A stretch of DNA of 64,000 bases, from positions 1,139,501-1,203,500 of the forward strand of contig NZ_CP029257.1 of assembly GCF_024399415.1 (NCBI RefSeq). Reading direction: 5' to 3'. The notes under the pieces are model-generated. The model saw nothing but the letters and a program-made list of their open reading frames with translations. It did not search any database and had not been told where the DNA came from. The number at the start of each line of letters is the position of its first letter. Within the stretch, counting starts at the first letter, position 1. This document shows positions 1 through 64,000 of this stretch, piece by piece. The translations under genes were made by a program, and so were the position numbers. The stretch comes from Streptococcus oralis. Lineage in GTDB: Bacteria; Bacillota; Bacilli; Lactobacillales; Streptococcaceae.

Positions 1-25
1 CTCACTTCTTTTCTTTATTTTCTCC

Positions 26-54
26 ATTGTACCGTATTTGCTAAGAAAAATCAA
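26..54 (-). promoter_or_regulatory. Divergent promoter for a gene left of the window
   Basis: Reading leftwards, a TTGATT -35 (49-54), a 17-bp spacer and a TACAAT -10 (26-31) form a good sigma-A promoter. It would drive a gene whose start lies beyond the left edge, divergent from guaA. Confidence 0.55.
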
Positions 55-70
55 ACTTTGCCTTGTTTAG

Positions 71-100
71 TTGGTAATTCGCCCCTATTTGTGATAGAAT
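71..100 (+). promoter_or_regulatory. guaA promoter
   Basis: TTGGTA (71-76), an 18-bp spacer and TAGAAT (95-100), with TGA just before the hexamer (extended -10). The leader to the ATG at 136 is about 30 nt and holds a GAAAGGA ribosome site. I see no purine riboswitch in the 135 bases upstream. Confidence 0.6.
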
Positions 101-135
101 ATTGAAAAAGATATTTCTTTTGAGAAAGGAAAAAG

Positions 136-1698
136 ATGAGCAAGATTTCAACTGATTTGCAAGATGTCGAAAAAATCATCGTACTAGACTATGGTAGCCA
201 ATACAACCAGCTAATTTCACGCCGTATCCGTGAAATTGGTGTTTTTTCAGAGCTAAAAAGCCACAAGATTTCAGCAGCAGAGGTTCGTGCGATTAACCCT
301 GTAGGGATCATTCTCTCAGGTGGACCAAACTCTGTTTACGAAGAAGGTTCATTTGATATTGACCCAGAAATTTTTGAACTTGGTATTCCAATTTTGGGAA
401 TCTGCTATGGTATGCAACTTCTTACCCACAAACTTGGAGGTAAGGTTGTCCCAGCAGGTGATGCTGGAAACCGCGAGTATGGTCAATCCCCACTTACTCA
501 CACTCCTTCTGCCCTCTTTGAAGGGACTCCTGAAGAACAGATTGTTTTGATGAGCCATGGTGATGCGGTTACTGAAATTCCTGCTGATTTTGTTCGTACT
601 GGAACTTCTGCTGACTGTCCTTATGCAGCTATTGAAAATCCAGACAAACATATCTACGGTATCCAATTCCATCCAGAGGTTCGCCATTCTGTCTATGGAA
701 ATGATATCCTTCGCAACTTTGCCCTTAATATCTGTAAGGCTAAAGGCGACTGGTCAATGGATAACTTTATCGAGATGCAGATTCAAAAAATCCGTGAAAC
801 TGTTGGAGACAAACGTGTCCTTCTCGGTCTATCTGGTGGTGTTGACTCTTCTGTCGTTGGCGTTCTACTCCAAAAAGCCATCGGTGATCAATTAATCTGT
901 ATCTTTGTAGACCACGGTCTTCTCCGCAAGGGAGAGGCTGACCAAGTTATGGACATGCTTGGTGGTAAGTTTGGGTTGAATATCGTCAAAGCAGACGCTG
1001 CAAAACGCTTCCTTGATAAACTTGCTGGCGTTTCTGACCCTGAACAAAAACGGAAGATTATCGGTAATGAGTTTGTTTATGTCTTTGATGACGAGGCAAG
1101 CAAGCTCAAAGATGTGAAATTCCTTGCTCAAGGAACTCTTTATACTGACGTGATTGAGTCTGGTACTGATACTGCTCAAACCATCAAATCACACCACAAC
1201 GTGGGTGGTCTTCCAGAAGACATGCAGTTTGAATTGATTGAACCATTGAACACTCTTTATAAAGACGAAGTTCGTGCCCTCGGTACAGAGCTTGGTATGC
1301 CAGACCACATCGTATGGCGTCAACCATTCCCAGGACCAGGACTCGCTATCCGTGTCATGGGTGAAATCACTGAAGAAAAACTAGAAACTGTTCGTGAGTC
1401 TGATGCTATCCTTCGTGAAGAAATTGCTAAAGCTGGTCTTGACCGCGATATCTGGCAATACTTCACTGTCAACACAGGCGTTCGTTCAGTCGGTGTTATG
1501 GGTGATGGTCGTACTTATGACTATACCATTGCAATCCGTGCTATCACTTCTATCGATGGTATGACAGCTGACTTCGCTAAGATTCCTTGGGAAGTTCTCC
1601 AGAAAATCTCAGTTCGTATCGTAAATGAAGTTGACCACGTTAACCGAATCGTCTACGATATTACAAGTAAACCACCAGCAACCGTTGAGTGGGAATAA
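136..1698 (+). CDS. guaA: GMP synthase (glutamine-hydrolysing)
   Basis: Converts XMP to GMP using ATP and glutamine, the last step of guanine nucleotide synthesis in the cytosol. At 520 aa it is full length. The N-terminal class I glutamine amidotransferase has the nucleophile in GICYGMQL (C90) and the His-Glu pair in FHPE (H179, E181). The ATP pyrophosphatase domain begins near residue 208, with the PP-loop SGGVDSS at 233-239, followed by the C-terminal dimerisation domain ending PPATVEWE. The ATG is preceded by GAAAGGA. It is monocistronic: its own promoter lies upstream and a strong terminator follows. Identification is secure. Confidence 0.98.
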
Positions 1699-1711
1699 AC
1701 CAATCAAACAC

Positions 1712-1746
1712 AAAAGAACTCTGAATTGGATTCAGAGTTCTTTTTT
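1712..1746 (+). terminator. Bidirectional terminator between guaA and ffh
   Basis: Inverted repeat GAACTCTGAAT / ATTCAGAGTTC flanked by A-tract and T6. It ends guaA and, read from the other strand, also the converging ffh transcript. Confidence 0.85.
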
Positions 1747-1772
1747 AGGTAAGCACTTCTGCTTTCCTTTTT

Positions 1773-3344
1773 TTATTTGCGTTTTTTCTTCGCTTTTTTC
1801 ATTTTGTTGGCCATGCGTTTCATAGACTGTTTCATAGCAAATTCACCGATTTTACCTTTGAGTCCGCCACCAAACATCTGGCTCATATCTGGCATTCCTG
1901 CTCCTCCGAGACCTGACATATCCGGCATTCCACCTTGTCCCATCATGCCTTCAAGGGCAGACATATCCATCCCTCCCATATTTGGCATATTTTTTGGAAG
2001 GTTATTTGGATTGATTCCCATTTGCTTCATCATCTTGTTCATATCCCCAGACATGACACCTTGCATGAGCTGTTTGGCTTGATTAAAGTCCTTGATAAAT
2101 TTATTGACTTCGACAAAGGTATTTCCAGAACCAGCAGCTATACGACGGCGACGACTTGGATTTAACAAATCGGGATTTTCACGCTCCTCAGGTGTCATGG
2201 AAGATACAATGGCGCGTTTTCGCGCAATTTGACGCTCGTCCACCTTCATGTTTTGAAGTGCTGGATTGTTGGCCATACCTGGAATCATCTTGAGCAAGTC
2301 TTCCATTGGTCCCATATTTTGCACCTGATCCAATTGATCAATGAAATCATTGAAATCAAAGGTGTTTTCGCGCATCTTCTCAGCCATTTCAAGAGCTTTT
2401 TGCTCATCGTATTCTTGAGAGGCTTTCTCGATCAAGGTCAGCATATCCCCCATACCAAGGATACGGCTTGACATACGATCTGGGTGGAAGGTTTCGATAT
2501 CTGTTATCTTTTCACCCGTACCAGTGAACTTGATAGGTTTTCCAGTGATGTGGCGAACAGACAAGGCCGCACCACCACGAGTATCCCCATCAATCTTGGT
2601 AAGGATAACCCCAGTCACTTCCAACTGAGCATTGAATTCACGGGCAACATTAGCTGCTTCCTGACCGATCATGGCATCAATGACGAGTAAGATTTCATTT
2701 GGCTGAGCCAGTGCTTTAACATCTCGAAGCTCATTCATCAAAAGCTCATCAATCTGCAAACGCCCTGCCGTATCAATCAAGACATAGTCATTGTGATTGG
2801 CCTGTGCTTGTTCCAAACCTTGGCGAACAATCTCAACAGCTGGTACTTCTGTTCCAAGTGCAAAGACAGGAACATCAATTTGTTGTCCAAGTGTTTTCAA
2901 CTGATCAATAGCTGCTGGACGATAAATATCTGCCGCAATCATCAAAGGACGAGCATTTTCTTCCTTCTTAAGTTTGTTAGCCAGCTTACCAGCAAATGTT
3001 GTTTTACCAGCCCCTTGCAAACCGACCATCATGATAATCGTAGGAATTTTAGGTGACTTGATAATCTCTGCCGTATCAGAACCTAAAACAGCTGTCAGTT
3101 CCTCATCCACGATTTTGATAATCTGTTGGGCAGGATTGAGGGTATCAATGACCTCGTGTCCGACTGCACGTTCACGAACCTTCTTGATAAAGTCCTTTAC
3201 AACAGGCAAAGCAACGTCGGCTTCAAGCAAGGCCAAACGAATCTCTTTGGTTGCTTCCTGGACATCAGCCTCAGATATTTTTCCTTTTTTACGTAGATTT
3301 TTAAAGACGTTCTGTAAACGTTCTGTTAAACTTTCAAATGCCAT
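1773..3344 (-). CDS. ffh: Signal recognition particle protein Ffh (SRP54)
   Basis: GTPase that binds 4.5S/scRNA and nascent signal sequences and targets ribosomes to FtsY and SecYEG. At 523 aa the architecture is typical: helical N domain (1-85), G domain with the P-loop GLQGAGKTT (108-116), DTAGR and TKIDGD motifs, then a methionine-rich M domain. The C-terminus is unusually rich in Gly/Met repeats and ends in a Lys/Arg tail. The start is ATG with an AGGAG site. It is the third gene of ylxM-(71-aa ORF)-ffh; ylxM is a known companion of SRP genes in Firmicutes. Confidence 0.97.
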   Translation of the reverse strand: MAFESLTERLQNVFKNLRKKGKISEADVQEATKEIRLALLEADVALPVVKDFIKKVRERAVGHEVIDTLNPAQQIIKIVDEELTAVLGSDTAEIIKSPKIPTIIMMVGLQGAGKTTFAGKLANKLKKEENARPLMIAADIYRPAAIDQLKTLGQQIDVPVFALGTEVPAVEIVRQGLEQAQANHNDYVLIDTAGRLQIDELLMNELRDVKALAQPNEILLVIDAMIGQEAANVAREFNAQLEVTGVILTKIDGDTRGGAALSVRHITGKPIKFTGTGEKITDIETFHPDRMSSRILGMGDMLTLIEKASQEYDEQKALEMAEKMRENTFDFNDFIDQLDQVQNMGPMEDLLKMIPGMANNPALQNMKVDERQIARKRAIVSSMTPEERENPDLLNPSRRRRIAAGSGNTFVEVNKFIKDFNQAKQLMQGVMSGDMNKMMKQMGINPNNLPKNMPNMGGMDMSALEGMMGQGGMPDMSGLGGAGMPDMSQMFGGGLKGKIGEFAMKQSMKRMANKMKKAKKKRK

Positions 3345-3363
3345 TTTTTTCTCCTATGTTTCA

Positions 3364-3579
3364 TTAATTCGGTGGAAAACGTCCAAAATCTTGTAAACAA
3401 ACAAGTTCTTCTGGAGTGACTTCTTTCATTATCTCATTTGGATATCCCCAACAGCTAAATCCCTCTTGAAGAGCTCGAGAGATAGAATCAGACGAGAGGA
3501 TTTGTAGCCTTGTTGGAAAAGGAGTCTCAGCCGCTAATAGTTTACAGGGTATACCTTTGTAGATGACTATACTCCCCAT
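3364..3579 (-). CDS. Hypothetical 71-aa protein between ylxM and ffh
   Basis: I do not recognise a family. The ORF starts 2 nt after the ylxM stop (TAA-GT-ATG) with no clear Shine-Dalgarno, so it is probably translated by coupling to ylxM. It ends just upstream of ffh. The protein has no transmembrane segment or signal peptide; it begins MGSIVIYKG, suggesting a short beta-strand start, and has two cysteines and a Pro-rich end (RFPPN). The tight packing inside an SRP operon argues that it is real; function unknown. Confidence 0.7.
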   Translation of the reverse strand: MGSIVIYKGIPCKLLAAETPFPTRLQILSSDSISRALQEGFSCWGYPNEIMKEVTPEELVCLQDFGRFPPN

Positions 3580-3581
3580 AC

Positions 3582-3914
3582 TTATTCTCTATTATCAATA
3601 CTTGTTAAAATTTCTATCTGCTCCAGCAGAAAGTCATCCTTGGGATAACGCTCTAAGATCTGGTCAAAAATCTGACTGCGGACAATGTAGTCGGAATACA
3701 TGTGCAGTTTCATCTCATAATCTTCTAGAATCTTTTCCGTACGCTTGATATTGTCATAGACAGCCTGACGACTGACACCGAACTCCTCAGCAATCTCAGC
3801 AAGACTATAATCATCAGCATAATAGAGTTCAATATAGTTCATCTGCTTGTCTGTCAAAAGCGCCGCATAAAATTCAAAAAGGGCGTTCATACGATTGGTT
3901 TTTTCGATTTCCAT
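3582..3914 (-). CDS. ylxM: YlxM-type helix-turn-helix protein, SRP-associated
   Basis: A 110-aa sigma-70 region 4-like HTH protein (UPF0122). The HTH is visible as [23 protein letters not shown] at about residues 53-75, given here only as a landmark. In Firmicutes and Mollicutes, ylxM precedes ffh, and its product is reported to bind SRP components in streptococci. The first gene of the ylxM-ffh unit. An extended -10 ends 7 nt before the ATG and no ribosome site is present, so the mRNA is probably leaderless (see findings). Confidence 0.93.
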
Positions 3915-3921
3915 AACTTTT

Positions 3922-3930
3922 ATTATACCA
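3922..3930 (-). promoter_or_regulatory. Extended -10 promoter of ylxM, leaderless arrangement
   Basis: TGG-TATAAT on the minus strand, exactly 7 nt before the ylxM ATG at 3914. Transcription starting 6-7 nt downstream of the hexamer would begin at or one base before the start codon. Confidence 0.65.
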
Positions 3931-3980
3931 AAAAAACGATTATACTGCTAGAGTAGAAGCACTTCAAATAAAGTAAGAAG

Positions 3981-4011
3981 AAAAAAGAACCTTGCAAGGC
4001 AAGATTCTTTT
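3981..4011 (-). terminator. tuf terminator
   Basis: Hairpin AGAATCTTGC / GCAAGGTTCT followed by T6 on the minus strand, 44 nt after the tuf stop. Confidence 0.8.
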
Positions 4012-4054
4012 AGTGTCTGACTTAAATAATTGTTCTTCTGGGAACTTAATCGAA

Positions 4055-5251
<1,197 letters not shown>

Positions 5252-5322
5252 TTGAGTAAAAGCCTCCAATAAAATATATTTTATAGATAGACAGTAGGCA
5301 ATACAGTCTAACTTTCCTTACT

Positions 5323-5350
5323 ATTTTATCAAATTTCTGCTAAATTGCAA
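5323..5350 (-). promoter_or_regulatory. tuf promoter
   Basis: TTGCAA (5345-5350), a 16-bp spacer and TAAAAT (5323-5328), preceded by TGA. The leader is about 65 nt. An AT-rich upstream region could act as an UP element. Confidence 0.6.
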
Positions 5351-5463
5351 GTGTTTTACACATATTTTGTGAATTAATCTAAATCTTATCAAATCCTGTT
5401 CTTCTGCTTCTTTATGGCAATATAAATTCAAACTTATTTTGTTTGGAAGATAGTCTTTTCATC

Positions 5464-5489
5464 AAAAAAATCAGGTCTCCCTGATTTTA
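5464..5489 (-). terminator. Terminator of the AI-2E-family gene
   Basis: AAATCAGG-GAGA-CCTGATTT followed by a T tract on the minus strand; the hairpin begins at the stop codon. Confidence 0.75.
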
Positions 5490-6596
5490 ATTTGATTCTG
5501 TTTTTTCCAGTTCCTTAGCTTCTTTATGATTTTCATATAATTTCGCTAGGAACTTAGTAATTTCTTTAAAAATGGAGTAAGTAGGTACTGCTACGACCAT
5601 CCCTATGACACCGTAGATATTACTTGACAGTAAAAGGAGCACTAAAATCGTAATCGGATGTACATTCATAACTCCTCCAACGATACGTGGATAGAGAACA
5701 TTCCCATCAATCTGTTGAATAATAAGCATATAAGCAACCGCAATCAACATACGATGAGGATCTGTGAACACATTGGCAATCACCATTGGAATCAAGCCAA
5801 TACTTGGACCAACATAAGGAATCAAATTTGCGATTCCAGAGAAAATAGCAAAAACTAGGGCGTACTTTAATCCGATAACGCTATAGCCAATATAGGCTAA
5901 ACATCCAATAATAACCGCATCAATCGCAATTCCACTGATATAGCGTGCTATAGTTGTATTGAGATTGGTTAAAAGGCTAGAAAGATTCAATTTGTCATGT
6001 TTTAAGACGGTACGTTCCAACATTGGTAGCAACTTATGACCATCCAACAAGAAATAAATCAAGAATACAGGGGTCATAATGAGAATCAGAACCGTACTAA
6101 ATAAAGCTGAAAGGACACTTCCTAAACTGTTGCTGACGCTATTAAGGATATTCTGGAGGATATCCACATAGGAGAGATTCAGTTGTTGAATTGTTTGTTG
6201 AATATCAATATTTTGGAAGACTGGATTCATGGACAAATCGATGATCAAATCTTGTAGTCTACTATAGATGTTTTGACTAGAAATAATCAAGCTGGTCAAC
6301 TGATTAATCAAAATCGGCAAGAGATAAACGACCCCCACAACGATAGCACCAATCAAAGCACAAAGAGTGACCAAGACACCAATTAGACGATTGATCTTAC
6401 ATCTTTTCTCTAAGAAAGTTACGATTGGATTTGTCAGGTAGTAGAAAAATCCCCCCAATAAGAATGGGATCATAATCGTATTGATAACTGTGACAAAGGG
6501 AGCAATGATGGCTCCCATCTCTCTCCAAAGATAAAAAATAATGGTTAATAGTAAGATTTCGGCTGTCCAAAAAAATAATTTGTTTCTACGGAACAT
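5487..6596 (-). CDS. AI-2E (PerM/YdiK/UPF0118) family membrane protein
   Basis: A 369-aa integral membrane protein. Hydrophobic segments are visible near residues 10-28, 32-50, 62-85, 155-180, 210-235, 240-270 and 285-335, as in the family. Family members include the E. coli AI-2 exporter TqsA but also Na+/H+ antiporters and unknown transporters, so the substrate here is undetermined. The start is ATG preceded by GGAGG. It has its own promoter (TGG-TAAAAT at 6616-6624) and is divergent from dacA. Confidence 0.85.
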   Translation of the reverse strand: MFRRNKLFFWTAEILLLTIIFYLWREMGAIIAPFVTVINTIMIPFLLGGFFYYLTNPIVTFLEKRCKINRLIGVLVTLCALIGAIVVGVVYLLPILINQLTSLIISSQNIYSRLQDLIIDLSMNPVFQNIDIQQTIQQLNLSYVDILQNILNSVSNSLGSVLSALFSTVLILIMTPVFLIYFLLDGHKLLPMLERTVLKHDKLNLSSLLTNLNTTIARYISGIAIDAVIIGCLAYIGYSVIGLKYALVFAIFSGIANLIPYVGPSIGLIPMVIANVFTDPHRMLIAVAYMLIIQQIDGNVLYPRIVGGVMNVHPITILVLLLLSSNIYGVIGMVVAVPTYSIFKEITKFLAKLYENHKEAKELEKTESN

Positions 6597-6615
6597 AGGT
6601 ATCCTCCTTCTCTCT

Positions 6616-6624
6616 ATTTTACCA
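6616..6624 (-). promoter_or_regulatory. Extended -10 of the AI-2E-family gene
   Basis: TGG-TAAAAT on the minus strand, about 20 nt upstream of the ATG. The GGAGG site lies between. Confidence 0.55.
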
Positions 6625-6682
6625 TATTTCTTAAAAAGATAAGATGGCTTTAGTAAAAAAGCGAGAATATTTTTTTTCTTTA

Positions 6683-6691
6683 TGATAAAAT
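6683..6691 (+). promoter_or_regulatory. Extended -10 of dacA, near-leaderless
   Basis: TGA-TAAAAT ends 9 nt before the dacA ATG at 6701. No Shine-Dalgarno is visible in the intervening AAAGCTAAT, so the predicted leader is only 0-3 nt. Confidence 0.5.
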
Positions 6692-6700
6692 AAAGCTAAT

Positions 6701-7942
6701 ATGAAAAAAATAATTTTATCTTTTATGACACTTTTAATTTTTGGAACAGCTTCCACTGTTTCTGCTCAGGAGTTTGATGTTGCTGCTAAACATGCTATTG
6801 CTGTCGAGGCTACAACTGGAAAAATCCTCTATGAAAAAGATGCAAATCAGCCTGTAGAAATTGCTTCTATTACAAAACTGGTTACAGTTTATCTGGTCTA
6901 TGAAGCTCTGGAACAAGGAACTATCAGCCTATCTACACCTGTTGATATTTCGGACTATCCTTACAAACTTACAACTAATTCTGAGGCGAGTAACGTCCCT
7001 ATGGAAGCTCGAAATTATACTGTTGAACAACTATTAGAGGCTACAATGGTATCCAGTGCAAACAGCGCTGCCATTGCACTAGCAGAAAAGATTGCTGGTT
7101 CTGAGAAAGACTTTGTAGACAAAATGAGGGCTAAACTTCTTGAATGGGGAATTCAAGATGCAACTATTGTAAACACAACTGGTTTAAATAATGAGACCCT
7201 TGGCGATAATATCTATCCTGGTTCTAAAAAAGACGATGAAAACAAGTTGAGTGCCTACGATGTTGCAATCGTCGCTCGTAACCTCATCCGAGATTATCCT
7301 CAAGTTTTGGAAATTACCAAAAAACCAACTTCTACCTTTGCAGGACTTGAAATCCACTCAACCAACTATATGTTGGAGGGAATGCCTGCCTATCGTGGTG
7401 GTATTGATGGACTAAAGACAGGTACTACTGATAAAGCTGGTGCTTCATTCGTTGGAACAACTGTCGAGAAAGGGATGCGTATTATTACAGTTGTTTTAAA
7501 TGCAGATCAACAAGATACCAACCCTTATGCGCGTTTTACCGCAACTTCTGCACTTTTAGATTATATTTCTGCAAATTTTGCCTTAAAAACCGTCGTTCAG
7601 AAAGGTGAAGCATACAACGATAGTAAAGTAACAGTTCTGGATGGTAAAGAAGATAATGTGACAGCTGTTGCTAAGTCAGACATTTCCATCGTCCAACGCA
7701 TCGGAAGCGGTACTACACCAGCCCTCCAATTCACACCGAAATCAACATCAGAAATGGCTCCATTAGAAGAAGGCAAGGTTGTTGGTACTCTAACCTATGA
7801 TGATCAGGATTTGATTGGCCAAGGTTATCTTACTTCCGACAAACCATCTTTTGAAATGGTTTCTGAAAAGAAAGTAGAAAAAGCCTTCTTTTTGAAGGTT
7901 TGGTGGAATCAATTTATCCGCTTTATCAATGAAAAATTATAA
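6701..7942 (+). CDS. dacA: D-alanyl-D-alanine carboxypeptidase (PBP3/DacA)
   Basis: A low-molecular-weight penicillin-binding protein that trims the terminal D-Ala of peptidoglycan pentapeptides at the outer membrane face. It has 413 aa: a signal peptide (1 to about 22, cut after SA), then the S11 fold with all three motifs, S56-I-T-K59, S119-A-N121 and K239-T-G241, a C-terminal PBP5-like beta domain from about 285, and an amphipathic tail (FFLKVWWNQFIRFINE) that anchors it to the membrane. These positions match those of pneumococcal PBP3. Monocistronic. Confidence 0.96.
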   Translation: MKKIILSFMTLLIFGTASTVSAQEFDVAAKHAIAVEATTGKILYEKDANQPVEIASITKLVTVYLVYEALEQGTISLSTPVDISDYPYKLTTNSEASNVPMEARNYTVEQLLEATMVSSANSAAIALAEKIAGSEKDFVDKMRAKLLEWGIQDATIVNTTGLNNETLGDNIYPGSKKDDENKLSAYDVAIVARNLIRDYPQVLEITKKPTSTFAGLEIHSTNYMLEGMPAYRGGIDGLKTGTTDKAGASFVGTTVEKGMRIITVVLNADQQDTNPYARFTATSALLDYISANFALKTVVQKGEAYNDSKVTVLDGKEDNVTAVAKSDISIVQRIGSGTTPALQFTPKSTSEMAPLEEGKVVGTLTYDDQDLIGQGYLTSDKPSFEMVSEKKVEKAFFLKVWWNQFIRFINEKL

Positions 7943-7973
7943 AAAAATCGCGATTTTCTTCGCGATTTTTTCT
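7941..7973 (+). terminator. Bidirectional terminator dacA / thioredoxin lipoprotein
   Basis: AAAAATCGCGA-TTTTCT-TCGCGATTTTTTC sits between the two converging stop codons and has A/T tracts on both sides. Confidence 0.85.
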
Positions 7974-8519
7974 TTATTTCATTTCTTTAAAAGCCGCTTC
8001 TGCATCAGCATTGCTAATAGCACCAAATTGGATTTTTCCGATTTTACCTTGACTGTCAATCAAGTATTCTGTTGGAATACTACGAATTTGGTAGGCTTGG
8101 AAGGTAGTTGCTTGCGTATCATATAGAACTGGAATATCCTTGTAGCCTTGTTCTTGGTACCATTTTGGAAAGTCTTGAACTGTTTTTTCACCTTGTAGAC
8201 CAGGTGCAATGACACTCAAGATTTCAAAGTCTCGATCTTGTTTGGCAGCTAATTCCATCAGCTCAGGCATGCTTTTTTTACATGGTCCACACCAGGAAGC
8301 CCAGAATTTCAAATAGACCTTTTTCCCTTTATAATCTGATAACTTGACTTCTTTGCCATCCATAGACTGCAAGGTAAAGTCTGGCGCATCCTTACCGACT
8401 GCGATTTGTTGAACAGCAGGTTGTTTTGGACTGCTTGTCTGTTTGGTTTCTTTTTCACCACAGGCAATCAATAAGAATAGAGACATGAGGCTCAATCCAG
8501 CAAAAATAACTTTTTTCAT
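7974..8519 (-). CDS. Extracellular thioredoxin-family lipoprotein (TlpA/Etrx-like)
   Basis: A 181-aa surface thiol-disulfide oxidoreductase. A lipoprotein signal ends in a LIAC lipobox (C20), followed by a Ser/Thr/Gln linker and a TlpA-type thioredoxin fold with W76-C77-G-P-C80 and a cis-Pro in SIPTEY. It lies 11 nt downstream of ccdA, whose product passes electrons from cytosolic thioredoxin. By analogy with pneumococcal Etrx1/Etrx2 it would reduce surface methionine sulfoxide reductase or other exported cysteine proteins. No msrAB gene is next to it here. The ATG is preceded by AGGAG. Confidence 0.9.
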   Translation of the reverse strand: MKKVIFAGLSLMSLFLLIACGEKETKQTSSPKQPAVQQIAVGKDAPDFTLQSMDGKEVKLSDYKGKKVYLKFWASWCGPCKKSMPELMELAAKQDRDFEILSVIAPGLQGEKTVQDFPKWYQEQGYKDIPVLYDTQATTFQAYQIRSIPTEYLIDSQGKIGKIQFGAISNADAEAAFKEMK

Positions 8520-8530
8520 TTTTTCTCCTT

Positions 8531-9238
8531 TTATCCAAGAATTCCTGACAAGGCATTTAATTGCCCTAGCATTAATAATAATCCCATCAAAATAATCAAA
8601 GCTCCCCCGATTTTCTTTAGTAGAATCATATGGGGTTTTAATTTACTAAAATAGGGCATAATCCAGCCCGAAGCCAAGGCCAAAACAATGAAAGGAAGGG
8701 CCATTCCCAATGTGTATACTAATGTTAACACAGCTCCTTGCCAAGCACCACTGCCACCTGAAGCTGCTAGGGCCAAGACTGAACTTAAGACTGGTCCGAT
8801 ACAAGGGGTCCAACCAAAACTAAAGGTTATCCCAAGTAAAAAGGCTGACAGATAGTGATTAGACTTTGATTGTTTGAAGGTGACTGTCTTTTGAACCTCC
8901 AGTTTATTGAAATGCAAGATTTCCATCTGGTGAAGTCCTAAAAGAATAATGACTATTCCCATAGCATAACGAAACCAGTCTGCATAGAGCATGTGCCCTA
9001 GGAATCCAGCTCCAAATCCCAAAATAAAGAAAATGAGGGAGATTCCTGCAATAAAGCACAAGGTTCGAATTAAACCAGACCATGCAACGTCTCTTCCAAA
9101 AAAGCGAAAGCTTTTCGAATCTCCCTGATCATCCAGTAAAATACCAGCATAAACAGGTAGCAAAGGAAAGATGCAGGGTGAAAAGAAGGACAGAATACCT
9201 GCTAAAAAAACGGATACTAGAAATATAATCGACTCCAA
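8531..9238 (-). CDS. ccdA: Cytochrome c biogenesis protein CcdA-like thiol electron carrier
   Basis: A 235-aa, six-helix membrane protein of the DsbD/CcdA family. It has the conserved cysteines in FSPCIFPLLP (C22) and GWTPCIGPV (C146), placed in TM1 and TM4, which relay electrons across the membrane. The first gene of a ccdA-thioredoxin lipoprotein operon. Streptococci lack c-type cytochromes, so the role is reduction of extracellular thiols. The start is ATG. Confidence 0.92.
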   Translation of the reverse strand: MESIIFLVSVFLAGILSFFSPCIFPLLPVYAGILLDDQGDSKSFRFFGRDVAWSGLIRTLCFIAGISLIFFILGFGAGFLGHMLYADWFRYAMGIVIILLGLHQMEILHFNKLEVQKTVTFKQSKSNHYLSAFLLGITFSFGWTPCIGPVLSSVLALAASGGSGAWQGAVLTLVYTLGMALPFIVLALASGWIMPYFSKLKPHMILLKKIGGALIILMGLLLMLGQLNALSGILG

Positions 9239-9337
9239 CGAATTACCTACTTTCTCAAAATTCTAATCCTATTTTACTACAAAAGAATAAATTTGTAAGA
9301 AGTCTGCTACGCTTATTTGTTTTGACTAAAGTTGACA

Positions 9338-9362
9338 CAAAAAAAGGAGCTAAGCTCCTTTC
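9338..9362 (-). terminator. map terminator
   Basis: AAGGAGC-TTA-GCTCCTT followed by T7 on the minus strand, beginning a few bases after the map stop. Confidence 0.85.
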
Positions 9363-9365
9363 ATT

Positions 9366-10226
9366 TTAATACGTTCCTTCTTCACCTTGACTAGTCAAGA
9401 TAACAGGACCGTCTTTGGTAATCACGAACTGATGTTCATATTGGCAAGACAGGCCGCCATCTATAGTCTTATGAGCCCAGCCAGTCTTCATATCTGTATC
9501 AATTTCCCAGTCTCCAGTATTGATCATGGGTTCAATGGTTAGTACCATTCCTTCACGGAGACGGAGTCCACGACCTGCAATACCGTAGTTAGGAACCATT
9601 GGCTCCTCGTGCATAGTTGGACCAACACCATGACCAACCAAATCACGTACGACACCATAACCGCGACTTTCAGCGTATTCTTGAATGGCTGCACCGATAT
9701 CACCGATACGATTGCCAACAACTGCTTGCTCAATTCCTTTATACATAGCTTCCTTGGTCACGTCCATCAGGTTTTTCACTTCTTCAGACGGTGTACCAAC
9801 CGCATAAGCCCAACATGAGTCTGCTAAACCACCAGTATAACTTTGGGTGTATTTTTTCATTTGCTCAACATTGTTGAAGTTGAGTTTAGATACATTAAGG
9901 TCGGATTTGGCAATCGGACCTCCCAGTACCATATCAACCTTGAGCAAATCGCCATCTTTCAAGATGTAATGACGTGGAAAAGCGTGAGCTACTTCGTCGT
10001 TGAGAGAGCAACAAGTGGCATAGGGGTAATCCATGACTGCACCATCTACTCCAATCTGTAGAGGAAGGAAATTTTCCTCTTTACAACGACGACGAACGTA
10101 CTCTTCAACTTCCCACATATCCACGCCTGGCTTAATCAAATCACGTAAGCCGATATGGATACTTGCTAGGAAATCACCAGCCTTGTCCATGGCTTCGATT
10201 TCACGTGCTGATTTTAAAGTTATCAT
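9366..10226 (-). CDS. map: Methionine aminopeptidase type I
   Basis: Removes N-terminal Met from nascent proteins. The enzyme has 286 aa, longer than E. coli MAP (264). The dinuclear metal ligands can be read as D98, D136, H199, E232 and E264. The D98-D136 distance is 38 residues against 11 in E. coli, so about 27 residues are inserted (around 105-133), the insertion known from streptococcal MetAP1. The ATG has AGGAG. It lies 15 nt after spxR and is the last gene of murA-GNAT-spxR-map. Confidence 0.96.
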   Translation of the reverse strand: MITLKSAREIEAMDKAGDFLASIHIGLRDLIKPGVDMWEVEEYVRRRCKEENFLPLQIGVDGAVMDYPYATCCSLNDEVAHAFPRHYILKDGDLLKVDMVLGGPIAKSDLNVSKLNFNNVEQMKKYTQSYTGGLADSCWAYAVGTPSEEVKNLMDVTKEAMYKGIEQAVVGNRIGDIGAAIQEYAESRGYGVVRDLVGHGVGPTMHEEPMVPNYGIAGRGLRLREGMVLTIEPMINTGDWEIDTDMKTGWAHKTIDGGLSCQYEHQFVITKDGPVILTSQGEEGTY

Positions 10227-10241
10227 TTTTTCTCCTAGATT

Positions 10242-11519
10242 CTAATTAATTTTAACCGTAACATTTGCTTTTGAAACAATCTGATGACCATGATAAATAT
10301 CATAATCAATAATAGCTGAGCGTCTCGTGTGGTGAATAATCCGAGCCTGAATCCGCAGAGTATCATCTATCTGTACAGCCTGCAAGAAATAAATCAACAT
10401 CTGTTCAATGATGAGATTACGTCCGCTATTGACAACGAGGTCTTGGGTCATATGGTTGAGGATTTCAGCCAAGACTCCATTAGCAAGGACCCCATTTTTC
10501 TCCAACATGAAAGGCTCAACAGTAATGACGACCTCATCATGATGATAAGAGAGTTTTTGCCCGATTTGCTCGGAGAAAGTCGGCAAAGCTGAAACTTGGG
10601 AACGACTCATCTTTTCCATGACATCTCGTCGTGTTACGACACCGAGTAAGGTTTGGTTACTTCTGACAACGGGAACCATCTCAAAGTCTTCTGCAATCAT
10701 CCGTTGACTGACATTGGCAATATTGGTCGCTAAACCTGTTACGAAGATACTTCGTGTCATCACCTTGTCAATCGTTGTACTGGGAGACTTGTCTCCTGCG
10801 TCACGCATGGTAACAACTCCAACAACCACTTGGTGTTGGTTAATGACTGGGAAACGACTACTTCTGTTCTTACGGACCAAGTCTAGATAATCTTTGACCG
10901 TATCCGTTTCTCTCAAAAAACCATACTCATGACTGGGACGATAGAGCTTTTCGACTGTCAGAATATCGGTTTTGATTTGAACATTTGAGAGGGCTTTGTT
11001 AATCATGGTCGCTACTGTAAAAGTGTCATGTTTACTTCTTAGAACTGGAATCCCTTTTTTATTAGCCAACTCAAGAACATCGTCCTGCACATGAAAACCA
11101 CCTGTTACAAGGACTGCATTTTCATTTTCCAAGGCTAAAAGTTGAATGCGAGTGCGGTCTCCTACGATCAAAAGACCACCATCATGGAGATAGGACAGGA
11201 TATTTTGCTCTGTCATAGCTCCAATGGAGAATTTGCTAAACTCTCTCTCCAACCCTTCCTGACCAGCTAAAACTTCAGATGAGGTGACCTCAGCGATTTC
11301 AGCATAGGTAAGCCGCTCAATAGCCACTTTCTGGGACTTGACTCGTATGGTTCCACTACGTGGCCGAGTTTCAACAATTCCACGATTTTCAGCTTCTTTG
11401 ATAGCTCGGTAGGCTGTTCCGTCACTAACACCTAGGTGATTTGAAATACTACGAACACTAACTCTCTTCCCAATTGGTAACTCTTCCAGATAGGACAAAA
11501 TTTCCTGGTGTTTACTCAT
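10242..11519 (-). CDS. spxR: HTH-DRTGG-CBS-hotdog regulator (SpxR/YtoI-like)
   Basis: A 425-aa regulator. Order of domains: GntR-like winged helix (about 1-60, VSDGTAYRAIKEAE), DRTGG domain (95-200; D121-R-T and T139-G-G), two CBS motifs (200-310) that probably bind an adenine nucleotide, and a C-terminal hotdog fold (325-425). This architecture is that of pneumococcal SpxR, which raises pyruvate oxidase (spxB) expression, and of B. subtilis YtoI. The ATG has AAGGAG and overlaps the end of the GNAT gene by 8 nt. Its place between murA and map fits energy-state sensing, but the direct targets cannot be read here. Confidence 0.88.
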   Translation of the reverse strand: MSKHQEILSYLEELPIGKRVSVRSISNHLGVSDGTAYRAIKEAENRGIVETRPRSGTIRVKSQKVAIERLTYAEIAEVTSSEVLAGQEGLEREFSKFSIGAMTEQNILSYLHDGGLLIVGDRTRIQLLALENENAVLVTGGFHVQDDVLELANKKGIPVLRSKHDTFTVATMINKALSNVQIKTDILTVEKLYRPSHEYGFLRETDTVKDYLDLVRKNRSSRFPVINQHQVVVGVVTMRDAGDKSPSTTIDKVMTRSIFVTGLATNIANVSQRMIAEDFEMVPVVRSNQTLLGVVTRRDVMEKMSRSQVSALPTFSEQIGQKLSYHHDEVVITVEPFMLEKNGVLANGVLAEILNHMTQDLVVNSGRNLIIEQMLIYFLQAVQIDDTLRIQARIIHHTRRSAIIDYDIYHGHQIVSKANVTVKIN

Positions 11520-12063
11520 TGAATTCTCCTTTTATGTATCGAAATTCAAGATAGTCCCTCATTTTTCGTGTATAGCGATCGCTCCCCTTAAACTGTCGTA
11601 CGAGGCTAAAGCCCGATTTTAAGGCTACTTTTTGACTAGCTTGATTCTCCAAATGAGTGATGATGGATAATTGTTTTAAACCAAATTCTTCAAATGAAAG
11701 CTGACATAGCTTGGTAACCACTTCAGTCATAAAACCTTGTGACCAAGAATCTTTTTTTAGGAAGTAACCAATTTCTGCTTCTTTTTTGATTTCATCGATT
11801 TTTTCAAATTTAATGGAGCCAATCATTTCCTGATTTCCTTGGAGACAAATTGCCCAAACACCCAGAGGATTCTTCATAAAATAGTTAGCAAGGGCGTACT
11901 GACTTTCTTCCAAACTTGCTTGACTGGGAAAAATAAACTGTAAATTCTCAGGGTTTGAAGCAATCTCGAAAAACGCTTGACTGTCACTAAAAAAGAAAGG
12001 ACGCAAATACAAGCGCTCCGTTTCAAAAAAAGAAAACATTGCTAATTTGGTCCAAATATTCAT
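11512..12063 (-). CDS. GNAT-family N-acetyltransferase (RimJ/RimL-like)
   Basis: A 183-aa GNAT protein, starting ETERLYLRPF as in RimJ/RimL-type enzymes and with an acetyl-CoA loop in the EIGYFLKKDSWSQGFMTE region. The substrate is unknown. I place the start at the ATG at 12063, preceded by GAGG; a GTG two codons upstream overlaps that site. It lies between murA (15 nt upstream) and spxR (8-nt overlap), so it is cotranscribed. Confidence 0.85.
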   Translation of the reverse strand: MNIWTKLAMFSFFETERLYLRPFFFSDSQAFFEIASNPENLQFIFPSQASLEESQYALANYFMKNPLGVWAICLQGNQEMIGSIKFEKIDEIKKEAEIGYFLKKDSWSQGFMTEVVTKLCQLSFEEFGLKQLSIITHLENQASQKVALKSGFSLVRQFKGSDRYTRKMRDYLEFRYIKGEFNE

Positions 12064-12078
12064 AATCACCTCAACGGC

Positions 12079-13338
12079 TTAGTCTTCAACGAGTGTAATA
12101 TCCGCTCCAAGACTACGCAATTTTTCAATAATATCTGAGTAGCCACGAAGGATAAACTCAATATTCGTAATTTCAGTCTGGCCTTGAGCCATCAAGCCGG
12201 CGATGACAAGTGCAGCACCAGCTCGCAAGTCTGTAGCTTTTACACTTGCCCCGTGTAAGTTACGACCACCGTTGTAAATAATGTGATCGTTTGTAGTCGT
12301 AATATCCGCATCCATTTTTGCTAACTCAAAGACATGATTAACACGTTTCTCATAAATCGTATCAATAATAGTTCCACGACCTTGGGCAGTTAGTAAAAGT
12401 GGCGTGATAGGCTGTTGCAAATCGGTTGCGAACCCTGGATAGGGAGCTGTTTTGATATTGATGGCCTTCAAATCAGACTGTTCTTCAACGAAGATACTGT
12501 CTTCTGAGACCGTCATACGAACGCCCATTTCCTCTAGTTTGGCGATAAAGCCTTCTAAATGTTCATAGAGAACGTTGTTAATGCGAATTCCTTTTCCTAC
12601 CGCCGCAGCAAGTGAAATATAGGTTCCAGCTTCGATACGGTCTGGAATAACCTGATGACGCGTTCCATGAAGTTTCTCGACACCATCAATAATGATAATA
12701 TCAGTTCCTGCACCACGAATATGGGCCCCCATGTTGTTCAAAAGGGTAGCAACATCGATAATTTCCGGTTCACGAGCCGCATTTTCAATGACAGTACGCC
12801 CCTTAGCTTTAACCGCAGCAATCATCGTGTTAATCGTTGCTCCAACGCTGACGGTATCCATGTAAATACTTGCGCCATGAAGCCCCTTACCTTGGGCAGA
12901 TAAATTCATATTATCTCCCTCATAGCTGACCTTAGCACCCATGGCTTCAAAGGCTTTTAAGTGAAGGTCAATCGGACGAGGTCCCAGATCACATCCACCA
13001 GGAAGTCCAACTGTAGCTTCACCAAAGCGACCTAAAAGACTTCCGTAGAAATAATAAGAAGCACGCAAGCTATTAATCTTGCCATAAGGCATAGGAATGT
13101 TTTGAACACCTCTTGGATCAATCTCCAAGACATCATCATAACGCTTAACAGTCGCCCCCATAATCTCCATAATTTCGACAAGACTAGCAACGTCTGAAAT
13201 ATCTGGAACACAATCTAAAGTGACAATATCATCTGATAAGATAATAGCTGGAATAAGCGCTACAACACTATTTTTAGCACCACTAATGGTGATCTCACCT
13301 TGCAATGGACGTCCACCATTGATGACAATTTTTCTCAT
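12079..13338 (-). CDS. murA: UDP-N-acetylglucosamine 1-carboxyvinyltransferase
   Basis: Transfers enolpyruvate from PEP to UDP-GlcNAc, the first committed step of peptidoglycan synthesis and the fosfomycin target. It has 419 aa with the EPSP-synthase-like inside-out fold. The catalytic Cys is in [13 protein letters not shown] (C116), so the fosfomycin-sensitive residue is present, and K22 lies in SGAKNSV. Streptococci carry two such paralogues (MurA and MurZ); from the map/spxR neighbourhood I take this as the 419-aa MurA copy. It heads murA-GNAT-spxR-map and has its own extended -10. Confidence 0.95.
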
Positions 13339-13380
13339 GTTTTACTCTTTCAAAATTTACTAAAAAGGTCTTTTCGTTCT

Positions 13381-13389
13381 ATTATACCA
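13381..13389 (-). promoter_or_regulatory. Extended -10 of the murA operon
   Basis: TGG-TATAAT on the minus strand, about 40 nt before the murA ATG. Confidence 0.6.
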
Positions 13390-13442
13390 TAATTTTCAGT
13401 TTTTTCCCATTCCTATTTACTAAATACCATCTCATTTTGATA

Positions 13443-13491
13443 AAAAAAGACCTATCACTCAAGCTTTTCAGCCTGAAATGATAGGTTTTTG
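13443..13491 (-). terminator. pyk terminator
   Basis: ACCTATCA ... TGATAGGT stem with an inner TTCAGGCTGAA hairpin, then a T7 tract on the minus strand, just past the pyk stop. Confidence 0.8.
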
Positions 13492-13498
13492 TGTTAGA

Positions 13499-15004
13499 TT
13501 AGCGTACAGTGCGGATGCGCATTGTGTTTGTACGAACAGCTTCGCCAAGTGGTACACCTGCAACGATAACAATATCATCACCAGATTCTACCAAACCTTG
13601 CTCAACTGCAATTCTTTCAGCGAGATCAAACATATCATCAGTGTTTGATGGGCGATCAGTGGTTACTGGAATAACTCCCCAGTTAAGCATCAAACCACGC
13701 TCAGTCAATTCATCGAAAGTGATTGCCAAGATATCAGCATCTGGACGGTATTTAGAAATCAAACGAGCAGTGTGACCTGTCTTAGTAAGAGTAACCACCA
13801 ACTTGATATTCATAGAATTTGTCGCATCCTTAACAGCTGAAGCCATAACCTCAGTCTTAGAATTACGTGACAAGTTAACAGATGACAAGCGACCGTATTC
13901 TTTTAAAAGAGTTTGAGCATTCTTGTCAATTGTTGCCATTGTACGAACAGACTCAAGTGGATATTTACCATTTGCAGACTCACCTGAAAGCATTGTAGCG
14001 TCGGTTCCGTCGATAACAGCGTTAAACACATCTGATACTTCTGAACGCGTTGCACGTGGTTTTTCAGTCATAGTTTCAAGCATGTTTGTTGCTGTGATAG
14101 CGACTTTACCAGCTGCATTTACTTTTGTAATAATCATTTTTTGGTAAACTGGAACCATTTCGAATGGTACTTCAATACCCATGTCACCACGGGCGATCAT
14201 GATACCGTCAGCAGCTTCAATGATTTCATCCAAGTTGTCAATACCTTGTTGGTTTTCGATTTTCGCAAACAATTGAACGTGACCATTACCAGTTTCTTCA
14301 CAGATTGCACGAACTTCGTTAACGTCTTTCGCAGTACGTACAAATGAAATCGCGATGAAGTTGATACCTTGTTCCAAACCGAAACGGATATCATCGTTAT
14401 CACGTTCAGCAAGAGCTGGGAAAGGAATTTTAGTGTTAGGGATGTTTACACCTTTTTGTTTAGCGATAATTCCGTCGTTTTCAACTTCAACTTCAAACTC
14501 ACGAGTTGCATCGTCTTTTGCAACAACGCGAAGACCCAATTTACCATCGTCAACCAATACTTGACGACCAACTTCAACATCATCGTAGATATCAAGAGCA
14601 CCAGCAACGTTCAAAGCAATCACTTCACGAGTTGATTTGATTCCTTGTTTAGTTGCAACACGGATTTTTTCACCAGTTTTGTAAGAGTACTCTTTTGCGT
14701 CACCTTCAAACAATTCTGTACGGATTTCAGGTCCTTTAGTATCAAGAAGGAAACCAACTTTTTTACCTGCAAGTTTTTCGGCAAGTTTAACAGTTGCCAT
14801 ACGCTCACCTTGTTCTTGGTGGTCACCGTGTGAGAAGTTGAAACGGAAAGTGTTTGCTCCTGCTTCAATCAGTTTAGCAATGTTTTTAGCTGAAGCTTCA
14901 ACATCAAGTTTTTCACCCCAGTATCCGTCTTCACCGAATTTTTTACCACCACGGATTTCAACCGCAGGACCTAAAGTTGCAACGATTTTTACACGTTTGT
15001 TCAT
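13499..15004 (-). CDS. pyk: Pyruvate kinase
   Basis: Last ATP-forming step of glycolysis: PEP + ADP to pyruvate + ATP. It has 501 aa. The A domain contains the conserved NFSHG, the B domain spans about 85-180, and the active-site motif MIARGDMGIEVPFE follows. The C-terminal allosteric domain ends near the stop. In streptococci this enzyme is activated by sugar phosphates. Codon use is biased as in a highly expressed gene. It follows pfkA by 66 nt and is probably cotranscribed, so the committing and final glycolytic enzymes are made together. Confidence 0.97.
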   Translation of the reverse strand: MNKRVKIVATLGPAVEIRGGKKFGEDGYWGEKLDVEASAKNIAKLIEAGANTFRFNFSHGDHQEQGERMATVKLAEKLAGKKVGFLLDTKGPEIRTELFEGDAKEYSYKTGEKIRVATKQGIKSTREVIALNVAGALDIYDDVEVGRQVLVDDGKLGLRVVAKDDATREFEVEVENDGIIAKQKGVNIPNTKIPFPALAERDNDDIRFGLEQGINFIAISFVRTAKDVNEVRAICEETGNGHVQLFAKIENQQGIDNLDEIIEAADGIMIARGDMGIEVPFEMVPVYQKMIITKVNAAGKVAITATNMLETMTEKPRATRSEVSDVFNAVIDGTDATMLSGESANGKYPLESVRTMATIDKNAQTLLKEYGRLSSVNLSRNSKTEVMASAVKDATNSMNIKLVVTLTKTGHTARLISKYRPDADILAITFDELTERGLMLNWGVIPVTTDRPSNTDDMFDLAERIAVEQGLVESGDDIVIVAGVPLGEAVRTNTMRIRTVR

Positions 15005-15070
15005 GATTTTTGTGACTCCTTTATATAATTCGACCTTTTATGGTCATGTTACCAAATTAATGAAAGTTGA

Positions 15071-16144
<1,074 letters not shown>

Positions 16145-16159
16145 CTATTTTCCGTATTT

Positions 16160-19100
16160 TTAGCGATAAATCGTTTTCATAGCAATTCCCTCTAATTTTT
16201 CCTCTAGAGCAGAATCTTTTCTTACAAAATGTTGTGTAGAAACAACCGTTTTTCCTTCCTCTTCATACCTGATAATGACAGGGATTGGGCCTTTGTATTG
16301 TTCTAGGATATTTGAAATCTCTTTATCATTTTCATGATTTTTAACTTGAATCCAGAATCGTTCCGCCACTGCTTCTTTCAAATCTTGTGCAATCATTTGC
16401 AGACGACCATCTCGAGATTGAACTTTGCCATTGATGTAGTAAAATTTCCCTTCGGATAAATTGGAAGCAAATTTTCTATATTGGTCTGAAAATACAGTTA
16501 CATCCATCCGAGACTTACTATCATGAACCTGTAGAAAAGCCATACTCTCGCCTTTCTTGGTTCGAATCACTTTAATCTTTTGCACTTCAACTAGGAGAGT
16601 GGCTTGAGCTCCCTCGGTTAGATTAGTGATTGGAGTGGTCGGATATAGGGCTTGTTTGGCAAGAGTTTGGAGAGGATGGGGACTGATACCTACCCCAATC
16701 AGTTCCTGCTCTTTGTAAAATTTCTCTGCCTCAGTAAAATCATCAGCTTCAGTCCAACTATAATTTGTATCCGCAAAGAGTCCACCTAACTCCTCAACAA
16801 AGACAAATAAGTTTGGTAGGTTCACTAAGATTTTCTGGCGATTCTTGTCAAATTCATCAAAAAGTCCTAGTTCAACCAAAGGCGTCAAAAGCGACAATTT
16901 CTTGTAATTCTTGGGAAGACGTGTGACAAAATCTTCAATGCTTGAGAAAGGACGATTTTCAATAATCCAGTAAGACAAATCTCTTGGCATTCCCTTAATG
17001 GCTTTTAGACCAAGATAGATTTTCTTCTTAGCAATTTTATCATGATAGGGAATGCTGTTGATTGCTAAGGGAGCTACTTCAAAGCCCATCTGCAATGCAT
17101 CTACAATGTAATCACTGCTAGAATAGTTCAACATAACTTGAAAGAAAATAGCAGGATAGTGTGTCTTGAAATAAGCTAGTTGGAATGCCAGTGCTGAGTA
17201 GGCATAAGCGTGGGATCGGTTAAATCCATAGCCTGCAAACTTTTCCATCACTGCAAAAACTTGGTTGGCCTTTTCTTCTGTATGCCCCAATTTCATAGCT
17301 CCTGTGATAAAATCTTCCTTCATCAGATGCATCTCTTTGGCATTTTTCTTACCCATGGCACGTCTGAGAATGTCGGCTTTACCAAGACTGAATCCTCCAA
17401 AGCGTTGAGCTACCTGCATAACCTGCTCTTGATAGAGCATAATACCGTAGGTTGATGAAAGGATGTCTTCTAAGGCAGGGTCTAACACCGTCACCTTTTC
17501 TTTACCATGCTTACGAGCGACAAAATTATCAATATAATCACTTGCCCCCGGTCTATTGAGGGATGTCGTTGCTACTACCTCTTCAAAGACTTGCGGCTGA
17601 ACTCGTTTCAAGAGCCGAATGGCGCCAGGTTGTTCAAATTGGAAAATCCCCTTGGTATTTCCAGCAGCAAAGAGGGCCAGAGTTTCTTTGTCTTCCAAAT
17701 CAATATCTTCGATTTTTAGATGAACTCCCGCTGACTCCGCAAGCAATTCCTGCATTTTTTGGACAAAAGTCAGGTTACGTAAACCGAGGAAATCCATTTT
17801 TAGAAGTCCATTGGCTTCAACACCATGAGCATCATACTGAGTGATGAGCATATCCTCACCATATTTGAGCGGGATATAGTCTGTCAGATCTTGGTCACTC
17901 ATAACGACCCCAGCGGCATGGATAGAGGTCTGACGAGGATACCCTTCAATCTTTCGAGCAATCTCAAAAGCTTTTTGATATTCAATCTTACTATTGATGA
18001 TCTGCCTAAACTGTAAATTCTTTTCATAGGCTGTCGTTAGCGTATCTCGAAAACTGATTTTTTTCGTAATATTGGTTAATTCATACTCTGGAACACCATA
18101 ACGTTTAAAAACATCACGAATTGCCTGTTTTGCTCCAAAGGTCGAATAAGTGACAATCTGTGCCACGTGTTGACTGCCATAGCGATCACGAACATAGCGA
18201 ATGAACTCCGGCCTATAAAGGTCAGGGATGTCGATATCAATATCAGGCATGGTGTAGCGCTCACGATTTAAAAAGCGCTCGAAAATCAAGTTCTTCTCGA
18301 CCGGGTCAATTCCTGTAATATCCAGTGAGTAAGCCACCAGACTACCAACAGCAGAACCACGCCCCATTCCCATATAGTAGCCTTGGGAGCGTCCAAAACG
18401 GAGCAAATCCCAAACTACAAGGAAATAATCGTCAAAGCCCATATCATGAATCACAGCCAATTCCTCATTCAGTCGCTCATGGTAAATAGCTGAGGTCAAC
18501 CCCTTGTCACTCAAGCCTTGCTCAGCCCTCTCTCGAAGTTCTTCTACTGCTGGTCTTTCAGGATTAAAGCGAGGAAGTTTTAAACTTGGGTCGATTTGAT
18601 AGCTTACATTCTCTATCAAACCTTGGAGATTGGCAAGCGCCTGAGGGAAGTGATTCATAAAACGTGCTTCCAAGTCTGAGGCAGGTAGAAAGATTCCCTG
18701 TTGTGAATGCACATCCACTTCTCTCAGACTGACATTGTCCTTGACTGCTGACAAGATTTGTAAAACTTGAATATCTTCTTTTTCAAAAGAGTTGACCTGA
18801 TAGAGTGGAAGAATGGGTCTAGTAAAGACTTCTTGAGAAGTATCTGGACTGACACCGATAAAATAATCATGCCCCAAATCCAGCTGTTCGACCCCATTGA
18901 AATAGGGAACAATAATGGCCACATCTTCGAGGTGGGAGGTGAAGTCAGACCATTTTTTCCGTCCAGTCATTTTTAAAGTGGATAACTTCATCAACTCTTG
19001 ATAACCTTTAGTGGATAGGGCTAGAAAACGTAGAGAGAGATTCTCCTCATCTTTGAGCAAGGTCATTTCTAAACCAATTAAAGGTTGAATGCCATGCTTA

Positions 19101-19261
19101 CGAGTTGCTTCTAGAAAATGATAGGCTCCATAGAGATTATCCACATCCATGATAGCAAGGTGAGAATAGCCGTATTCTTTAGCCATTTGTACATATTTTT
19201 CAATCGAAACCACACTTTCCATAAAACTATAAACAGTCTTGGTGTCGAGCTGTGCAATCAT
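16160..19261 (-). CDS. dnaE: DNA polymerase III subunit alpha (DnaE)
   Basis: C-family replicative polymerase; in Firmicutes it extends primers, mostly on the lagging strand, beside PolC. It has 1033 aa, the short Gram-positive form. The N-terminal PHP domain is degenerate: residues 6-13 read DTKTVYSF where active PHP enzymes have HVHTEYS. The polymerase triad lies in PDIDIDIPD, with the fingers motif GRGSAVGSLVAY. A tandem HhH region and a C-terminal OB fold (ATLLVEVQKIKVI) follow. The ATG is preceded by GGAGGAGAA. It has its own promoter and is divergent from pepX. Confidence 0.97.
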   Translation of the reverse strand: MIAQLDTKTVYSFMESVVSIEKYVQMAKEYGYSHLAIMDVDNLYGAYHFLEATRKHGIQPLIGLEMTLLKDEENLSLRFLALSTKGYQELMKLSTLKMTGRKKWSDFTSHLEDVAIIVPYFNGVEQLDLGHDYFIGVSPDTSQEVFTRPILPLYQVNSFEKEDIQVLQILSAVKDNVSLREVDVHSQQGIFLPASDLEARFMNHFPQALANLQGLIENVSYQIDPSLKLPRFNPERPAVEELRERAEQGLSDKGLTSAIYHERLNEELAVIHDMGFDDYFLVVWDLLRFGRSQGYYMGMGRGSAVGSLVAYSLDITGIDPVEKNLIFERFLNRERYTMPDIDIDIPDLYRPEFIRYVRDRYGSQHVAQIVTYSTFGAKQAIRDVFKRYGVPEYELTNITKKISFRDTLTTAYEKNLQFRQIINSKIEYQKAFEIARKIEGYPRQTSIHAAGVVMSDQDLTDYIPLKYGEDMLITQYDAHGVEANGLLKMDFLGLRNLTFVQKMQELLAESAGVHLKIEDIDLEDKETLALFAAGNTKGIFQFEQPGAIRLLKRVQPQVFEEVVATTSLNRPGASDYIDNFVARKHGKEKVTVLDPALEDILSSTYGIMLYQEQVMQVAQRFGGFSLGKADILRRAMGKKNAKEMHLMKEDFITGAMKLGHTEEKANQVFAVMEKFAGYGFNRSHAYAYSALAFQLAYFKTHYPAIFFQVMLNYSSSDYIVDALQMGFEVAPLAINSIPYHDKIAKKKIYLGLKAIKGMPRDLSYWIIENRPFSSIEDFVTRLPKNYKKLSLLTPLVELGLFDEFDKNRQKILVNLPNLFVFVEELGGLFADTNYSWTEADDFTEAEKFYKEQELIGVGISPHPLQTLAKQALYPTTPITNLTEGAQATLLVEVQKIKVIRTKKGESMAFLQVHDSKSRMDVTVFSDQYRKFASNLSEGKFYYINGKVQSRDGRLQMIAQDLKEAVAERFWIQVKNHENDKEISNILEQYKGPIPVIIRYEEEGKTVVSTQHFVRKDSALEEKLEGIAMKTIYR

Positions 19262-19292
19262 TTCTTCTCCTCCTTGCTTTCGTTTTACTACT

Positions 19293-19301
19293 ATTATACC
19301 A
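19293..19301 (-). promoter_or_regulatory. Extended -10 of dnaE
   Basis: TGG-TATAAT on the minus strand, about 32 nt before the dnaE ATG; only a weak -35. Confidence 0.6.
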
Positions 19302-19636
19302 TTTTAAGCTGGATATTGAAGCAACTCTGCACTTTCTTTTCAATATCCTCAGTTACAAACTTCTTCTCTCATTACTGTTAAATTCTTCATTTTTCAAAGG
19401 AAGAAAATAAAAAATTAATATTATATAATAGTTTTAAATGTAAATTTAGATATATTTATACCAAACGAAGAATAATAAAGATAGGAGTTATATGCAGTTT
19501 TACATATAAAAATCTCTAGAAAAAGGCTTACTCCTATGGTATTTATTCAGCATTTTATAATAACTTACCAAATAGATATGCTGGTTTAAGAAATTTATTT
19601 CATTTAAGTTTATTTATTCCATTTTTCCCTCTTTTT
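19302..19636. other. AT-rich divergent intergenic region dnaE-pepX
   Basis: About 340 nt with no credible gene. It contains a nested inverted repeat at 19481-19537 (ATAGGAGT ... ACTCCTAT enclosing TTATATG ... CATATAA). A tiny ATG-CAG-TTT-TAC-ATA-TAA frame inside it is preceded by GGAG. Otherwise it is AT-rich spacer; I see nothing further. Confidence 0.5.
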
Positions 19637-19645
19637 TGATATAAT
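19637..19645 (+). promoter_or_regulatory. Extended -10 of pepX
   Basis: TGA-TATAAT, about 30 nt before the pepX ATG; the leader holds AAAGGAGAG. Confidence 0.65.
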
Positions 19646-19675
19646 AAATCCAGTCTGTTTTCAAAGGAGAGAAAC

Positions 19676-21958
19676 ATGCGTTTTAATCAATTCAGCTATC
19701 AACCAACCACTAGTTCTCAACGATTTGCAGAATTAGAAGGTCTTGGTCTAAAGCTGTCACCCCAACTGTCCTTAAAAAGACAGTTTGAAGACTTCATTCG
19801 TTGGAGTTTTTTCACTTATTCTAACACGGATTATGCCTTGTCGACTTTGGCTGCGGATAAAGAAACAGATTTAGTAACCTTTTTCCAGTCAGACCGTGAG
19901 TTAACTGCAGAGATTTTCTACACAGTAGTTTTTCAACTTTTAGGATTTAGCTATCTTGTTGACTTTGAGGATGCCGAACAGTTTCGTAAAGAAACTGCTT
20001 TTCCTATTGTTTATGGAGATCTCATTGAAAATCTTTATCAATTGCTCAATACGCGAACGAAAAAAGGAAATACGCTTATCGATCAGCTTGTTAGTGATGG
20101 ACTCATTTCAGAAGACAATCACTACCACTACTTTAACGGTAAGAGCTTAGCAACCTTCTCTACTCATGATGTCATTCGTGAAGTCGTGTATGTCGAGAGT
20201 CGTGTGGATACTGATAAAGACGGACTCCCTGACTTAGTCAAGGTCAGCATTATTCGCCCGCGTTATGATGGACAGATTCCTTCAGTCATGACTGCCAGCC
20301 CTTATCACCAAGGGACCAACGATAAAGCCAGTGACAAAGCTCTCTACAAAATGGAAGGAGAGCTTGAGGTCAAACCGCCCCACATCATTGAACTTGAGGA
20401 ACCTAAGCTGAATTTAGTCGAACCTCATGGTCAAGCAGAAGTCGTCTTAGAAGCTGAAGAAAAGCTATCTCATATCAATAGCTCATACACACTCAATGAC
20501 TACTTCCTCCCACGTGGATTTGCCAATCTCTATGTATCAGGTGTTGGAACCAAAGATTCTCAAGGTCTCATGACCAATGGTGACTACCAGCAGATTGAGG
20601 CCTATAAAAATGTCATTGATTGGCTCAATGGTCGTTGTCGTGCTTTCACAGACCACACGCGCAAGCGCCAAATCAAGGCTGACTGGTCAAACGGCAAAGT
20701 CGCAACAACAGGTATTTCCTATCTAGGTACCATGTCCAATGGTCTCGCCACCACTGGTGTTGATGGCTTGGAAGTGATCATCGCAGAAGCAGGTATTTCC
20801 TCTTGGTACAACTACTATCGGGAAAATGGTCTAGTGACCAGCCCAGGGGGCTATCCAGGTGAGGATTTTGACTCACTTGCTGAATTGACCTACTCTCGCA
20901 ACCTCCAAGCTGGTGACTATATTCGTGGCAATGAAGCTTATCAAGCAGACTTAGAAAAGGTTAAAGAGAAACTCGATCGCAAGACTGGTGACTACAATCA
21001 GTTTTGGCATGACCGCAACTATCTGCTCAATGCTCACAAGGTTCAAGCTGAGGTCGTCTTTACGCATGGTTCCCAGGATTGGAACGTCAAACCTCTTCAT
21101 GTTTACCAGATGTTTCATGCCCTTCCTAGCCATATCAATAAGCACCTCTTTTTCCATCATGGTGCCCATGTTTATATGAATAACTGGCAGTCGATCGACT
21201 TCCGCGAGTCCATGAATGCCTTGTTAAGTATGAAATTGTTAGGACTTGACTCAAGCTACCAACTTCCGACTGTCATTTGGCAGGACAATATCGCACCGCA
21301 AAAATGGCAAGGTCTTGATAACTTTGGCAAACAGGATGAACTGCATACCTTCTCTCTTGGTAATGAGGAAAAAGTGATTCAAAACCAGTATGATCAAAAA
21401 GATTTTGATCGTTATGGTAAGACTTACCAGACCTTCAACACCGAACTTTACCAAGGAAAAGCTAATCAGATCACCATTGACCTTCCAGTAAGTCAAGACA
21501 TTCACTTAAATGGGCGAGTAGAGCTAAAACTTCGTGTCAAATCAAGTACAAACAAGGGCTTATTATCAGCCCAACTGCTAGAACTTGGACAAAAGAAATA
21601 TCTACAGCCTTATCCAGCCGTCTTAAGTGCTAGAACCATTGATAATGGTCGTTACCACATGTTAGAAAATCTCTGTGAACTACCATTCAACCCAAGTGCC
21701 CAACGTGTCATCACCAAAGGCTACCTTAATCTTCAAAATCGAACCAATCTCTTGACGATTGAAGAAATCCAACCAAATGAATGGATGGACTTCAAGCTAG
21801 AGCTTCAACCAACTATCTACAAACTTAAAGAAGGAGATACTGTCCGTTTGGTTCTCTATACAACAGACTTTGAGATTACAATTCGAGATAATACAGACTA
21901 TCACTTGACTGTTGATTTAGCACAGTCTAGTCTTATCCTACCTTGTCAAAAGGTATAA
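19676..21958 (+). CDS. pepX: X-prolyl dipeptidyl aminopeptidase
   Basis: Serine peptidase (S15) releasing X-Pro dipeptides in the cytosol, used in proline-rich peptide nutrition. It has 760 aa. An N-terminal helical domain is followed by the alpha/beta-hydrolase domain with S348 in GISYLGT, D468 in GSQDWNV and H498 in HHGAHVY, the same numbers as lactococcal PepX. The C-terminal beta-rich jelly roll runs from about 560. The ATG has AAAGGAGAG. Directly downstream lies a decayed copy of its own last 530 bases. Confidence 0.97.
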
Positions 21959-21960
21959 TC

Positions 21961-22465
21961 TACCAGACTTTCAATATGGAAGGATTCAAAGGAAAAGTCA
22001 ATGAATTTGACCATTGAACTTCCTATAACCAAAGTTTTCCACTTGAACAGTCGAATCAAACATAAACTTTGTATCAAATCCAGTTCATCTGAAAGCATTT
22101 TAGAAGCCCCTAGACGGAACTTGGACAAAAGATACTCCCTCTAACCAACATGTGTAACCATTTATCATACACGCTACCAGACCACATGTTGGAAATCTCT
22201 GTGAATTACATTTAGAGTAAATTCACAAAACGCCGTGACAAAAAGCTACCCAAATTGAATGATTCACTGTCATTAAAGAACATCAATGTAGATGAACGAA
22301 TCGCTACCCAGTTTATCTGCACGCAACTAGTGACAAGTTAAAAGAAGGAGAATCTCTCCATCTAGTTCTTTATCTTACTGACTTTGAAATCATCATACAT
22401 GACAATACCGCCTACCACCCGACTGACATTTTCGTTCAGTCCACGCTACTGTACCTTGTAAAAGG
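21961..22465 (+). pseudogene. Degenerate tandem copy of the pepX 3' end
   Basis: The 505 bases after pepX align in order with pepX 21423-21955 (residues about 583-760). Examples: ACCAGACTTTCAATA against ACCAGACCTTCAACA; GACCATTGAACTTCC against CACCATTGACCTTCC; CGGAACTTGGACAAAAGA against TAGAACTTGGACAAAAGA; TACCAGACCACATGTTGGAA against CGTTACCACATGTTAGAA; AAAGAAGGAGAATCTC against AAAGAAGGAGATACTG. Indels and stop codons break every frame, so no protein is made. It is a remnant of a tandem duplication or of a recombination with a second pepX allele. The argR-type gene starts 13 nt after it. Confidence 0.88.
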
Positions 22466-22477
22466 AGTACTTACTTT

Positions 22478-22948
22478 ATGAACAAATCAGAACATCGACA
22501 CCAACTTATCCGCGCCCTCGTTTCAAAAAACAAAATCCACACTCAAGCAGAATTACAAGCCTTATTAGCGGAAAATAATATCCAAGTTACTCAGGCTACC
22601 CTATCACGCGATATCAAAACCATGAACCTTTCAAAAGTGCGCGAAGAGGATAATTCTTACTATGTGCTAAATACAGGCTCTATCTCCAAATGGGAAAAAC
22701 GTCTTGAAAACTATATGGAAGACGCTCTTGTTATGCTGCGTCCTGTGCAACACCAGGTTATTTTGAAAACTTTGCCCGGTTTAGCCCAATCGTTTGGATC
22801 TGTAATTGATTCCTTGGCCTTTCCAGATATCGTTGCAACCCTTTGTGGAGATGACGTCTGCATGATTATCTGTGAAGATGCTACAAAAGCGCAAGCTTGT
22901 TTTGAAAGTCTTAAAAAATATGCACCGCCATTTTTCTTTAATGAATAA
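22478..22948 (+). CDS. argR: ArgR-family transcriptional regulator
   Basis: A 156-aa protein. The N-terminal winged helix has the DNA-contacting [12 protein letters not shown] (38-49). The C-terminal arginine-binding/oligomerisation domain contains GDDVCMIIC in place of the usual GDDT motif and a short FFFNE end. Streptococci carry two or three ArgR paralogues (ArgR, AhrC), so which one this is cannot be decided here. It is placed after pepX. The ATG is preceded by AAAGGAG located inside the end of the pepX relic, so the duplication may now supply its ribosome site or upstream region. Confidence 0.9.
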
Positions 22949-22952
22949 AACA

Positions 22953-22987
22953 AATCCCGTGATTAAAAGATCACGGGAATTTTTTAT
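22953..22987 (+). terminator. Bidirectional terminator argR / 54-aa ORF
   Basis: AATCCCGTGAT-TAAAAG-ATCACGGGAATT with a T tract. On the minus strand it overlaps the stop codon of the 54-aa ORF and ends the obgE transcript. Confidence 0.85.
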
Positions 22988-23148
22988 TTCTTTGACTGTG
23001 TTTCTTCTTTCTTTGTACGCGCCAATCGAAGAGCACGTTTAGGATTTAGACGATTAAACAATTCTTCTAGTTTCTTTTCATTCCACACATCTGCTGCAGA
23101 AACAAAATTTCCATCTGCATCTCGGAATGATATCGGTTTATCTCCCAT
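22984..23148 (-). CDS. Small conserved-looking 54-aa protein downstream of obgE
   Basis: Unrecognised cytosolic protein, 54 aa, MGDKPISFRDADGNF..., with a WNEKKLEELFNRLNPKRALR central stretch that looks helical and basic, and a Lys-rich tail. The start ATG is preceded by AGGAGATTG, where the AGGAG overlaps the obgE stop codon. Stop TAA at 22984-22986. The coding bias is normal and the spacing tight, so I believe it is translated; the function is not known. Confidence 0.75.
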   Translation of the reverse strand: MGDKPISFRDADGNFVSAADVWNEKKLEELFNRLNPKRALRLARTKKEETQSKK

Positions 23149-23157
23149 ATCAATCTC

Positions 23158-24468
23158 CTAGTCTACAAATTCAAACTCAAATTTACCGATGCGAACCAAA
23201 TCACCATCTTTGGCTCCACGTGCACGAAGGGCTTCGTCAACACCCATACCACGAAGCTGACGGGCAAACTTCATGACCGATTCGTCACGGTCAAAGTTGG
23301 TCATGTTAAAGAGTTTCATGAGTTTTTCACCAGAAAGTACCCATGTCGCATCATCATCACGACTAATCTCAAATGCTTTTTCTTCCTCGTCAAAGCCATA
23401 GTAAGCCTCTTCTTCCATATCGGATTCATCATAAATCGGGAATTCTGGAGTCTTGTCTAACAACTCGGCTGTCGCGTCCAAAAGAGTCGCCAACCCTTGC
23501 TTGGTCAATCCAGAAATTGGGAAGATGGCTGGAAGTTCCTCAAACTCATCGTAGTTTGCAGCCAACTTTTCCTTGAAAGTTTTAAGATTTTCCTGACTTT
23601 CAGGCATATCCATCTTGTTGGCTACAATGATCTGCGGACGTTCCATGAGACGAAGGTTATAGGATTCCAATTCCTTATTGATCGCAAGGTAGTCCTCATA
23701 AGGATCACGTCCTTCACTAGCTGACATATCGATGACATGGAGGATAACTCGTGTACGTTCAATATGACGAAGAAACTGGGTTCCAAGACCAACACCTTGA
23801 CTGGCCCCTTCAATCAAACCTGGAAGGTCCGCCACGGCAAAGGATTCACCTGACTGCGTACGAACCATGCCCAGATTAGGCACAATCGTCGTAAAGTGGT
23901 AAGCACCAATTTTAGGTTTAGCTGAAGTGATAACACTAAGCAAAGTTGACTTTCCAACAGATGGGAAACCGACCAAGCCAACATCCGCTAGAATCTTCAA
24001 TTCCAGTTGCAACTCACGTTCTTGACCTGGTTCTCCATTCTCAGAGATTTCAGGTGCAGGATTTTTTGGTGTTGCAAAACGGATGTTTCCACGACCACCT
24101 CGACCGCCATGAGCCACGATAAATTCTTGACCATGTTCAATCAAGTCTGTAATAACCTTACCTGTTTCCGCATCACGTACAGTAGTCCCCTGTGGCACGC
24201 GAACACGTAGATCTTCTGCACCACGTCCGTGCATTCCTTTGGTCATTCCTTTTTCACCGGAATCAGCCTTGAAATGACGGTTATAGCGGAAATCCATCAA
24301 GGTACGTAAGCCTTCGTCTACCACGAAAACAACGTTACCTCCACGTCCACCATCACCACCCCAAGGACCGCCATTAGGGACATATTTTTCACGGCGAAAG
24401 GCAACCATGCCATCGCCACCATTACCAGCCTTGACCTTAATCTTGGCTGTATCTAAAAACATACTCAT
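23158..24468 (-). CDS. obgE: Obg-family GTPase (ObgE/CgtA)
   Basis: Essential ribosome-associated GTPase acting in 50S assembly and the stringent response. It has 436 aa. The Gly-rich Obg fold (1-158) contains GGDGGRGG repeats. The G domain has P-loop [18 protein letters not shown] and NKMD. A C-terminal OCT domain (about 355-436) ends FEFEFVD. Start MSMFLD, with GAGAAGAAA upstream. A hairpin terminator lies between the preceding DUF4044 gene and this one (see findings). Confidence 0.96.
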
Positions 24469-24483
24469 ATTTTCTTCTCACTT

Positions 24484-24511
24484 TAAAAAGGCTGGGGAGA
24501 ACCCAGTCATT
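24484..24511 (-). terminator. Intra-cluster terminator before obgE
   Basis: GACTGGG-TTCT-CCCCAGCC followed by T5 on the minus strand, about 16 nt upstream of the obgE ATG. It may attenuate transcription entering obgE. Confidence 0.65.
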
Positions 24512-24539
24512 AGTTATTGTTTCTATCCTCGTAGCTTGC

Positions 24540-24674
24540 TTAGAATCTGCTAAAAGCTCCAAGCGCAGTTGCAAAGATACCAGCAAGGGTTACAAACAAC
24601 ATGATGAGCACGACAACAAGTGTCACCTTTTCAAACAATGTTTTTTTGCGTTTTCCGTTATCTCCAAAAGCCAT
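24540..24674 (-). CDS. DUF4044-type single-span membrane protein, 44 aa
   Basis: MAFGDNGKRKKTLFEKVT, then a hydrophobic stretch (VVVLIMLFVTLAGIFATALG) and the end AFSRF. A basic N-terminus followed by one transmembrane helix fits the DUF4044 family of small Firmicute membrane proteins. The ATG is preceded by AGGAG. It lies 29 nt after the PspC-domain gene. Function unknown. Confidence 0.8.
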   Translation of the reverse strand: MAFGDNGKRKKTLFEKVTLVVVLIMLFVTLAGIFATALGAFSRF

Positions 24675-24703
24675 AACTTCTCCTTTTTCTATATAATTCT
24701 AAT

Positions 24704-24892
24704 TTAATATTCTGATGAAACTGGTGCAATCAACCATAAAATGATATAAGCAAGGACTCCTGTCCCATAACAAAATGCAAGAACAGCCCAAATGACACGA
24801 ACAATTGTTGGATCAATATCAAAATAATGAGCAACTCCTGCGCATACTCCACCAATTTTTTGATCTTTTCCGCTTCTCATTAATTTTTTCAT
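24704..24892 (-). CDS. PspC-domain small membrane protein
   Basis: A 62-aa protein consisting of a PspC domain: KIGGVCAGVAHYFDIDP, followed by a hydrophobic segment (VRVIWAVLAF... AYIILWLIAP). In Firmicutes, short PspC proteins sit in the membrane and are linked to envelope stress. It lies 20 nt after the glycolipid synthase gene, consistent with a membrane role. The ATG has AGGAAG. Confidence 0.88.
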   Translation of the reverse strand: MKKLMRSGKDQKIGGVCAGVAHYFDIDPTIVRVIWAVLAFCYGTGVLAYIILWLIAPVSSEY

Positions 24893-24912
24893 TTTTTCTT
24901 CCTCTTATTCTA

Positions 24913-26238
24913 TTATTTGAATTCGTCTCTCCAATAATCTCTGATGCTAGACAATTGTTTTCGAGACGCTCTTAAAATACGCTTGGATTCTTTTACTGGG
25001 CTTGTAACAGCTTGTTGAGGTAGATAGAGAATCGTTTTTAAGAAGCGCTGAGTGACAGGTTGTCCATCATGTAGCTCATGTTCAAAGTTATTTGAGATAA
25101 TGGCATCAAGGTAAAACTCATGAACTCGTTTCCCAAAATTTTCAGCCGAAATCTCGTACAACTTATCAGCCAACTTTTGTTCAGACATATCAGGAGTAGC
25201 GATCAATGCTTCAAGGATAGCGCCCGCAAGCTCTCGTTCTCCATAGTAGAGGGTCCCAAACATTTTATCATTGATCAGATTTTCAAGATAGGGATTGCCA
25301 TGAGCAATAACAGGCGTTCCACTGGCTAGACTTTCTAGATAGGTTAAACCCTGAGTTTCACTCGTAGAGGCTGAAATAAAGAAATCAGCTGCTTTATAGT
25401 ACAAGGCTGTCTCACTCGGAGCAATCATACCTGTAAAAATCACATGTTTTTGTATGTTTAATTTCTCTGCTTGTTCTTTCAGACTGTCCAGATAAGGTCC
25501 GTCTCCAGCAACAACCAACTTCACCTTGTCTTCTTCTTTCAAAACCTGCGCAAAGGCAGCTAAGACTGCTTGGATATTCTTCTCATAAGAAATACGCGAA
25601 AGACTCAGCAGCATTTTCTCACCTTCCTGAATACCCAACTTCGAACGAAGTTCTTGCAAGTTTTCCTCTTTGATCTCAGGTCGTTCAAACTTAGCCAGCT
25701 CAATTCCAGTTGGGATGACACGCTTTTCAACCTTGACTTTGTATTTAGATAAAAGGTCACGAACAATCTCACTAGGGCAAATCACGCCATCTACATCATG
25801 AAGGAAGCCACGCACCAAATATTTTACCATACTCGGACGAATTAGCATGCCCTTAGCAATGTAATGCACATAGTCTTCATACTGGGTATGGTAGGTATGA
25901 ATAACTGGAATTTTCAATTCTCTCGCAATCCAAATCCCTAACAAACCAAGTGAAAATTCTGTCTGGGTATGAATGATATCGAGTTGATACTGCTTGGCAA
26001 TTTCAAGCGCCTTTGTAAAACCTCGGTAGGCAAATCGTCGATCCTTAAATGCAAAGAAAGGGACACTCGGAATGCGAATAATTTGCCAATCCTCGTATCG
26101 GTTCACGTCTTTATCAGTTGTTGTAAAGATAAAAACTGCATGCCCCTGCTTTTCAAGCTCAGTTTTCAAGGTCCGAATACTAGTCGCGACCCCGGAAACC
26201 TGAGGGAAATAGGTATCTGTAAATAAACCAATTCGCAT
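24913..26238 (-). CDS. GT4 glycosyltransferase, probable glucosyl-diacylglycerol synthase
   Basis: A 441-aa GT-B glycosyltransferase of family GT4. N-terminal FTDTYFPQVSGVATSIR, C-terminal SISYEKN-like donor site (LSRISYEKNIQA) and an E-x7-E motif near FISASTSETQGLTYLES. In pneumococcus the gene next to cpoA makes alpha-glucosyl-diacylglycerol, the lipid that CpoA extends and that anchors lipoteichoic acid. The C-terminal about 60 residues are basic, suited to membrane association. The ATG at 26238 is preceded by GAGGTAA, 8 nt after cpoA. Confidence 0.88.
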   Translation of the reverse strand: MRIGLFTDTYFPQVSGVATSIRTLKTELEKQGHAVFIFTTTDKDVNRYEDWQIIRIPSVPFFAFKDRRFAYRGFTKALEIAKQYQLDIIHTQTEFSLGLLGIWIARELKIPVIHTYHTQYEDYVHYIAKGMLIRPSMVKYLVRGFLHDVDGVICPSEIVRDLLSKYKVKVEKRVIPTGIELAKFERPEIKEENLQELRSKLGIQEGEKMLLSLSRISYEKNIQAVLAAFAQVLKEEDKVKLVVAGDGPYLDSLKEQAEKLNIQKHVIFTGMIAPSETALYYKAADFFISASTSETQGLTYLESLASGTPVIAHGNPYLENLINDKMFGTLYYGERELAGAILEALIATPDMSEQKLADKLYEISAENFGKRVHEFYLDAIISNNFEHELHDGQPVTQRFLKTILYLPQQAVTSPVKESKRILRASRKQLSSIRDYWRDEFK

Positions 26239-26246
26239 AAATTACC

Positions 26247-27290
26247 TCACTTTTTGCCCAAAGCAGCCTGTTCTCGATAAAATTTTAACCAGATTTCCAA
26301 CAAATGCTCCTCAGAGTACTCTTTGGAGATCTCGCGAGCTTTTTCTTTCAAGTCCTTTAAGGCTTCAGGGTCATTCTTGTATTCTAGGATTGCTTCTCTC
26401 ATCTCGGAAACATCACTTGTAGCACGATAATTCCCATCAAGAATAACCTTATATAAATCCAAGTCCCTCAACATAATAGGAGCCTCGCAACTAGCGGCCT
26501 CTAAGATAGTCATAGGGAATAATTCATTGTAACTTGGTAGCAAGAATAGATCCGCCATAGCGTAAAGTTCCCGCATCCGTTCCGGTGACACAATCCCAGG
26601 GAAAATAAGATTTTCAGGTGGATTGTCCATTATCTTCTTGTAGCGTTCATAACCATCCGTCATCCCACCAAATGAAAAACCACCTGCCCAGATAAAGGTA
26701 ATTTCTGGCAATTCCTCAGCAAGACGGATAAAATCATCAATTCCTTTACGTTTCTGAACCTGACCCGCACCGATTACGACAAACTGATCTTCCGCAAGAT
26801 CCATTTCCTTCCGGAGTTGTGCAACCTGTTCAGTTGGTAATGGATGCCATTTTTCTTTATTTACAAAGTTTGGAATATAAGTTACTTTTTCACGCGGAAT
26901 ACCAGCAGCCACTAAATCCTCGATAAACATAGGATTGACCACCACCAAGTGTTCCATTCGGTTGTAAAAGGAAAAAACATAGCGTTTGACAATTCCTTTT
27001 AGGAAAAATGGAATCTTCAAACTCCCCTCAAGCGTATCAGGCAAAAAATGCACATAGCCAATTTTTCTCCCAGAGCGTTTCTTTTGGAAAGTAGATAAAT
27101 AATAGGGGAAATCAATGGTATGAAAGTGAGTTACATCCGCTTCTACAGGAAGATTCTCTGTAACAATCAACTGATCTTTGGCATCACGGTGAAGGAGACT
27201 AACCAATTCTCGATAAGCTCCTGACACTCCTTGACCAGCTACTTTTTCACTTGAACTCAGCATATTAATACGCAATTTTTCGTTTTCCAT
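26247..27290 (-). CDS. cpoA: CpoA-type glycosyltransferase (galactosyl-glucosyl-diacylglycerol synthase)
   Basis: A 347-aa GT4 enzyme. It closely resembles my recollection of pneumococcal CpoA (KLRINMLSSSEKVAGQGVSG; SYNELFPMTILEAASCEAP holds the E-x7-E motif). CpoA adds galactose to glucosyl-diacylglycerol; cpoA mutants show altered beta-lactam susceptibility. I choose the ATG at 27290 (MENEKLR): the ATG three codons upstream overlaps the promoter -10 hexamer and could not be transcribed from it. No Shine-Dalgarno is present; a leaderless mRNA is likely. Confidence 0.9.
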   Translation of the reverse strand: MENEKLRINMLSSSEKVAGQGVSGAYRELVSLLHRDAKDQLIVTENLPVEADVTHFHTIDFPYYLSTFQKKRSGRKIGYVHFLPDTLEGSLKIPFFLKGIVKRYVFSFYNRMEHLVVVNPMFIEDLVAAGIPREKVTYIPNFVNKEKWHPLPTEQVAQLRKEMDLAEDQFVVIGAGQVQKRKGIDDFIRLAEELPEITFIWAGGFSFGGMTDGYERYKKIMDNPPENLIFPGIVSPERMRELYAMADLFLLPSYNELFPMTILEAASCEAPIMLRDLDLYKVILDGNYRATSDVSEMREAILEYKNDPEALKDLKEKAREISKEYSEEHLLEIWLKFYREQAALGKK

Positions 27291-27297
27291 ACCTTTC

Positions 27298-27306
27298 ATT
27301 ATACCA
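27298..27306 (-). promoter_or_regulatory. Extended -10 promoter of cpoA, leaderless arrangement
   Basis: TGG-TATAAT on the minus strand with exactly 7 nt to the ATG at 27290. It follows a probable terminator of the upstream dnaG-rpoD unit, which supports an independent start of the glycolipid genes. Confidence 0.65.
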
Positions 27307-27330
27307 TTTTATTTCCAGAAAATCAGCAAA

Positions 27331-27390
27331 AGAAAGAAGAGACCAAAGGAAAAAGGATAAAATTACCTTATTTTCCAATCGTCTCTTTCA
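27331..27390 (-). terminator. Probable terminator of dnaG-rpoD-DUF59
   Basis: AAAGAGAC ... GTCTCTT on the minus strand with additional GGAAAA ... TTTTCC pairing and a pyrimidine-rich CTTTCTTTT tail. The T tract is imperfect, so efficiency is uncertain. Confidence 0.5.
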
Positions 27391-27402
27391 TTTTTTTAGT
27401 CT

Positions 27403-27732
27403 TTATTTAATTCCTAGGGCGATACGCGCGTATCGGCTCATTTTTTCAACTGTCCAAGCTGGATACCAGACCAATTTAACTTCGGTATTGGTTACCTCAG
27501 GCACATCTGTCATCGCATCATGTATCTGGTCTGTCAAAAGGTCAGCCAGTGGGCAGCCCATAGTTGTCAAAGTCATATCAATTTCAGTGTGACCTGTTTC
27601 ACCATCAAAACGAATTTCATAAATCAAACCTAGGTTGACAATATCAATCCCCAACTCAGGGTCGATGACTTCTTCCAAAGCATTTAAAATGCGTGTTTTG
27701 ATCGTTTCAATTTGCTCTTCTGTATAAGCCAT
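27403..27732 (-). CDS. DUF59/MIP18-family iron-sulfur assembly-type protein (SufT-like)
   Basis: A 109-aa protein with the MIP18 fold: VIDPELGIDIVNLGLIYE and the conserved MTLTTMGCPLADLL, whose Cys is the presumed Fe-S or partner-binding residue. Members help deliver Fe-S clusters. I choose the ATG at 27732, 5 nt after GAGGA, over an in-frame GTG four codons upstream. It lies 15 nt after rpoD and is therefore cotranscribed with dnaG-rpoD. Confidence 0.87.
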   Translation of the reverse strand: MAYTEEQIETIKTRILNALEEVIDPELGIDIVNLGLIYEIRFDGETGHTEIDMTLTTMGCPLADLLTDQIHDAMTDVPEVTNTEVKLVWYPAWTVEKMSRYARIALGIK

Positions 27733-27746
27733 GTTATTCCTCACTC

Positions 27747-28856
27747 TTAGTCTTCAATAAAATCACGAAGCGGTTTGCTGCGACTTGGTTGGCGCAATTT
27801 TCTCAAAGCCTTGGCCTCGATCTGACGGATACGCTCACGAGTCACGTTAAAGACTTTCCCAACATCTTCAAGAGTACGCATTTTCCCATCGTCCAAACCG
27901 AAGCGCAAGCGCAAGACGTTTTCTTCACGGTCTGTAAGAGTATCCAAGACTTCATCCAACTGCTCACGCAAGACGATACGAGTTGTGTAGTCTACTGGAT
28001 TTTCAATCACTTCGTCTTCGATAAAGTCCCCAAGATGGCTATCGTCCTCTTCACCAATCGGTGTTTCAAGTGATACTGGTTCTTGAGCGATTTTTAGGAT
28101 TTCACGGACCTTGTCAGGTGTCATATCCATACGCTCAGCGATTTGTTCAGGAGTCGGATCTTGCCCCAATTCTTGAAGGAGATTACGTTGTTCACGGACA
28201 AGCTTGTTAATGGTTTCTACCATGTGGACAGGGATACGAATAGTACGGGCCTGGTCAGCGATGGCACGGGTAATCGCCTGACGAATCCACCAAGTTGCAT
28301 ACGTAGAAAACTTAAATCCTTTTGAATAGTCAAACTTGTCAACAGCCTTCATCAAGCCCATGTTTCCTTCTTGGATCAAGTCAAGAAACTGCATGCCACG
28401 CCCTACGTAGCGCTTAGCGATAGAAACCACCAAACGAAGGTTGGCTTCTGCAAGACGTTGTTTGGCTTCGATATCACCAGCCTCAACTGCTAGGGCCAAT
28501 TCTTTTTCCTCTTCGTTGGTCAAGAGAGGAACGACCCCGATTTCCTTCAAATACATACGGACTGGGTCATTAACCTTGGCAGAAGTTGAGCCAATCAAGT
28601 CCTCATCACTGAGTTCTGGTTCTTCTTCTGCACTAAGCACACGTGCACTTGGATTTCCTTCGTTGTCTGTGATAGAAATGCCAGCATCCTGAATCCGTTG
28701 CAAAAGGTCTTCAATGCCGTCTGCATCGAGGGTGAAAGGAATAACCAGACTTGAATTGATTTCATCATCTGTTGCTGTTCCTGTTTTTTTGTGGTTACGG
28801 ATAAAGTCTGCTACTTGCACATCAAATGTGGTTACTTCTTTTTGTTTTGTTGCCAT
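27747..28856 (-). CDS. rpoD: Primary sigma factor RpoD (SigA)
   Basis: Housekeeping sigma-70 factor, 369 aa: a divergent region 1.1, then region 1.2 ([16 protein letters not shown]), region 2 (core and -10 recognition, [20 protein letters not shown]), region 3 and region 4 with the -35 HTH ([20 protein letters not shown]). The ATG has GGAG and follows dnaG by 2 nt. dnaG-rpoD is the classical macromolecular synthesis operon. Confidence 0.98.
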
Positions 28857-28858
28857 TA

Positions 28859-30619
28859 TTACTCCATTCTTCTCTTTTGGGAAATCAATCGTTGCAATTC
28901 TTCCAAGGCTGTGTCTGTATCTCCTACATGACTAGCTTCCTGCACTTTCTTTTTAATTCTTAAGTTGTCCTTGCTGAGGAGAGCACGGTTTCGAGTCGCT
29001 TCTACTTCTACTAGCTCTTGAGGCGACATCTCAGCTGGCAAATCCAGGCTAAGCACGTGGTACCAAGCATTTTCAACCTCAGGCGTCTGATGAGAAAGCT
29101 CCTCTGAGCCGATTTCTCCCTGCTCACTTAATAATTCGTAAAGAATCTGAAATTCTGGGGTATCAAAGAAAAAATCTTCTCTTAATCTGTAGTCATTTAG
29201 AACAACTGGATTCTCAGCCATCCTATAAAGGAGATGAGCCTCTGCTCTCATGACTGCTGTCAATTGTCGCGTTACAGGTATACTAATCGCTGCTGGAGGT
29301 TGCTCCTCTTTGACTCTTTCCTGCCTCTGAACAATGCGACTTTCATTTACAATCTGTTCCACCTGCTGGTAATCAAAAGAAGGTAGATTATCCGCCAGAA
29401 TGTGGATATAGGAATTCTGGGCAGTGATCGACTTTTCTTTGGCGATTAAGGGCGCAATCTTTTCAATGAACTCGATTTGCGCCTGCAAGTTATCACTATT
29501 TTCAGGCTTGAGCTGGTGAATATAGAACTCTATAGGACTGATCCGAGTCTTTGTCAAGAGGTAGGCCAAGTCTTCAGCAGAATTCTTTTGTAGATACTCA
29601 TCAGGGTCCATGGCATCAGGTACTCGAACAACCTCCACTGAAAAGTCTTTTAACTCCTCTAGAGCCTTGGCTGTTGCTGCCTGCCCTGCCTTGTCGCCAT
29701 CATAGCTGAGAACAATTTTTTTTGTAAAGCGTTTGAGGTGGTCAACATGCTCCTTGCTTAAGGCTGTTCCCATGGAAGCTACAGCATTTTCTATACCAGC
29801 ACGGTAGGCTGCAATCACATCCATGAAGCCTTCCATCAGATAGAGCTCTGTAATCTTACCTGTTCCCTTTTTTGCCTTGTCCAAATGATACAATTCGTAA
29901 CTCTTGTTAAAAATTACTGTTGAGCGACTATTTTTATACTTAGAAGTCTGACTGTCCGTTTCTTGCCAGATACGACCTGAAAATGCAATAACCTGCCCCT
30001 TGTCATTGGTCAAAGGAAAGATGATCCGTCCAAAAAAAGTATCATAAAATTGATTACCATCTGACAGATAAAACAGGCCAGAATCCAATAAATCCTTTTC
30101 CTCAAACTTGTCAGCCAAACGTTGATAGAGATAAGTTCTCTCTGCTGGAGCCAGTCCAATCTGGAAGTGCTTCAGAACATCGTCTGTCAATCCGCGTTTG
30201 TAGAGATAAGCCCTTGCTTCTTCTCCCATCTTGGTCGTCATGAGGATGGCATGGTAAAAGCGGGCGGCTTCTTCATGCATATCATATAGAGCTTGATGAG
30301 GTGAAGCCTGTTGAGGACGAGACTGTACCGGCATAGCCAGTTGAATACCGACGCGCTCTCCTAAGAGCTGAACGGCTTCCATGAAGGACACGCCTTGGTA
30401 TTCTTCGATGAACTTAAAGACATCTCCTGAACGCCCACAGCCAAAACAGTGATAAAACTGCTTGTCTTCCACAACGTTGAAAGAGGGGGTCTTTTCACCA
30501 TGAAAAGGACAGATCCCTAAATAGTTCCGTCCAGCCTTCTGTAAAGAAATCACATCACCTATGACTTCCACAATGTTGGCATTGTTTTTGATTTCTTCAA
30601 TGACTTGCTTGTCAACCAT
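28859..30619 (-). CDS. dnaG: DNA primase
   Basis: Synthesises RNA primers at the replication fork. CHC2 zinc finger [11 protein letters not shown] ... HCFGCG, RNA-polymerase core with TOPRIM ([21 protein letters not shown]), and a C-terminal helicase-binding region. I place the start at the ATG at 30619 (586 aa, MVDKQVIEE), 8 nt after GGAGG; the ATG five codons upstream overlaps that site. It heads the operon with a near-consensus promoter upstream. Confidence 0.96.
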
Positions 30620-30657
30620 ACACAATACCTCCATCTTATCATAGTTTCACGTAAACT

Positions 30658-30686
30658 AGTATAGCTTATTTCTGAAAAAAAGTAAA
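30658..30686 (-). promoter_or_regulatory. dnaG-rpoD promoter
   Basis: TTTACT (30681-30686), a 17-bp spacer and TATACT (30658-30663) on the minus strand; the leader is about 30 nt. Confidence 0.7.
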
Positions 30687-30745
30687 CCATTTCATACGCT
30701 TTCCGTAATTCTCTTTGCCTTATTTTTCCAGATAGAAAGAGGAGA

Positions 30746-30780
30746 TAAAAAACTCAGAAACACTTCCATGCTTCTAAGTT
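30746..30780 (-). terminator. Terminator of the ABC importer operon
   Basis: AACTTAGAAGC-loop-G-TTTCTGAGTT, an 11-bp stem with GU pairs, then T5 on the minus strand, about 35 nt after the ATPase stop. Confidence 0.75.
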
Positions 30781-30815
30781 TCTCTTCTCTATTTTTTGAT
30801 GATTATTTAACTCAT

Positions 30816-31574
30816 CTATTCAAATAATTGATAGTAGTCTGAAATCTTCATCTTAGCTTTTTCTTCTTTATTGAGGTCTTGGATAATACGACCTTCCTTC
30901 ATGACAATCAGACGGTTTCCATACTTCAGTGCATCTTCCATATGGTGGGTAATCATCAAGGCTGTTAGATGATCCTTGCTGACAAAGTCATCTGTTAACT
31001 CCATCAAGGCAACACTAGTCTTTGGGTCTAGAGCTGCTGTGTGTTCATCCAACAAGAGCAACTCTGGTCGCTTCAAGGTTGCCATCAAGAGACTCAAGGC
31101 CTGACGTTGTCCACCTGAAAGAAACTCAATCGGAGTATCTAGATGCTTTTCAAGACCATTTCCCACTTTTTCAATGGTAGTCTGAAACTCCTCTCGGTGA
31201 CTTGAAAGTCTCCTAGGGAGGAGTCCTCTCTTCTCACCACGAAACTTGGCAATTAAGAGATTTTCCGCCACCGTCATACGGGGAGCCGTCCCCATCTTAG
31301 GATCCTGAAAGACACGAGACAAATACTTAGCCCGCTTTTCAGGTGAAAAATGCGTCACGTCCTCGCCCATGATACGGATACTTCCGCTTGTTAAAGGTAA
31401 GGTGCCTGCAATCGTGTTAAAAAGCGTTGACTTCCCTGCTCCATTTCCCCCTAGGATGGTAATGAAATCATGTTCGAAAATTTCAAGAGAAACATCATTC
31501 AGAATGATTTTTTCCTCATCAAAGCCATTCGTGATGACTTTGGTAGCATTTTTTAATTCTACAATTGCTGTCAT
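30816..31574 (-). CDS. ABC transporter ATP-binding protein (TrpZ-like)
   Basis: A 252-aa ATPase with Walker A GGNGAGKST, Q-loop, signature LSGGQRQ and Walker B LLLLDEHTAA. The Walker B Asp-Glu is followed by His where most have Pro, as in this importer family (COG1101). It overlaps the permease stop by 4 nt (ATGA), and is the third gene of a binding protein-permease-ATPase importer under T-box control. Confidence 0.9.
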   Translation of the reverse strand: MTAIVELKNATKVITNGFDEEKIILNDVSLEIFEHDFITILGGNGAGKSTLFNTIAGTLPLTSGSIRIMGEDVTHFSPEKRAKYLSRVFQDPKMGTAPRMTVAENLLIAKFRGEKRGLLPRRLSSHREEFQTTIEKVGNGLEKHLDTPIEFLSGGQRQALSLLMATLKRPELLLLDEHTAALDPKTSVALMELTDDFVSKDHLTALMITHHMEDALKYGNRLIVMKEGRIIQDLNKEEKAKMKISDYYQLFE

Positions 31575-32437
31575 TTGCTAAACTTGACTCCTTTCAGGTA
31601 TTTGTTTTTGAAGGTTGGAATCATGAGGCAAACCGCCAAAATCAAGGCGCTGTACAAACGAAGATAACTTGTATTAAACCCAAGAGCAATCACTCCCCAA
31701 ACGAGGAACTGATAAGCAATAGACCCTACAACGATGGTCATGAGTCGCTCTGCCAGGGTCAAACTCTTGAACAAAACCTCTCCAATAATCAAGCTAGCAA
31801 GCCCTACGACAATCACGCCAATTCCTCGAGAGACATCCGCGTATCCTTCTTGTTGAGCAATTAAGGCCCCTGCAAGCGCGATAATCCCATTTGAGAGAAC
31901 CAAACCCATGAGTTCCATACGTCCCGTATTGATACCAAAGCTACGAGCCATATCGGGATTGTCACCTGTAGCGATGTAGGCTTGACCTAGTTTGGTATCA
32001 AGGAAAAAGAGCATAAGGCCAATAACAAGAGCTACAAAGATTAATCCAGTCAGGAGTTGGTTAAGGTCTGAATCAAAAGGCAAGACATCCTGAATTTGCT
32101 TGGTTCCAAGAAGCCCCAGATTGGCACGTCCCATAATCATGAGCATGATGGAATGGCAAGAAGTCATGACCAGAATCCCTGATAAGAGGGTTGGGATTTT
32201 TCCTTTAGTATACAAAAGACCCGTCGCCATTCCAGCTAGACAGCCCGCACCTACTGCAGCTAAGGTCGCCAAAAACGGATTGACTCCCTGTGTTATCAAG
32301 GTTACAGCTACTGCTCCCCCAAGAGGAAAAGAACCTTCAGTAGTCATATCAGGGAAATTCAAAATTCGAAAAGTCATAAAGATTCCCAAACCTAAAATCG
32401 CCCAGACCATTCCCTGAGAAATAATGGATACTATCAT
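31571..32437 (-). CDS. ABC transporter permease (TrpY-like, branched-chain type fold)
   Basis: A 288-aa permease with about eight hydrophobic segments (for example GMVWAILGLGIFMTF, LIFVALVIGLMLFFL, GIGVIVVGLASLIIGEVLF). It belongs to COG4120, paired with the COG2984 binding protein and COG1101 ATPase. The ribosome site is weak (GAAAG), and a hairpin with a T tract precedes it, so its level may be lower than that of the binding protein. Confidence 0.88.
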   Translation of the reverse strand: MIVSIISQGMVWAILGLGIFMTFRILNFPDMTTEGSFPLGGAVAVTLITQGVNPFLATLAAVGAGCLAGMATGLLYTKGKIPTLLSGILVMTSCHSIMLMIMGRANLGLLGTKQIQDVLPFDSDLNQLLTGLIFVALVIGLMLFFLDTKLGQAYIATGDNPDMARSFGINTGRMELMGLVLSNGIIALAGALIAQQEGYADVSRGIGVIVVGLASLIIGEVLFKSLTLAERLMTIVVGSIAYQFLVWGVIALGFNTSYLRLYSALILAVCLMIPTFKNKYLKGVKFSK

Positions 32438-32463
32438 AATCTTTCACTCATTTCTTTCTTTAG

Positions 32464-32496
32464 TAAAAATGGGAGGAGATGTGTCCAGCTCCTCCT
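32464..32496 (-). terminator. Intra-operon hairpin between binding protein and permease genes
   Basis: GGAGGAG-CTGGACACAT-CTCCTCC followed by CATTTTTA on the minus strand. It would partly end transcription or stabilise the upstream mRNA. Confidence 0.65.
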
Positions 32497-32502
32497 TTAT
32501 CT

Positions 32503-33498
32503 TTATTCAATCACTTGTCCCGCTTCTTTTAGAACGGACTCAGGAATGGTAATACCAAGTTCCTGCGCTAGTTTTTTGTTAATCACTGACTTACCAGTTG
32601 AAAAGACATTAACTGGCGTATCAGCTGGTTTTTCACCTTTCAAAACTTTGGCAATCATCTTACCAGTAGCCACACCAAGATCGTGTTGGTCAACTACAAC
32701 AGATGCTAATCCACCTGCTTCTACCATGGCAGTGGCACTTGGGTAGATTGGCTTTTTAGCTGTTTGGTTGCTTGAAACAACTGTTGAAAATGCGGATGCG
32801 ATGGTGTTGTCAATTGGAACCCAAATCGCATCAACCTTGCTTGTCATAACATTAACTGTTGAAGCAATTTCATTGGTTGATGGAACAGCAAAGGTTTCGA
32901 CTGTCAAACCTGCTTTTTCAGCATAAGCCTTGAATTCTTCTACCTGTGTTTTTGAGTTATCTTCGCTACTTGAGTAAAGAGCGCCGATTGTTTTGACATT
33001 TGGTGTCAAAGTTTTAATCAATTCCACTTGCTGTTCAGCTGGGTTATGATCTGACACCCCTGTAATGTTGCCACCTGGTTTTTTCAAATCTTTGACCAAG
33101 TTAGCACCGATTGGGTCTGTAATAGCAGCCATGATAACAGGTAGGTCTTTTGTAGCACTAGCAAGTCCTTGAGCAGCTGGTGTCGCAATCCCAACAACAA
33201 CGTCGTTTCCATTTGCTACCAATTGTTTACTCATGGTTGCAACCTTGCTCTGATCACCTTCAGAGTTCATAAAGTCGATTTTTACTTGATCGTCTTTATA
33301 GCCTTCTTCAGCTAGTCCATCTTGAATCCCTTGGTAAATCAAGTCCAAGGATGGGTGACTAACAAATTGAAGGACACCAACCTTAGCAACCTTTTGCTCT
33401 TCTTTAGCTGCTGGCTTGTTTATTGATGAATAAATCAAGCTAGCCACTACCAATACTGCTAATCCAGCGACAATTCCAATCAAACGTTTATTTTTCAT
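32503..33498 (-). CDS. ABC transporter substrate-binding protein (TrpX-like, COG2984)
   Basis: A 331-aa exported binding protein. An N-terminal hydrophobic segment (LIGIVAGLAVLVVASLIYSS) acts as a signal anchor; there is no lipobox cysteine, so it is probably membrane-tethered. The type I periplasmic-binding fold has the family motifs GVLQFVSHPSLD and VVGIATPAAQGLA. Family members are predicted aromatic amino acid (Trp/Tyr) binders. First gene behind the T-box leader. The ATG has AAGGAG. Confidence 0.88.
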   Translation of the reverse strand: MKNKRLIGIVAGLAVLVVASLIYSSINKPAAKEEQKVAKVGVLQFVSHPSLDLIYQGIQDGLAEEGYKDDQVKIDFMNSEGDQSKVATMSKQLVANGNDVVVGIATPAAQGLASATKDLPVIMAAITDPIGANLVKDLKKPGGNITGVSDHNPAEQQVELIKTLTPNVKTIGALYSSSEDNSKTQVEEFKAYAEKAGLTVETFAVPSTNEIASTVNVMTSKVDAIWVPIDNTIASAFSTVVSSNQTAKKPIYPSATAMVEAGGLASVVVDQHDLGVATGKMIAKVLKGEKPADTPVNVFSTGKSVINKKLAQELGITIPESVLKEAGQVIE

Positions 33499-33537
33499 TT
33501 TTCTTTCTCCTTAATTCTTTTACCTTAACTTGTTAAA

Positions 33538-33573
33538 TCACATCATCAAGCGATGCCATCGTTTAAATTCCAT
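33538..33573 (-). CDS. Possible 11-codon leader peptide before the ABC operon
   Basis: After the T-box terminator the transcript carries GAGGAGG, then three consecutive in-frame ATG codons and EFKRWHRLMM-stop. The third ATG (33573) has ideal 6-nt spacing. The peptide holds one Trp. It lies 40 nt before the binding-protein start. Too short for certainty; the very strong ribosome site is the main evidence. Confidence 0.4.
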   Translation of the reverse strand: MEFKRWHRLMM

Positions 33574-33590
33574 CATCATCCTCCTCATAG

Positions 33591-33825
33591 AAAAAGTCCT
33601 CACACAAAAAACTTGTGTGAGGACGTCGATGCGCGGTGCCACCTCAATTATAGGGAATATCCCTATCGCTCTTTCTCGCAATAACGAGTTGCACTGTAAG
33701 GTGTGCTCACCGAATTTTTATGATTTCAAATTCTTAAGTACATTCAGCCCAATTTCATCAATTTCATCTATCTGCTTTCACCAACCACAGACTCTCTAAA
33801 AAATGAGCATGATTACTTTCTGAAT
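33591..33825 (-). promoter_or_regulatory. T-box riboswitch leader of the ABC importer
   Basis: The minus strand carries stem I (basal TGCTCA / TGAGCA, then AGAGAG), the specifier-loop sequence CTGAATGTACTTAAG, the T-box core AGGTGGCACCGCG (33632-33644) and a terminator with the stem GTCCTCACACAAG / TTGTGTGAGGAC and T5 (33591-33624). Uncharged tRNA would favour the antiterminator. Using the usual spacing (GAA + 2 nt + codon), the specifier reads UAC (Tyr), not UGG. Confidence 0.9.
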
Positions 33826-33831
33826 GTTTAA

Positions 33832-33859
33832 ATTATATCATTTTTCAACTACTTGTCAA
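33832..33859 (-). promoter_or_regulatory. Consensus promoter of the T-box operon
   Basis: TTGACA (33854-33859), a 16-bp spacer and TATAAT (33832-33837) preceded by TGA: a strong promoter, as expected for an operon controlled by attenuation. Confidence 0.8.
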
Positions 33860-33888
33860 GCTTATTTTTAGAATTTTTTAAACAATTC

Positions 33889-33921
33889 AAAAACTTCCCC
33901 TTTATAAAAGAGGAAGTTTGT
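33889..33921 (-). terminator. ppc terminator
   Basis: AAACTTCCTC-TTTTATAAA-GGGGAAGTTT followed by TT on the minus strand, just past the ppc stop. Confidence 0.75.
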
Positions 33922-33927
33922 AGAATA

Positions 33928-36624
33928 TCAGCCTGAATTACGTAAACCGGTTGCAATTCCGTTGATAGTTGTATGGATCAGTTTTTCTTCGTCAGCTGAC
34001 AATTCGCCGCGACGTTGACGTTTGATCAACTCCAACTGGATGTAGTTCAGGATATTAAAGTAAGGCATACGATAGTTTAGACTGTCTTTTAGGTAAGAGT
34101 TTTCTGCCAAGAGTTCGTCATAACCTTCGATAGCTAAAATAATGTCCTTAGTCAACTGCCATTCATCTAAAATAGTGTAGTAGATAGCTTGTACTTCTTC
34201 GTCTTCACAGAGCTTGGCATATTCAAAAGCAATGTTCATATTAGACTTAGACAAGACCATGTCTACATTGGAAAGCAAAGATTGGAAGAAAGGCCAGTTT
34301 TGGTACATATCTCGAAGAAACTCGATATTCTTCGGATCTTGATCTATAAACTCTTTAAAGCTTGATCCAACTCCGTACCATCCAGGGAACATGACACGGC
34401 TTTGTGACCATGAGAAGACCCAAGGAATAGCACGCAAACCGCCAATTTCAGTGATGGTCTTACGAGCTGCTGGACGCGAACCGATATTGAAGCTTGAAAT
34501 AGCCTTAATCGGACTGGATTCAAAGAAATAGTCATAGAAATGTTCATTTCCAAAGACCAAATCACGATAGATATCATAACTACGGTCCACTACTTGGTCC
34601 ATAATTGCTTCGTAACGATTTGATGTATTGGTATCACTCTTCTTCTTGGTAATCATACGGTTAATGGCTGCAGAAACCAACATTTCAAGGTTATAATAGG
34701 CAGCGTCTTTGTTACCGTATTTGTTTCCAATCACTTCTCCTTGTTCAGTCAGACGGATACGGTCCTTAATAGACTTAAGTGGTTGAGATGTGATGGCTTC
34801 ATAAGTTGGTCCACCACCACGACCCACAGTACCACCACGACCATGGAAGAAAGTAACCTTAACGCCAAATTCATCCCCAATAGCAGTCAGTTGTTGTTGA
34901 GCTTTATATAATGTCCAACATGATGATAGGTAACCACCGTCCTTGTTACTATCAGAGTAGCCAAGCATGATTTCTTGGTAGTTGTCTTTTGAAGCAATCC
35001 ATTTTTTAGCCAAAGGAAGAGAGAAATATCTTCTCATGGTTTCTTCTGAGTGATCCAAGTCTTCGATTGTTTCAAAGAGGGGAACAATCTGAACGCGGGC
35101 TTTTTGGGCATCCACCAAGCCGACTTCCTTAAGCATAATGGCTAGCTCTAACATATCGGATACACTTGTTGCGTGCGAAATGATGGTTTGACGAATGACG
35201 TTTTCACCCAGTTTATCCTTCAACTTACGCGCAGCTTTAAAGATAGAGAGTTCTTTTTCAAGCAGTTCTGACTTTTCAGCATGAGTCGCTGAGAGGATAC
35301 GAGGATCTTCTTCCAACTCTTTTAAGAGGAGGGTACATTTTTCGTCTTCTGACAGATCGCTATAATGGTCGTTGATGCCAGCAGATGCTAGCAATTCAGC
35401 CACACAAGCTTCATGAACACTAGAGTCTTGGCGCATATCGATAGAAGCAAGGTAGAAACCAAAAATTTCGACAGCTTGCATCAACTCGACAAATTCTCCT
35501 GAAATTAGGTATTCTCCCTTATTCTCAAGGAGAGAATCGCGAATGGCCAACAAATCTTGATAGAATTCATCTGCAGTGGCATATCTAGGCTGAAGGTCTT
35601 TGTCTTCAATCAAGTAAGCCTTGGTTGCCTGCATCTTAGCTTGGATATCAAAAAGGGCACGACGATAGAGTTCTTTTTCACGGTAAATGGAGTTATCCTG
35701 TGACTTCATTGCCATCTCACGGACCTTGTCGCTGACATTCACGATGCTGGTTGAAAGTGAAAATTCACGATAAAGATTATAAATCTTCTCATCGTAGTAG
35801 TTCATGATGACTTCGCACTGAGTCAAGGCTGATTTGTTTAGAGTTTCCGCAGTTACGAAAGGATTTCCATCACGGTCTCCTCCGATCCACATCCCCATAG
35901 TAATCGGTTTTGGATGCTCAAGCTCGATACCTTGTTCTTTAGCTAGTTTCTTATACTCAGCCGTCAAACGTGGAACAGCATTCAGGAAAGAACTTTGGTA
36001 ATACTCCATCACGTTGGTGATTTCGTTCGTTACTTTCAATTTTTTCTCACGAATCATGTCCGTTTGCATGATAATCTCAATGTAACGGCGGAGATCTGTG
36101 TGCCATTTTTCTTTATTAATCAAGCCGAGTTTGACATCACGGTACTTGCGCAAGAGCGTATGGATGTGATTGGTTAAATCCAGCATACTCTTGCGTTGTA
36201 CTTGCGTTGGATGGGCGGTCAAGACAGGAACGACATTTAACTTTTCTAAAATTTCGGCTGCATTTTCTTTTTCAGCTACCATCTTAATCGTTGTAGATAA
36301 TTTTCCTAAATAGTCTTGGTCCACATTGTTTTGGTGATTGATTTCATAGGCCAAATCCACATCCTCAGAGATATTAATCAAAAGTGGAAGGATAGAGAAA
36401 TAGCGTGAAATGTAAATCATTTCTTCATTCGAAAGACTGGTCACTAGGTCATTGAGCCCTTGATAATTCTCGCTAGTTGATAATTCCTTCAACTGGATAA
36501 TCTTTTCAAAGGTTTCTGGCGCCAGCATATTTTTTGTGATATCTTCTAATAGCTCAGTCAGAATCAAGACTTCTTCTTGGACGACTGCTTTATTACTATA
36601 GTTTTCTAATTTTTGAAGAGACAT
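33928..36624 (-). CDS. ppc: Phosphoenolpyruvate carboxylase
   Basis: Carboxylates PEP to oxaloacetate, feeding aspartate and related amino acids in an organism without a full TCA cycle. It has 898 aa, close to the bacterial norm. The motif VLTAHPTQ (catalytic His), GGDRDGNPF and [14 protein letters not shown] are intact, and the C-terminus ends GLRNSG as family members do (G-x-R-N-(T/S)-G). The ATG has GGAAAGG. It lies 23 nt after ftsW, as in pneumococcus. Confidence 0.97.
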
Positions 36625-36647
36625 ATACTTTCCTTTCCATACAATCC

Positions 36648-37871
36648 TTACAGACTTTCATCGGTTTGATTTTCGTATTCTCTGATAAGTTTGGCACGTT
36701 TTTCACTGGCATCAATATTCAGTACAAGCGCGATGGCCACGGATAATACCAATAGACTGTTCCCACCTTGTGAAAGGAAGGGGAAGGTTACCCCTGTAGA
36801 AGGAATCAACCCTGAAATCCCACCAATATTGACAAAGACCTGAACAAGGATCATTCCTCCGACACCAATAGCAACCATAGAGTTAAAGGGGTCCTTTGCT
36901 CGAATACCAACCAAGATGATTCGCAAAATCAAGAAGAAGAGTAGAGCCAAAATCATACTGGCTCCTACGAATCCAAACTCCTCGATGACAATCGAAAAGA
37001 CGAAATCCGTATGGGCTTCTGGCAGATAACCACGCTTCTCGATAGAATTCCCTAGTCCCAGTCCGAACCAGCCACCATTAACCATGGCATAGTAGGAATT
37101 TGCGAGCTGGTGTCCTGCACCCGCCAAGTCATTAAAGGGATTAAAGAAGGCACTAAAACGTTTAGCAACGTAACCAAATACAGGAATTTGAGAGAACTTT
37201 TCAACCCCAACAAAGCGAATGACAGACAAGACTAACATTGAACTTCCTGCCAAGAGAGCTAGAATGGTCGAGAACCAACGATAGGCAATCCCACTAACCG
37301 TATACATGATGAGCGCCACCAAGACCAAGATGGTCGCATTACCCAAGTCTGGGAAAATTCCCAAGCTACCAATCAGAACCAGCAGAACAAAACGCCAGTC
37401 ATTAAAAGCTCGAGGTAGCCACTGATTCTGTGTCAAAACCTGGAAGTCATAAACCGCAATCTCATCTTGTTGTTTTGAAAATCGATGTGCCAGGTACCAG
37501 ATGATGATAATCTTAAGGTACTCCGCAGGCTGAATCGTTACAGGTCCTACAGAAATCCATCCGTATGCTCCATTGACAGGTGTTCCGACCAGTCGCGCCA
37601 GAGCTAAAAGAACCATCTCCACAATCATTACGATAAAGATGAGACGTCCGTTTCTTAGGAAACCTAATTTTAATTTATAGATTAAGGCAATCAGAATCAA
37701 ACTAGCTATCCAGAAGATCCCCTGGTTACGCACCAATTGAAAGGCGCTTTTTCCTTCTTCAATCAAGGTTGCACTCGTTGTCGAGTACACCACAATCAGT
37801 CCCAAAATCGATAAAAGGAAATAAGGAATCAAAATGGAATAGTTTAGTAGGTGCCTTTTACTAATTTTCAT
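36648..37871 (-). CDS. ftsW: Cell division peptidoglycan polymerase FtsW (SEDS family)
   Basis: A 407-aa SEDS protein with about ten transmembrane segments. The conserved extracellular catalytic region reads [22 protein letters not shown], and the C-terminal [16 protein letters not shown] is the family signature. It polymerises septal glycan together with a class B PBP. I prefer FtsW to RodA because of the ppc neighbour and the charged cytosolic tail. The ATG has a weak site (GGTGA). The leader contains a perfect 8-bp hairpin. Confidence 0.9.
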
Positions 37872-37888
37872 ATTTCACCACTCTAATA

Positions 37889-37908
37889 GGAACAGACGCT
37901 TCTGTTCC
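37889..37908 (-). other. Leader hairpin of ftsW
   Basis: GGAACAGA-AGCG-TCTGTTCC, a perfect 8-bp stem in the 5' untranslated region of ftsW with no T tract after it. Confidence 0.55.
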
Positions 37909-37940
37909 CAATTCCGTTTTATTTTCTAGTTTTGATTGCT

Positions 37941-37949
37941 ATTATACCA
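37941..37949 (-). promoter_or_regulatory. Extended -10 of ftsW-ppc
   Basis: TGG-TATAAT on the minus strand, about 70 nt before the ftsW ATG. Confidence 0.6.
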
Positions 37950-38019
37950 CTTTTTCAGAAAGAAAAAAACTCTTATCCTTTAATCCTTCGAATTTTACTC
38001 ATTTTCTAGTATCAGGTAT

Positions 38020-38052
38020 AAAAAAACAAATCTCTTTTGAGATTTGTTTTTT
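38020..38052 (-). terminator. prsA terminator
   Basis: AAAAAACAAATCTC-TTTT-GAGATTTGTTTTTT; nearly symmetric, so it could also work from the other strand. Confidence 0.85.
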
Positions 38053-38058
38053 GCCTTC

Positions 38059-39000
38059 TTAGTTAGATGAAGAGCTGCTGCTTGAGCTTGAGTCACCACC
38101 ACCGATGTATTGGGTGAAGATGTTTTGGAAGGCTTGATCCTTAACCTTGATGTTTGCCGCTTGCAATTCTTTACCAATTACTCCTTGAACAAAGGCTGAA
38201 TCATTTTGTTTCTGAGTCAAGATGATGGTCTTCAATTTTTCTTTGTAATCCTCAATATTAGAAGATTTTTCTGTTTTCTTCGTTACTTTGATGATGTAGA
38301 ACTGACTGCTGTAGGCTTGTGTTCCGGTAGCTGTAATCACATCAGAAACCCCATTCACATCCAAGGCAAAGGCTGCTTTCTTAACTTGTTCTGGAAGTTC
38401 TGTAGAAGCAGAGTCAAAAGTGATTTCTCCACCATTTTCTTTTGTCTTGTCATCGTTAGAGTTGTCTTTTGCCAACTGAGCAAAATCCGCACCTTCTGCT
38501 TTAGCTTTCTCAAGTACTTCTTTTGCCTTGTCTTCATTATCCAAACGGATGATTTGAGCTGTCACATCTGGTGTATAAGACTCAAAAGCTTTTTGGTAGG
38601 CTTCGTCTGTCAACTCGCTCTCTGCAGCCTTCTTAACCGCTAATTCAACCAATTTGCTGGTACGGATTTGAGCTTTACGAGTCTCAGGTGTCATACCTGC
38701 ACGTTGAAGCACGCTGTTGTAGCTATCGCCGTATTTCTTTTGTTCTTCAGCAACGGCATCATCCACATCTTTATCCGTTACCTCCGACCCATATTGTTGT
38801 TCAAATACTTTTTGGATGGTCATATTGAGCAAGACTTGTTGTGCAGTTGGATTGTTCTTTACTTCTTCAAAGAATTGATGCTCTGTAATCACATCGCCCT
38901 TCATGCTGATCAAATCTTTTCCTTCAGAACTGTTTGAACAAGCTGCAAGTGTTGCTACTGATAAAAGTGTGATGGCTCCTGCCATAAGTTTTTTCTTCAT
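38059..39000 (-). CDS. prsA: PrsA-type foldase lipoprotein (parvulin PPIase)
   Basis: A 313-aa surface lipoprotein that helps exported proteins fold. The lipobox LAAC places the acylated Cys at C21. A parvulin-like domain spans about 143-240, between helical N- and C-terminal chaperone lobes. The protein ends in a run of serines (GGGDS followed by a nine-residue run of Ser and a final Asn), a low-complexity tail. Corresponds to pneumococcal PpmA/PrsA. The ATG has AAAGGAG. Confidence 0.93.
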   Translation of the reverse strand: MKKKLMAGAITLLSVATLAACSNSSEGKDLISMKGDVITEHQFFEEVKNNPTAQQVLLNMTIQKVFEQQYGSEVTDKDVDDAVAEEQKKYGDSYNSVLQRAGMTPETRKAQIRTSKLVELAVKKAAESELTDEAYQKAFESYTPDVTAQIIRLDNEDKAKEVLEKAKAEGADFAQLAKDNSNDDKTKENGGEITFDSASTELPEQVKKAAFALDVNGVSDVITATGTQAYSSQFYIIKVTKKTEKSSNIEDYKEKLKTIILTQKQNDSAFVQGVIGKELQAANIKVKDQAFQNIFTQYIGGGDSSSSSSSSSN

Positions 39001-39067
39001 TTTTACTCCTTTTACGGTAAGTGTTACCTTATCTATTTTACTATAATTTCTTAAATTTTTCTGAAAA

Positions 39068-39781
39068 TCATTCGCTCTCAGGAAGCTCTACTTCTGCTAG
39101 ATTTTTTCTTAGCATGAGAATGCCGTCTCCAAGTGGAACTAGAGTTGCTGTTAGACCTGGATTGTCCAACGTTGCGTCGAAAAGTCTTTGCAAACCACGG
39201 TAAATGGTGCGTTGACCTCGGCGGACTTCCATGATGTCCTTGGCAACATCGCCTCCTTGGAAAATGTCATCCAAGACCACTACTCCACCAACTTCCAAGC
39301 GTTTAAAGATTTCAGGCAGAAAGACGATATACTTGGACTTGGCAGAATCCATAAAGACAAAGTCATAAGTTTCTGTCAGACTGGATAAAACATCAACTGC
39401 ATCTCCCTCTAAAAGAGTGATTTGCTTACGACTGTCAAACTGGGCAAAGTTTTCCTTGGCAAAGCCTATCATCTCAGGATTACGGTCAATCGTTGTAATC
39501 TTGGCATCTGGCGCATGTTCCGCCATCAGGAGGGCAGAAAAGCCAATTGCCGTTCCAATCTCCAAAATATTCTTAGGTTGCATGGTTTCCATTAGAAAAC
39601 GGAAATAAGCAACCGTTTCATGAGGAATGATGGGAATGTTTTCCTTGCGAGCGAAGGTCTCCAATTCTTTCAAGGAACCTGTCACCTGCTTTTGACGCTG
39701 GCGCATGAGTTCTACGATTTCTTCCTTGACGACGGGACGTCGCATATTGTGATTGGCATTTTTACTATAAGACTCTACCAT
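39068..39781 (-). CDS. SAM-dependent O-methyltransferase (class I, CCoAOMT-like)
   Basis: A 237-aa methyltransferase with the SAM motif LEIGTAIGFSALLMA, an acidic TTIDRNPEM loop and FMDSAKSKY, typical of the caffeoyl-CoA/catechol O-methyltransferase-like family (TrmR/YrrM relatives, some of which methylate wobble uridine derivatives in tRNA). The substrate is not certain. It begins almost at the pepF stop (translational coupling likely) and precedes prsA. Confidence 0.88.
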   Translation of the reverse strand: MVESYSKNANHNMRRPVVKEEIVELMRQRQKQVTGSLKELETFARKENIPIIPHETVAYFRFLMETMQPKNILEIGTAIGFSALLMAEHAPDAKITTIDRNPEMIGFAKENFAQFDSRKQITLLEGDAVDVLSSLTETYDFVFMDSAKSKYIVFLPEIFKRLEVGGVVVLDDIFQGGDVAKDIMEVRRGQRTIYRGLQRLFDATLDNPGLTATLVPLGDGILMLRKNLAEVELPESE

Positions 39782-39782
39782 C

Positions 39783-41585
39783 TTAAGCTAGTCCCAATTT
39801 TTCAACAAGGGCTTCAAACTCGTTTAAGCGACGTTCAAAGACTGCAAAGGCATCGTTAAGATAGTCTTCCTTCTCCATATCAACACCCGCTTTTCTCATG
39901 ACATTGAGCGGATAGTCAGACTTACCAGCCTTGAGGTAGTCGATATAGCGGTCACGATCTTCTTGACTACCATGGACAATCTTTTCAGCTAAGGCTGAAG
40001 CAGCTGCAAAACCAGTTGAATACTGATAAACATAGTAGTTATAGTAGAAGTGAGGAATGCGTGCCCACTCGTATTGGATCTGAGGATTGTCTTCCTTGCT
40101 GAGTCCATAGTACTCTTGGTTCAAGTCAGCGTAGAGTTTATTGAGGAAATCACTTGTCAAGACTTCTCCATTTTGGTCTGCTTGGTGGATAGCATGTTCA
40201 AACTCAGCGAATTGAGTTTGACGGAAAACTGTTCCACGGAAACCATCTAGGAAGTTATTGAGAATTGCAAAACGAGTCGCATTGTCTTCTACTTCTTCCA
40301 ACAATTTCTCTGTCAAGATATTTTCGTTAGTCGTTGAGGCAATCTCTGCTAAGAAGATAGAATAATCCCCGTAAACATAAGGCTGAGTTTCACGAGTATA
40401 GCTTGAGTGCATACTGTGACCTGTTTCATGGACAAGGGTAAAGAGATTGTCTAGATTGTCCTGCCAGTTGAGAAGCATAAAGGCATTGGTATCGTAAGAA
40501 CCACCAGAGTAGGCACCAGAACGCTTGCCTTGATTTTCATAGACATCAATCCAACGCTCACTGAAGGCACGTTTGACACGGCTCAAGTAGTCGTCACCCA
40601 AGACCGCCAAGGCTTCTTCTGCCTTTTTCAAGGCTTCTTCGTAGGTAAAGCTATAATCTACTGAAGATAGCGGTGTGTAGACATCGTACATCTTGAGGTC
40701 GGAAATACCCAAGATTTTAGAACGAAGTTCTAGGTAACGATGCAAGAGTGGCAAATGCTTGCGAACTGCTGCTACTAGATTGTCATAGACACTTTCTGGA
40801 ACAAAGTTTGCTGCGAGGGCTGCATGGCGAGCACTCTTATAGTTGCGAACTTTTGCTCGGTAGTTTTGCACCTTAACATTTGTCTGCAAAGTCTTAGCAT
40901 AAGTGTGTTGGAATTGCTCATATGTCGCATAAAGGGCTTCATAGGCACCACGACGCACTTCACGGTTTTTAGACTCCATCAAACGGATGTAAGTACCGTG
41001 TGAGAGTTGCACTTCCTTGCCTTCGTCATCAAGCACGTATGGGAAGCTAATATCCGCATTGTCCAAAATAGCGAAGGTTTCACTAGCAGAACCAAAGATT
41101 TCTCCTGCTCCAGCAAGCAATTCTTCCTCACGTTGCGAAAGAACATGGTCTTTCTTTTGCAAGAGCTTGTCAAAAAAGTGTTTGTAAACTTGGAGTTTTG
41201 GTTGAGCTTCTAGGAAGGCCGCATACTGCTCTTCGCTAATCTCCATAAACTCAGGTTCATAGAATGAAAAGGCTTGTTCTAACTGACTGTATAGGGTCAT
41301 TGCCTTAGCATAGTACTCTTGATACTTGGCCTCACGCGTGTCCTGGTCATTTTTCATATGCGCATAGACATAAAGCTTTTCAACTTGGCGTTCCAAGTCG
41401 AGTGAGAATTCTGTGATCTCAAGCAAACTGTCTGCGCTATCCAAGAGATGCCCCTCATACTGGGACGCTGTTTGTACTTTTTCAGTTAAATCTTTCAAGG
41501 CTTCTTCCCAAGCCTGGTCTGTTGGGTAGATTGTCGAAAGATCCCATGTATCTTTTTCATTTATTTCATGTCGTTGTAATACCAT
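39783..41585 (-). CDS. pepF: Oligoendopeptidase F (M3 metallopeptidase)
   Basis: A 600-aa cytosolic zinc peptidase that cuts oligopeptides of about 7-17 residues. The zinc motif is H386-E387-T-G-H390 with the downstream Glu in EIASTTNE. The N-terminal helical lobe is present, and the length is typical. The ATG is preceded by GGAGGAATCTT. Its promoter (TGG-TAAAAT, 41606-41614) overlaps the end of coiA. Confidence 0.95.
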
Positions 41586-41603
41586 AAGATTCCTCCATCC
41601 TTT

Positions 41604-42560
41604 CTATTTTACCACATTTTTTGAGAAATATAAGTGATAAAAGGCTGGTGGATAGAGCTTTTGGCGATTATTTTTCGGATTTTTTTGATAGTAAGCCTGA
41701 AAATTTCTATAATAGCTAGCCAAATCCGTTTCAATCTGCAAAAAATCACCTGACTCTATCGGCTTGACTTGAGGATACCAGTCGTCCAGTTGATGGTTTA
41801 ATAGATTGTCTCCTTGATAATAAGCTTCCTCCTGCTTCTTCATCCAGTAAGGTGTTTGGTAGTACAATTGCTGGCGAATGTAGTGACAGATAGTGGAATC
41901 TTGCATAACTGCAAAACGAGGCAGTTTTTGTTTTTGATAAGGAAATCGTAGAATTTGCAAGAGATTTCCTTGGCCATAGGGAAATTCCTTGACCTGAAAA
42001 TGAAGTTTGCCACGTAGGTCCTGATGTAAAAGGTATTTAAGTCTCAAAACTTGCTTTTTGAGATCCAGTTCCCAAACAAAGAAACCCATATTTTGACTAA
42101 AATAGAGGAATCCTCTTTGCAGTTGTGTTAACCGCTCTTTTAACCAGAGTTTTTCTCCCAGTAGCCAGATAACCTGATAGCCCTGGCTGCGGTATCCTTG
42201 ACTTCTATCGCCTAAAAGCTTTTGAGACAAGGGACTGCACTGAACCTCCAGAGCTAGTTTCTCATTGACGAGAACATCTGCTATCTGCTGAATCTCAGGC
42301 AGACTATATTCTAAGGCGACCTGATTGTCCTTCTTGACCCAATGATAAAGAGCCTCTTTATTTCCCAAGTGTTCTGGACTTTCATTCTCGAATATAGCGA
42401 TGCAATCTCTTAAAGATTCATGGGCGAAATGCGTTCGAATTCTCTGTCCTTGACGTAATCGTAGTCCGCCCCCACAGGCTGGACAAGTATAAGCTTGCTT
42501 GGTCACATCTTTTTCAAGGGCATTCACCAAATTCCCCTTGGCATCTCTGGCTACAAACAT
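41604..42560 (-). CDS. coiA: Competence protein CoiA
   Basis: A 318-aa late competence protein required for recombination of transforming DNA. It starts with a zinc-ribbon-like region (YTCPACGGGLRLRQG) and HFAHESL, followed by a PD-(D/E)XK-type nuclease core (DVLVNEKLALEVQCS) and a helical C-terminus. The ATG is 4 nt after GGAGGTAGCC. A near-consensus Cin-box lies just upstream, pointing to ComX control. Confidence 0.93.
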   Translation of the reverse strand: MFVARDAKGNLVNALEKDVTKQAYTCPACGGGLRLRQGQRIRTHFAHESLRDCIAIFENESPEHLGNKEALYHWVKKDNQVALEYSLPEIQQIADVLVNEKLALEVQCSPLSQKLLGDRSQGYRSQGYQVIWLLGEKLWLKERLTQLQRGFLYFSQNMGFFVWELDLKKQVLRLKYLLHQDLRGKLHFQVKEFPYGQGNLLQILRFPYQKQKLPRFAVMQDSTICHYIRQQLYYQTPYWMKKQEEAYYQGDNLLNHQLDDWYPQVKPIESGDFLQIETDLASYYRNFQAYYQKNPKNNRQKLYPPAFYHLYFSKNVVK

Positions 42561-42581
42561 GGGCTACCTCCTTTTCTCATT

Positions 42582-42589
42582 TATTCGAA
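42582..42589 (-). promoter_or_regulatory. Cin-box (ComX/SigX promoter) of coiA
   Basis: TTCGAATA on the minus strand differs at one base from the streptococcal Cin-box TACGAATA and is preceded by a T-rich stretch, as such promoters are. Predicted leader about 15 nt. Confidence 0.75.
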
Positions 42590-42597
42590 AAAGAAGT

Positions 42598-42619
42598 AAA
42601 AAAGACTGGAATCCAGCCT
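42598..42619 (-). terminator. Terminator of the DUF1887 gene
   Basis: GGCTGGATTCCAGTC followed by T6 on the minus strand; the T tract runs into the Cin-box region of coiA. Confidence 0.8.
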
Positions 42620-42635
42620 TTCATGATATTATTTC

Positions 42636-43784
42636 TTATCTCTTTTGTCTCTTAGAGTATTTTTTCAGCATGGGAATGAGATTGGGAATCTGCTCGCTCC
42701 TAATGACCAGCACACCGTATTCCTGGCAACGATTGGCATAAGCAGGATTGATTTTCCCCGTACAGACAATTAACTTAAGGCAACTCTCCCCAGCAAAATG
42801 ATTGGCATAGACTTCTAGTTCATTGATGGCTTCAACTGATAAATCCGTCATCTTGCAGGAGATAAAGGTAATCGAGCGTCCCTTTCTCAGAATGACATCA
42901 ATCTCATTTTGGACATTATCCGCCTCTGGAAAGATGCCATTCCAATCAATCTCACCTCCTATCATGCACTCATCAAACAGCTGAGATTCAAGCGCCAAGA
43001 GATAGAGATATACCTCTAAAATATGTCCCTTATTGCGGCAAAAGACTTGAGCTTCTTGACTTGGAAAGCTGTATGCTACTCGTTTCTTGTCCTCGCTTTC
43101 AATACAAAGCATCCCTGCTTCCACAAGTAAAGGAATAAGGGATTCTGGGTAGTGATAATACTTGCCGTTGTTTTCCAGTATCTTTTCTGTCTCAGCATGC
43201 AGGTCATTGGTCTTAGCTAGAGAGAAAAATTGGGTTACTTGGTACCAGTGGACGGGATTGGCAATAGCCGAGCTGGCTAGCTTTTTGATGGCTGCAATTT
43301 GCTGAGCTGAGTGGATAGGGCGTTTTGATTTGAGCATTTTTCCACCACGCAAGGCTATCAACTGTTGGATGCTTAGGGTTGGAATGTCCATGTCTTCTTT
43401 TTCTAACTGACCGGCTACCCACTTGTATTGTTTTCTCCGCTCGACATCCATGGCAACGATGGGGAGCTGCCGATCCAAGCCGTATTGATAGAGAGATAAG
43501 GCTAGTAGCGAATCCCCACCAAAAACATCGAGAAGGACTTGGTCATAGCCTGCTAGACAATAATCTAACTGGTCTGCTAGTTGTTCTAAGGATAACTGAC
43601 GAAAGGTCACTCGTTGAATATGAGGTACCTCTTCCATGATAAACTGACGGAGAGAGAGCTTCTCTTCATTGCTTATTTTCGTCAAAGATAGAAAAAGAAT
43701 CTCGTCACAATCACTGATAAAGGCTTGGTAGACATTCTTTTCCAATACATGCCGATCATACAGCTCCACCAAAAGACTCGTCAT
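42636..43784 (-). CDS. CARF-like / PD-(D/E)XK nuclease of the DUF1887 (Card1/Can2) family
   Basis: A 382-aa protein. The N-terminal half (1-150) has alternating strands and helices compatible with the CARF Rossmann fold (MTSLLVELYD; DEILFLSL; QVLLDVFGGDSLLALSLY). A winged-helix-like middle (190-245) follows. The C-terminal restriction-endonuclease fold has E257 (GHILEVYLY), D296 (NEIDV) and C310-K311 (FISCKM). Known relatives (VC1899, Card1, Can2) are activated by cyclic oligoadenylate from type III CRISPR. No CRISPR genes are in this window. I choose the ATG at 43784, 7 nt after GGAGG, over one 16 codons upstream. Confidence 0.8.
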   Translation of the reverse strand: MTSLLVELYDRHVLEKNVYQAFISDCDEILFLSLTKISNEEKLSLRQFIMEEVPHIQRVTFRQLSLEQLADQLDYCLAGYDQVLLDVFGGDSLLALSLYQYGLDRQLPIVAMDVERRKQYKWVAGQLEKEDMDIPTLSIQQLIALRGGKMLKSKRPIHSAQQIAAIKKLASSAIANPVHWYQVTQFFSLAKTNDLHAETEKILENNGKYYHYPESLIPLLVEAGMLCIESEDKKRVAYSFPSQEAQVFCRNKGHILEVYLYLLALESQLFDECMIGGEIDWNGIFPEADNVQNEIDVILRKGRSITFISCKMTDLSVEAINELEVYANHFAGESCLKLIVCTGKINPAYANRCQEYGVLVIRSEQIPNLIPMLKKYSKRQKR

Positions 43785-43863
43785 TCGACCACCTCCATCA
43801 TAAAGACTTTCTTGCGCTGAGAGTATCAGCAATACAACTCTAATGCTCAGATTTCCTACTTCT

Positions 43864-43872
43864 AGTATAGCA
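43864..43872 (-). promoter_or_regulatory. Extended -10 of the DUF1887 gene
   Basis: TGC-TATACT on the minus strand with no good -35; leader about 70 nt. With the tehB terminator 55 bp... upstream in genome order on the other side, this makes the gene an independent transcription unit. Confidence 0.5.
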
Positions 43873-43903
43873 TAAAATCCTGCTTCCCCACTCTACCATC
43901 GCA

Positions 43904-43943
43904 AATAAAAATGAATAGAAACCTTGTAAAGTGGTTTCTATTC
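43904..43943 (-). terminator. tehB terminator
   Basis: GAATAGAAACC-ACTTTACAA-GGTTTCTATTC followed by ATTTTTATTT on the minus strand. It closes the long ybeY-to-tehB series. Confidence 0.8.
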
Positions 43944-43960
43944 GCTTGTAAAGATTTGAT

Positions 43961-44821
43961 TTACTTGATTTTCTTGGCTAGCATAGTCGCAAAGCGTAGT
44001 TGAATGCGATTACCATTTTCATCACGACGGTGCAGATGTCCTGGGTTTTCATTGTACTTAATCAATTCCCAATCCTTGTAGTAGTCCGCCAACTCCCCTT
44101 CTTTAAAAGTGAATGGGAAGTTGATTGAGCAAGGATAATCCTCTGTATCCATGGCACAGACGATAAGATTGTAACCACCGACCGTGGTGTGCTCCTGCAT
44201 ATTTTGGATAATAGCTGGAATGCGGTTCGCTTGTAGGAACATCAGAACAACTGTTGAAACGATAAAATCATAGTCTTGGCTAACACTGGCAGAATTGATA
44301 TCATAAAGTCCGACAGGCATGTCTAGATCCTCTTGTTCCACAATGCTTTGCAAGATTTCAAGGGACAATTCATTTTGATCCACAGCTGTCACATCAAAAC
44401 CATTCTGTGCGAGAAAGAGAGAGTTACGCCCCTGACCACAACCCAAATCCAAGGCTCTTCCAGGTTTCACCGTCTGCATAGCCTCTAGGACCTCTGAATG
44501 GACTGGATTAGTCTGGTATTTCTTAGGGAAATAATCCTCAGGTTTACAATAAAATTCCAAGTACCACTCTACATCGTCTGTTGCAGCCTCTACTCGGTGC
44601 CAGGCTTGCGGTTGCGCCATGGGATTGTCAGCCCCTGCCTCAAAGAGGTGTTCAGCTAGAACCTCACCATCTTCAGTCAACTCAATAAACTTGAGAGCCC
44701 CTTTCAACACAGTAATTTTTCCCCAAGTGCCGACTTTAGTATTGTGCTTTTGCTGAACAGCTTCAGGCATGGTTTGTTTATTCCACAAGGGCATCCGTTT
44801 ATAGGCAATTAATTTTTCCAT
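43961..44821 (-). CDS. tehB: TehB-type SAM-dependent methyltransferase with DUF1971 domain
   Basis: A 286-aa protein with an N-terminal cupin-like DUF1971 domain (about 1-90) and a class I methyltransferase domain (LDLGCGQGRNSLFLA at about 120). Named for tellurite resistance in E. coli; the physiological substrate is unknown. The ATG is preceded by AGGAAG, 14 nt after smpB, at the end of the rnr-smpB-tehB unit. Confidence 0.9.
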   Translation of the reverse strand: MEKLIAYKRMPLWNKQTMPEAVQQKHNTKVGTWGKITVLKGALKFIELTEDGEVLAEHLFEAGADNPMAQPQAWHRVEAATDDVEWYLEFYCKPEDYFPKKYQTNPVHSEVLEAMQTVKPGRALDLGCGQGRNSLFLAQNGFDVTAVDQNELSLEILQSIVEQEDLDMPVGLYDINSASVSQDYDFIVSTVVLMFLQANRIPAIIQNMQEHTTVGGYNLIVCAMDTEDYPCSINFPFTFKEGELADYYKDWELIKYNENPGHLHRRDENGNRIQLRFATMLAKKIK

Positions 44822-44835
44822 TTTACTTCCTCTTC

Positions 44836-45303
44836 TTAACGCTGGTTGACAGCTTTCATCACACGCGCGATGTCGCGGTTTTGTTCACGACGCTTGATAG
44901 ACTCCCGTTTGTCATAGTCATGTTTCCCTTTAGCAAGTCCTAAAAGGAGTTTAGCATAACCATCTTTAATATAGACTTTAAGGGGAACAAGGGTCATTCC
45001 TGTCCCTTTGGTCTCTTGTTCCAATTTTTGAATTTGTTTTTTATGGAGCAAAAGTTTACGACGACGTTCTGGTTCCTGGTTCCAGATATTGCCCTCTTCG
45101 TAAGGGGCGATATGAACATTGCTCAGCCAGACTTCCCCATTTTTTACTTGGGCAAAGCCGTCCTTGAGATTGATTCGAGCAGCTCGAACGCTCTTGATTT
45201 CCGTTCCTGTCAGCACCATTCCTGCTTCAAGCGTATCAACGATTGTATAGTCGTGGTGCGCCTTTTTATTTTGTGCGACGACCTTTCCCTCGCCCTTTGC
45301 CAT
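44836..45303 (-). CDS. smpB: SsrA-binding protein SmpB
   Basis: A 155-aa tmRNA partner that rescues stalled ribosomes. Oligonucleotide-binding fold with NKKAHHDY and ISY-type GTEIKSVR motifs, and a basic C-terminal tail ([21 protein letters not shown]) that enters the vacant mRNA channel. Its start lies inside the last 38 nt of rnr in another frame, so the two are translationally linked; RNase R and SmpB act together in trans-translation. Confidence 0.97.
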
Positions 45304-47620
45304 GCTTGGCTCCTTTCTTAGCTACTTCTTTGTAAAAAGGTTTCTTGCCTTTTTTCTTTTTATCTTTTTGTGAATGCTTGTACTTATCATTTGAGCGTCC
45401 TGATTTTCTCTTGTCTTCCTTCTTGTCTGAACGACGACTTGAACCATGACCTCTGTCTTTGCGCCCAGCTTGTTTCAAGCCTTTTTCGATGACATCAAAC
45501 TCACTTGGAATATAAGAGAAATCAATCTCTCCCGTCATCTTATCGGCTCTTTCAACTTGAATGCGAATTTGCTGTCCCACACGGAAGGTTGTTCCTGATT
45601 TCTCTCCACGGAGAGTCAAATCTCGCTCGTTGAAATGATAAAATTCAGACAAATTGGTAATGTGAATCAAACCTTCGACTGTATTTGGCAATTCAACAAA
45701 GAGACCGAATTTGACGATGCTGGATACAACTGCGTCGTACTCTTCACCCACATATTCTTCCATGTACTCAGCCTTTTTCATGGCTTCGACTTCACGCTCC
45801 GCCTCGATGGCACGACGTTCACGGTTGGAAGACTGGGTTGCAATCTCTGGAATCACTTGTTCAAAATGCTCTGCTATTTCCTTAGAACGACCATAGTCCC
45901 GAATCATACGGTGGACTAGAAGGTCTGGATAACGGCGAATAGGACTGGTGAAGTGAGTGTAATAGTTAGCGGCTAGTCCATAGTGACCGTGATTGTGCTC
46001 AGAATAGCGAGCCTGTTGCATAGAACGGAGAAGCATCATGGACAATACATCCGCATAGGGTTCTCCCTCAACAGCACGCATGATGTCTTGGAGAGCCTCT
46101 TGGCTAATCTCACTGGCAGTTCCATAAATTCGTAAACCAAAACTAGAGGCGTAATCAATAAACTTCTGAACTTTTTCAGCCTTGGGCTCCTCGTGAATTC
46201 GATAGATGAAAGGTAGATCCAACTTGCTAAAGTGCTCGGCAACCGTTTCATTAGCAATCAACATGAAGGACTCAATCATCCGCTCAGCAATACCACGTTG
46301 GCGAAGAACGATATCCACAGGCTTGCCTTTTTTATCCACCAAGATCTTAGCTTCGCTGGTATCAAAGTTAAGGGCACCACGCTTCTCACGCATGCTTTCT
46401 AGCCTTTCATGAAGCTTGGCCATGAGCTCGATACTTGGAACAATTTTCTTAAACTCTCGTCTCTTTTCCTCATCGCCAGCTAGGATATCATTAACAGCGC
46501 TATAGGTCATACGGAAGCTCGTCTTAATAACTGTTTGGGTAATGGTGTAATTAACCACACGACCATGTTTATCAATTTCCATAATAGCAGACTGGGTCAA
46601 GCGATCTACTTGAGGATTGAGAGAGCAGATGCCATTTGACAAACGCTCTGGAAGCATTGGAACCACTCGGTCTGTCACATAGACAGAAGTCGCGCGGTTA
46701 AGGGCTTCCTTGTCAAGGGCAGAACCCTCGGTCACATAGTAGGAAACATCTGCGATGTGAACTCCGAGTTCGATATTGCCATTCTTTAAAGGCTTGATGT
46801 GTACTGCGTCGTCTAAGTCCTTGGCATCCGCACCGTCAATGGTAAAGGTGATTTCATCTCTCAGGTCCAGACGACCTCCCATATCCTTTTGAGACGGAGC
46901 TTCTGGCACACTTTCTGCTTCCTTGAGAACAGCTTCTGGAAATTCTGAAACAATATCCATGGATTCCAAGACTTCAAGAACGTCAATCCCAGCATCAGTC
47001 GAGTGCCCCACCACGTCTAGCACACTAGCGACAAAGAAATCATGTTTCTTACTTGGGTATTTGTCAATAAAGACCTTGAGAACTTCAGTACCTTCCAACT
47101 TGATAGCCGGTTTCTTCACATAAATCGGTTGGCTGATTTTTTGATTTTTGGAACGAATATAGCCAGCATACTTGGGCTTTTCCTGATCCAGAACAATTTG
47201 ACCGACAACGGTTGTCAGGCTGTGTTCTAAGATATCAATAATTTTGGCTTCTGCAGCAGTTCCCTTGTTGCGGTCAGCAACTTTCTTTATGACCACCTCA
47301 ACTGTATCGCCATCAATGGCATAGTTGACATCGTTTTTTCCTACAAAAAGATCGTCCTCTTCCCCTTCTAGAGTAACAAAGCCAAAGCCGTTTTTATGGG
47401 CATGAAAAACCCCTTTGAGGGTGATTTCATGTTTCTTCTTCTGGTCCAAGGTGAGGCTGCCATCTTCTCCAAATCGAATCTGGTGCTTTCTTTCCATCAG
47501 AGACAGGGTTTTAATCAACTCACGGAAATCCTTGGACCCATCCTTTCCGAGAGCCTGAGCCAGGTCATTTACCGTCACTCGCCCCTTCTCTTGCAAATAT
47601 TCTTTAATTTTATCTTTCAT
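45266..47620 (-). CDS. rnr: Ribonuclease R
   Basis: A 3'-5' exoribonuclease of the RNB family, 784 aa. N-terminal HTH and cold-shock domains (1-220), catalytic RNB domain with [13 protein letters not shown] (acidic metal cluster), then an S1 domain (about 630-710) and a Lys/Arg/Gly-rich tail that may bind tmRNA-SmpB or ribosomes. The ATG has AGAAAG. A BOX element lies between it and secG. Confidence 0.96.
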
Positions 47621-47679
47621 GTTTTCTTTCTAGATTTTTTAATTTTCTTTTACTGTAAGACCTTCTCAAACATCATTTA

Positions 47680-47784
47680 ATACTCAATAAAAATCAAAGA
47701 GCAAACTAGAAAGCTAGGCGCAGGCAGTACTGGAGTACGACAAGCCGACGCTGACGTGGTTTGAATTTGATTTTTGAAGAGTAT
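47680..47784 (-). repeat. BOX-type intergenic repeat (A-C form without boxB)
   Basis: A 105-bp element. Its ends form an inverted repeat (ATACTC...AAAAATCAAA / TTTGATTTTTGAAGAGTAT). The inner segment CGACGCTGACGTGGTTTGAA matches the boxA core used in BOX-PCR, and ATCAAAGAGCAAACTAG matches the other end of pneumococcal BOX elements. Located between secG and rnr. Strand is arbitrary. Confidence 0.8.
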
Positions 47785-47823
47785 AAAAATAAAAATAGGC
47801 AAAGACCTAGTCCTGCCCATTTC

Positions 47824-48057
47824 TTATCTACTTGATAATACCGTCAATGCTAAGGCAATGGCTAGCCAGAAAAAGACTAAAATACCTGTCAAACGTTGCA
47901 TCACAGCTTCAAAACCACGCGCTTTACTACGTTCAAACAAATCACCTGAGCTGGCATCAAATACATTGCTGGATTGGTTCTTGGTTGGTTGCATGAAAAT
48001 CGCAATCACAATCACAACAGATAATACTAATAAAATGGTTAATAATAGGTTATACAT
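47824..48057 (-). CDS. secG: Preprotein translocase subunit SecG
   Basis: A 77-aa protein with two transmembrane helices (LLLTILLVLSVVIVIAIFM and FFWLAIALALTVL) separated by an Asn/Ser/Asp-rich loop, as in Gram-positive SecG. Auxiliary subunit of SecYEG. The ATG has AAGGAGTTTGAT. Downstream of rpmG and upstream of rnr, as in other streptococci. Confidence 0.94.
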   Translation of the reverse strand: MYNLLLTILLVLSVVIVIAIFMQPTKNQSSNVFDASSGDLFERSKARGFEAVMQRLTGILVFFWLAIALALTVLSSR

Positions 48058-48096
48058 ATCAAACTCCTTAAAATCCCTATTATTTTACCATAAATT

Positions 48097-48246
48097 CTAC
48101 TTAGATTCAAGATGTAAAGTTACTTTTCTTTCCTTTGGACAATATTTTAACACCTCAATCTTGTCTGGATGAGTTTTGGAGTTCTTACTGGTTAGATAAT
48201 TCATGCTACCACAAGAGGAGCACTTGAGATTGATTTTTACTCGCAC
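48097..48246 (-). CDS. rpmG: 50S ribosomal protein L33
   Basis: A 49-aa protein: (M)[20 protein letters not shown]..., with only one Cys pair (CSSC) followed later by a single CPK, so the zinc site is incomplete (C- type or partly degenerate). It starts with GTG that shares one base with the pmrA stop (TAGTG), with AAAGGAAAT upstream inside pmrA: translation is coupled. Too short to be found by length-limited ORF callers. Confidence 0.9.
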
Positions 48247-49445
48247 TAGATTTCCTTTACTTTTAATAATGATCTAAATTGCACTATGTTACATAAACAA
48301 CTGAAAGCTACACAGGCTGCTGTCGCATAAAAGACAGCATGATAGCCCAAATATCCTGCAACTGCAGATCCCGCCATAGGTCCAATCACTCCACCGAGGT
48401 AAAAAAAGACTTGATTGAAGGCGAAAATCCTTGAAATACCTGATTTCGGAGTCATTTTGCTAAGAAGGGCATTAACTCCCGGTATGAGAGCGCCCGTTCC
48501 CAAACCAAAGAGAAAACGATACAAGCCAAGTTGAAGGGGGCTGGTTGCATGGGCACAAAGTAGGTAAATGATGACGGAATAAATCTGCGCCGCGACCAAC
48601 AATCTATGATTCCCTACCTTATCGCCAAGTTTTCCTAGAATTCCAGCACTCATCATGCTAGAAAATCCCATGCTGGATACGATCAATCCTGATACAAAGA
48701 GGAGATTCTCAGTCTGCCCTAAGTCCCGCACATAGAGAGCCAGAATGGGACCAATTGATTGAGCTGAAAATTGAATGACGAAGCTTGTCAAAAATAGGTT
48801 TACTAAGAGCCTAGGATACTTGAAAGAAGAAAATACTTCTTTCGTTGGGATAGCCTTCTCCTTAGCCACTAGCTGAAAATCTTCCTTGATAAAGAAAATG
48901 GTTAGGATTGCAGCTAAAAATAAGAAAGCACCTACCAATAAAAAGACATTACGAATGCCAAAAATTTCAGCAATAAAGCCTCCAACAAAGGGACCCGTCA
49001 GTGTTCCTGCAACAACTCCTGTAGATAGAGTTCCCAGAGCCGCTCCAGACTTATCTTTCGGTACCTGACTAGCAATCAAGGCCGTTGCATTGGGGACAAA
49101 ACCAGTAAATACACCATTGAGCAAGCGCAAAAAGAGTAACCAATAGATATTTGGCACGAAGGCCAAACCTCCCATAGTGATGGTCATGGCAAGACCTGCT
49201 CGAATCATCATGGGCTTTCGACCATATTTGTCAGCAAGAATACCCCAGATGGGAGAAACTAGAGCTGCTGAAACAGCCGAAACTGAGATGGCTAATCCAG
49301 CATAAAAAGCAACTTGGTCTCCTTCAATTCCCAACTGCTCTACAAAGATAGGCATGAAAGGGACGACCAAGGAAATGCTGGCGCCCGTTAGAAAACTACC
49401 GAACCAGGCGACACGAAGATTCTCTTTCCAACTAATCTTTTGCAC
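48246..49445 (-). CDS. pmrA: MFS multidrug efflux protein PmrA
   Basis: A 399-aa, 12-helix major facilitator. Motif [20 protein letters not shown] is in the loop 2-3 region and motif C-like [14 protein letters not shown] in TM5. Very similar to the pneumococcal fluoroquinolone exporter PmrA. I choose the GTG at 49445 ([11 protein letters not shown]), 8 nt after AAGGAGG; an in-frame TTG six codons upstream overlaps that site. The start overlaps coaE. Confidence 0.92.
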
Positions 49446-50037
49446 AGCTATCGCCTCCTTCAAGTAACTTCACTACTTGACTCACAAGCTGATCACGACT
49501 GCCATTGTTATCTAATATATGACTCGCTAATTTTTTCTTTTCTTCTAAAGACCACTGAGTTGCCAGACGGGACTCTGCTACTTCCATAGAAAGATAATCC
49601 CGTTTCATGAAACGTTCCACCTGAACATCACGGTTCACATAGACCAGCCATGTTTCATCAAACCAGGCACTGTAGTCCTGTTCAAAAAGCAGGGGAATAT
49701 CCATGAAAAAAATCGCTTCTGTCTGAGCTAACTGGTCTCTCAGTGCAGCCAATTCCTCACGAATAATCTCCCCTTGGGTTTGCTTAGACCATTCCCGCTC
49801 CTCAGGATTTGAGAAGATGAGACTAGCCAGGAGTGGGCGATTGAGTTCTCCATTTTCAAGGATTATTTTTTGTCCAAAGTGCTGAACTAAGAGCTGATAA
49901 AGACGACCACCAGGTCTTTGTAGTTGGTGAACGACTGCGTCAGCATCCACCACTTGAAAGCCTTTCTCTCTTAGGAAATTTGTCACAGTTGACTTACCAG
50001 AGGCAATTCCTCCTGTGATTCCGATAATTTTTCCCAT
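49432..50037 (-). CDS. coaE: Dephospho-CoA kinase
   Basis: Last step of coenzyme A synthesis. It has 201 aa from the ATG at 50037 (MGKIIGIT), with P-loop GGIASGKST and the conserved DADAVVHQL and DIPLLFE motifs. The ATG shares a base with the mutM stop (TGATG), with GGAGGAG just upstream; an ATG nine codons further upstream lies inside mutM and lacks a site. Confidence 0.95.
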   Translation of the reverse strand: MGKIIGITGGIASGKSTVTNFLREKGFQVVDADAVVHQLQRPGGRLYQLLVQHFGQKIILENGELNRPLLASLIFSNPEEREWSKQTQGEIIREELAALRDQLAQTEAIFFMDIPLLFEQDYSAWFDETWLVYVNRDVQVERFMKRDYLSMEVAESRLATQWSLEEKKKLASHILDNNGSRDQLVSQVVKLLEGGDSCAKD

Positions 50038-50861
50038 CAGCTCCTCCTTTGACACTGAGGACAAAAATGAGTTCCTCGTCCACCGAGCTGGAATTTCTCA
50101 ATCACTGCCCCACAGCGCGAACATGCTTGTCCAGTCTTATCATAGACCTGATGGAAGTCCTGCATGGTTCCGTCTTCTCCAAAGGCATTGGTATAGGTCC
50201 GAATGGTGGAACCGCCCTTTTCAACTGCCTGTCCCAAAACAGCAATGGTCTGGTCATGAATAGCTGACGCTTCTTCTGCAGTCAAAGTTTGGGAAGGTCT
50301 AGCTGGATGAACCTGAGCTCGCCAGAGGACCTCATCCACATAGATATTACCTAGACCAGCTACCAAGGTTTGGTCTAGGAGATGAGATTTGATAGGCTTT
50401 TTAGACTTGGATAGAGCAGCTTGAAAGACCTGCAAATCAAAGTCCTGCTCTCCTGGCTCAGGGCCTAGTTTCTTAGAAATAAAGTAGGCATCCAAAAGGT
50501 CGGGTGCCAGCAATTCCATAGTACCAAACTTGCGCACATCCTCATAAACAAGAGTGCCACTATCTTCAAACCGAATCAAAATATGGGCATGCTTGCGTTC
50601 TGGAACCCGGTCTGGATAATAAAAATACTTGCCCTCCATCCGCAGATGGGAAATCAAGACCTTGTTTGTCAGGTAAAAAAGTAGATATTTCCCACGACGC
50701 CCCATTGACTCGATAATCTGACCAGGCACTTCCTTTTGAAACTCTTCCAAATCTGTCTTGATCATCTTGGGATAACGAATCTCTATACTAGAAATCTTCT
50801 TTCCCAAGATCAATTTTTCTAAGCCACGACGAACCGTTTCAACCTCTGGTAATTCAGGCAT
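50037..50861 (-). CDS. mutM: Formamidopyrimidine-DNA glycosylase
   Basis: Base-excision enzyme removing 8-oxoguanine, important in a hydrogen peroxide-producing streptococcus. The 274-aa form starts at the ATG at 50861, giving the required N-terminal P-E-L-P-E-V-E (catalytic Pro after Met removal). The C-terminal zinc finger CSRCG ... FCPQC is intact. GGAGGAT lies before the ATG. Between era and coaE. Confidence 0.96.
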
Positions 50862-50909
50862 AAATCCTCCTTCTGTAAAAACAAGAAGCAGGCATGAGCC
50901 CACCTCTAC

Positions 50910-51809
50910 TTAGTATTCTTTTTCATTATAGCCAAAGTCAGCTAAGTCTAGCTTTTTATCGCGCCAGTTTTTCTTGACTTTGACCCAAGTTTCTAGGAAA
51001 ACCTTATCCCCTAGCATGAGTTCGATATCACGACGGGCCATGGTCCCAATTTTCTTGAGCATAGCGCCACCTTTTCCGATGATAATGCCTTTTTGGCTAT
51101 CTCGCTCCACCATGATGGTTGCACGGATGTGAACTTTGTCTGTCTCTTCATCCCGTTTCATAGAGTCAACCACTACGGCAACTGAGTGTGGAATCTCTTC
51201 ACGTGTCAAATGAAGAACCTTCTCACGAATCATTTCTGAAACCAAGAAACGCTCAGGATGATCTGTGATTTGGTCAGCTGGGAAATACTGGAAACCTTCC
51301 TCTAGATTTTCACTCAAAATATCGATTAGTCGAGAAACGTTATTTCCCTGAAGGGCTGAGATAGGAACAATTTCCTTAAAGTCCATCTGGTTGCGGAAGT
51401 CATCAATCTGAGACAAAAGCTGGTCTGGATGGACCTTGTCAATCTTATTCACCACCAGAATCACAGGAACCTTGGCAGCTTTCAGACGCTCGATAATCAT
51501 ATCGTCACCCTTACCACGTGGCTCATCAGCTGGCACCATGAATAGAACAGTATCCACTTCACGCAGAGTACTGTAGGCAGATTCCACCATGAAATCTCCA
51601 AGAGCTGTTTTGGGCTTGTGAATCCCCGGTGTATCGATAAAGACGATTTGCTCCTTATCCGTTGTGTAAATCCCCATGATTTTATTACGCGTTGTCTGCG
51701 CCTTGTCACTCATGATGGCAATCTTTTGCCCCATGACGTGATTCAAAAAGGTTGACTTCCCAACATTGGGACGTCCCAAAATAGCTACAAAGCCTGATTT
51801 AAATGTCAT
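50910..51809 (-). CDS. era: GTPase Era
   Basis: Essential GTPase for 30S maturation, 299 aa. G1 GRPNVGKST (12-20), G3 DTPGIHKP, G4 NKID and a C-terminal KH domain with [12 protein letters not shown] choose the ATG at 51809, preceded by AGAGGAAAT; an upstream in-frame ATG lies inside dgkA. Between dgkA and mutM. Confidence 0.97.
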
Positions 51810-51825
51810 AATTTCCTCTTTTTGT

Positions 51826-52221
51826 TTAAAATAGTATATCCCAAATGCGTGGGAGAAAGATAAGTGCACCTGTCACTGCAGCAAGAAGGGAAACCACAAG
51901 TACGGCACCAGCCGCCATGTCCTTTGCTTTCTTCGCTAACATAGAAAAGTGATAGTGACTGGCTAGATCCACCACATTTTCGATAGCAGAATTAATAATC
52001 TCAAAGGCTACTACCAAGAAAATGCTCATTAGGAGAAAGAGCCATTCGATCCGTGACACCTGAAAAACAAAACCTGCAAGGATGACTACTAGAGCCGTCA
52101 CTGCATGCTTTCGCATATTGCGTTCTTCCTTGATAGCAGTCAGAATGCCTGTCAGGGCAAATTCTAAACTAGAAATCAGGTCACGATTTTTCCATTTTCG
52201 TTTATTGTCTTGTGAGTCCAT
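51826..52221 (-). CDS. dgkA: Undecaprenol/diacylglycerol kinase (DgkA family)
   Basis: A 131-aa membrane kinase with three hydrophobic helices and the family motif [15 protein letters not shown]. Gram-positive members phosphorylate undecaprenol, recycling the lipid carrier for cell wall synthesis. Overlaps the end of ybeY by 20 nt, as in many Firmicutes (ybeY-dgkA-era). Confidence 0.94.
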
Positions 52222-52699
52222 AGGCTGTCAAAATTTCTTCTTGTAAACCGAACATCTCCGCTTCTTCTTCCGGAGTGTAGTGATCGTAGCCGTTGATATG
52301 TAAAAAGCCGTGTACTGCCAAGAAGCCCATCTCACGCTCAAAGCTGTGGCCATATTCCTCAGCCTGCTCATGCGCTTTATCGATAGAGATGAACAATTCC
52401 CCAATATAGGCATCAAACTCAGACATCATTTCTGCTAATTCAGGATTTTCAAGCAGATCTTCCTCGTCAAAAGTAATGTCCAATTCAGGTTTATACTCAA
52501 GGCTAATGACATCTGTCGGACGATCCGTATCACGATACTCAAGGTTAAGTTCATGGCTACGCTCATTGGTCACAAAAGTGACTGCCATCTCCTTGTCTTC
52601 TTTTCCTATTTTTTGGGCTGCAAATTCCAAAATTTCTTGGGTTTGTTGCAAGATTTCTTGTGAAACTTGACCAGTTTCATCAACCATTTCAATATACAT
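52202..52699 (-). CDS. ybeY: Endoribonuclease / rRNA maturation factor YbeY
   Basis: A 165-aa zinc protein involved in 16S rRNA 3' end processing and ribosome quality control. The metal motif is H130-G-F-L-H134-I-N-G-Y-D-H140. The start [10 protein letters not shown] has only a weak GAG site. It heads the minus-strand series and has an extended -10 upstream. Confidence 0.95.
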
Positions 52700-52728
52700 G
52701 TACTTCTCGATTCTCTTTACTTGGCTTT

Positions 52729-52737
52729 ATTATACCA
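52729..52737 (-). promoter_or_regulatory. Extended -10 of the ybeY operon
   Basis: TGG-TATAAT on the minus strand, about 30 nt before ybeY, back to back with the fbpA promoter. Confidence 0.6.
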
Positions 52738-52764
52738 TATTTCTATGATTTTATTCTACCTTTT

Positions 52765-52773
52765 TGATATAAT
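52765..52773 (+). promoter_or_regulatory. Extended -10 of fbpA/pavA
   Basis: TGA-TATAAT, about 30 nt before the chosen ATG at 52804. Confidence 0.6.
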
Positions 52774-52803
52774 ACTATGGAATACAATCACAAGGAGAGA
52801 ACG

Positions 52804-54459
52804 ATGTCATTTGACGGATTTTTTTTACACCACATGATTGAGGAATTGCGAAGAGAGTTAGTCAATGGTCGCATCCAGAAAATCAATCAACCTTTTGAAC
52901 AAGAGTTGGTCTTGCAAATCCGCAGCAATCGCCAAAGCCATCGCCTGCTCCTTTCTGCTCATCCCGTTTTTGGACGCATCCAGCTGACCCAAACGACTTT
53001 TGAAAATCCAGCCCAACCTTCGACTTTTATCATGGTTTTGAGAAAGTATTTGCAGGGTGCTCTGATTGAGTCAATTGAGCAAATCGAAAATGACCGTATT
53101 GTGGAAATCACGGTTTCCAATAAAAACGAAATTGGAGATCATATCCAGGCTACCTTGATTATCGAAATCATGGGGAAACACAGCAATATTCTCCTCGTAG
53201 ATAAAAGTAGCCATAAAATCCTCGAAGTCATCAAACACGTCGGCTTTTCACAAAATAGCTACCGCACCTTACTTCCAGGATCAACCTATATCGCTCCGCC
53301 AAGCACCGAATCTCTCAATCCATTTACTGTCAAGGATGAAAAACTCTTTGAGATTCTGCAGACTCAAGAGCTTAAAGCCAAAAATCTTCAAAGTCTCTTT
53401 CAAGGTCTAGGACGAGATACGGCAAATGAATTGGAAAACATTCTTGTCAGTGATAAACTGTCTACTTTCCGAAACTTTTTCGAGCAAGAAACCAAGCCTT
53501 ACCTAACGGAGACTTCTTTCAGCCCAGTTCCTTTTGCAAATCAGGTGGGAGAGCCTTTTACCAGTCTCTCTGATCTTCTGGATACCTATTACAAAGATAA
53601 GGCAGAGCGCGATCGCGTCAAACAGCAAGCCAGTGAGCTCATTCGCCGTGTTGAAAATGAACTTCAAAAAAATCGTCATAAGCTAAAAAAACAAGAAAAA
53701 GAGTTACTAGCGACAGACAATGCTGAGGAATTTCGCCAAAAAGGGGAATTGCTGACAACCTTCCTCCACCAAGTGCCTAATGACCAAGATCAGGTTACCT
53801 TGGACAACTACTACACCAACCAACCTATCACCATTGCGCTTGATAAGGCCTTGACTCCCAGCCAGAATGCTCAACGCTACTTTAAACGCTATCAGAAGCT
53901 CAAAGAAGCTGTCAAATACCTGACTGAGTTGATCGAAGAAACCAAGGCCACCATTCTTTATCTAGAAAGTGTCGAAACCGTACTCAACCAAGCTGGACTG
54001 GAAGAAATCGCTGAAATCCGTGAAGAATTGATCCAAACAGGCTTCATTAGAAGACGCCAACGCGAGAAAATTCAGAAACGCAAAAAACCAGAACAGTATC
54101 TGGCGAGCGATGGCAAGACCATCATCTATGTCGGTCGAAACAATCTTCAAAATGAAGAGTTGACCTTTAAAATGGCCCGCAAGGAGGAACTTTGGTTCCA
54201 TGCCAAGGACATCCCTGGAAGCCACGTCGTCATCTCAGGAAATCTTGATCCATCTGATGAAGTCAAGACAGATGCAGCTGAACTAGCTGCCTACTTCTCC
54301 AAAGGGCGTTTGTCAAATCTAGTTCAAGTGGATATGATTGAAGTCAAGAAACTCAACAAACCAACTGGTGGAAAACCTGGCTTTGTAACCTACACAGGAC
54401 AAAAGACCCTCCGCGTTACACCAGACCCAGAAAAAATCGCATCTATGAAAAAATCCTGA
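52804..54459 (+). CDS. fbpA: Fibronectin-binding protein / RqcH-type NFACT protein (PavA)
   Basis: A 551-aa NFACT protein: an N-terminal Fpg-like NFACT-N domain (SFDGFFLHHMIEEL), a HhH region, long charged coiled coil (about 270-420), and a C-terminal NFACT-R domain (KMARKEELWFHAKDIPGSHVVI). In streptococci it is called PavA/FbpA, a surface adhesin without signal peptide; homologues (RqcH/Rqc2) tag stalled nascent chains with alanine, so the ribosome role is probably primary. The ATG at 52804 has AAGGAGAG; an in-frame ATG at 52777 lies 3 nt from the -10 and cannot be used. Confidence 0.93.
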   Translation: MSFDGFFLHHMIEELRRELVNGRIQKINQPFEQELVLQIRSNRQSHRLLLSAHPVFGRIQLTQTTFENPAQPSTFIMVLRKYLQGALIESIEQIENDRIVEITVSNKNEIGDHIQATLIIEIMGKHSNILLVDKSSHKILEVIKHVGFSQNSYRTLLPGSTYIAPPSTESLNPFTVKDEKLFEILQTQELKAKNLQSLFQGLGRDTANELENILVSDKLSTFRNFFEQETKPYLTETSFSPVPFANQVGEPFTSLSDLLDTYYKDKAERDRVKQQASELIRRVENELQKNRHKLKKQEKELLATDNAEEFRQKGELLTTFLHQVPNDQDQVTLDNYYTNQPITIALDKALTPSQNAQRYFKRYQKLKEAVKYLTELIEETKATILYLESVETVLNQAGLEEIAEIREELIQTGFIRRRQREKIQKRKKPEQYLASDGKTIIYVGRNNLQNEELTFKMARKEELWFHAKDIPGSHVVISGNLDPSDEVKTDAAELAAYFSKGRLSNLVQVDMIEVKKLNKPTGGKPGFVTYTGQKTLRVTPDPEKIASMKKS

Positions 54460-54487
54460 TTCAACTTGAAATCAGGATTTTCTTTTA
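54448..54487 (+). terminator. Bidirectional terminator fbpA / deoD
   Basis: AAAAAATCCTGATT-CAACTTGA-AATCAGGATTTTCTTTT between converging stop codons. Confidence 0.85.
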
Positions 54488-54491
54488 CATT

Positions 54492-55202
54492 TCACTCTGC
54501 AATCAAGGTTTCCAAGCCGACTTTCATCATATCAGTGAAGGTGTTTTGGCGTTCTTCTGCAGTGGTGTCTTCATCTGGATTGACCAAGCTATCAGAAATG
54601 GTCATGATAGCAAGGGCATCAACGTGGTGTTGGGCAGCAAGATAGTAAAGGGCTGCTGCTTCCATTTCGACAGCTTTAACTCCCCATTTACCAAGTTCGA
54701 TGTTCTTTTCAAAGTAGTTTGAATAAAAGACATCTGATGACAAAACGTTCCCAACGTGGGTGGTCATACCAAGTTCTTTGGCGATATGGTAGGCCTTGTC
54801 TAGCAAATCAAAACTAGCGATTTGTGGAAAATCATACTGTGGCCAGTCGTTGCGGATGATGTTTGAGTTGGTTGCAGCTGCTTGCGCCAAAACCAATTCA
54901 CGGACGTGGACATCTTCATTCAAAGAACCAGCAGTTCCCACGCGGATCAATTTCTTTACACCGTAGTCCACAATCAACTCACGCGCGTAGATCGAAATGG
55001 AAGGCATCCCCATCCCAGTTCCCATGACAGATACACGGTGGCCCTTGTAAGTACCAGTGTAGCCAAACATGTTCCGCACTTCGTTAAAACAAACAGCATC
55101 TTCAAGGAAGGTCTCCGCAATAAATTTCGCACGAAGAGGATCCCCCGGAAGAAGAATTTTATCAGCAATTTCACCTTGCTGAGCAGCAATATGGATAGAC
55201 AT
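54492..55202 (-). CDS. deoD: Purine nucleoside phosphorylase DeoD type
   Basis: Hexameric phosphorylase cleaving purine (deoxy)nucleosides to base and pentose 1-phosphate. It has 236 aa from the ATG at 55202 ([26 protein letters not shown]), with the signature [17 protein letters not shown] and the ISDSL end motif. No Shine-Dalgarno precedes this ATG. The reading frame is open 36 codons further upstream through the hairpin element, with only a TTG (55226) as alternative start. Last gene of the rpiA-deoB salvage series. Confidence 0.93.
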
Positions 55203-55671
55203 AATATAAGATACCAAACCCGTCAAAAAGCGAAGGGAAAATAGGAGTTGGGCGCAGTGAGCGATGCTCGCTAGACCAACTATCTTTTTCCCACTGCTTT
55301 TAGGGTGGGTTCAATTCCTTTCTTTCTTAATTTTGATGATATTGAGAAGACTAGACCGGCTTCAATTCAAAACCGAACCATCCTCTCTATGTTTTTAGAA
55401 AAGTTTTCCGCTCGTGTTCAAATTAGAACACTTCACTCTACCTTTCTTTTTGTATATTTAGGATAGCGACAGAGAACAAAGGAAAAATAGGAAACTGACG
55501 ACGCATCGCAGATGCTAGACAGTTTATCTTTTTTACACAGTTCTCCGCCCGTATTCAGTTCAGCGAATACGGTTTACCCATCCTTTCTTTCTTGATTTTA
55601 AAATTAAATATTTCACAGAACAATTAGCCCGAGTTTGACTATAACTCAGATACTCTGCCTTTCTGTAGTTC
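55203..55671 (-). repeat. Non-coding region with tandem hairpin elements before deoD
   Basis: Two diverged units share the plan AAAAAGATA, outer stem, inner stem, TCCTATTTTTCC (minus strand). Unit 1 (about 55236-55290): outer stem AGTTGG / CCAACT, inner GCGAGC-ATC-GCTCAC. Unit 2 (about 55480-55535): outer AAACTG / CAGTTT, inner GCATC-TGC-GATGC. Further hairpins follow (GTGTTC / GAACAC; CCGTATTC / GAATACGG), each next to an AGAAAGGA-like sequence. No full gene is present. Confidence 0.65.
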
Positions 55672-56382
55672 CTAGTTTATCAATGAATCTAAAAATGCAT
55701 ACAGTTTTGCATTCATTTCAGAATAATCGTTTCCACGTAATTCTTCTGGTGTTTGAACAAAAGGCAACTTTTCACTTTGCTCTCTTAATTTCTCCTCACC
55801 ATCCGCAGCAATCAATAATTCTACTGCGTCTGGATCAAATTCCAAATGAGCCTGAAAGGCATAATGTTTTGGACTGAAGCGAATAATTTGGCGTGGACAA
55901 CCTTGACTGGTCGCCAAGACGACAGCTTCATCTGTCAGCCCTGGCATATCACCGTGCCAGTGGCCGGTTTCTATGTTTTTTCCGAACAAGCTGACATGAG
56001 GATCTGTTAGACCTTGCATCGTCAATGTCACAGGATAAACGCCGATCTCGCGCTCTGGACTATGTTCATACTTCGCACCATAGGCAACAGATAGGAGTTG
56101 CGCACCAAGACAGACACCAACAATATAAATATCTGTAGCAATCGCTTCTTTCATAAAAGCAAGCTCAGCCTTTGGATTATAGTATGGGAAGTTTTCTCTA
56201 TCCTCATCAGGTGATTGAGGACCACCCATAACAATCAGAAAATCAATCCCGTCAATTGTTTCAGGAAGAGGTTCTTTTTCATAAACCTTTGTTGATGTAA
56301 TTTGATGACCTCGTTCTATAGCCCATTTTAGATATGCTCCTGGAACCTCAAATGTCTCATGTAAAATAAAGTGAACTCTCAT
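55672..56382 (-). CDS. Class I glutamine amidotransferase-like protein
   Basis: A 236-aa protein (ATG at 56382, MRVHFILHETFEVPG). Glutaminase-type core: oxyanion region VMGGPQSPDED, nucleophile in GVCLGAQLL and a His in YAFQAHLEFD (H-x-E). Stand-alone members resemble GMP synthase-like GATases; the acceptor is unknown. It begins 4 nt after the punA stop, so it belongs to the nucleoside salvage operon. Confidence 0.85.
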   Translation of the reverse strand: MRVHFILHETFEVPGAYLKWAIERGHQITSTKVYEKEPLPETIDGIDFLIVMGGPQSPDEDRENFPYYNPKAELAFMKEAIATDIYIVGVCLGAQLLSVAYGAKYEHSPEREIGVYPVTLTMQGLTDPHVSLFGKNIETGHWHGDMPGLTDEAVVLATSQGCPRQIIRFSPKHYAFQAHLEFDPDAVELLIAADGEEKLREQSEKLPFVQTPEELRGNDYSEMNAKLYAFLDSLIN

Positions 56383-56386
56383 GACA

Positions 56387-57196
56387 TTACAATTCAGCAA
56401 GAATCGCTTTAAGCAAGCCTTTGAAGTCACCTTTGACACGTTCAGTCACTTCTACAACCTCTTCATGGTTAAGCTCTTCTTGGAAACCAGCAGCATGGTT
56501 AGTGATACATGAAATACCGAGAACTTTCAAGCCTGAGTGAGCGGCTACAATAACTTCAGGAACAGTGGACATACCAACTGCATCTGCTCCCAATGTCTTA
56601 TAGGCGCGAATTTCTGCAGGTGTTTCATAAGTCGGACCGGTTACACCGATATAGACACCTTCGTCAAGCTTGATACCAAGTTTCTTAGCCACTTCATGGG
56701 CAGTAGCACGATATTCTGGAGTGTAGGCTTTAGACATATCTGGGAAACGTGGACCAAAATCATCCAAGTTTTCACCCATCAATGGGTTCTGCCCCGTCAT
56801 ATTGATATGGTCTGAGATAGCCATCAAGGTACCAGGACCATATCCAATACCTCCAGCTGCATTGGTTACAATGACACCTTCACATCCGAGAACTTTCATC
56901 ACACGTACTGGGAAAGTCACGACTTCAAGAGGATTTCCCTCATAGAAATGGAAACGACCTTGAAGAGCCAAGACCTGACGCCCTGCAAGTTCACCATATA
57001 CCAATTTACCAGCGTGCCCAACTACTGTAGAGCGGCCCCAGTTTGGGATATCTGCATAGTCTACTACAATTGGATTTTCGATTTCTTCTGCCAATTCTCC
57101 AAGTCCTGATCCAAGGATTAGACCGAACTCAGGCGCTTGGATTCCCTTGTCTTTCAGGAAAGCAGCTGTTTCCTTGATTTTATCTAAAAATGTCAT
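56387..57196 (-). CDS. punA: Purine nucleoside phosphorylase I (trimeric, PunA/PupG type)
   Basis: A 269-aa trimeric PNP acting on guanosine/inosine: GLILGSGLGELAEEI phosphate loop, the VVGHAGKLVYG segment, and VTNAAGGIGYG. Partner of deoD in the same operon, giving wide purine coverage. ATG shares ATGA with the end of the DUF1697 gene. Confidence 0.95.
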   Translation of the reverse strand: MTFLDKIKETAAFLKDKGIQAPEFGLILGSGLGELAEEIENPIVVDYADIPNWGRSTVVGHAGKLVYGELAGRQVLALQGRFHFYEGNPLEVVTFPVRVMKVLGCEGVIVTNAAGGIGYGPGTLMAISDHINMTGQNPLMGENLDDFGPRFPDMSKAYTPEYRATAHEVAKKLGIKLDEGVYIGVTGPTYETPAEIRAYKTLGADAVGMSTVPEVIVAAHSGLKVLGISCITNHAAGFQEELNHEEVVEVTERVKGDFKGLLKAILAEL

Positions 57197-57753
57197 TGTG
57201 TGTCTCCTTTATTATTTGTTAACATTTGACCGATTTTGTCAAAGGTTTTTGCATTGCGAATGGTGATATTGCGATAAAAAGGCATCTTGAGCAAGTGCTT
57301 GTGATAGGCAGTTGCATAGTAGGATTTTTCAGAGAATTTCCCCCAGAAAATCCCATGTTTTCCAAAATGAACCACTTCATCTTTCAGTTCCAAACTTTCA
57401 ACTGTCTCAATGACTTGAGCAACATCCAAGCCCTCCGTGTAAAAGAGGACGTCCTTTCGTGCCAAATCTTTGGTCCACCATTCAGGTAGATTTTCAAGTT
57501 CCGTTTCAAAATCCTCTTGACTCAGCAAGGAAAAGCTCTGAATAAATGGATAATGGACTGCAAAGAAATCCTCTAACTTTTCAACCAATTGGGCTTTGGA
57601 ATCTGTCGAAGTAAAGAAAATATTGCCACTGTTGATGTAGGTATCAACTTTTTCCACTCCCAACTCTGTCAGTTCTTGACGAAGTTGCGCCATGACAACC
57701 TTATTCTTGCCACCGACATTAATGCCCCTTACCAGTAAAGAATAGCGTTTCAT
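57193..57753 (-). CDS. DUF1697 family protein
   Basis: A 186-aa protein beginning YSLLVRGINVGGKNKVVMAQLR, the signature of DUF1697, with TYINSGNIFF following. Cytosolic; biochemical role unknown. Starts right after deoB and overlaps punA by 4 nt, so it is made with the pentose/nucleoside enzymes. Confidence 0.88.
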   Translation of the reverse strand: MKRYSLLVRGINVGGKNKVVMAQLRQELTELGVEKVDTYINSGNIFFTSTDSKAQLVEKLEDFFAVHYPFIQSFSLLSQEDFETELENLPEWWTKDLARKDVLFYTEGLDVAQVIETVESLELKDEVVHFGKHGIFWGKFSEKSYYATAYHKHLLKMPFYRNITIRNAKTFDKIGQMLTNNKGDTQ

Positions 57754-57754
57754 C

Positions 57755-58966
57755 TTATACCAATTTATCTAAGAAACTTTCCCCAATCATGGCAGTTTCC
57801 ACACCAAAGTTATCCGCAACTGTTGCTGAGATATCTGCAAAATGCCCAACTGGAATGACACCATTTCCCTTAAAGCTAGGGCTGTATGCTAAAAGTGGAA
57901 TATATTCACGAGTGTGGTCAGTTCCAGCATAGGTTGGGTCATTTCCGTGGTCCGCAGTAATCAAGAGAAGATCATTTTCTCTCATGGCAGCGATAATTTC
58001 AGGCAAGCGTTCATCAAACTCATGCAAGCAATCACGGTAGCCATGAGCATTGCGGCGGTGTCCATAAAGGGCATCAAAGTCCACCAAGTTTGTGAAAGAG
58101 AATCCTTTTTCAAACTCAGCAAGTCCCATAGTCTTCAATAATGTATCAATTCCATGGCTGTTTGACTTGTTGTGGCCCATGTCATGATTGATACCAGCGC
58201 CATTAAAGATATCGTTGATTTTACCAACAGCGTAAGTATCGATACCTGCTTCGTTCAATTTATCTAAAACGGTTGGTGCAAATGGAGATACAGCCAAGTC
58301 ACGACGGTTTGCTGTACGAGTGAAATTACCTGGTTCACCAACATATGGACGGGCAATGATACGACCTAGAAGGGCAGGACGCTCAAGGGTAATCGAACGA
58401 GCGTATTCACAAATACGATAAAGTTCATCTAAAGGAATGATATCTTCGTGGGCAGCAATTTGCAAAACAGGGTCAGCTGAAGTATAGATAATCAACTCCC
58501 CAGTTTCCATCTGACGAGGTCCGAAATCATCGATAACAGCAGTTCCTGAGTACGGTTTATTAGCTTCACGAATGACCTTGCGTCCTGAAAATTCTTCGAT
58601 CTTTGTCAGAATTTCTTCTGGGAATCCGTTCCAGAAAGTATCGAAAGGCTCGGTAATATTGAGTCCCATGATTTCCCAGTGTCCAGTCATGGTGTCCTTA
58701 CCTAGAGATACTTCTTCCAATTTTGTTGCATAACCTGTTGGATTGCTTTCAGCTGGTACAGTCTTCAGCGGCGTTTCGCGAGGAATATTTCCTAGACCGA
58801 TTTTAGCCATGTTTGGCACATTCAAACCAACTGTTTTTGAAATGTGTCCCAGTGTGTCAGAAGCTCCATCTGGAACTCCTGCATTGACAAAGTTATTGGC
58901 ATCCGGCGCAGCACCGATTCCCACAGAATCCAGTACCACCAAGTGAATACGATTAAATTTTGACAT
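57755..58966 (-). CDS. deoB: Phosphopentomutase
   Basis: Interconverts (deoxy)ribose 1- and 5-phosphate, linking the phosphorylases to central metabolism. It has 403 aa of the alkaline phosphatase superfamily: metal ligands in [13 protein letters not shown], phospho-acceptor Thr in [10 protein letters not shown], and C-terminal [17 protein letters not shown]. The ATG has AAGGAGAT. Confidence 0.97.
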
Positions 58967-58989
58967 AGTGTATCTCCTTATTATGTTGA

Positions 58990-59673
58990 TTAGTTTGCTT
59001 TTGTTGAAGTTAAAATCTGAACCCCATCTCGTCCCGCTACGATGACCTTATCCACCATTTGGTTAAACAAGCCGTGCTCTACGACACCAACGACATGGTC
59101 CAATTCTTGCCCGAAGGCAATTGGATCTTCAATGACATCCAAAGCTAGGTCAATGATAAAGTTCTGCATATCGGTCACAAAACGTTGGCCGTCTTTTTCA
59201 CGGAAACTTGGTTTATAGCCAGCTCGCTCAAACCGACGAAAGACCTGTTCTGCACCATACTGAACCACTTCTACTGGCAATTTAAAAGCACCTAGTTTCT
59301 CTACCAGTTTGCTTTCATCTACCACCCAAATGTATTCTTTTGAGGGCGTTGCGACAACCTTCTCCATCAGAAGGGCACCACCACCGCCTTTAATCCCGTT
59401 AAACTGGCTATCTACTTCATCCGCCCCGTCAACCGTCACATCGACAAAGTCTACTTGATCAATCGACTTGAGCGGGATGTTAAGACCTTCAGCCTGTTTA
59501 CTGGTCACACTGGAAGTCGTTACAGCAGTAATCTGCAAACCTTCTTCCTTAATCCGACGGCCAATTTCTTCTACGAAATAGTAGGCAGTTGATCCAGTAC
59601 CGAGTCCAACAACCATGCCATCCTTGACAAACTCAGCAGCCTTGATACCTGCCATCTTTTTCAGATTCTCCAC
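58990..59673 (-). CDS. rpiA: Ribose-5-phosphate isomerase A
   Basis: Interconverts ribose 5-P and ribulose 5-P. It has 227 aa with [14 protein letters not shown], the catalytic DGADEVD and [11 protein letters not shown] motifs. It starts with GTG, 7 nt after GGAGG. First gene of rpiA-deoB-DUF1697-punA-GATase-deoD, which degrades nucleosides to base plus sugar phosphate. Confidence 0.96.
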
Positions 59674-59702
59674 TTAAACACCTCCATTAAAGAGCTACTT
59701 TT

Positions 59703-59711
59703 ATTATAACA
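59703..59711 (-). promoter_or_regulatory. Extended -10 of the rpiA-deoD operon
   Basis: TGT-TATAAT on the minus strand, about 30 nt before the rpiA GTG. Confidence 0.6.
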
Positions 59712-59742
59712 TGTATCCGTTTTTATTTCATGAATACACTTG

Positions 59743-59773
59743 AAAAACCCGAACGTTTTTATTTCGGGTTTTG
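59743..59773 (-). terminator. Terminator of the U32 peptidase gene
   Basis: AAAACCCGAA-ATAAAAACG-TTCGGGTTTTT on the minus strand; it separates this gene from rpiA. Confidence 0.85.
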
Positions 59774-59778
59774 GTGTC

Positions 59779-60708
59779 CTATTTAACCATATCAGGATCG
59801 TAATCATAGAATCCTGTGTCGAGGAAACGGTTTTTAGGGTGTAACTTGCGCACTTCCTCATCTAACAAGAAAGCTTGGTCATGGCCGAAATTCCCCTCTT
59901 GGATCAAGCCACGCGCTTGAATAAAGAGTTTAGCAATCTCTACAAAATTCTGACCTGGGGTGTAAAGTCCCTCAAGTTTCCAGTGAGTAAAACCATGCTC
60001 CACCAATTCTGTCAATTTGGTCATCAAATCAAGGTCGTTATTTGCAAAGATGTGGGTACCATGATTATCTTCAAAGATAGAGTAATGACTCTCTGGATCA
60101 CTTGGTTCAGCCAAGAAGAGGTCACGTTTACGTGTCTTTTCATCATCGATGTGCGTGAAGTTATAGTAGTTTTGCAAGAGCGGACGCTTAGAATGGTGAA
60201 TGACACTAGCCCCATAAACCAATACTTCAGCAGGAATTTCCAAAATCTCAGGCATCTTGAAGAGTTCAGCAGATGGAATTTCACGCGCCAAAACCGCCTC
60301 AGATGCGCCAGCCTTTTGACCCCAGAAGTTAATTTGACGACTACTTGTTACCATGGTTGAAGCATCGTAAATGGTTTTAAAGGAATAGCCATCACGGTTT
60401 ACCACGTAAAAGACACCTGCATCCCCAACAGTAATATAGTCTGTCTTGATTTCTTCCAAGAAGTCTAGGAAAGGCTTGATACGGTCCATCATATCTTGGT
60501 GCATGAGGGCATTAACCGCAACAATCAATTCTTTGCCTGCTTCATGAACGAGATTAGCGATGGTGCGTAACTCTTCATAACTAAAGGTCGTTGGCAGACG
60601 AAGACCAAAATCTTTTTCACCGACGTAGATACGGTCTACGCCAGCTTCGAGTAGTTGTTCAACTTGTTCAATACTTTCAGCAGTTGCTGTAATGATAATC
60701 TTTTCCAT
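59779..60708 (-). CDS. Peptidase U32-family protein
   Basis: A 309-aa TIM-barrel-like protein of the U32 family: N-terminal AGVDRIYVGEKDFGLR, then GASVIHHSKRPLLQNYY with a poorly conserved U32 signature. In Firmicutes, two U32 genes (about 309 and 430 aa) often occur together and are linked to tRNA or rRNA hydroxylation factors rather than proteolysis; only the short one is here. An extended -10 ends 7 nt before the ATG and no ribosome site exists. Confidence 0.85.
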   Translation of the reverse strand: MEKIIITATAESIEQVEQLLEAGVDRIYVGEKDFGLRLPTTFSYEELRTIANLVHEAGKELIVAVNALMHQDMMDRIKPFLDFLEEIKTDYITVGDAGVFYVVNRDGYSFKTIYDASTMVTSSRQINFWGQKAGASEAVLAREIPSAELFKMPEILEIPAEVLVYGASVIHHSKRPLLQNYYNFTHIDDEKTRKRDLFLAEPSDPESHYSIFEDNHGTHIFANNDLDLMTKLTELVEHGFTHWKLEGLYTPGQNFVEIAKLFIQARGLIQEGNFGHDQAFLLDEEVRKLHPKNRFLDTGFYDYDPDMVK

Positions 60709-60715
60709 AAGAAAA

Positions 60716-60724
60716 ATTATACCA
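60716..60724 (-). promoter_or_regulatory. Extended -10 promoter of the U32 gene, leaderless arrangement
   Basis: TGG-TATAAT on the minus strand with exactly 7 nt to the ATG at 60708; the same geometry as ylxM and cpoA. Confidence 0.65.
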
Positions 60725-60796
60725 CATTTCTCAAAAATCAGCTATGGTTACTGAGAGTTTCACAAAAAGTTAAACTTGTTTCTATCTTTCCCAATC

Positions 60797-60829
60797 AAAA
60801 AAGTGAACAGTAACTTGTACCATTCACTC
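60797..60829 (-). terminator. Terminator of the ABC exporter operon
   Basis: AGTGAATGG ... TGTTCACT followed by T6 on the minus strand, a few bases after the ATPase stop. Confidence 0.7.
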
Positions 60830-60833
60830 TATT

Positions 60834-61514
60834 TTATGCATGTGTTTCTTCAACTAGGTGGCCATCGTTCATGACATAAATACGATCAACCTTATCAAGA
60901 AGACGAGTGTCATGCGTAATCATAACAACTCCTCTACCTTGTTCATGGGCAATGGCAGCCAGCATCTCCGTTACTTGGTAGGCACGCTCAGTGTCAAGAC
61001 TGGCTGTCGGCTCATCTGCAAGCACAATGCTTGGATTGTTATAGAGCGCTCTAGCAATCGCGGCACGCTGACGTTCGCCACCCGATAGAGCTTTGGGATA
61101 ATGATTTTGAACTTTTTCCAAATCCAACAAGTCAAACAGCTCTTTTCGGTCACTTTTACTATTTTTTCCCTTATCTAGTCTGTCTATCAAATCCAGCTGT
61201 TCCTTGACCGTTAGAAAAGGAATTAAGTTTGAAGCCTGGAGAATGAAACCAAACTCTCTAAAACGGAGATCTGTTTTTTCCTTCTCCGTCAAACTGCCTG
61301 TTTCCTTCCCTTTGACTAGAATCTTTCCACTCGAAGCTTCCTGTAGTTGTCCTAGAGTTGTTAGAAAGGTCGTCTTGCCAGAGCCAGAAGGCCCAACGAT
61401 AGCTACGAACTCTCCCGCATTTAGCTGAAAATTCGTCTCATGCAGGGCTACGACTCTCATCTTTCCTTCCCCGTAGGTTTTTGTCACTTGATTCATTTCT
61501 ATCAATGCTGTCAT
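60834..61514 (-). CDS. ABC exporter ATP-binding protein (LolD/MacB/HrtA type)
   Basis: A 226-aa ATPase: Walker A GPSGSGKTT, signature LSGGERQR, Walker B IVLADEPTASLD. I choose the ATG at 61514 (MTALIEMNQ), preceded by AAGGAGA; an upstream start lies inside the permease gene. Partner of the FtsX-like permease. The length and pairing resemble heme exporter HrtA, but the substrate cannot be told from sequence. Confidence 0.9.
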   Translation of the reverse strand: MTALIEMNQVTKTYGEGKMRVVALHETNFQLNAGEFVAIVGPSGSGKTTFLTTLGQLQEASSGKILVKGKETGSLTEKEKTDLRFREFGFILQASNLIPFLTVKEQLDLIDRLDKGKNSKSDRKELFDLLDLEKVQNHYPKALSGGERQRAAIARALYNNPSIVLADEPTASLDTERAYQVTEMLAAIAHEQGRGVVMITHDTRLLDKVDRIYVMNDGHLVEETHA

Positions 61515-61527
61515 ACTATTCTCCTTA

Positions 61528-62583
61528 TCATTCTGCAATTGCAGTAATCGGGTCCACCTTTAGTAAGCGTGGAAGTGAAATGACACCACCTAGAAGGGCC
61601 ATCAAGGAAATTACCAAGCTTAGGACAGAGTAGGCTATCCAACTTGGATAGAAAAAGAAGGTAGCTGGTAAGACTAAAATCACTCCTCCGATTGCCAGCA
61701 AGGCTAAAGCAATCCCCATACCAGACAAAAGGAAGATTTGACAGAACAGAGACCATACAATGGTTTTGATCTGTATTCCCTGAGCTCGCATTATTCCATA
61801 AAGGCCTAGTTTTTGGATGGTAATGATATAAACAAAAATACCCACAATCAAGCCTGTGATGACAATCATAGCAAGAATCATTCCTGAAAATACATTCACC
61901 TGAGGTGTGTAACCAGGAATTTTCGAAATCATTTTTGGAATGGAAATCTGTTTCAGTCCATCGCCAGCCACTTCTATATCATTTTTCAATACCAAGGCAG
62001 AGATGGAACGATTGGCTTTCAAGGTTCCTTGTAAGGTCCAATAAGTCGTCAGACTCGTAAAGACAACAGGCTCAGTGAAAAATTTATTTCCTTGAGTCAA
62101 GCCTACGATCTTGTAACTCTCTTCGCTTCCATTGAGCTGAATGGCATCACCTAGCTTCATCCCATAGTTCTCAAAAGACTGATCCACGACAACCTCATCA
62201 TCTCCTTCAGGATAACGCCCCTCCGTCAAACTTGGAGAGATAAATGCGTCCCAGTCTTGAGCAAAAATGGAAACATTGACCTTTTCACTACCATCGACTA
62301 GATTGGTTACAGCGAACATATAGCCCAATGGAGCAGCCTCTTCAGAACTCTTATCCTTGTAGTCCTTTTCAGGAATAAAGGATGCCGTCAAATTATCATT
62401 TGCGTAGTCAGATAAAACCACCCCCGTCGCTTGCCAATTATCAATAGCTGCTCGGTTGTTTCGCACAAGACCGAGAGCTAGACTAGTCATAAAAAAGACC
62501 ATAAAAGCGATAAGAAAAATGGTCGTTAAGATCAAACTATATCGAAGTTTGTTTCGCAATATCTCTTTGATAGCAAGATACAT
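61528..62583 (-). CDS. ABC exporter permease (FtsX/DevC/HrtB-like)
   Basis: A 351-aa permease with one N-terminal helix (LRYSLILTTIFLIAFMVFFMT), a large extracytoplasmic MacB-like domain (about 45-225) and three C-terminal helices. The overall layout is that of HrtB/DevC. The ATG is preceded by AGGAGATAAGC located in the end of an upstream 25-codon ORF. Possible substrates are heme, peptides or antibiotics. Confidence 0.87.
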   Translation of the reverse strand: MYLAIKEILRNKLRYSLILTTIFLIAFMVFFMTSLALGLVRNNRAAIDNWQATGVVLSDYANDNLTASFIPEKDYKDKSSEEAAPLGYMFAVTNLVDGSEKVNVSIFAQDWDAFISPSLTEGRYPEGDDEVVVDQSFENYGMKLGDAIQLNGSEESYKIVGLTQGNKFFTEPVVFTSLTTYWTLQGTLKANRSISALVLKNDIEVAGDGLKQISIPKMISKIPGYTPQVNVFSGMILAMIVITGLIVGIFVYIITIQKLGLYGIMRAQGIQIKTIVWSLFCQIFLLSGMGIALALLAIGGVILVLPATFFFYPSWIAYSVLSLVISLMALLGGVISLPRLLKVDPITAIAE

Positions 62584-62585
62584 GC

Positions 62586-62663
62586 TTATCTCCTTTTACT
62601 TTTCCCAGAGGTAGCAAGAATGCCACCCAGTCCAATAGACAGAATCTCTGTCTTATCATCCAT
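62586..62663 (-). CDS. Putative 25-aa micro-ORF upstream of the ABC permease
   Basis: ATG at 62663, preceded by TAGGAG (9-nt gap). The peptide MDDKTEILSIGLGGILATSG ends in five basic-rich residues (KSKRR) and stops 2 nt before the permease ATG; its last codons contain the permease ribosome site. An acidic N-terminus, glycine-rich hydrophobic centre and basic end resemble a small membrane or exported peptide. No family recognised. Confidence 0.45.
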   Translation of the reverse strand: MDDKTEILSIGLGGILATSGKSKRR

Positions 62664-62967
62664 TCAAAACAACTCCTACCAACACTCTTCAAAAGTATCC
62701 AGGTAGCAACTTAACAAATCATCTTAGGAAAAAGCCTCAGCTTGCTATCAATTTATATAAGTTATCCTTTCCTTTCTTAGTATATTTATAATAGAGAAGG
62801 TCAGGTCATCTGTTTTAAGTGTAACATCCATGCTATCATTTTCCCTTGTAGGTGTCAAGAGAGCGACTTAGAAGTTGATAAGAGACTTTAGTAGTTTTGT
62901 AACAATTCTGTAATAATTCTCTGCATAAAAAATGATAAAATAGTTATGTACTGTTAAGGAGAGAATC
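62664..62967. other. Divergent intergenic region, ABC exporter / DUF3270 gene
   Basis: About 300 nt. To the left it holds CTACC ... GGTAG pairing near the micro-ORF ribosome site. On the right strand a TGA-TAAAAT extended -10 (about 62932-62940) precedes the DUF3270 gene. I see no other gene. Confidence 0.5.
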
Positions 62968-63252
62968 ATGTCCGCAAGAAAACTAGAAGCTTATGAGTTT
63001 GAACAAGCTCCCGAATCGAATCAAACTCCGCTTTACCAAGATTACACACCTGAAGCCCCAGTCGGCCCTAACCTAAAAGAGATTTTATTTTTTGTAAATA
63101 TCGCTTGTTTCTGTATTTTTATGGCACTGTTTAGTTTTATCTTTTTAGCCTTAAAATTGAACACAGCTTTATCCTTTATCGCTGCAATGGGTCTTAGTTT
63201 CGCCCTTTTACAACTTCAAAGAAAGATAATCAAACGAAAATTTTCAAAATAA
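62968..63252 (+). CDS. DUF3270 family membrane protein
   Basis: A 94-aa protein: a polar N-terminal half and two transmembrane helices (LFFVNIACFCIFMALFSFIFLAL and LSFIAAMGLSFALLQLQ), with a basic end. DUF3270 is a streptococcal family that lies downstream of ciaRH, convergent with it, as seen here. The ATG has AAGGAGAG. Function unknown. Confidence 0.87.
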   Translation: MSARKLEAYEFEQAPESNQTPLYQDYTPEAPVGPNLKEILFFVNIACFCIFMALFSFIFLALKLNTALSFIAAMGLSFALLQLQRKIIKRKFSK

Positions 63253-63279
63253 AGGTTGGTACTCCTACCAACCTCTTTT
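63252..63279 (+). terminator. Terminator of the DUF3270 gene
   Basis: AGGTTGG-TACTC-CTACCAACCT followed by a CTTTTC tract. Confidence 0.75.
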
Positions 63280-63288
63280 CTAGTTATC

Positions 63289-63320
63289 AAAAAAAGACAG
63301 TTATCTAACTGTCTTTTTTA
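63289..63320 (-). terminator. ciaH terminator, bidirectional
   Basis: AAAAAAGACAGTTA-TC-TAACTGTCTTTTTT, symmetric with A and T tracts, just past the ciaH stop. Confidence 0.85.
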
Positions 63321-64000
63321 TTTATTCTTACGTTTTGAAGGCGATTGAATAGCGATCTTAACTTCAAAAATTGTTCCTCTAGGTTTGTTATCTTTTACGC
63401 TAATCGTTCCTCTTAATGCATCTACGATCTGCTTGGCTAAAGATAGTCCAAGACCAAAGCCACCTTTCTGACGGGTTCTCGCCTTGTCCACACGGTAAAA
63501 TCGGTCAAAGATTTTCTTCTTGTCAGCAGCTGAGATTCCAATTCCGTTATCCGTTACTGTTAGATAGAGGTGGCGATCTGTAGCATGAACTACAAACTCA
63601 ATTTTCCCATCTTCTTCAGTATACTTGATGGCATTGTCAAATAAGATGGTCATGAGCTGTTTTAGGAGCAACTGATCGGTCATGAAGGGACGATAAATCC
63701 GATTTTCATACTCAAAAATACGATCATTTTCAGAAGCAATCAACTCATAGTTAGCAAAAGTCGTCTTAAAGAACTGTGGTGATACTTCTGCTATTTCTGG
63801 TTTGATTCCATCATCTCGACGTGCAAGGTTGAGAAGATTGGTCGTAAGGAAGCGCATGTTGCGAACTTCTTCAAGACTCGAAGCGATACTTTCGCTGGAT
63901 TCCATAATCGTTGCCTCTGGTTTTCGAAAGAGATTTTCTAAACGATTTTGTAAAACGGCCAAAGGCGTTCTCAGTTCGTGACTTGCATTTTCAACAAAGG
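63318..64000 (-). CDS. ciaH: Sensor histidine kinase CiaH, C-terminal part (cut by window edge)
   Basis: The last about 227 codons of a kinase whose start lies beyond the right end. The H-box SHELRTPLAVLQNRLE is present (His codon at 63978-63980), then the N-box (LMTILFDNAIKYTEEDG), G1 (DNGIGIS), the F-box (IFDRFYRVDKARTRQKGGFGLGLS spans F and G2, cited as a landmark) and the end of the HATPase domain. The sequence matches remembered pneumococcal CiaH, which controls competence, beta-lactam tolerance and the csRNAs through CiaR. Confidence 0.93.
   Translation of the reverse strand, partial: FVENASHELRTPLAVLQNRLENLFRKPEATIMESSESIASSLEEVRNMRFLTTNLLNLARRDDGIKPEIAEVSPQFFKTTFANYELIASENDRIFEYENRIYRPFMTDQLLLKQLMTILFDNAIKYTEEDGKIEFVVHATDRHLYLTVTDNGIGISAADKKKIFDRFYRVDKARTRQKGGFGLGLSLAKQIVDALRGTISVKDNKPRGTIFEVKIAIQSPSKRKNK

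Follow-up and report, generated by a model that had tools for sequence, protein, structure and literature searches.

A CARF4-type nuclease gene at a fixed chromosomal place in Streptococcus oralis and its relatives, mostly without Cas10

CARF effectors are generally regarded as subordinates of Cas10. What, then, does such an effector respond to, and what does it do, when its gene stands between tehB and coiA with no CRISPR system beside it? This question is raised by a gene in a stretch of 64,000 nucleotides from the chromosome of Streptococcus oralis, referred to here as the window, in which a preliminary description, made from the letters alone, had noticed a stand-alone CARF-like/PD-(D/E)XK nuclease. 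Several elements of the case are already known: each of the CARF families includes genes with no linkage to CRISPR (Makarova 2014, PMC4012209), VC1899 is a stand-alone DUF1887 protein, and the sequence type of the window protein is catalogued in PADLOC as PDLC01884, an entry that carries no description of a stand-alone site, distribution, or residue changes.

The family of the protein can be established from both profile and fold. PDLC01884 (CARF4--CARF_PDDEXK) matches 382 of 382 residues with 835 bits, compared with 115.7 bits for the next-best PADLOC CARF4 model (PDLC01895), and the assignment to the CARF4 family is far above chance. The Pfam family Card1_endonuc (PF09002) is present on some close relatives and reaches 17.6 bits in the window protein, below its curated cut-off of 26.4, and an NCBIfam profile search of the protein returned nothing relevant. 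A structure model attained a pLDDT of 91.6 when built with an alignment and 42.2 without one, and it matches Cdn1, VC1899, Can2, and Card1 over 330-357 residues. A full-length profile match combined with CARF and PD-(D/E)XK folds places the protein in the CARF4 CARF/PD-(D/E)XK lineage (DUF1887), as the preliminary description had proposed; the CARF-like N-terminal half that it had suspected is present in the confident model, which matches CARF chains there. Resemblance within the lineage can be low, with VC1899 (DUF1887, Vibrio cholerae, PDB 1xmx) sharing about 16% identity with the window protein.

The reading frame of 382 amino acids, beginning at an ATG, was confirmed on the minus strand, and a longer alternative frame of 398 amino acids would begin at a TTG. 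The features of the locus are collected in Table 1. The gene had been credited with its own extended -10 promoter and its own terminator, and both are found in the sequence. The promoter element lies at the same place in three second-clade loci (L046, L050, and L051) and is kept in both clades; a scan for sigma-70 sites listed no full site and no -35 matching it. The terminator-like hairpin comes from a scan in which 8 such sites were found against 3.5 expected.

Table 1. Coordinates of the CARF gene, its signals, key codons, and neighbors in the window
Feature	Position	Strand	Basis
CARF4-type CARF/PD-(D/E)XK nuclease gene	42636..43784	-	ORF, PADLOC match, structure model
CARF domain, about residues 1-150	43335..43784	-	CARF chains match model residues 1-134
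PD-(D/E)XK nuclease domain, about residues 241-382	42639..43064	-	Pfam match, structure model
Ribosome-binding site GGAGG	43792..43796	-	Sequence; 5' of ATG at 43784
Extended -10 promoter TGCTATACT	43864..43872	-	Sequence; also 5' of gene in L046, L050, L051
Terminator-like hairpin, T tail, 3' of CARF gene stop codon	42600..42622	-	Hairpin scan
Perfect hairpin 3' of tehB, terminator of upstream gene by reading	43913..43943	-	Sequence
Codons D91-S92 (FGGDS), where Can2, Cdn1, and 8bao have GGTK	43509..43514	-	Alignments; Ser92 replaces phosphate-binding Lys99 of Can2
Codon E257, counterpart of Cdn1 E274	43014..43016	-	56/56 aligned rows
Codons E294-I295-D296, counterparts of Can2 E276/D278 and Cdn1 E308/D310	42897..42905	-	E294, D296 in 56/56 rows
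Codons S309-C310-K311, SCK motif replacing ECK	42852..42860	-	56/56 rows
TTCGAATA, one mismatch to ComX (cin) box TACGAATA, assigned to coiA	42582..42589	-	Position after CARF-gene terminator, before coiA
coiA, neighbor outside unit	41604..42560	-	CoiA_nuc 92.5 bits
tehB, neighbor outside unit	43961..44821	-	TehB 316.8 bits

The distribution of the gene shows how firmly it is tied to this place. It was found in 56 of 284 Streptococcus genomes (the carriers), which include all 28 genomes with a coiA at 89% identity or more to that of the window, a second set at 60-70% identity, and one genome, G064, at 53%; the close loci that bear names belong to S. oralis and its relatives. The gene lies directly before coiA in 55 of the 56 carriers, the exception being G064, where it sits in a III-B locus, and directly after tehB in 53, the exceptions being G064, G074 (where the contig ends), and G230 (whose tehB is not within the fetched DNA). 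The frame is intact in 52 carriers and broken in G245, G125, G069, and G074. Among Lactobacillales, 5 of 217 genomes match, all of them Streptococcus, and across the phylum 6 of 299 do, comprising the genome of the window and five with partial matches. A protein search with the sequence of the window protein gave 707 matches, the best 120 of which are 93-99% identical. In viral contigs, a pattern fitted 40 stretches, but no relative was among them.

The preliminary description had read the gene as inserted between two genes that are direct neighbors in pneumococci, and had weighed against this the prospect of a core gene present at the site in all relatives. That prospect is borne out by the 28 genomes with the closest coiA and fails in G127 and G169, a further pair of S. 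oralis-like genomes, which lack the gene. Comparison of the tehB-coiA interval across mitis-group genomes, which had also been proposed, showed the gene in carriers and a gap of about 70-90 bases in 7 of 10 mitis-like loci with both genes, with a HicB-like antitoxin frame in the other 3. A tree of pepF with 53 rows gathers the mitis-like non-carriers in a single well-supported clade (11 rows), which lies nested within the carriers as the sister of S. oralis; the carrier label needs to change 5 times, compared with a shuffled mean of 15.2. Because of this nesting, loss is a simpler account than insertion; a fresh insertion is rejected, and the tree favors an old presence with probable loss in a mitis/pneumoniae-like branch, the non-carrier clade presumably being kin of S. 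mitis and S. pneumoniae. The tree of the CARF protein, rooted on a long branch and excluding near-duplicates (L032-L039) and frames shorter than 375 amino acids, sets S. oralis apart from the whole second clade, including rows that are nearer by pepF; since the two trees are not fully congruent, recombinational exchange of the coiA-side segment is possible.

Within both clades, the gene is under purifying selection, and its nuclease part is the most constrained. Among copies of equal length (24 of 26 in the S. oralis clade and 23 of 25 in the second clade), dN/dS in the S. oralis clade averages 0.084 for the CARF gene, 0.133 for coiA, and 0.045 for tehB, and in the second clade 0.132, 0.139, and 0.048, respectively. 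When the gene is divided, the nuclease part gives 0.036 in the S. oralis clade and 0.068 in the second clade, and the CARF part 0.099 and 0.189.

The impression that no CRISPR system is in view holds across the genome for the families searched. Genome-wide searches of the window's own genome (G000) with Csm1, Cas10 palm2, Cas1, mCpol, and SMODS cyclase families found no member and identified neither a trigger nor a synthase for the nuclease; these searches covered protein families, with SMODS as the CD-NTase family. A single weak Csm1 match, considered as a hidden Cas10, was rejected and named by reading as RNase Y. The hallmarks of an ancillary type III effector, namely Cas10 in the same genome and a position inside a type III locus, are both missing from this genome, as is the SMODS gene expected for a CBASS effector, and there is no defense island around the CARF gene.

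If Cas10 does not supply the signal, the ligand pocket may indicate what does. The contacts to cA4 reported as conserved between Can1 and Can2 are Ser19, Thr42, Lys99, and Tyr118 (Can2 numbering), and a profile alignment places D10, L34, S92, and A111 of the window protein at these positions, so that none of the four Can2 contacts is shared. The 17 streptococcal rows show D or E at position 10 (all 16 with a letter there), D at position 91 (17 of 17), S, N, or C at position 92, and, at position 34, the counterpart of Thr42, a Thr in 4 of 17. A similar acidic, lysine-poor pattern occurs in VC1899, which is reported not to be activated by cA4 and which has Asp9, Asp34, Arg96, and Val115 at the contact positions, differing from the window protein in carrying Arg rather than Ser at the place of Lys99. 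The earlier idea that the protein answers another nucleotide signal gains support from this predicted loss of the cA4 contacts of Can2.

From these observations, the reading that we prefer, tentatively and at slightly less than even confidence, is a CARF-gated standing defense nuclease that is independent of CRISPR and is not triggered by cA4 in the way that Can2 is. Expressed as a single-gene unit with its own signals, the protein would be made constitutively as a probably dimeric, ligand-gated nuclease of the Can2/Card1/VC1899 (CARF4) type. Its CARF dimer would bind an alarm molecule of nucleotide type, different from cA4 as read by Can2, the nuclease domains would then close, and the site formed by E257, E294, D296, and K311 would assemble. 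Cleavage of DNA, RNA, or both would presumably follow and stall the infected cell.

Among the rivals, the strongest holds that the protein is a permanent effector serving transient type III loci. It would act in trans, answering cyclic oligoadenylate or SAM-AMP produced by III-A or III-B/CorA loci as these are acquired and lost among strains; we consider this account doubtful. In its favor is the 53% relative in G064 (L072 9753-10949), which lies away from coiA in an operon-like series of Cas6, Cmr1, Cmr2 (with GGDD), Cmr3, Cmr4, Cmr6, CorA, a WDGH-domain protein, the CARF4 protein, and RT-Cas1; past this series come array-like repeats. This copy has the pocket and active-site signature of the window protein, including identical FGGDS and SCK motifs, and its genome also holds a full Csm1 elsewhere. 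A more distant SCK relative stands beside a confirmed Cmr2 in locus L115, whose other cas genes were named by reading frames. Co-occurrence points the same way at the level of the genus, where the excess among carriers is real in raw counts: in all 284 genomes, the Cas10 palm2 domain occurs in 10 of 56 carriers, compared with 16 of 228 genomes lacking the gene (p 0.019, uncorrected for kinship). Opened III-B/CorA loci occur in 5 of 56 and 3 of 228, respectively (p 0.009, also uncorrected), a set of 8 genomes that may be low, as the weaker palm2 matches of G026 and G243 and a second one in G198 were left out. The corresponding counts are 6 of 56 and 11 of 228 for Csm1 over the cut-off (p 0.11) and 8 of 56 and 19 of 228 for SMODS (p 0.20), neither corrected for kinship. 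Against the rival, 46 of the 56 carriers are without a Cas10 palm domain and the gene is constrained nonetheless, and no association appears inside the mitis group, where, among 100 mitis-group-like genomes defined by coiA identity, 9 of the 55 carriers and 5 of the 45 non-carriers have palm2 (Fisher p 0.57, uncorrected for kinship). Furthermore, the loci concerned appear to be provided with effectors already, the III-A loci of carriers holding Csm6-like frames (identified by reading frames, not by the family library) and the III-B loci holding CorA.

These III-B loci nevertheless suggest a possible ligand. All 8 of the streptococcal III-B loci examined encode CorA, and 3 of the 8 a DEDD-type relative, with none in the fetched DNA of G064. 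Chi et al. placed an S. oralis III-B locus with corA in the SAM-AMP cluster CorA-1 (PMC10600005), and the Cmr complexes of these loci may make SAM-AMP, a point that also lends weight to the rival. Since the acid-lined, lysine-free pocket (D/E10, D91) is common to the window protein and the III-B/CorA copy, a cationic nucleotide such as SAM-AMP becomes a concrete candidate ligand; if this is true, the protein would be a SAM-AMP-gated CARF nuclease. This candidate belongs to a broader proposal, which we regard as speculative and rather unlikely, of a CRISPR-independent second-messenger immune pathway in oral streptococci, in which the near-core CARF nuclease answers a non-cA4 adenylate alarm from a synthase not yet described.

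In the active site, the residues E257, D296, and K311 are where the preliminary description had put them, and E294 completes the set; they align with Cdn1 E274, D310, K325, and E308, respectively, so that the E, E, D, and K of the metal site are present. The caution that it had attached to the Glu of the ExK motif was well placed. Ser309 stands where Can2, Card1, and Cdn1, the cA4-activated CARF4 nucleases of type III CRISPR systems, have Glu, and where VC1899 keeps ECK. E308A, D310A, or E323A are each reported to abolish the activity of Cdn1, E323 being the equivalent of Ser309, and Can2 is reported to need E276/D278. On this ground, catalysis could be altered or dead, and the protein, instead of working as a nuclease, could sense a ligand, act as a ring-nuclease-like sink, or be a binding protein. 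Drift would be expected at a dead site, however, whereas all 56 aligned rows (17 of them streptococcal and 39 not, selected from longer lists) have the same residues at E257, E294, D296, S309, C310, and K311, the protein beside Cmr2 in L115 among them, and the nuclease part is the most constrained. Since Ser is found in every row, it is a feature of the lineage, and degeneration as the cause of the missing Glu is ruled out. In addition, the place of the Glu may be taken by one of two residues beside the site, D280, present in 54 of 56 rows, or E278, which all 17 streptococcal rows have and the others lack. Loss or alteration of catalysis is judged unlikely. The same SCK active site, with an IDW motif, occurs in Lachnospiraceae DUF1887 proteins (P0130-P0249), which share about 21-24% identity with the window protein and are unlike it in the pocket, with S at position 10 and GGSE or GGGE; by reading frames, no cas genes are recognizable in their context L116 or in L117.

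The preliminary description had allowed that the protein might act on incoming DNA, and a DNA-entry or competence nuclease working with CoiA would fit the position directly before coiA in nearly all carriers and the correlation of 0.92 between pairwise identities of the gene and of coiA over 46 loci. Nothing beyond position was found in favor of this suggestion. From 43785 to 43960, no ComX box with at most one mismatch, as expected for the late competence regulon, was matched. Near-matches in the window number 46 against 39.25 expected, no more than chance, so that the argument for assigning the near-match TTCGAATA to coiA is its position after the terminator of the CARF gene and before coiA; similar boxes precede coiA in mitis-like loci. 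With its own promoter and terminator, we read the CARF gene as a single-gene unit outside the competence regulon, and its regulation by competence is rejected. Moreover, coiA is present in 284 of 284 genomes, 228 of which lack the CARF gene, and the G064 copy is not at coiA, which makes a role in DNA entry very improbable. A passenger gene with no present role, to which the 4 broken copies and the mitis-like clade without the gene might point, is hardly credible in view of the low dN/dS in both clades and the invariant active site.

In the open-licence literature searched, the fixed site, constraint without Cas10, SCK site, and changed pocket of this protein were not found, which does not prove their absence from print. 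The window protein unites a fixed chromosomal place, strong constraint mostly without Cas10, an altered pocket, a changed metal ligand, and a sister in a III-B/CorA locus, and the question of what unlinked CARF proteins sense thereby becomes directly testable in an easily handled commensal.

Several minor observations were made on the related loci. The G064 III-B/CorA locus, with RT-Cas1, the WDGH protein (PF25311), and the CARF4 nuclease, occupies L072 7563-19493, and the III-B/CorA loci L094, L095, L096, L097, L098, and L073/L092 apparently share one chromosomal location across S. oralis-like and mitis-like genomes. In a III-B-like locus (L115 1212-9439), a CARF-RelE (Cami1-like) protein is encoded next to an SCK-type CARF4 nuclease, and L118 8843-11062 encodes a 739-aa Can1-like protein that combines two CARF stretches with a single endonuclease, all of Card1 type, near a frame that reads as Cas6-like.

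Around coiA, genomes that lack the CARF gene have, within or close to the tehB-coiA interval, a HicB-like antitoxin frame preceded by a small HicA-like frame (L081 4875-5279, L084 4195-4599, L086 4343-4747, also L067 and L079), and very large repeat-rich or surface-protein-like frames lie beside coiA or the CARF gene in the place of tehB (L034 1-5611, L077 334-4773, L067 6100-9999). Between groups, identity in coiA itself falls to 65-71%, a divergence far greater than that of pepF and tehB (about 89-97% identity). Elsewhere in the window, a T-box leader is located at 33616-33831 on the minus strand (102.6 bits).
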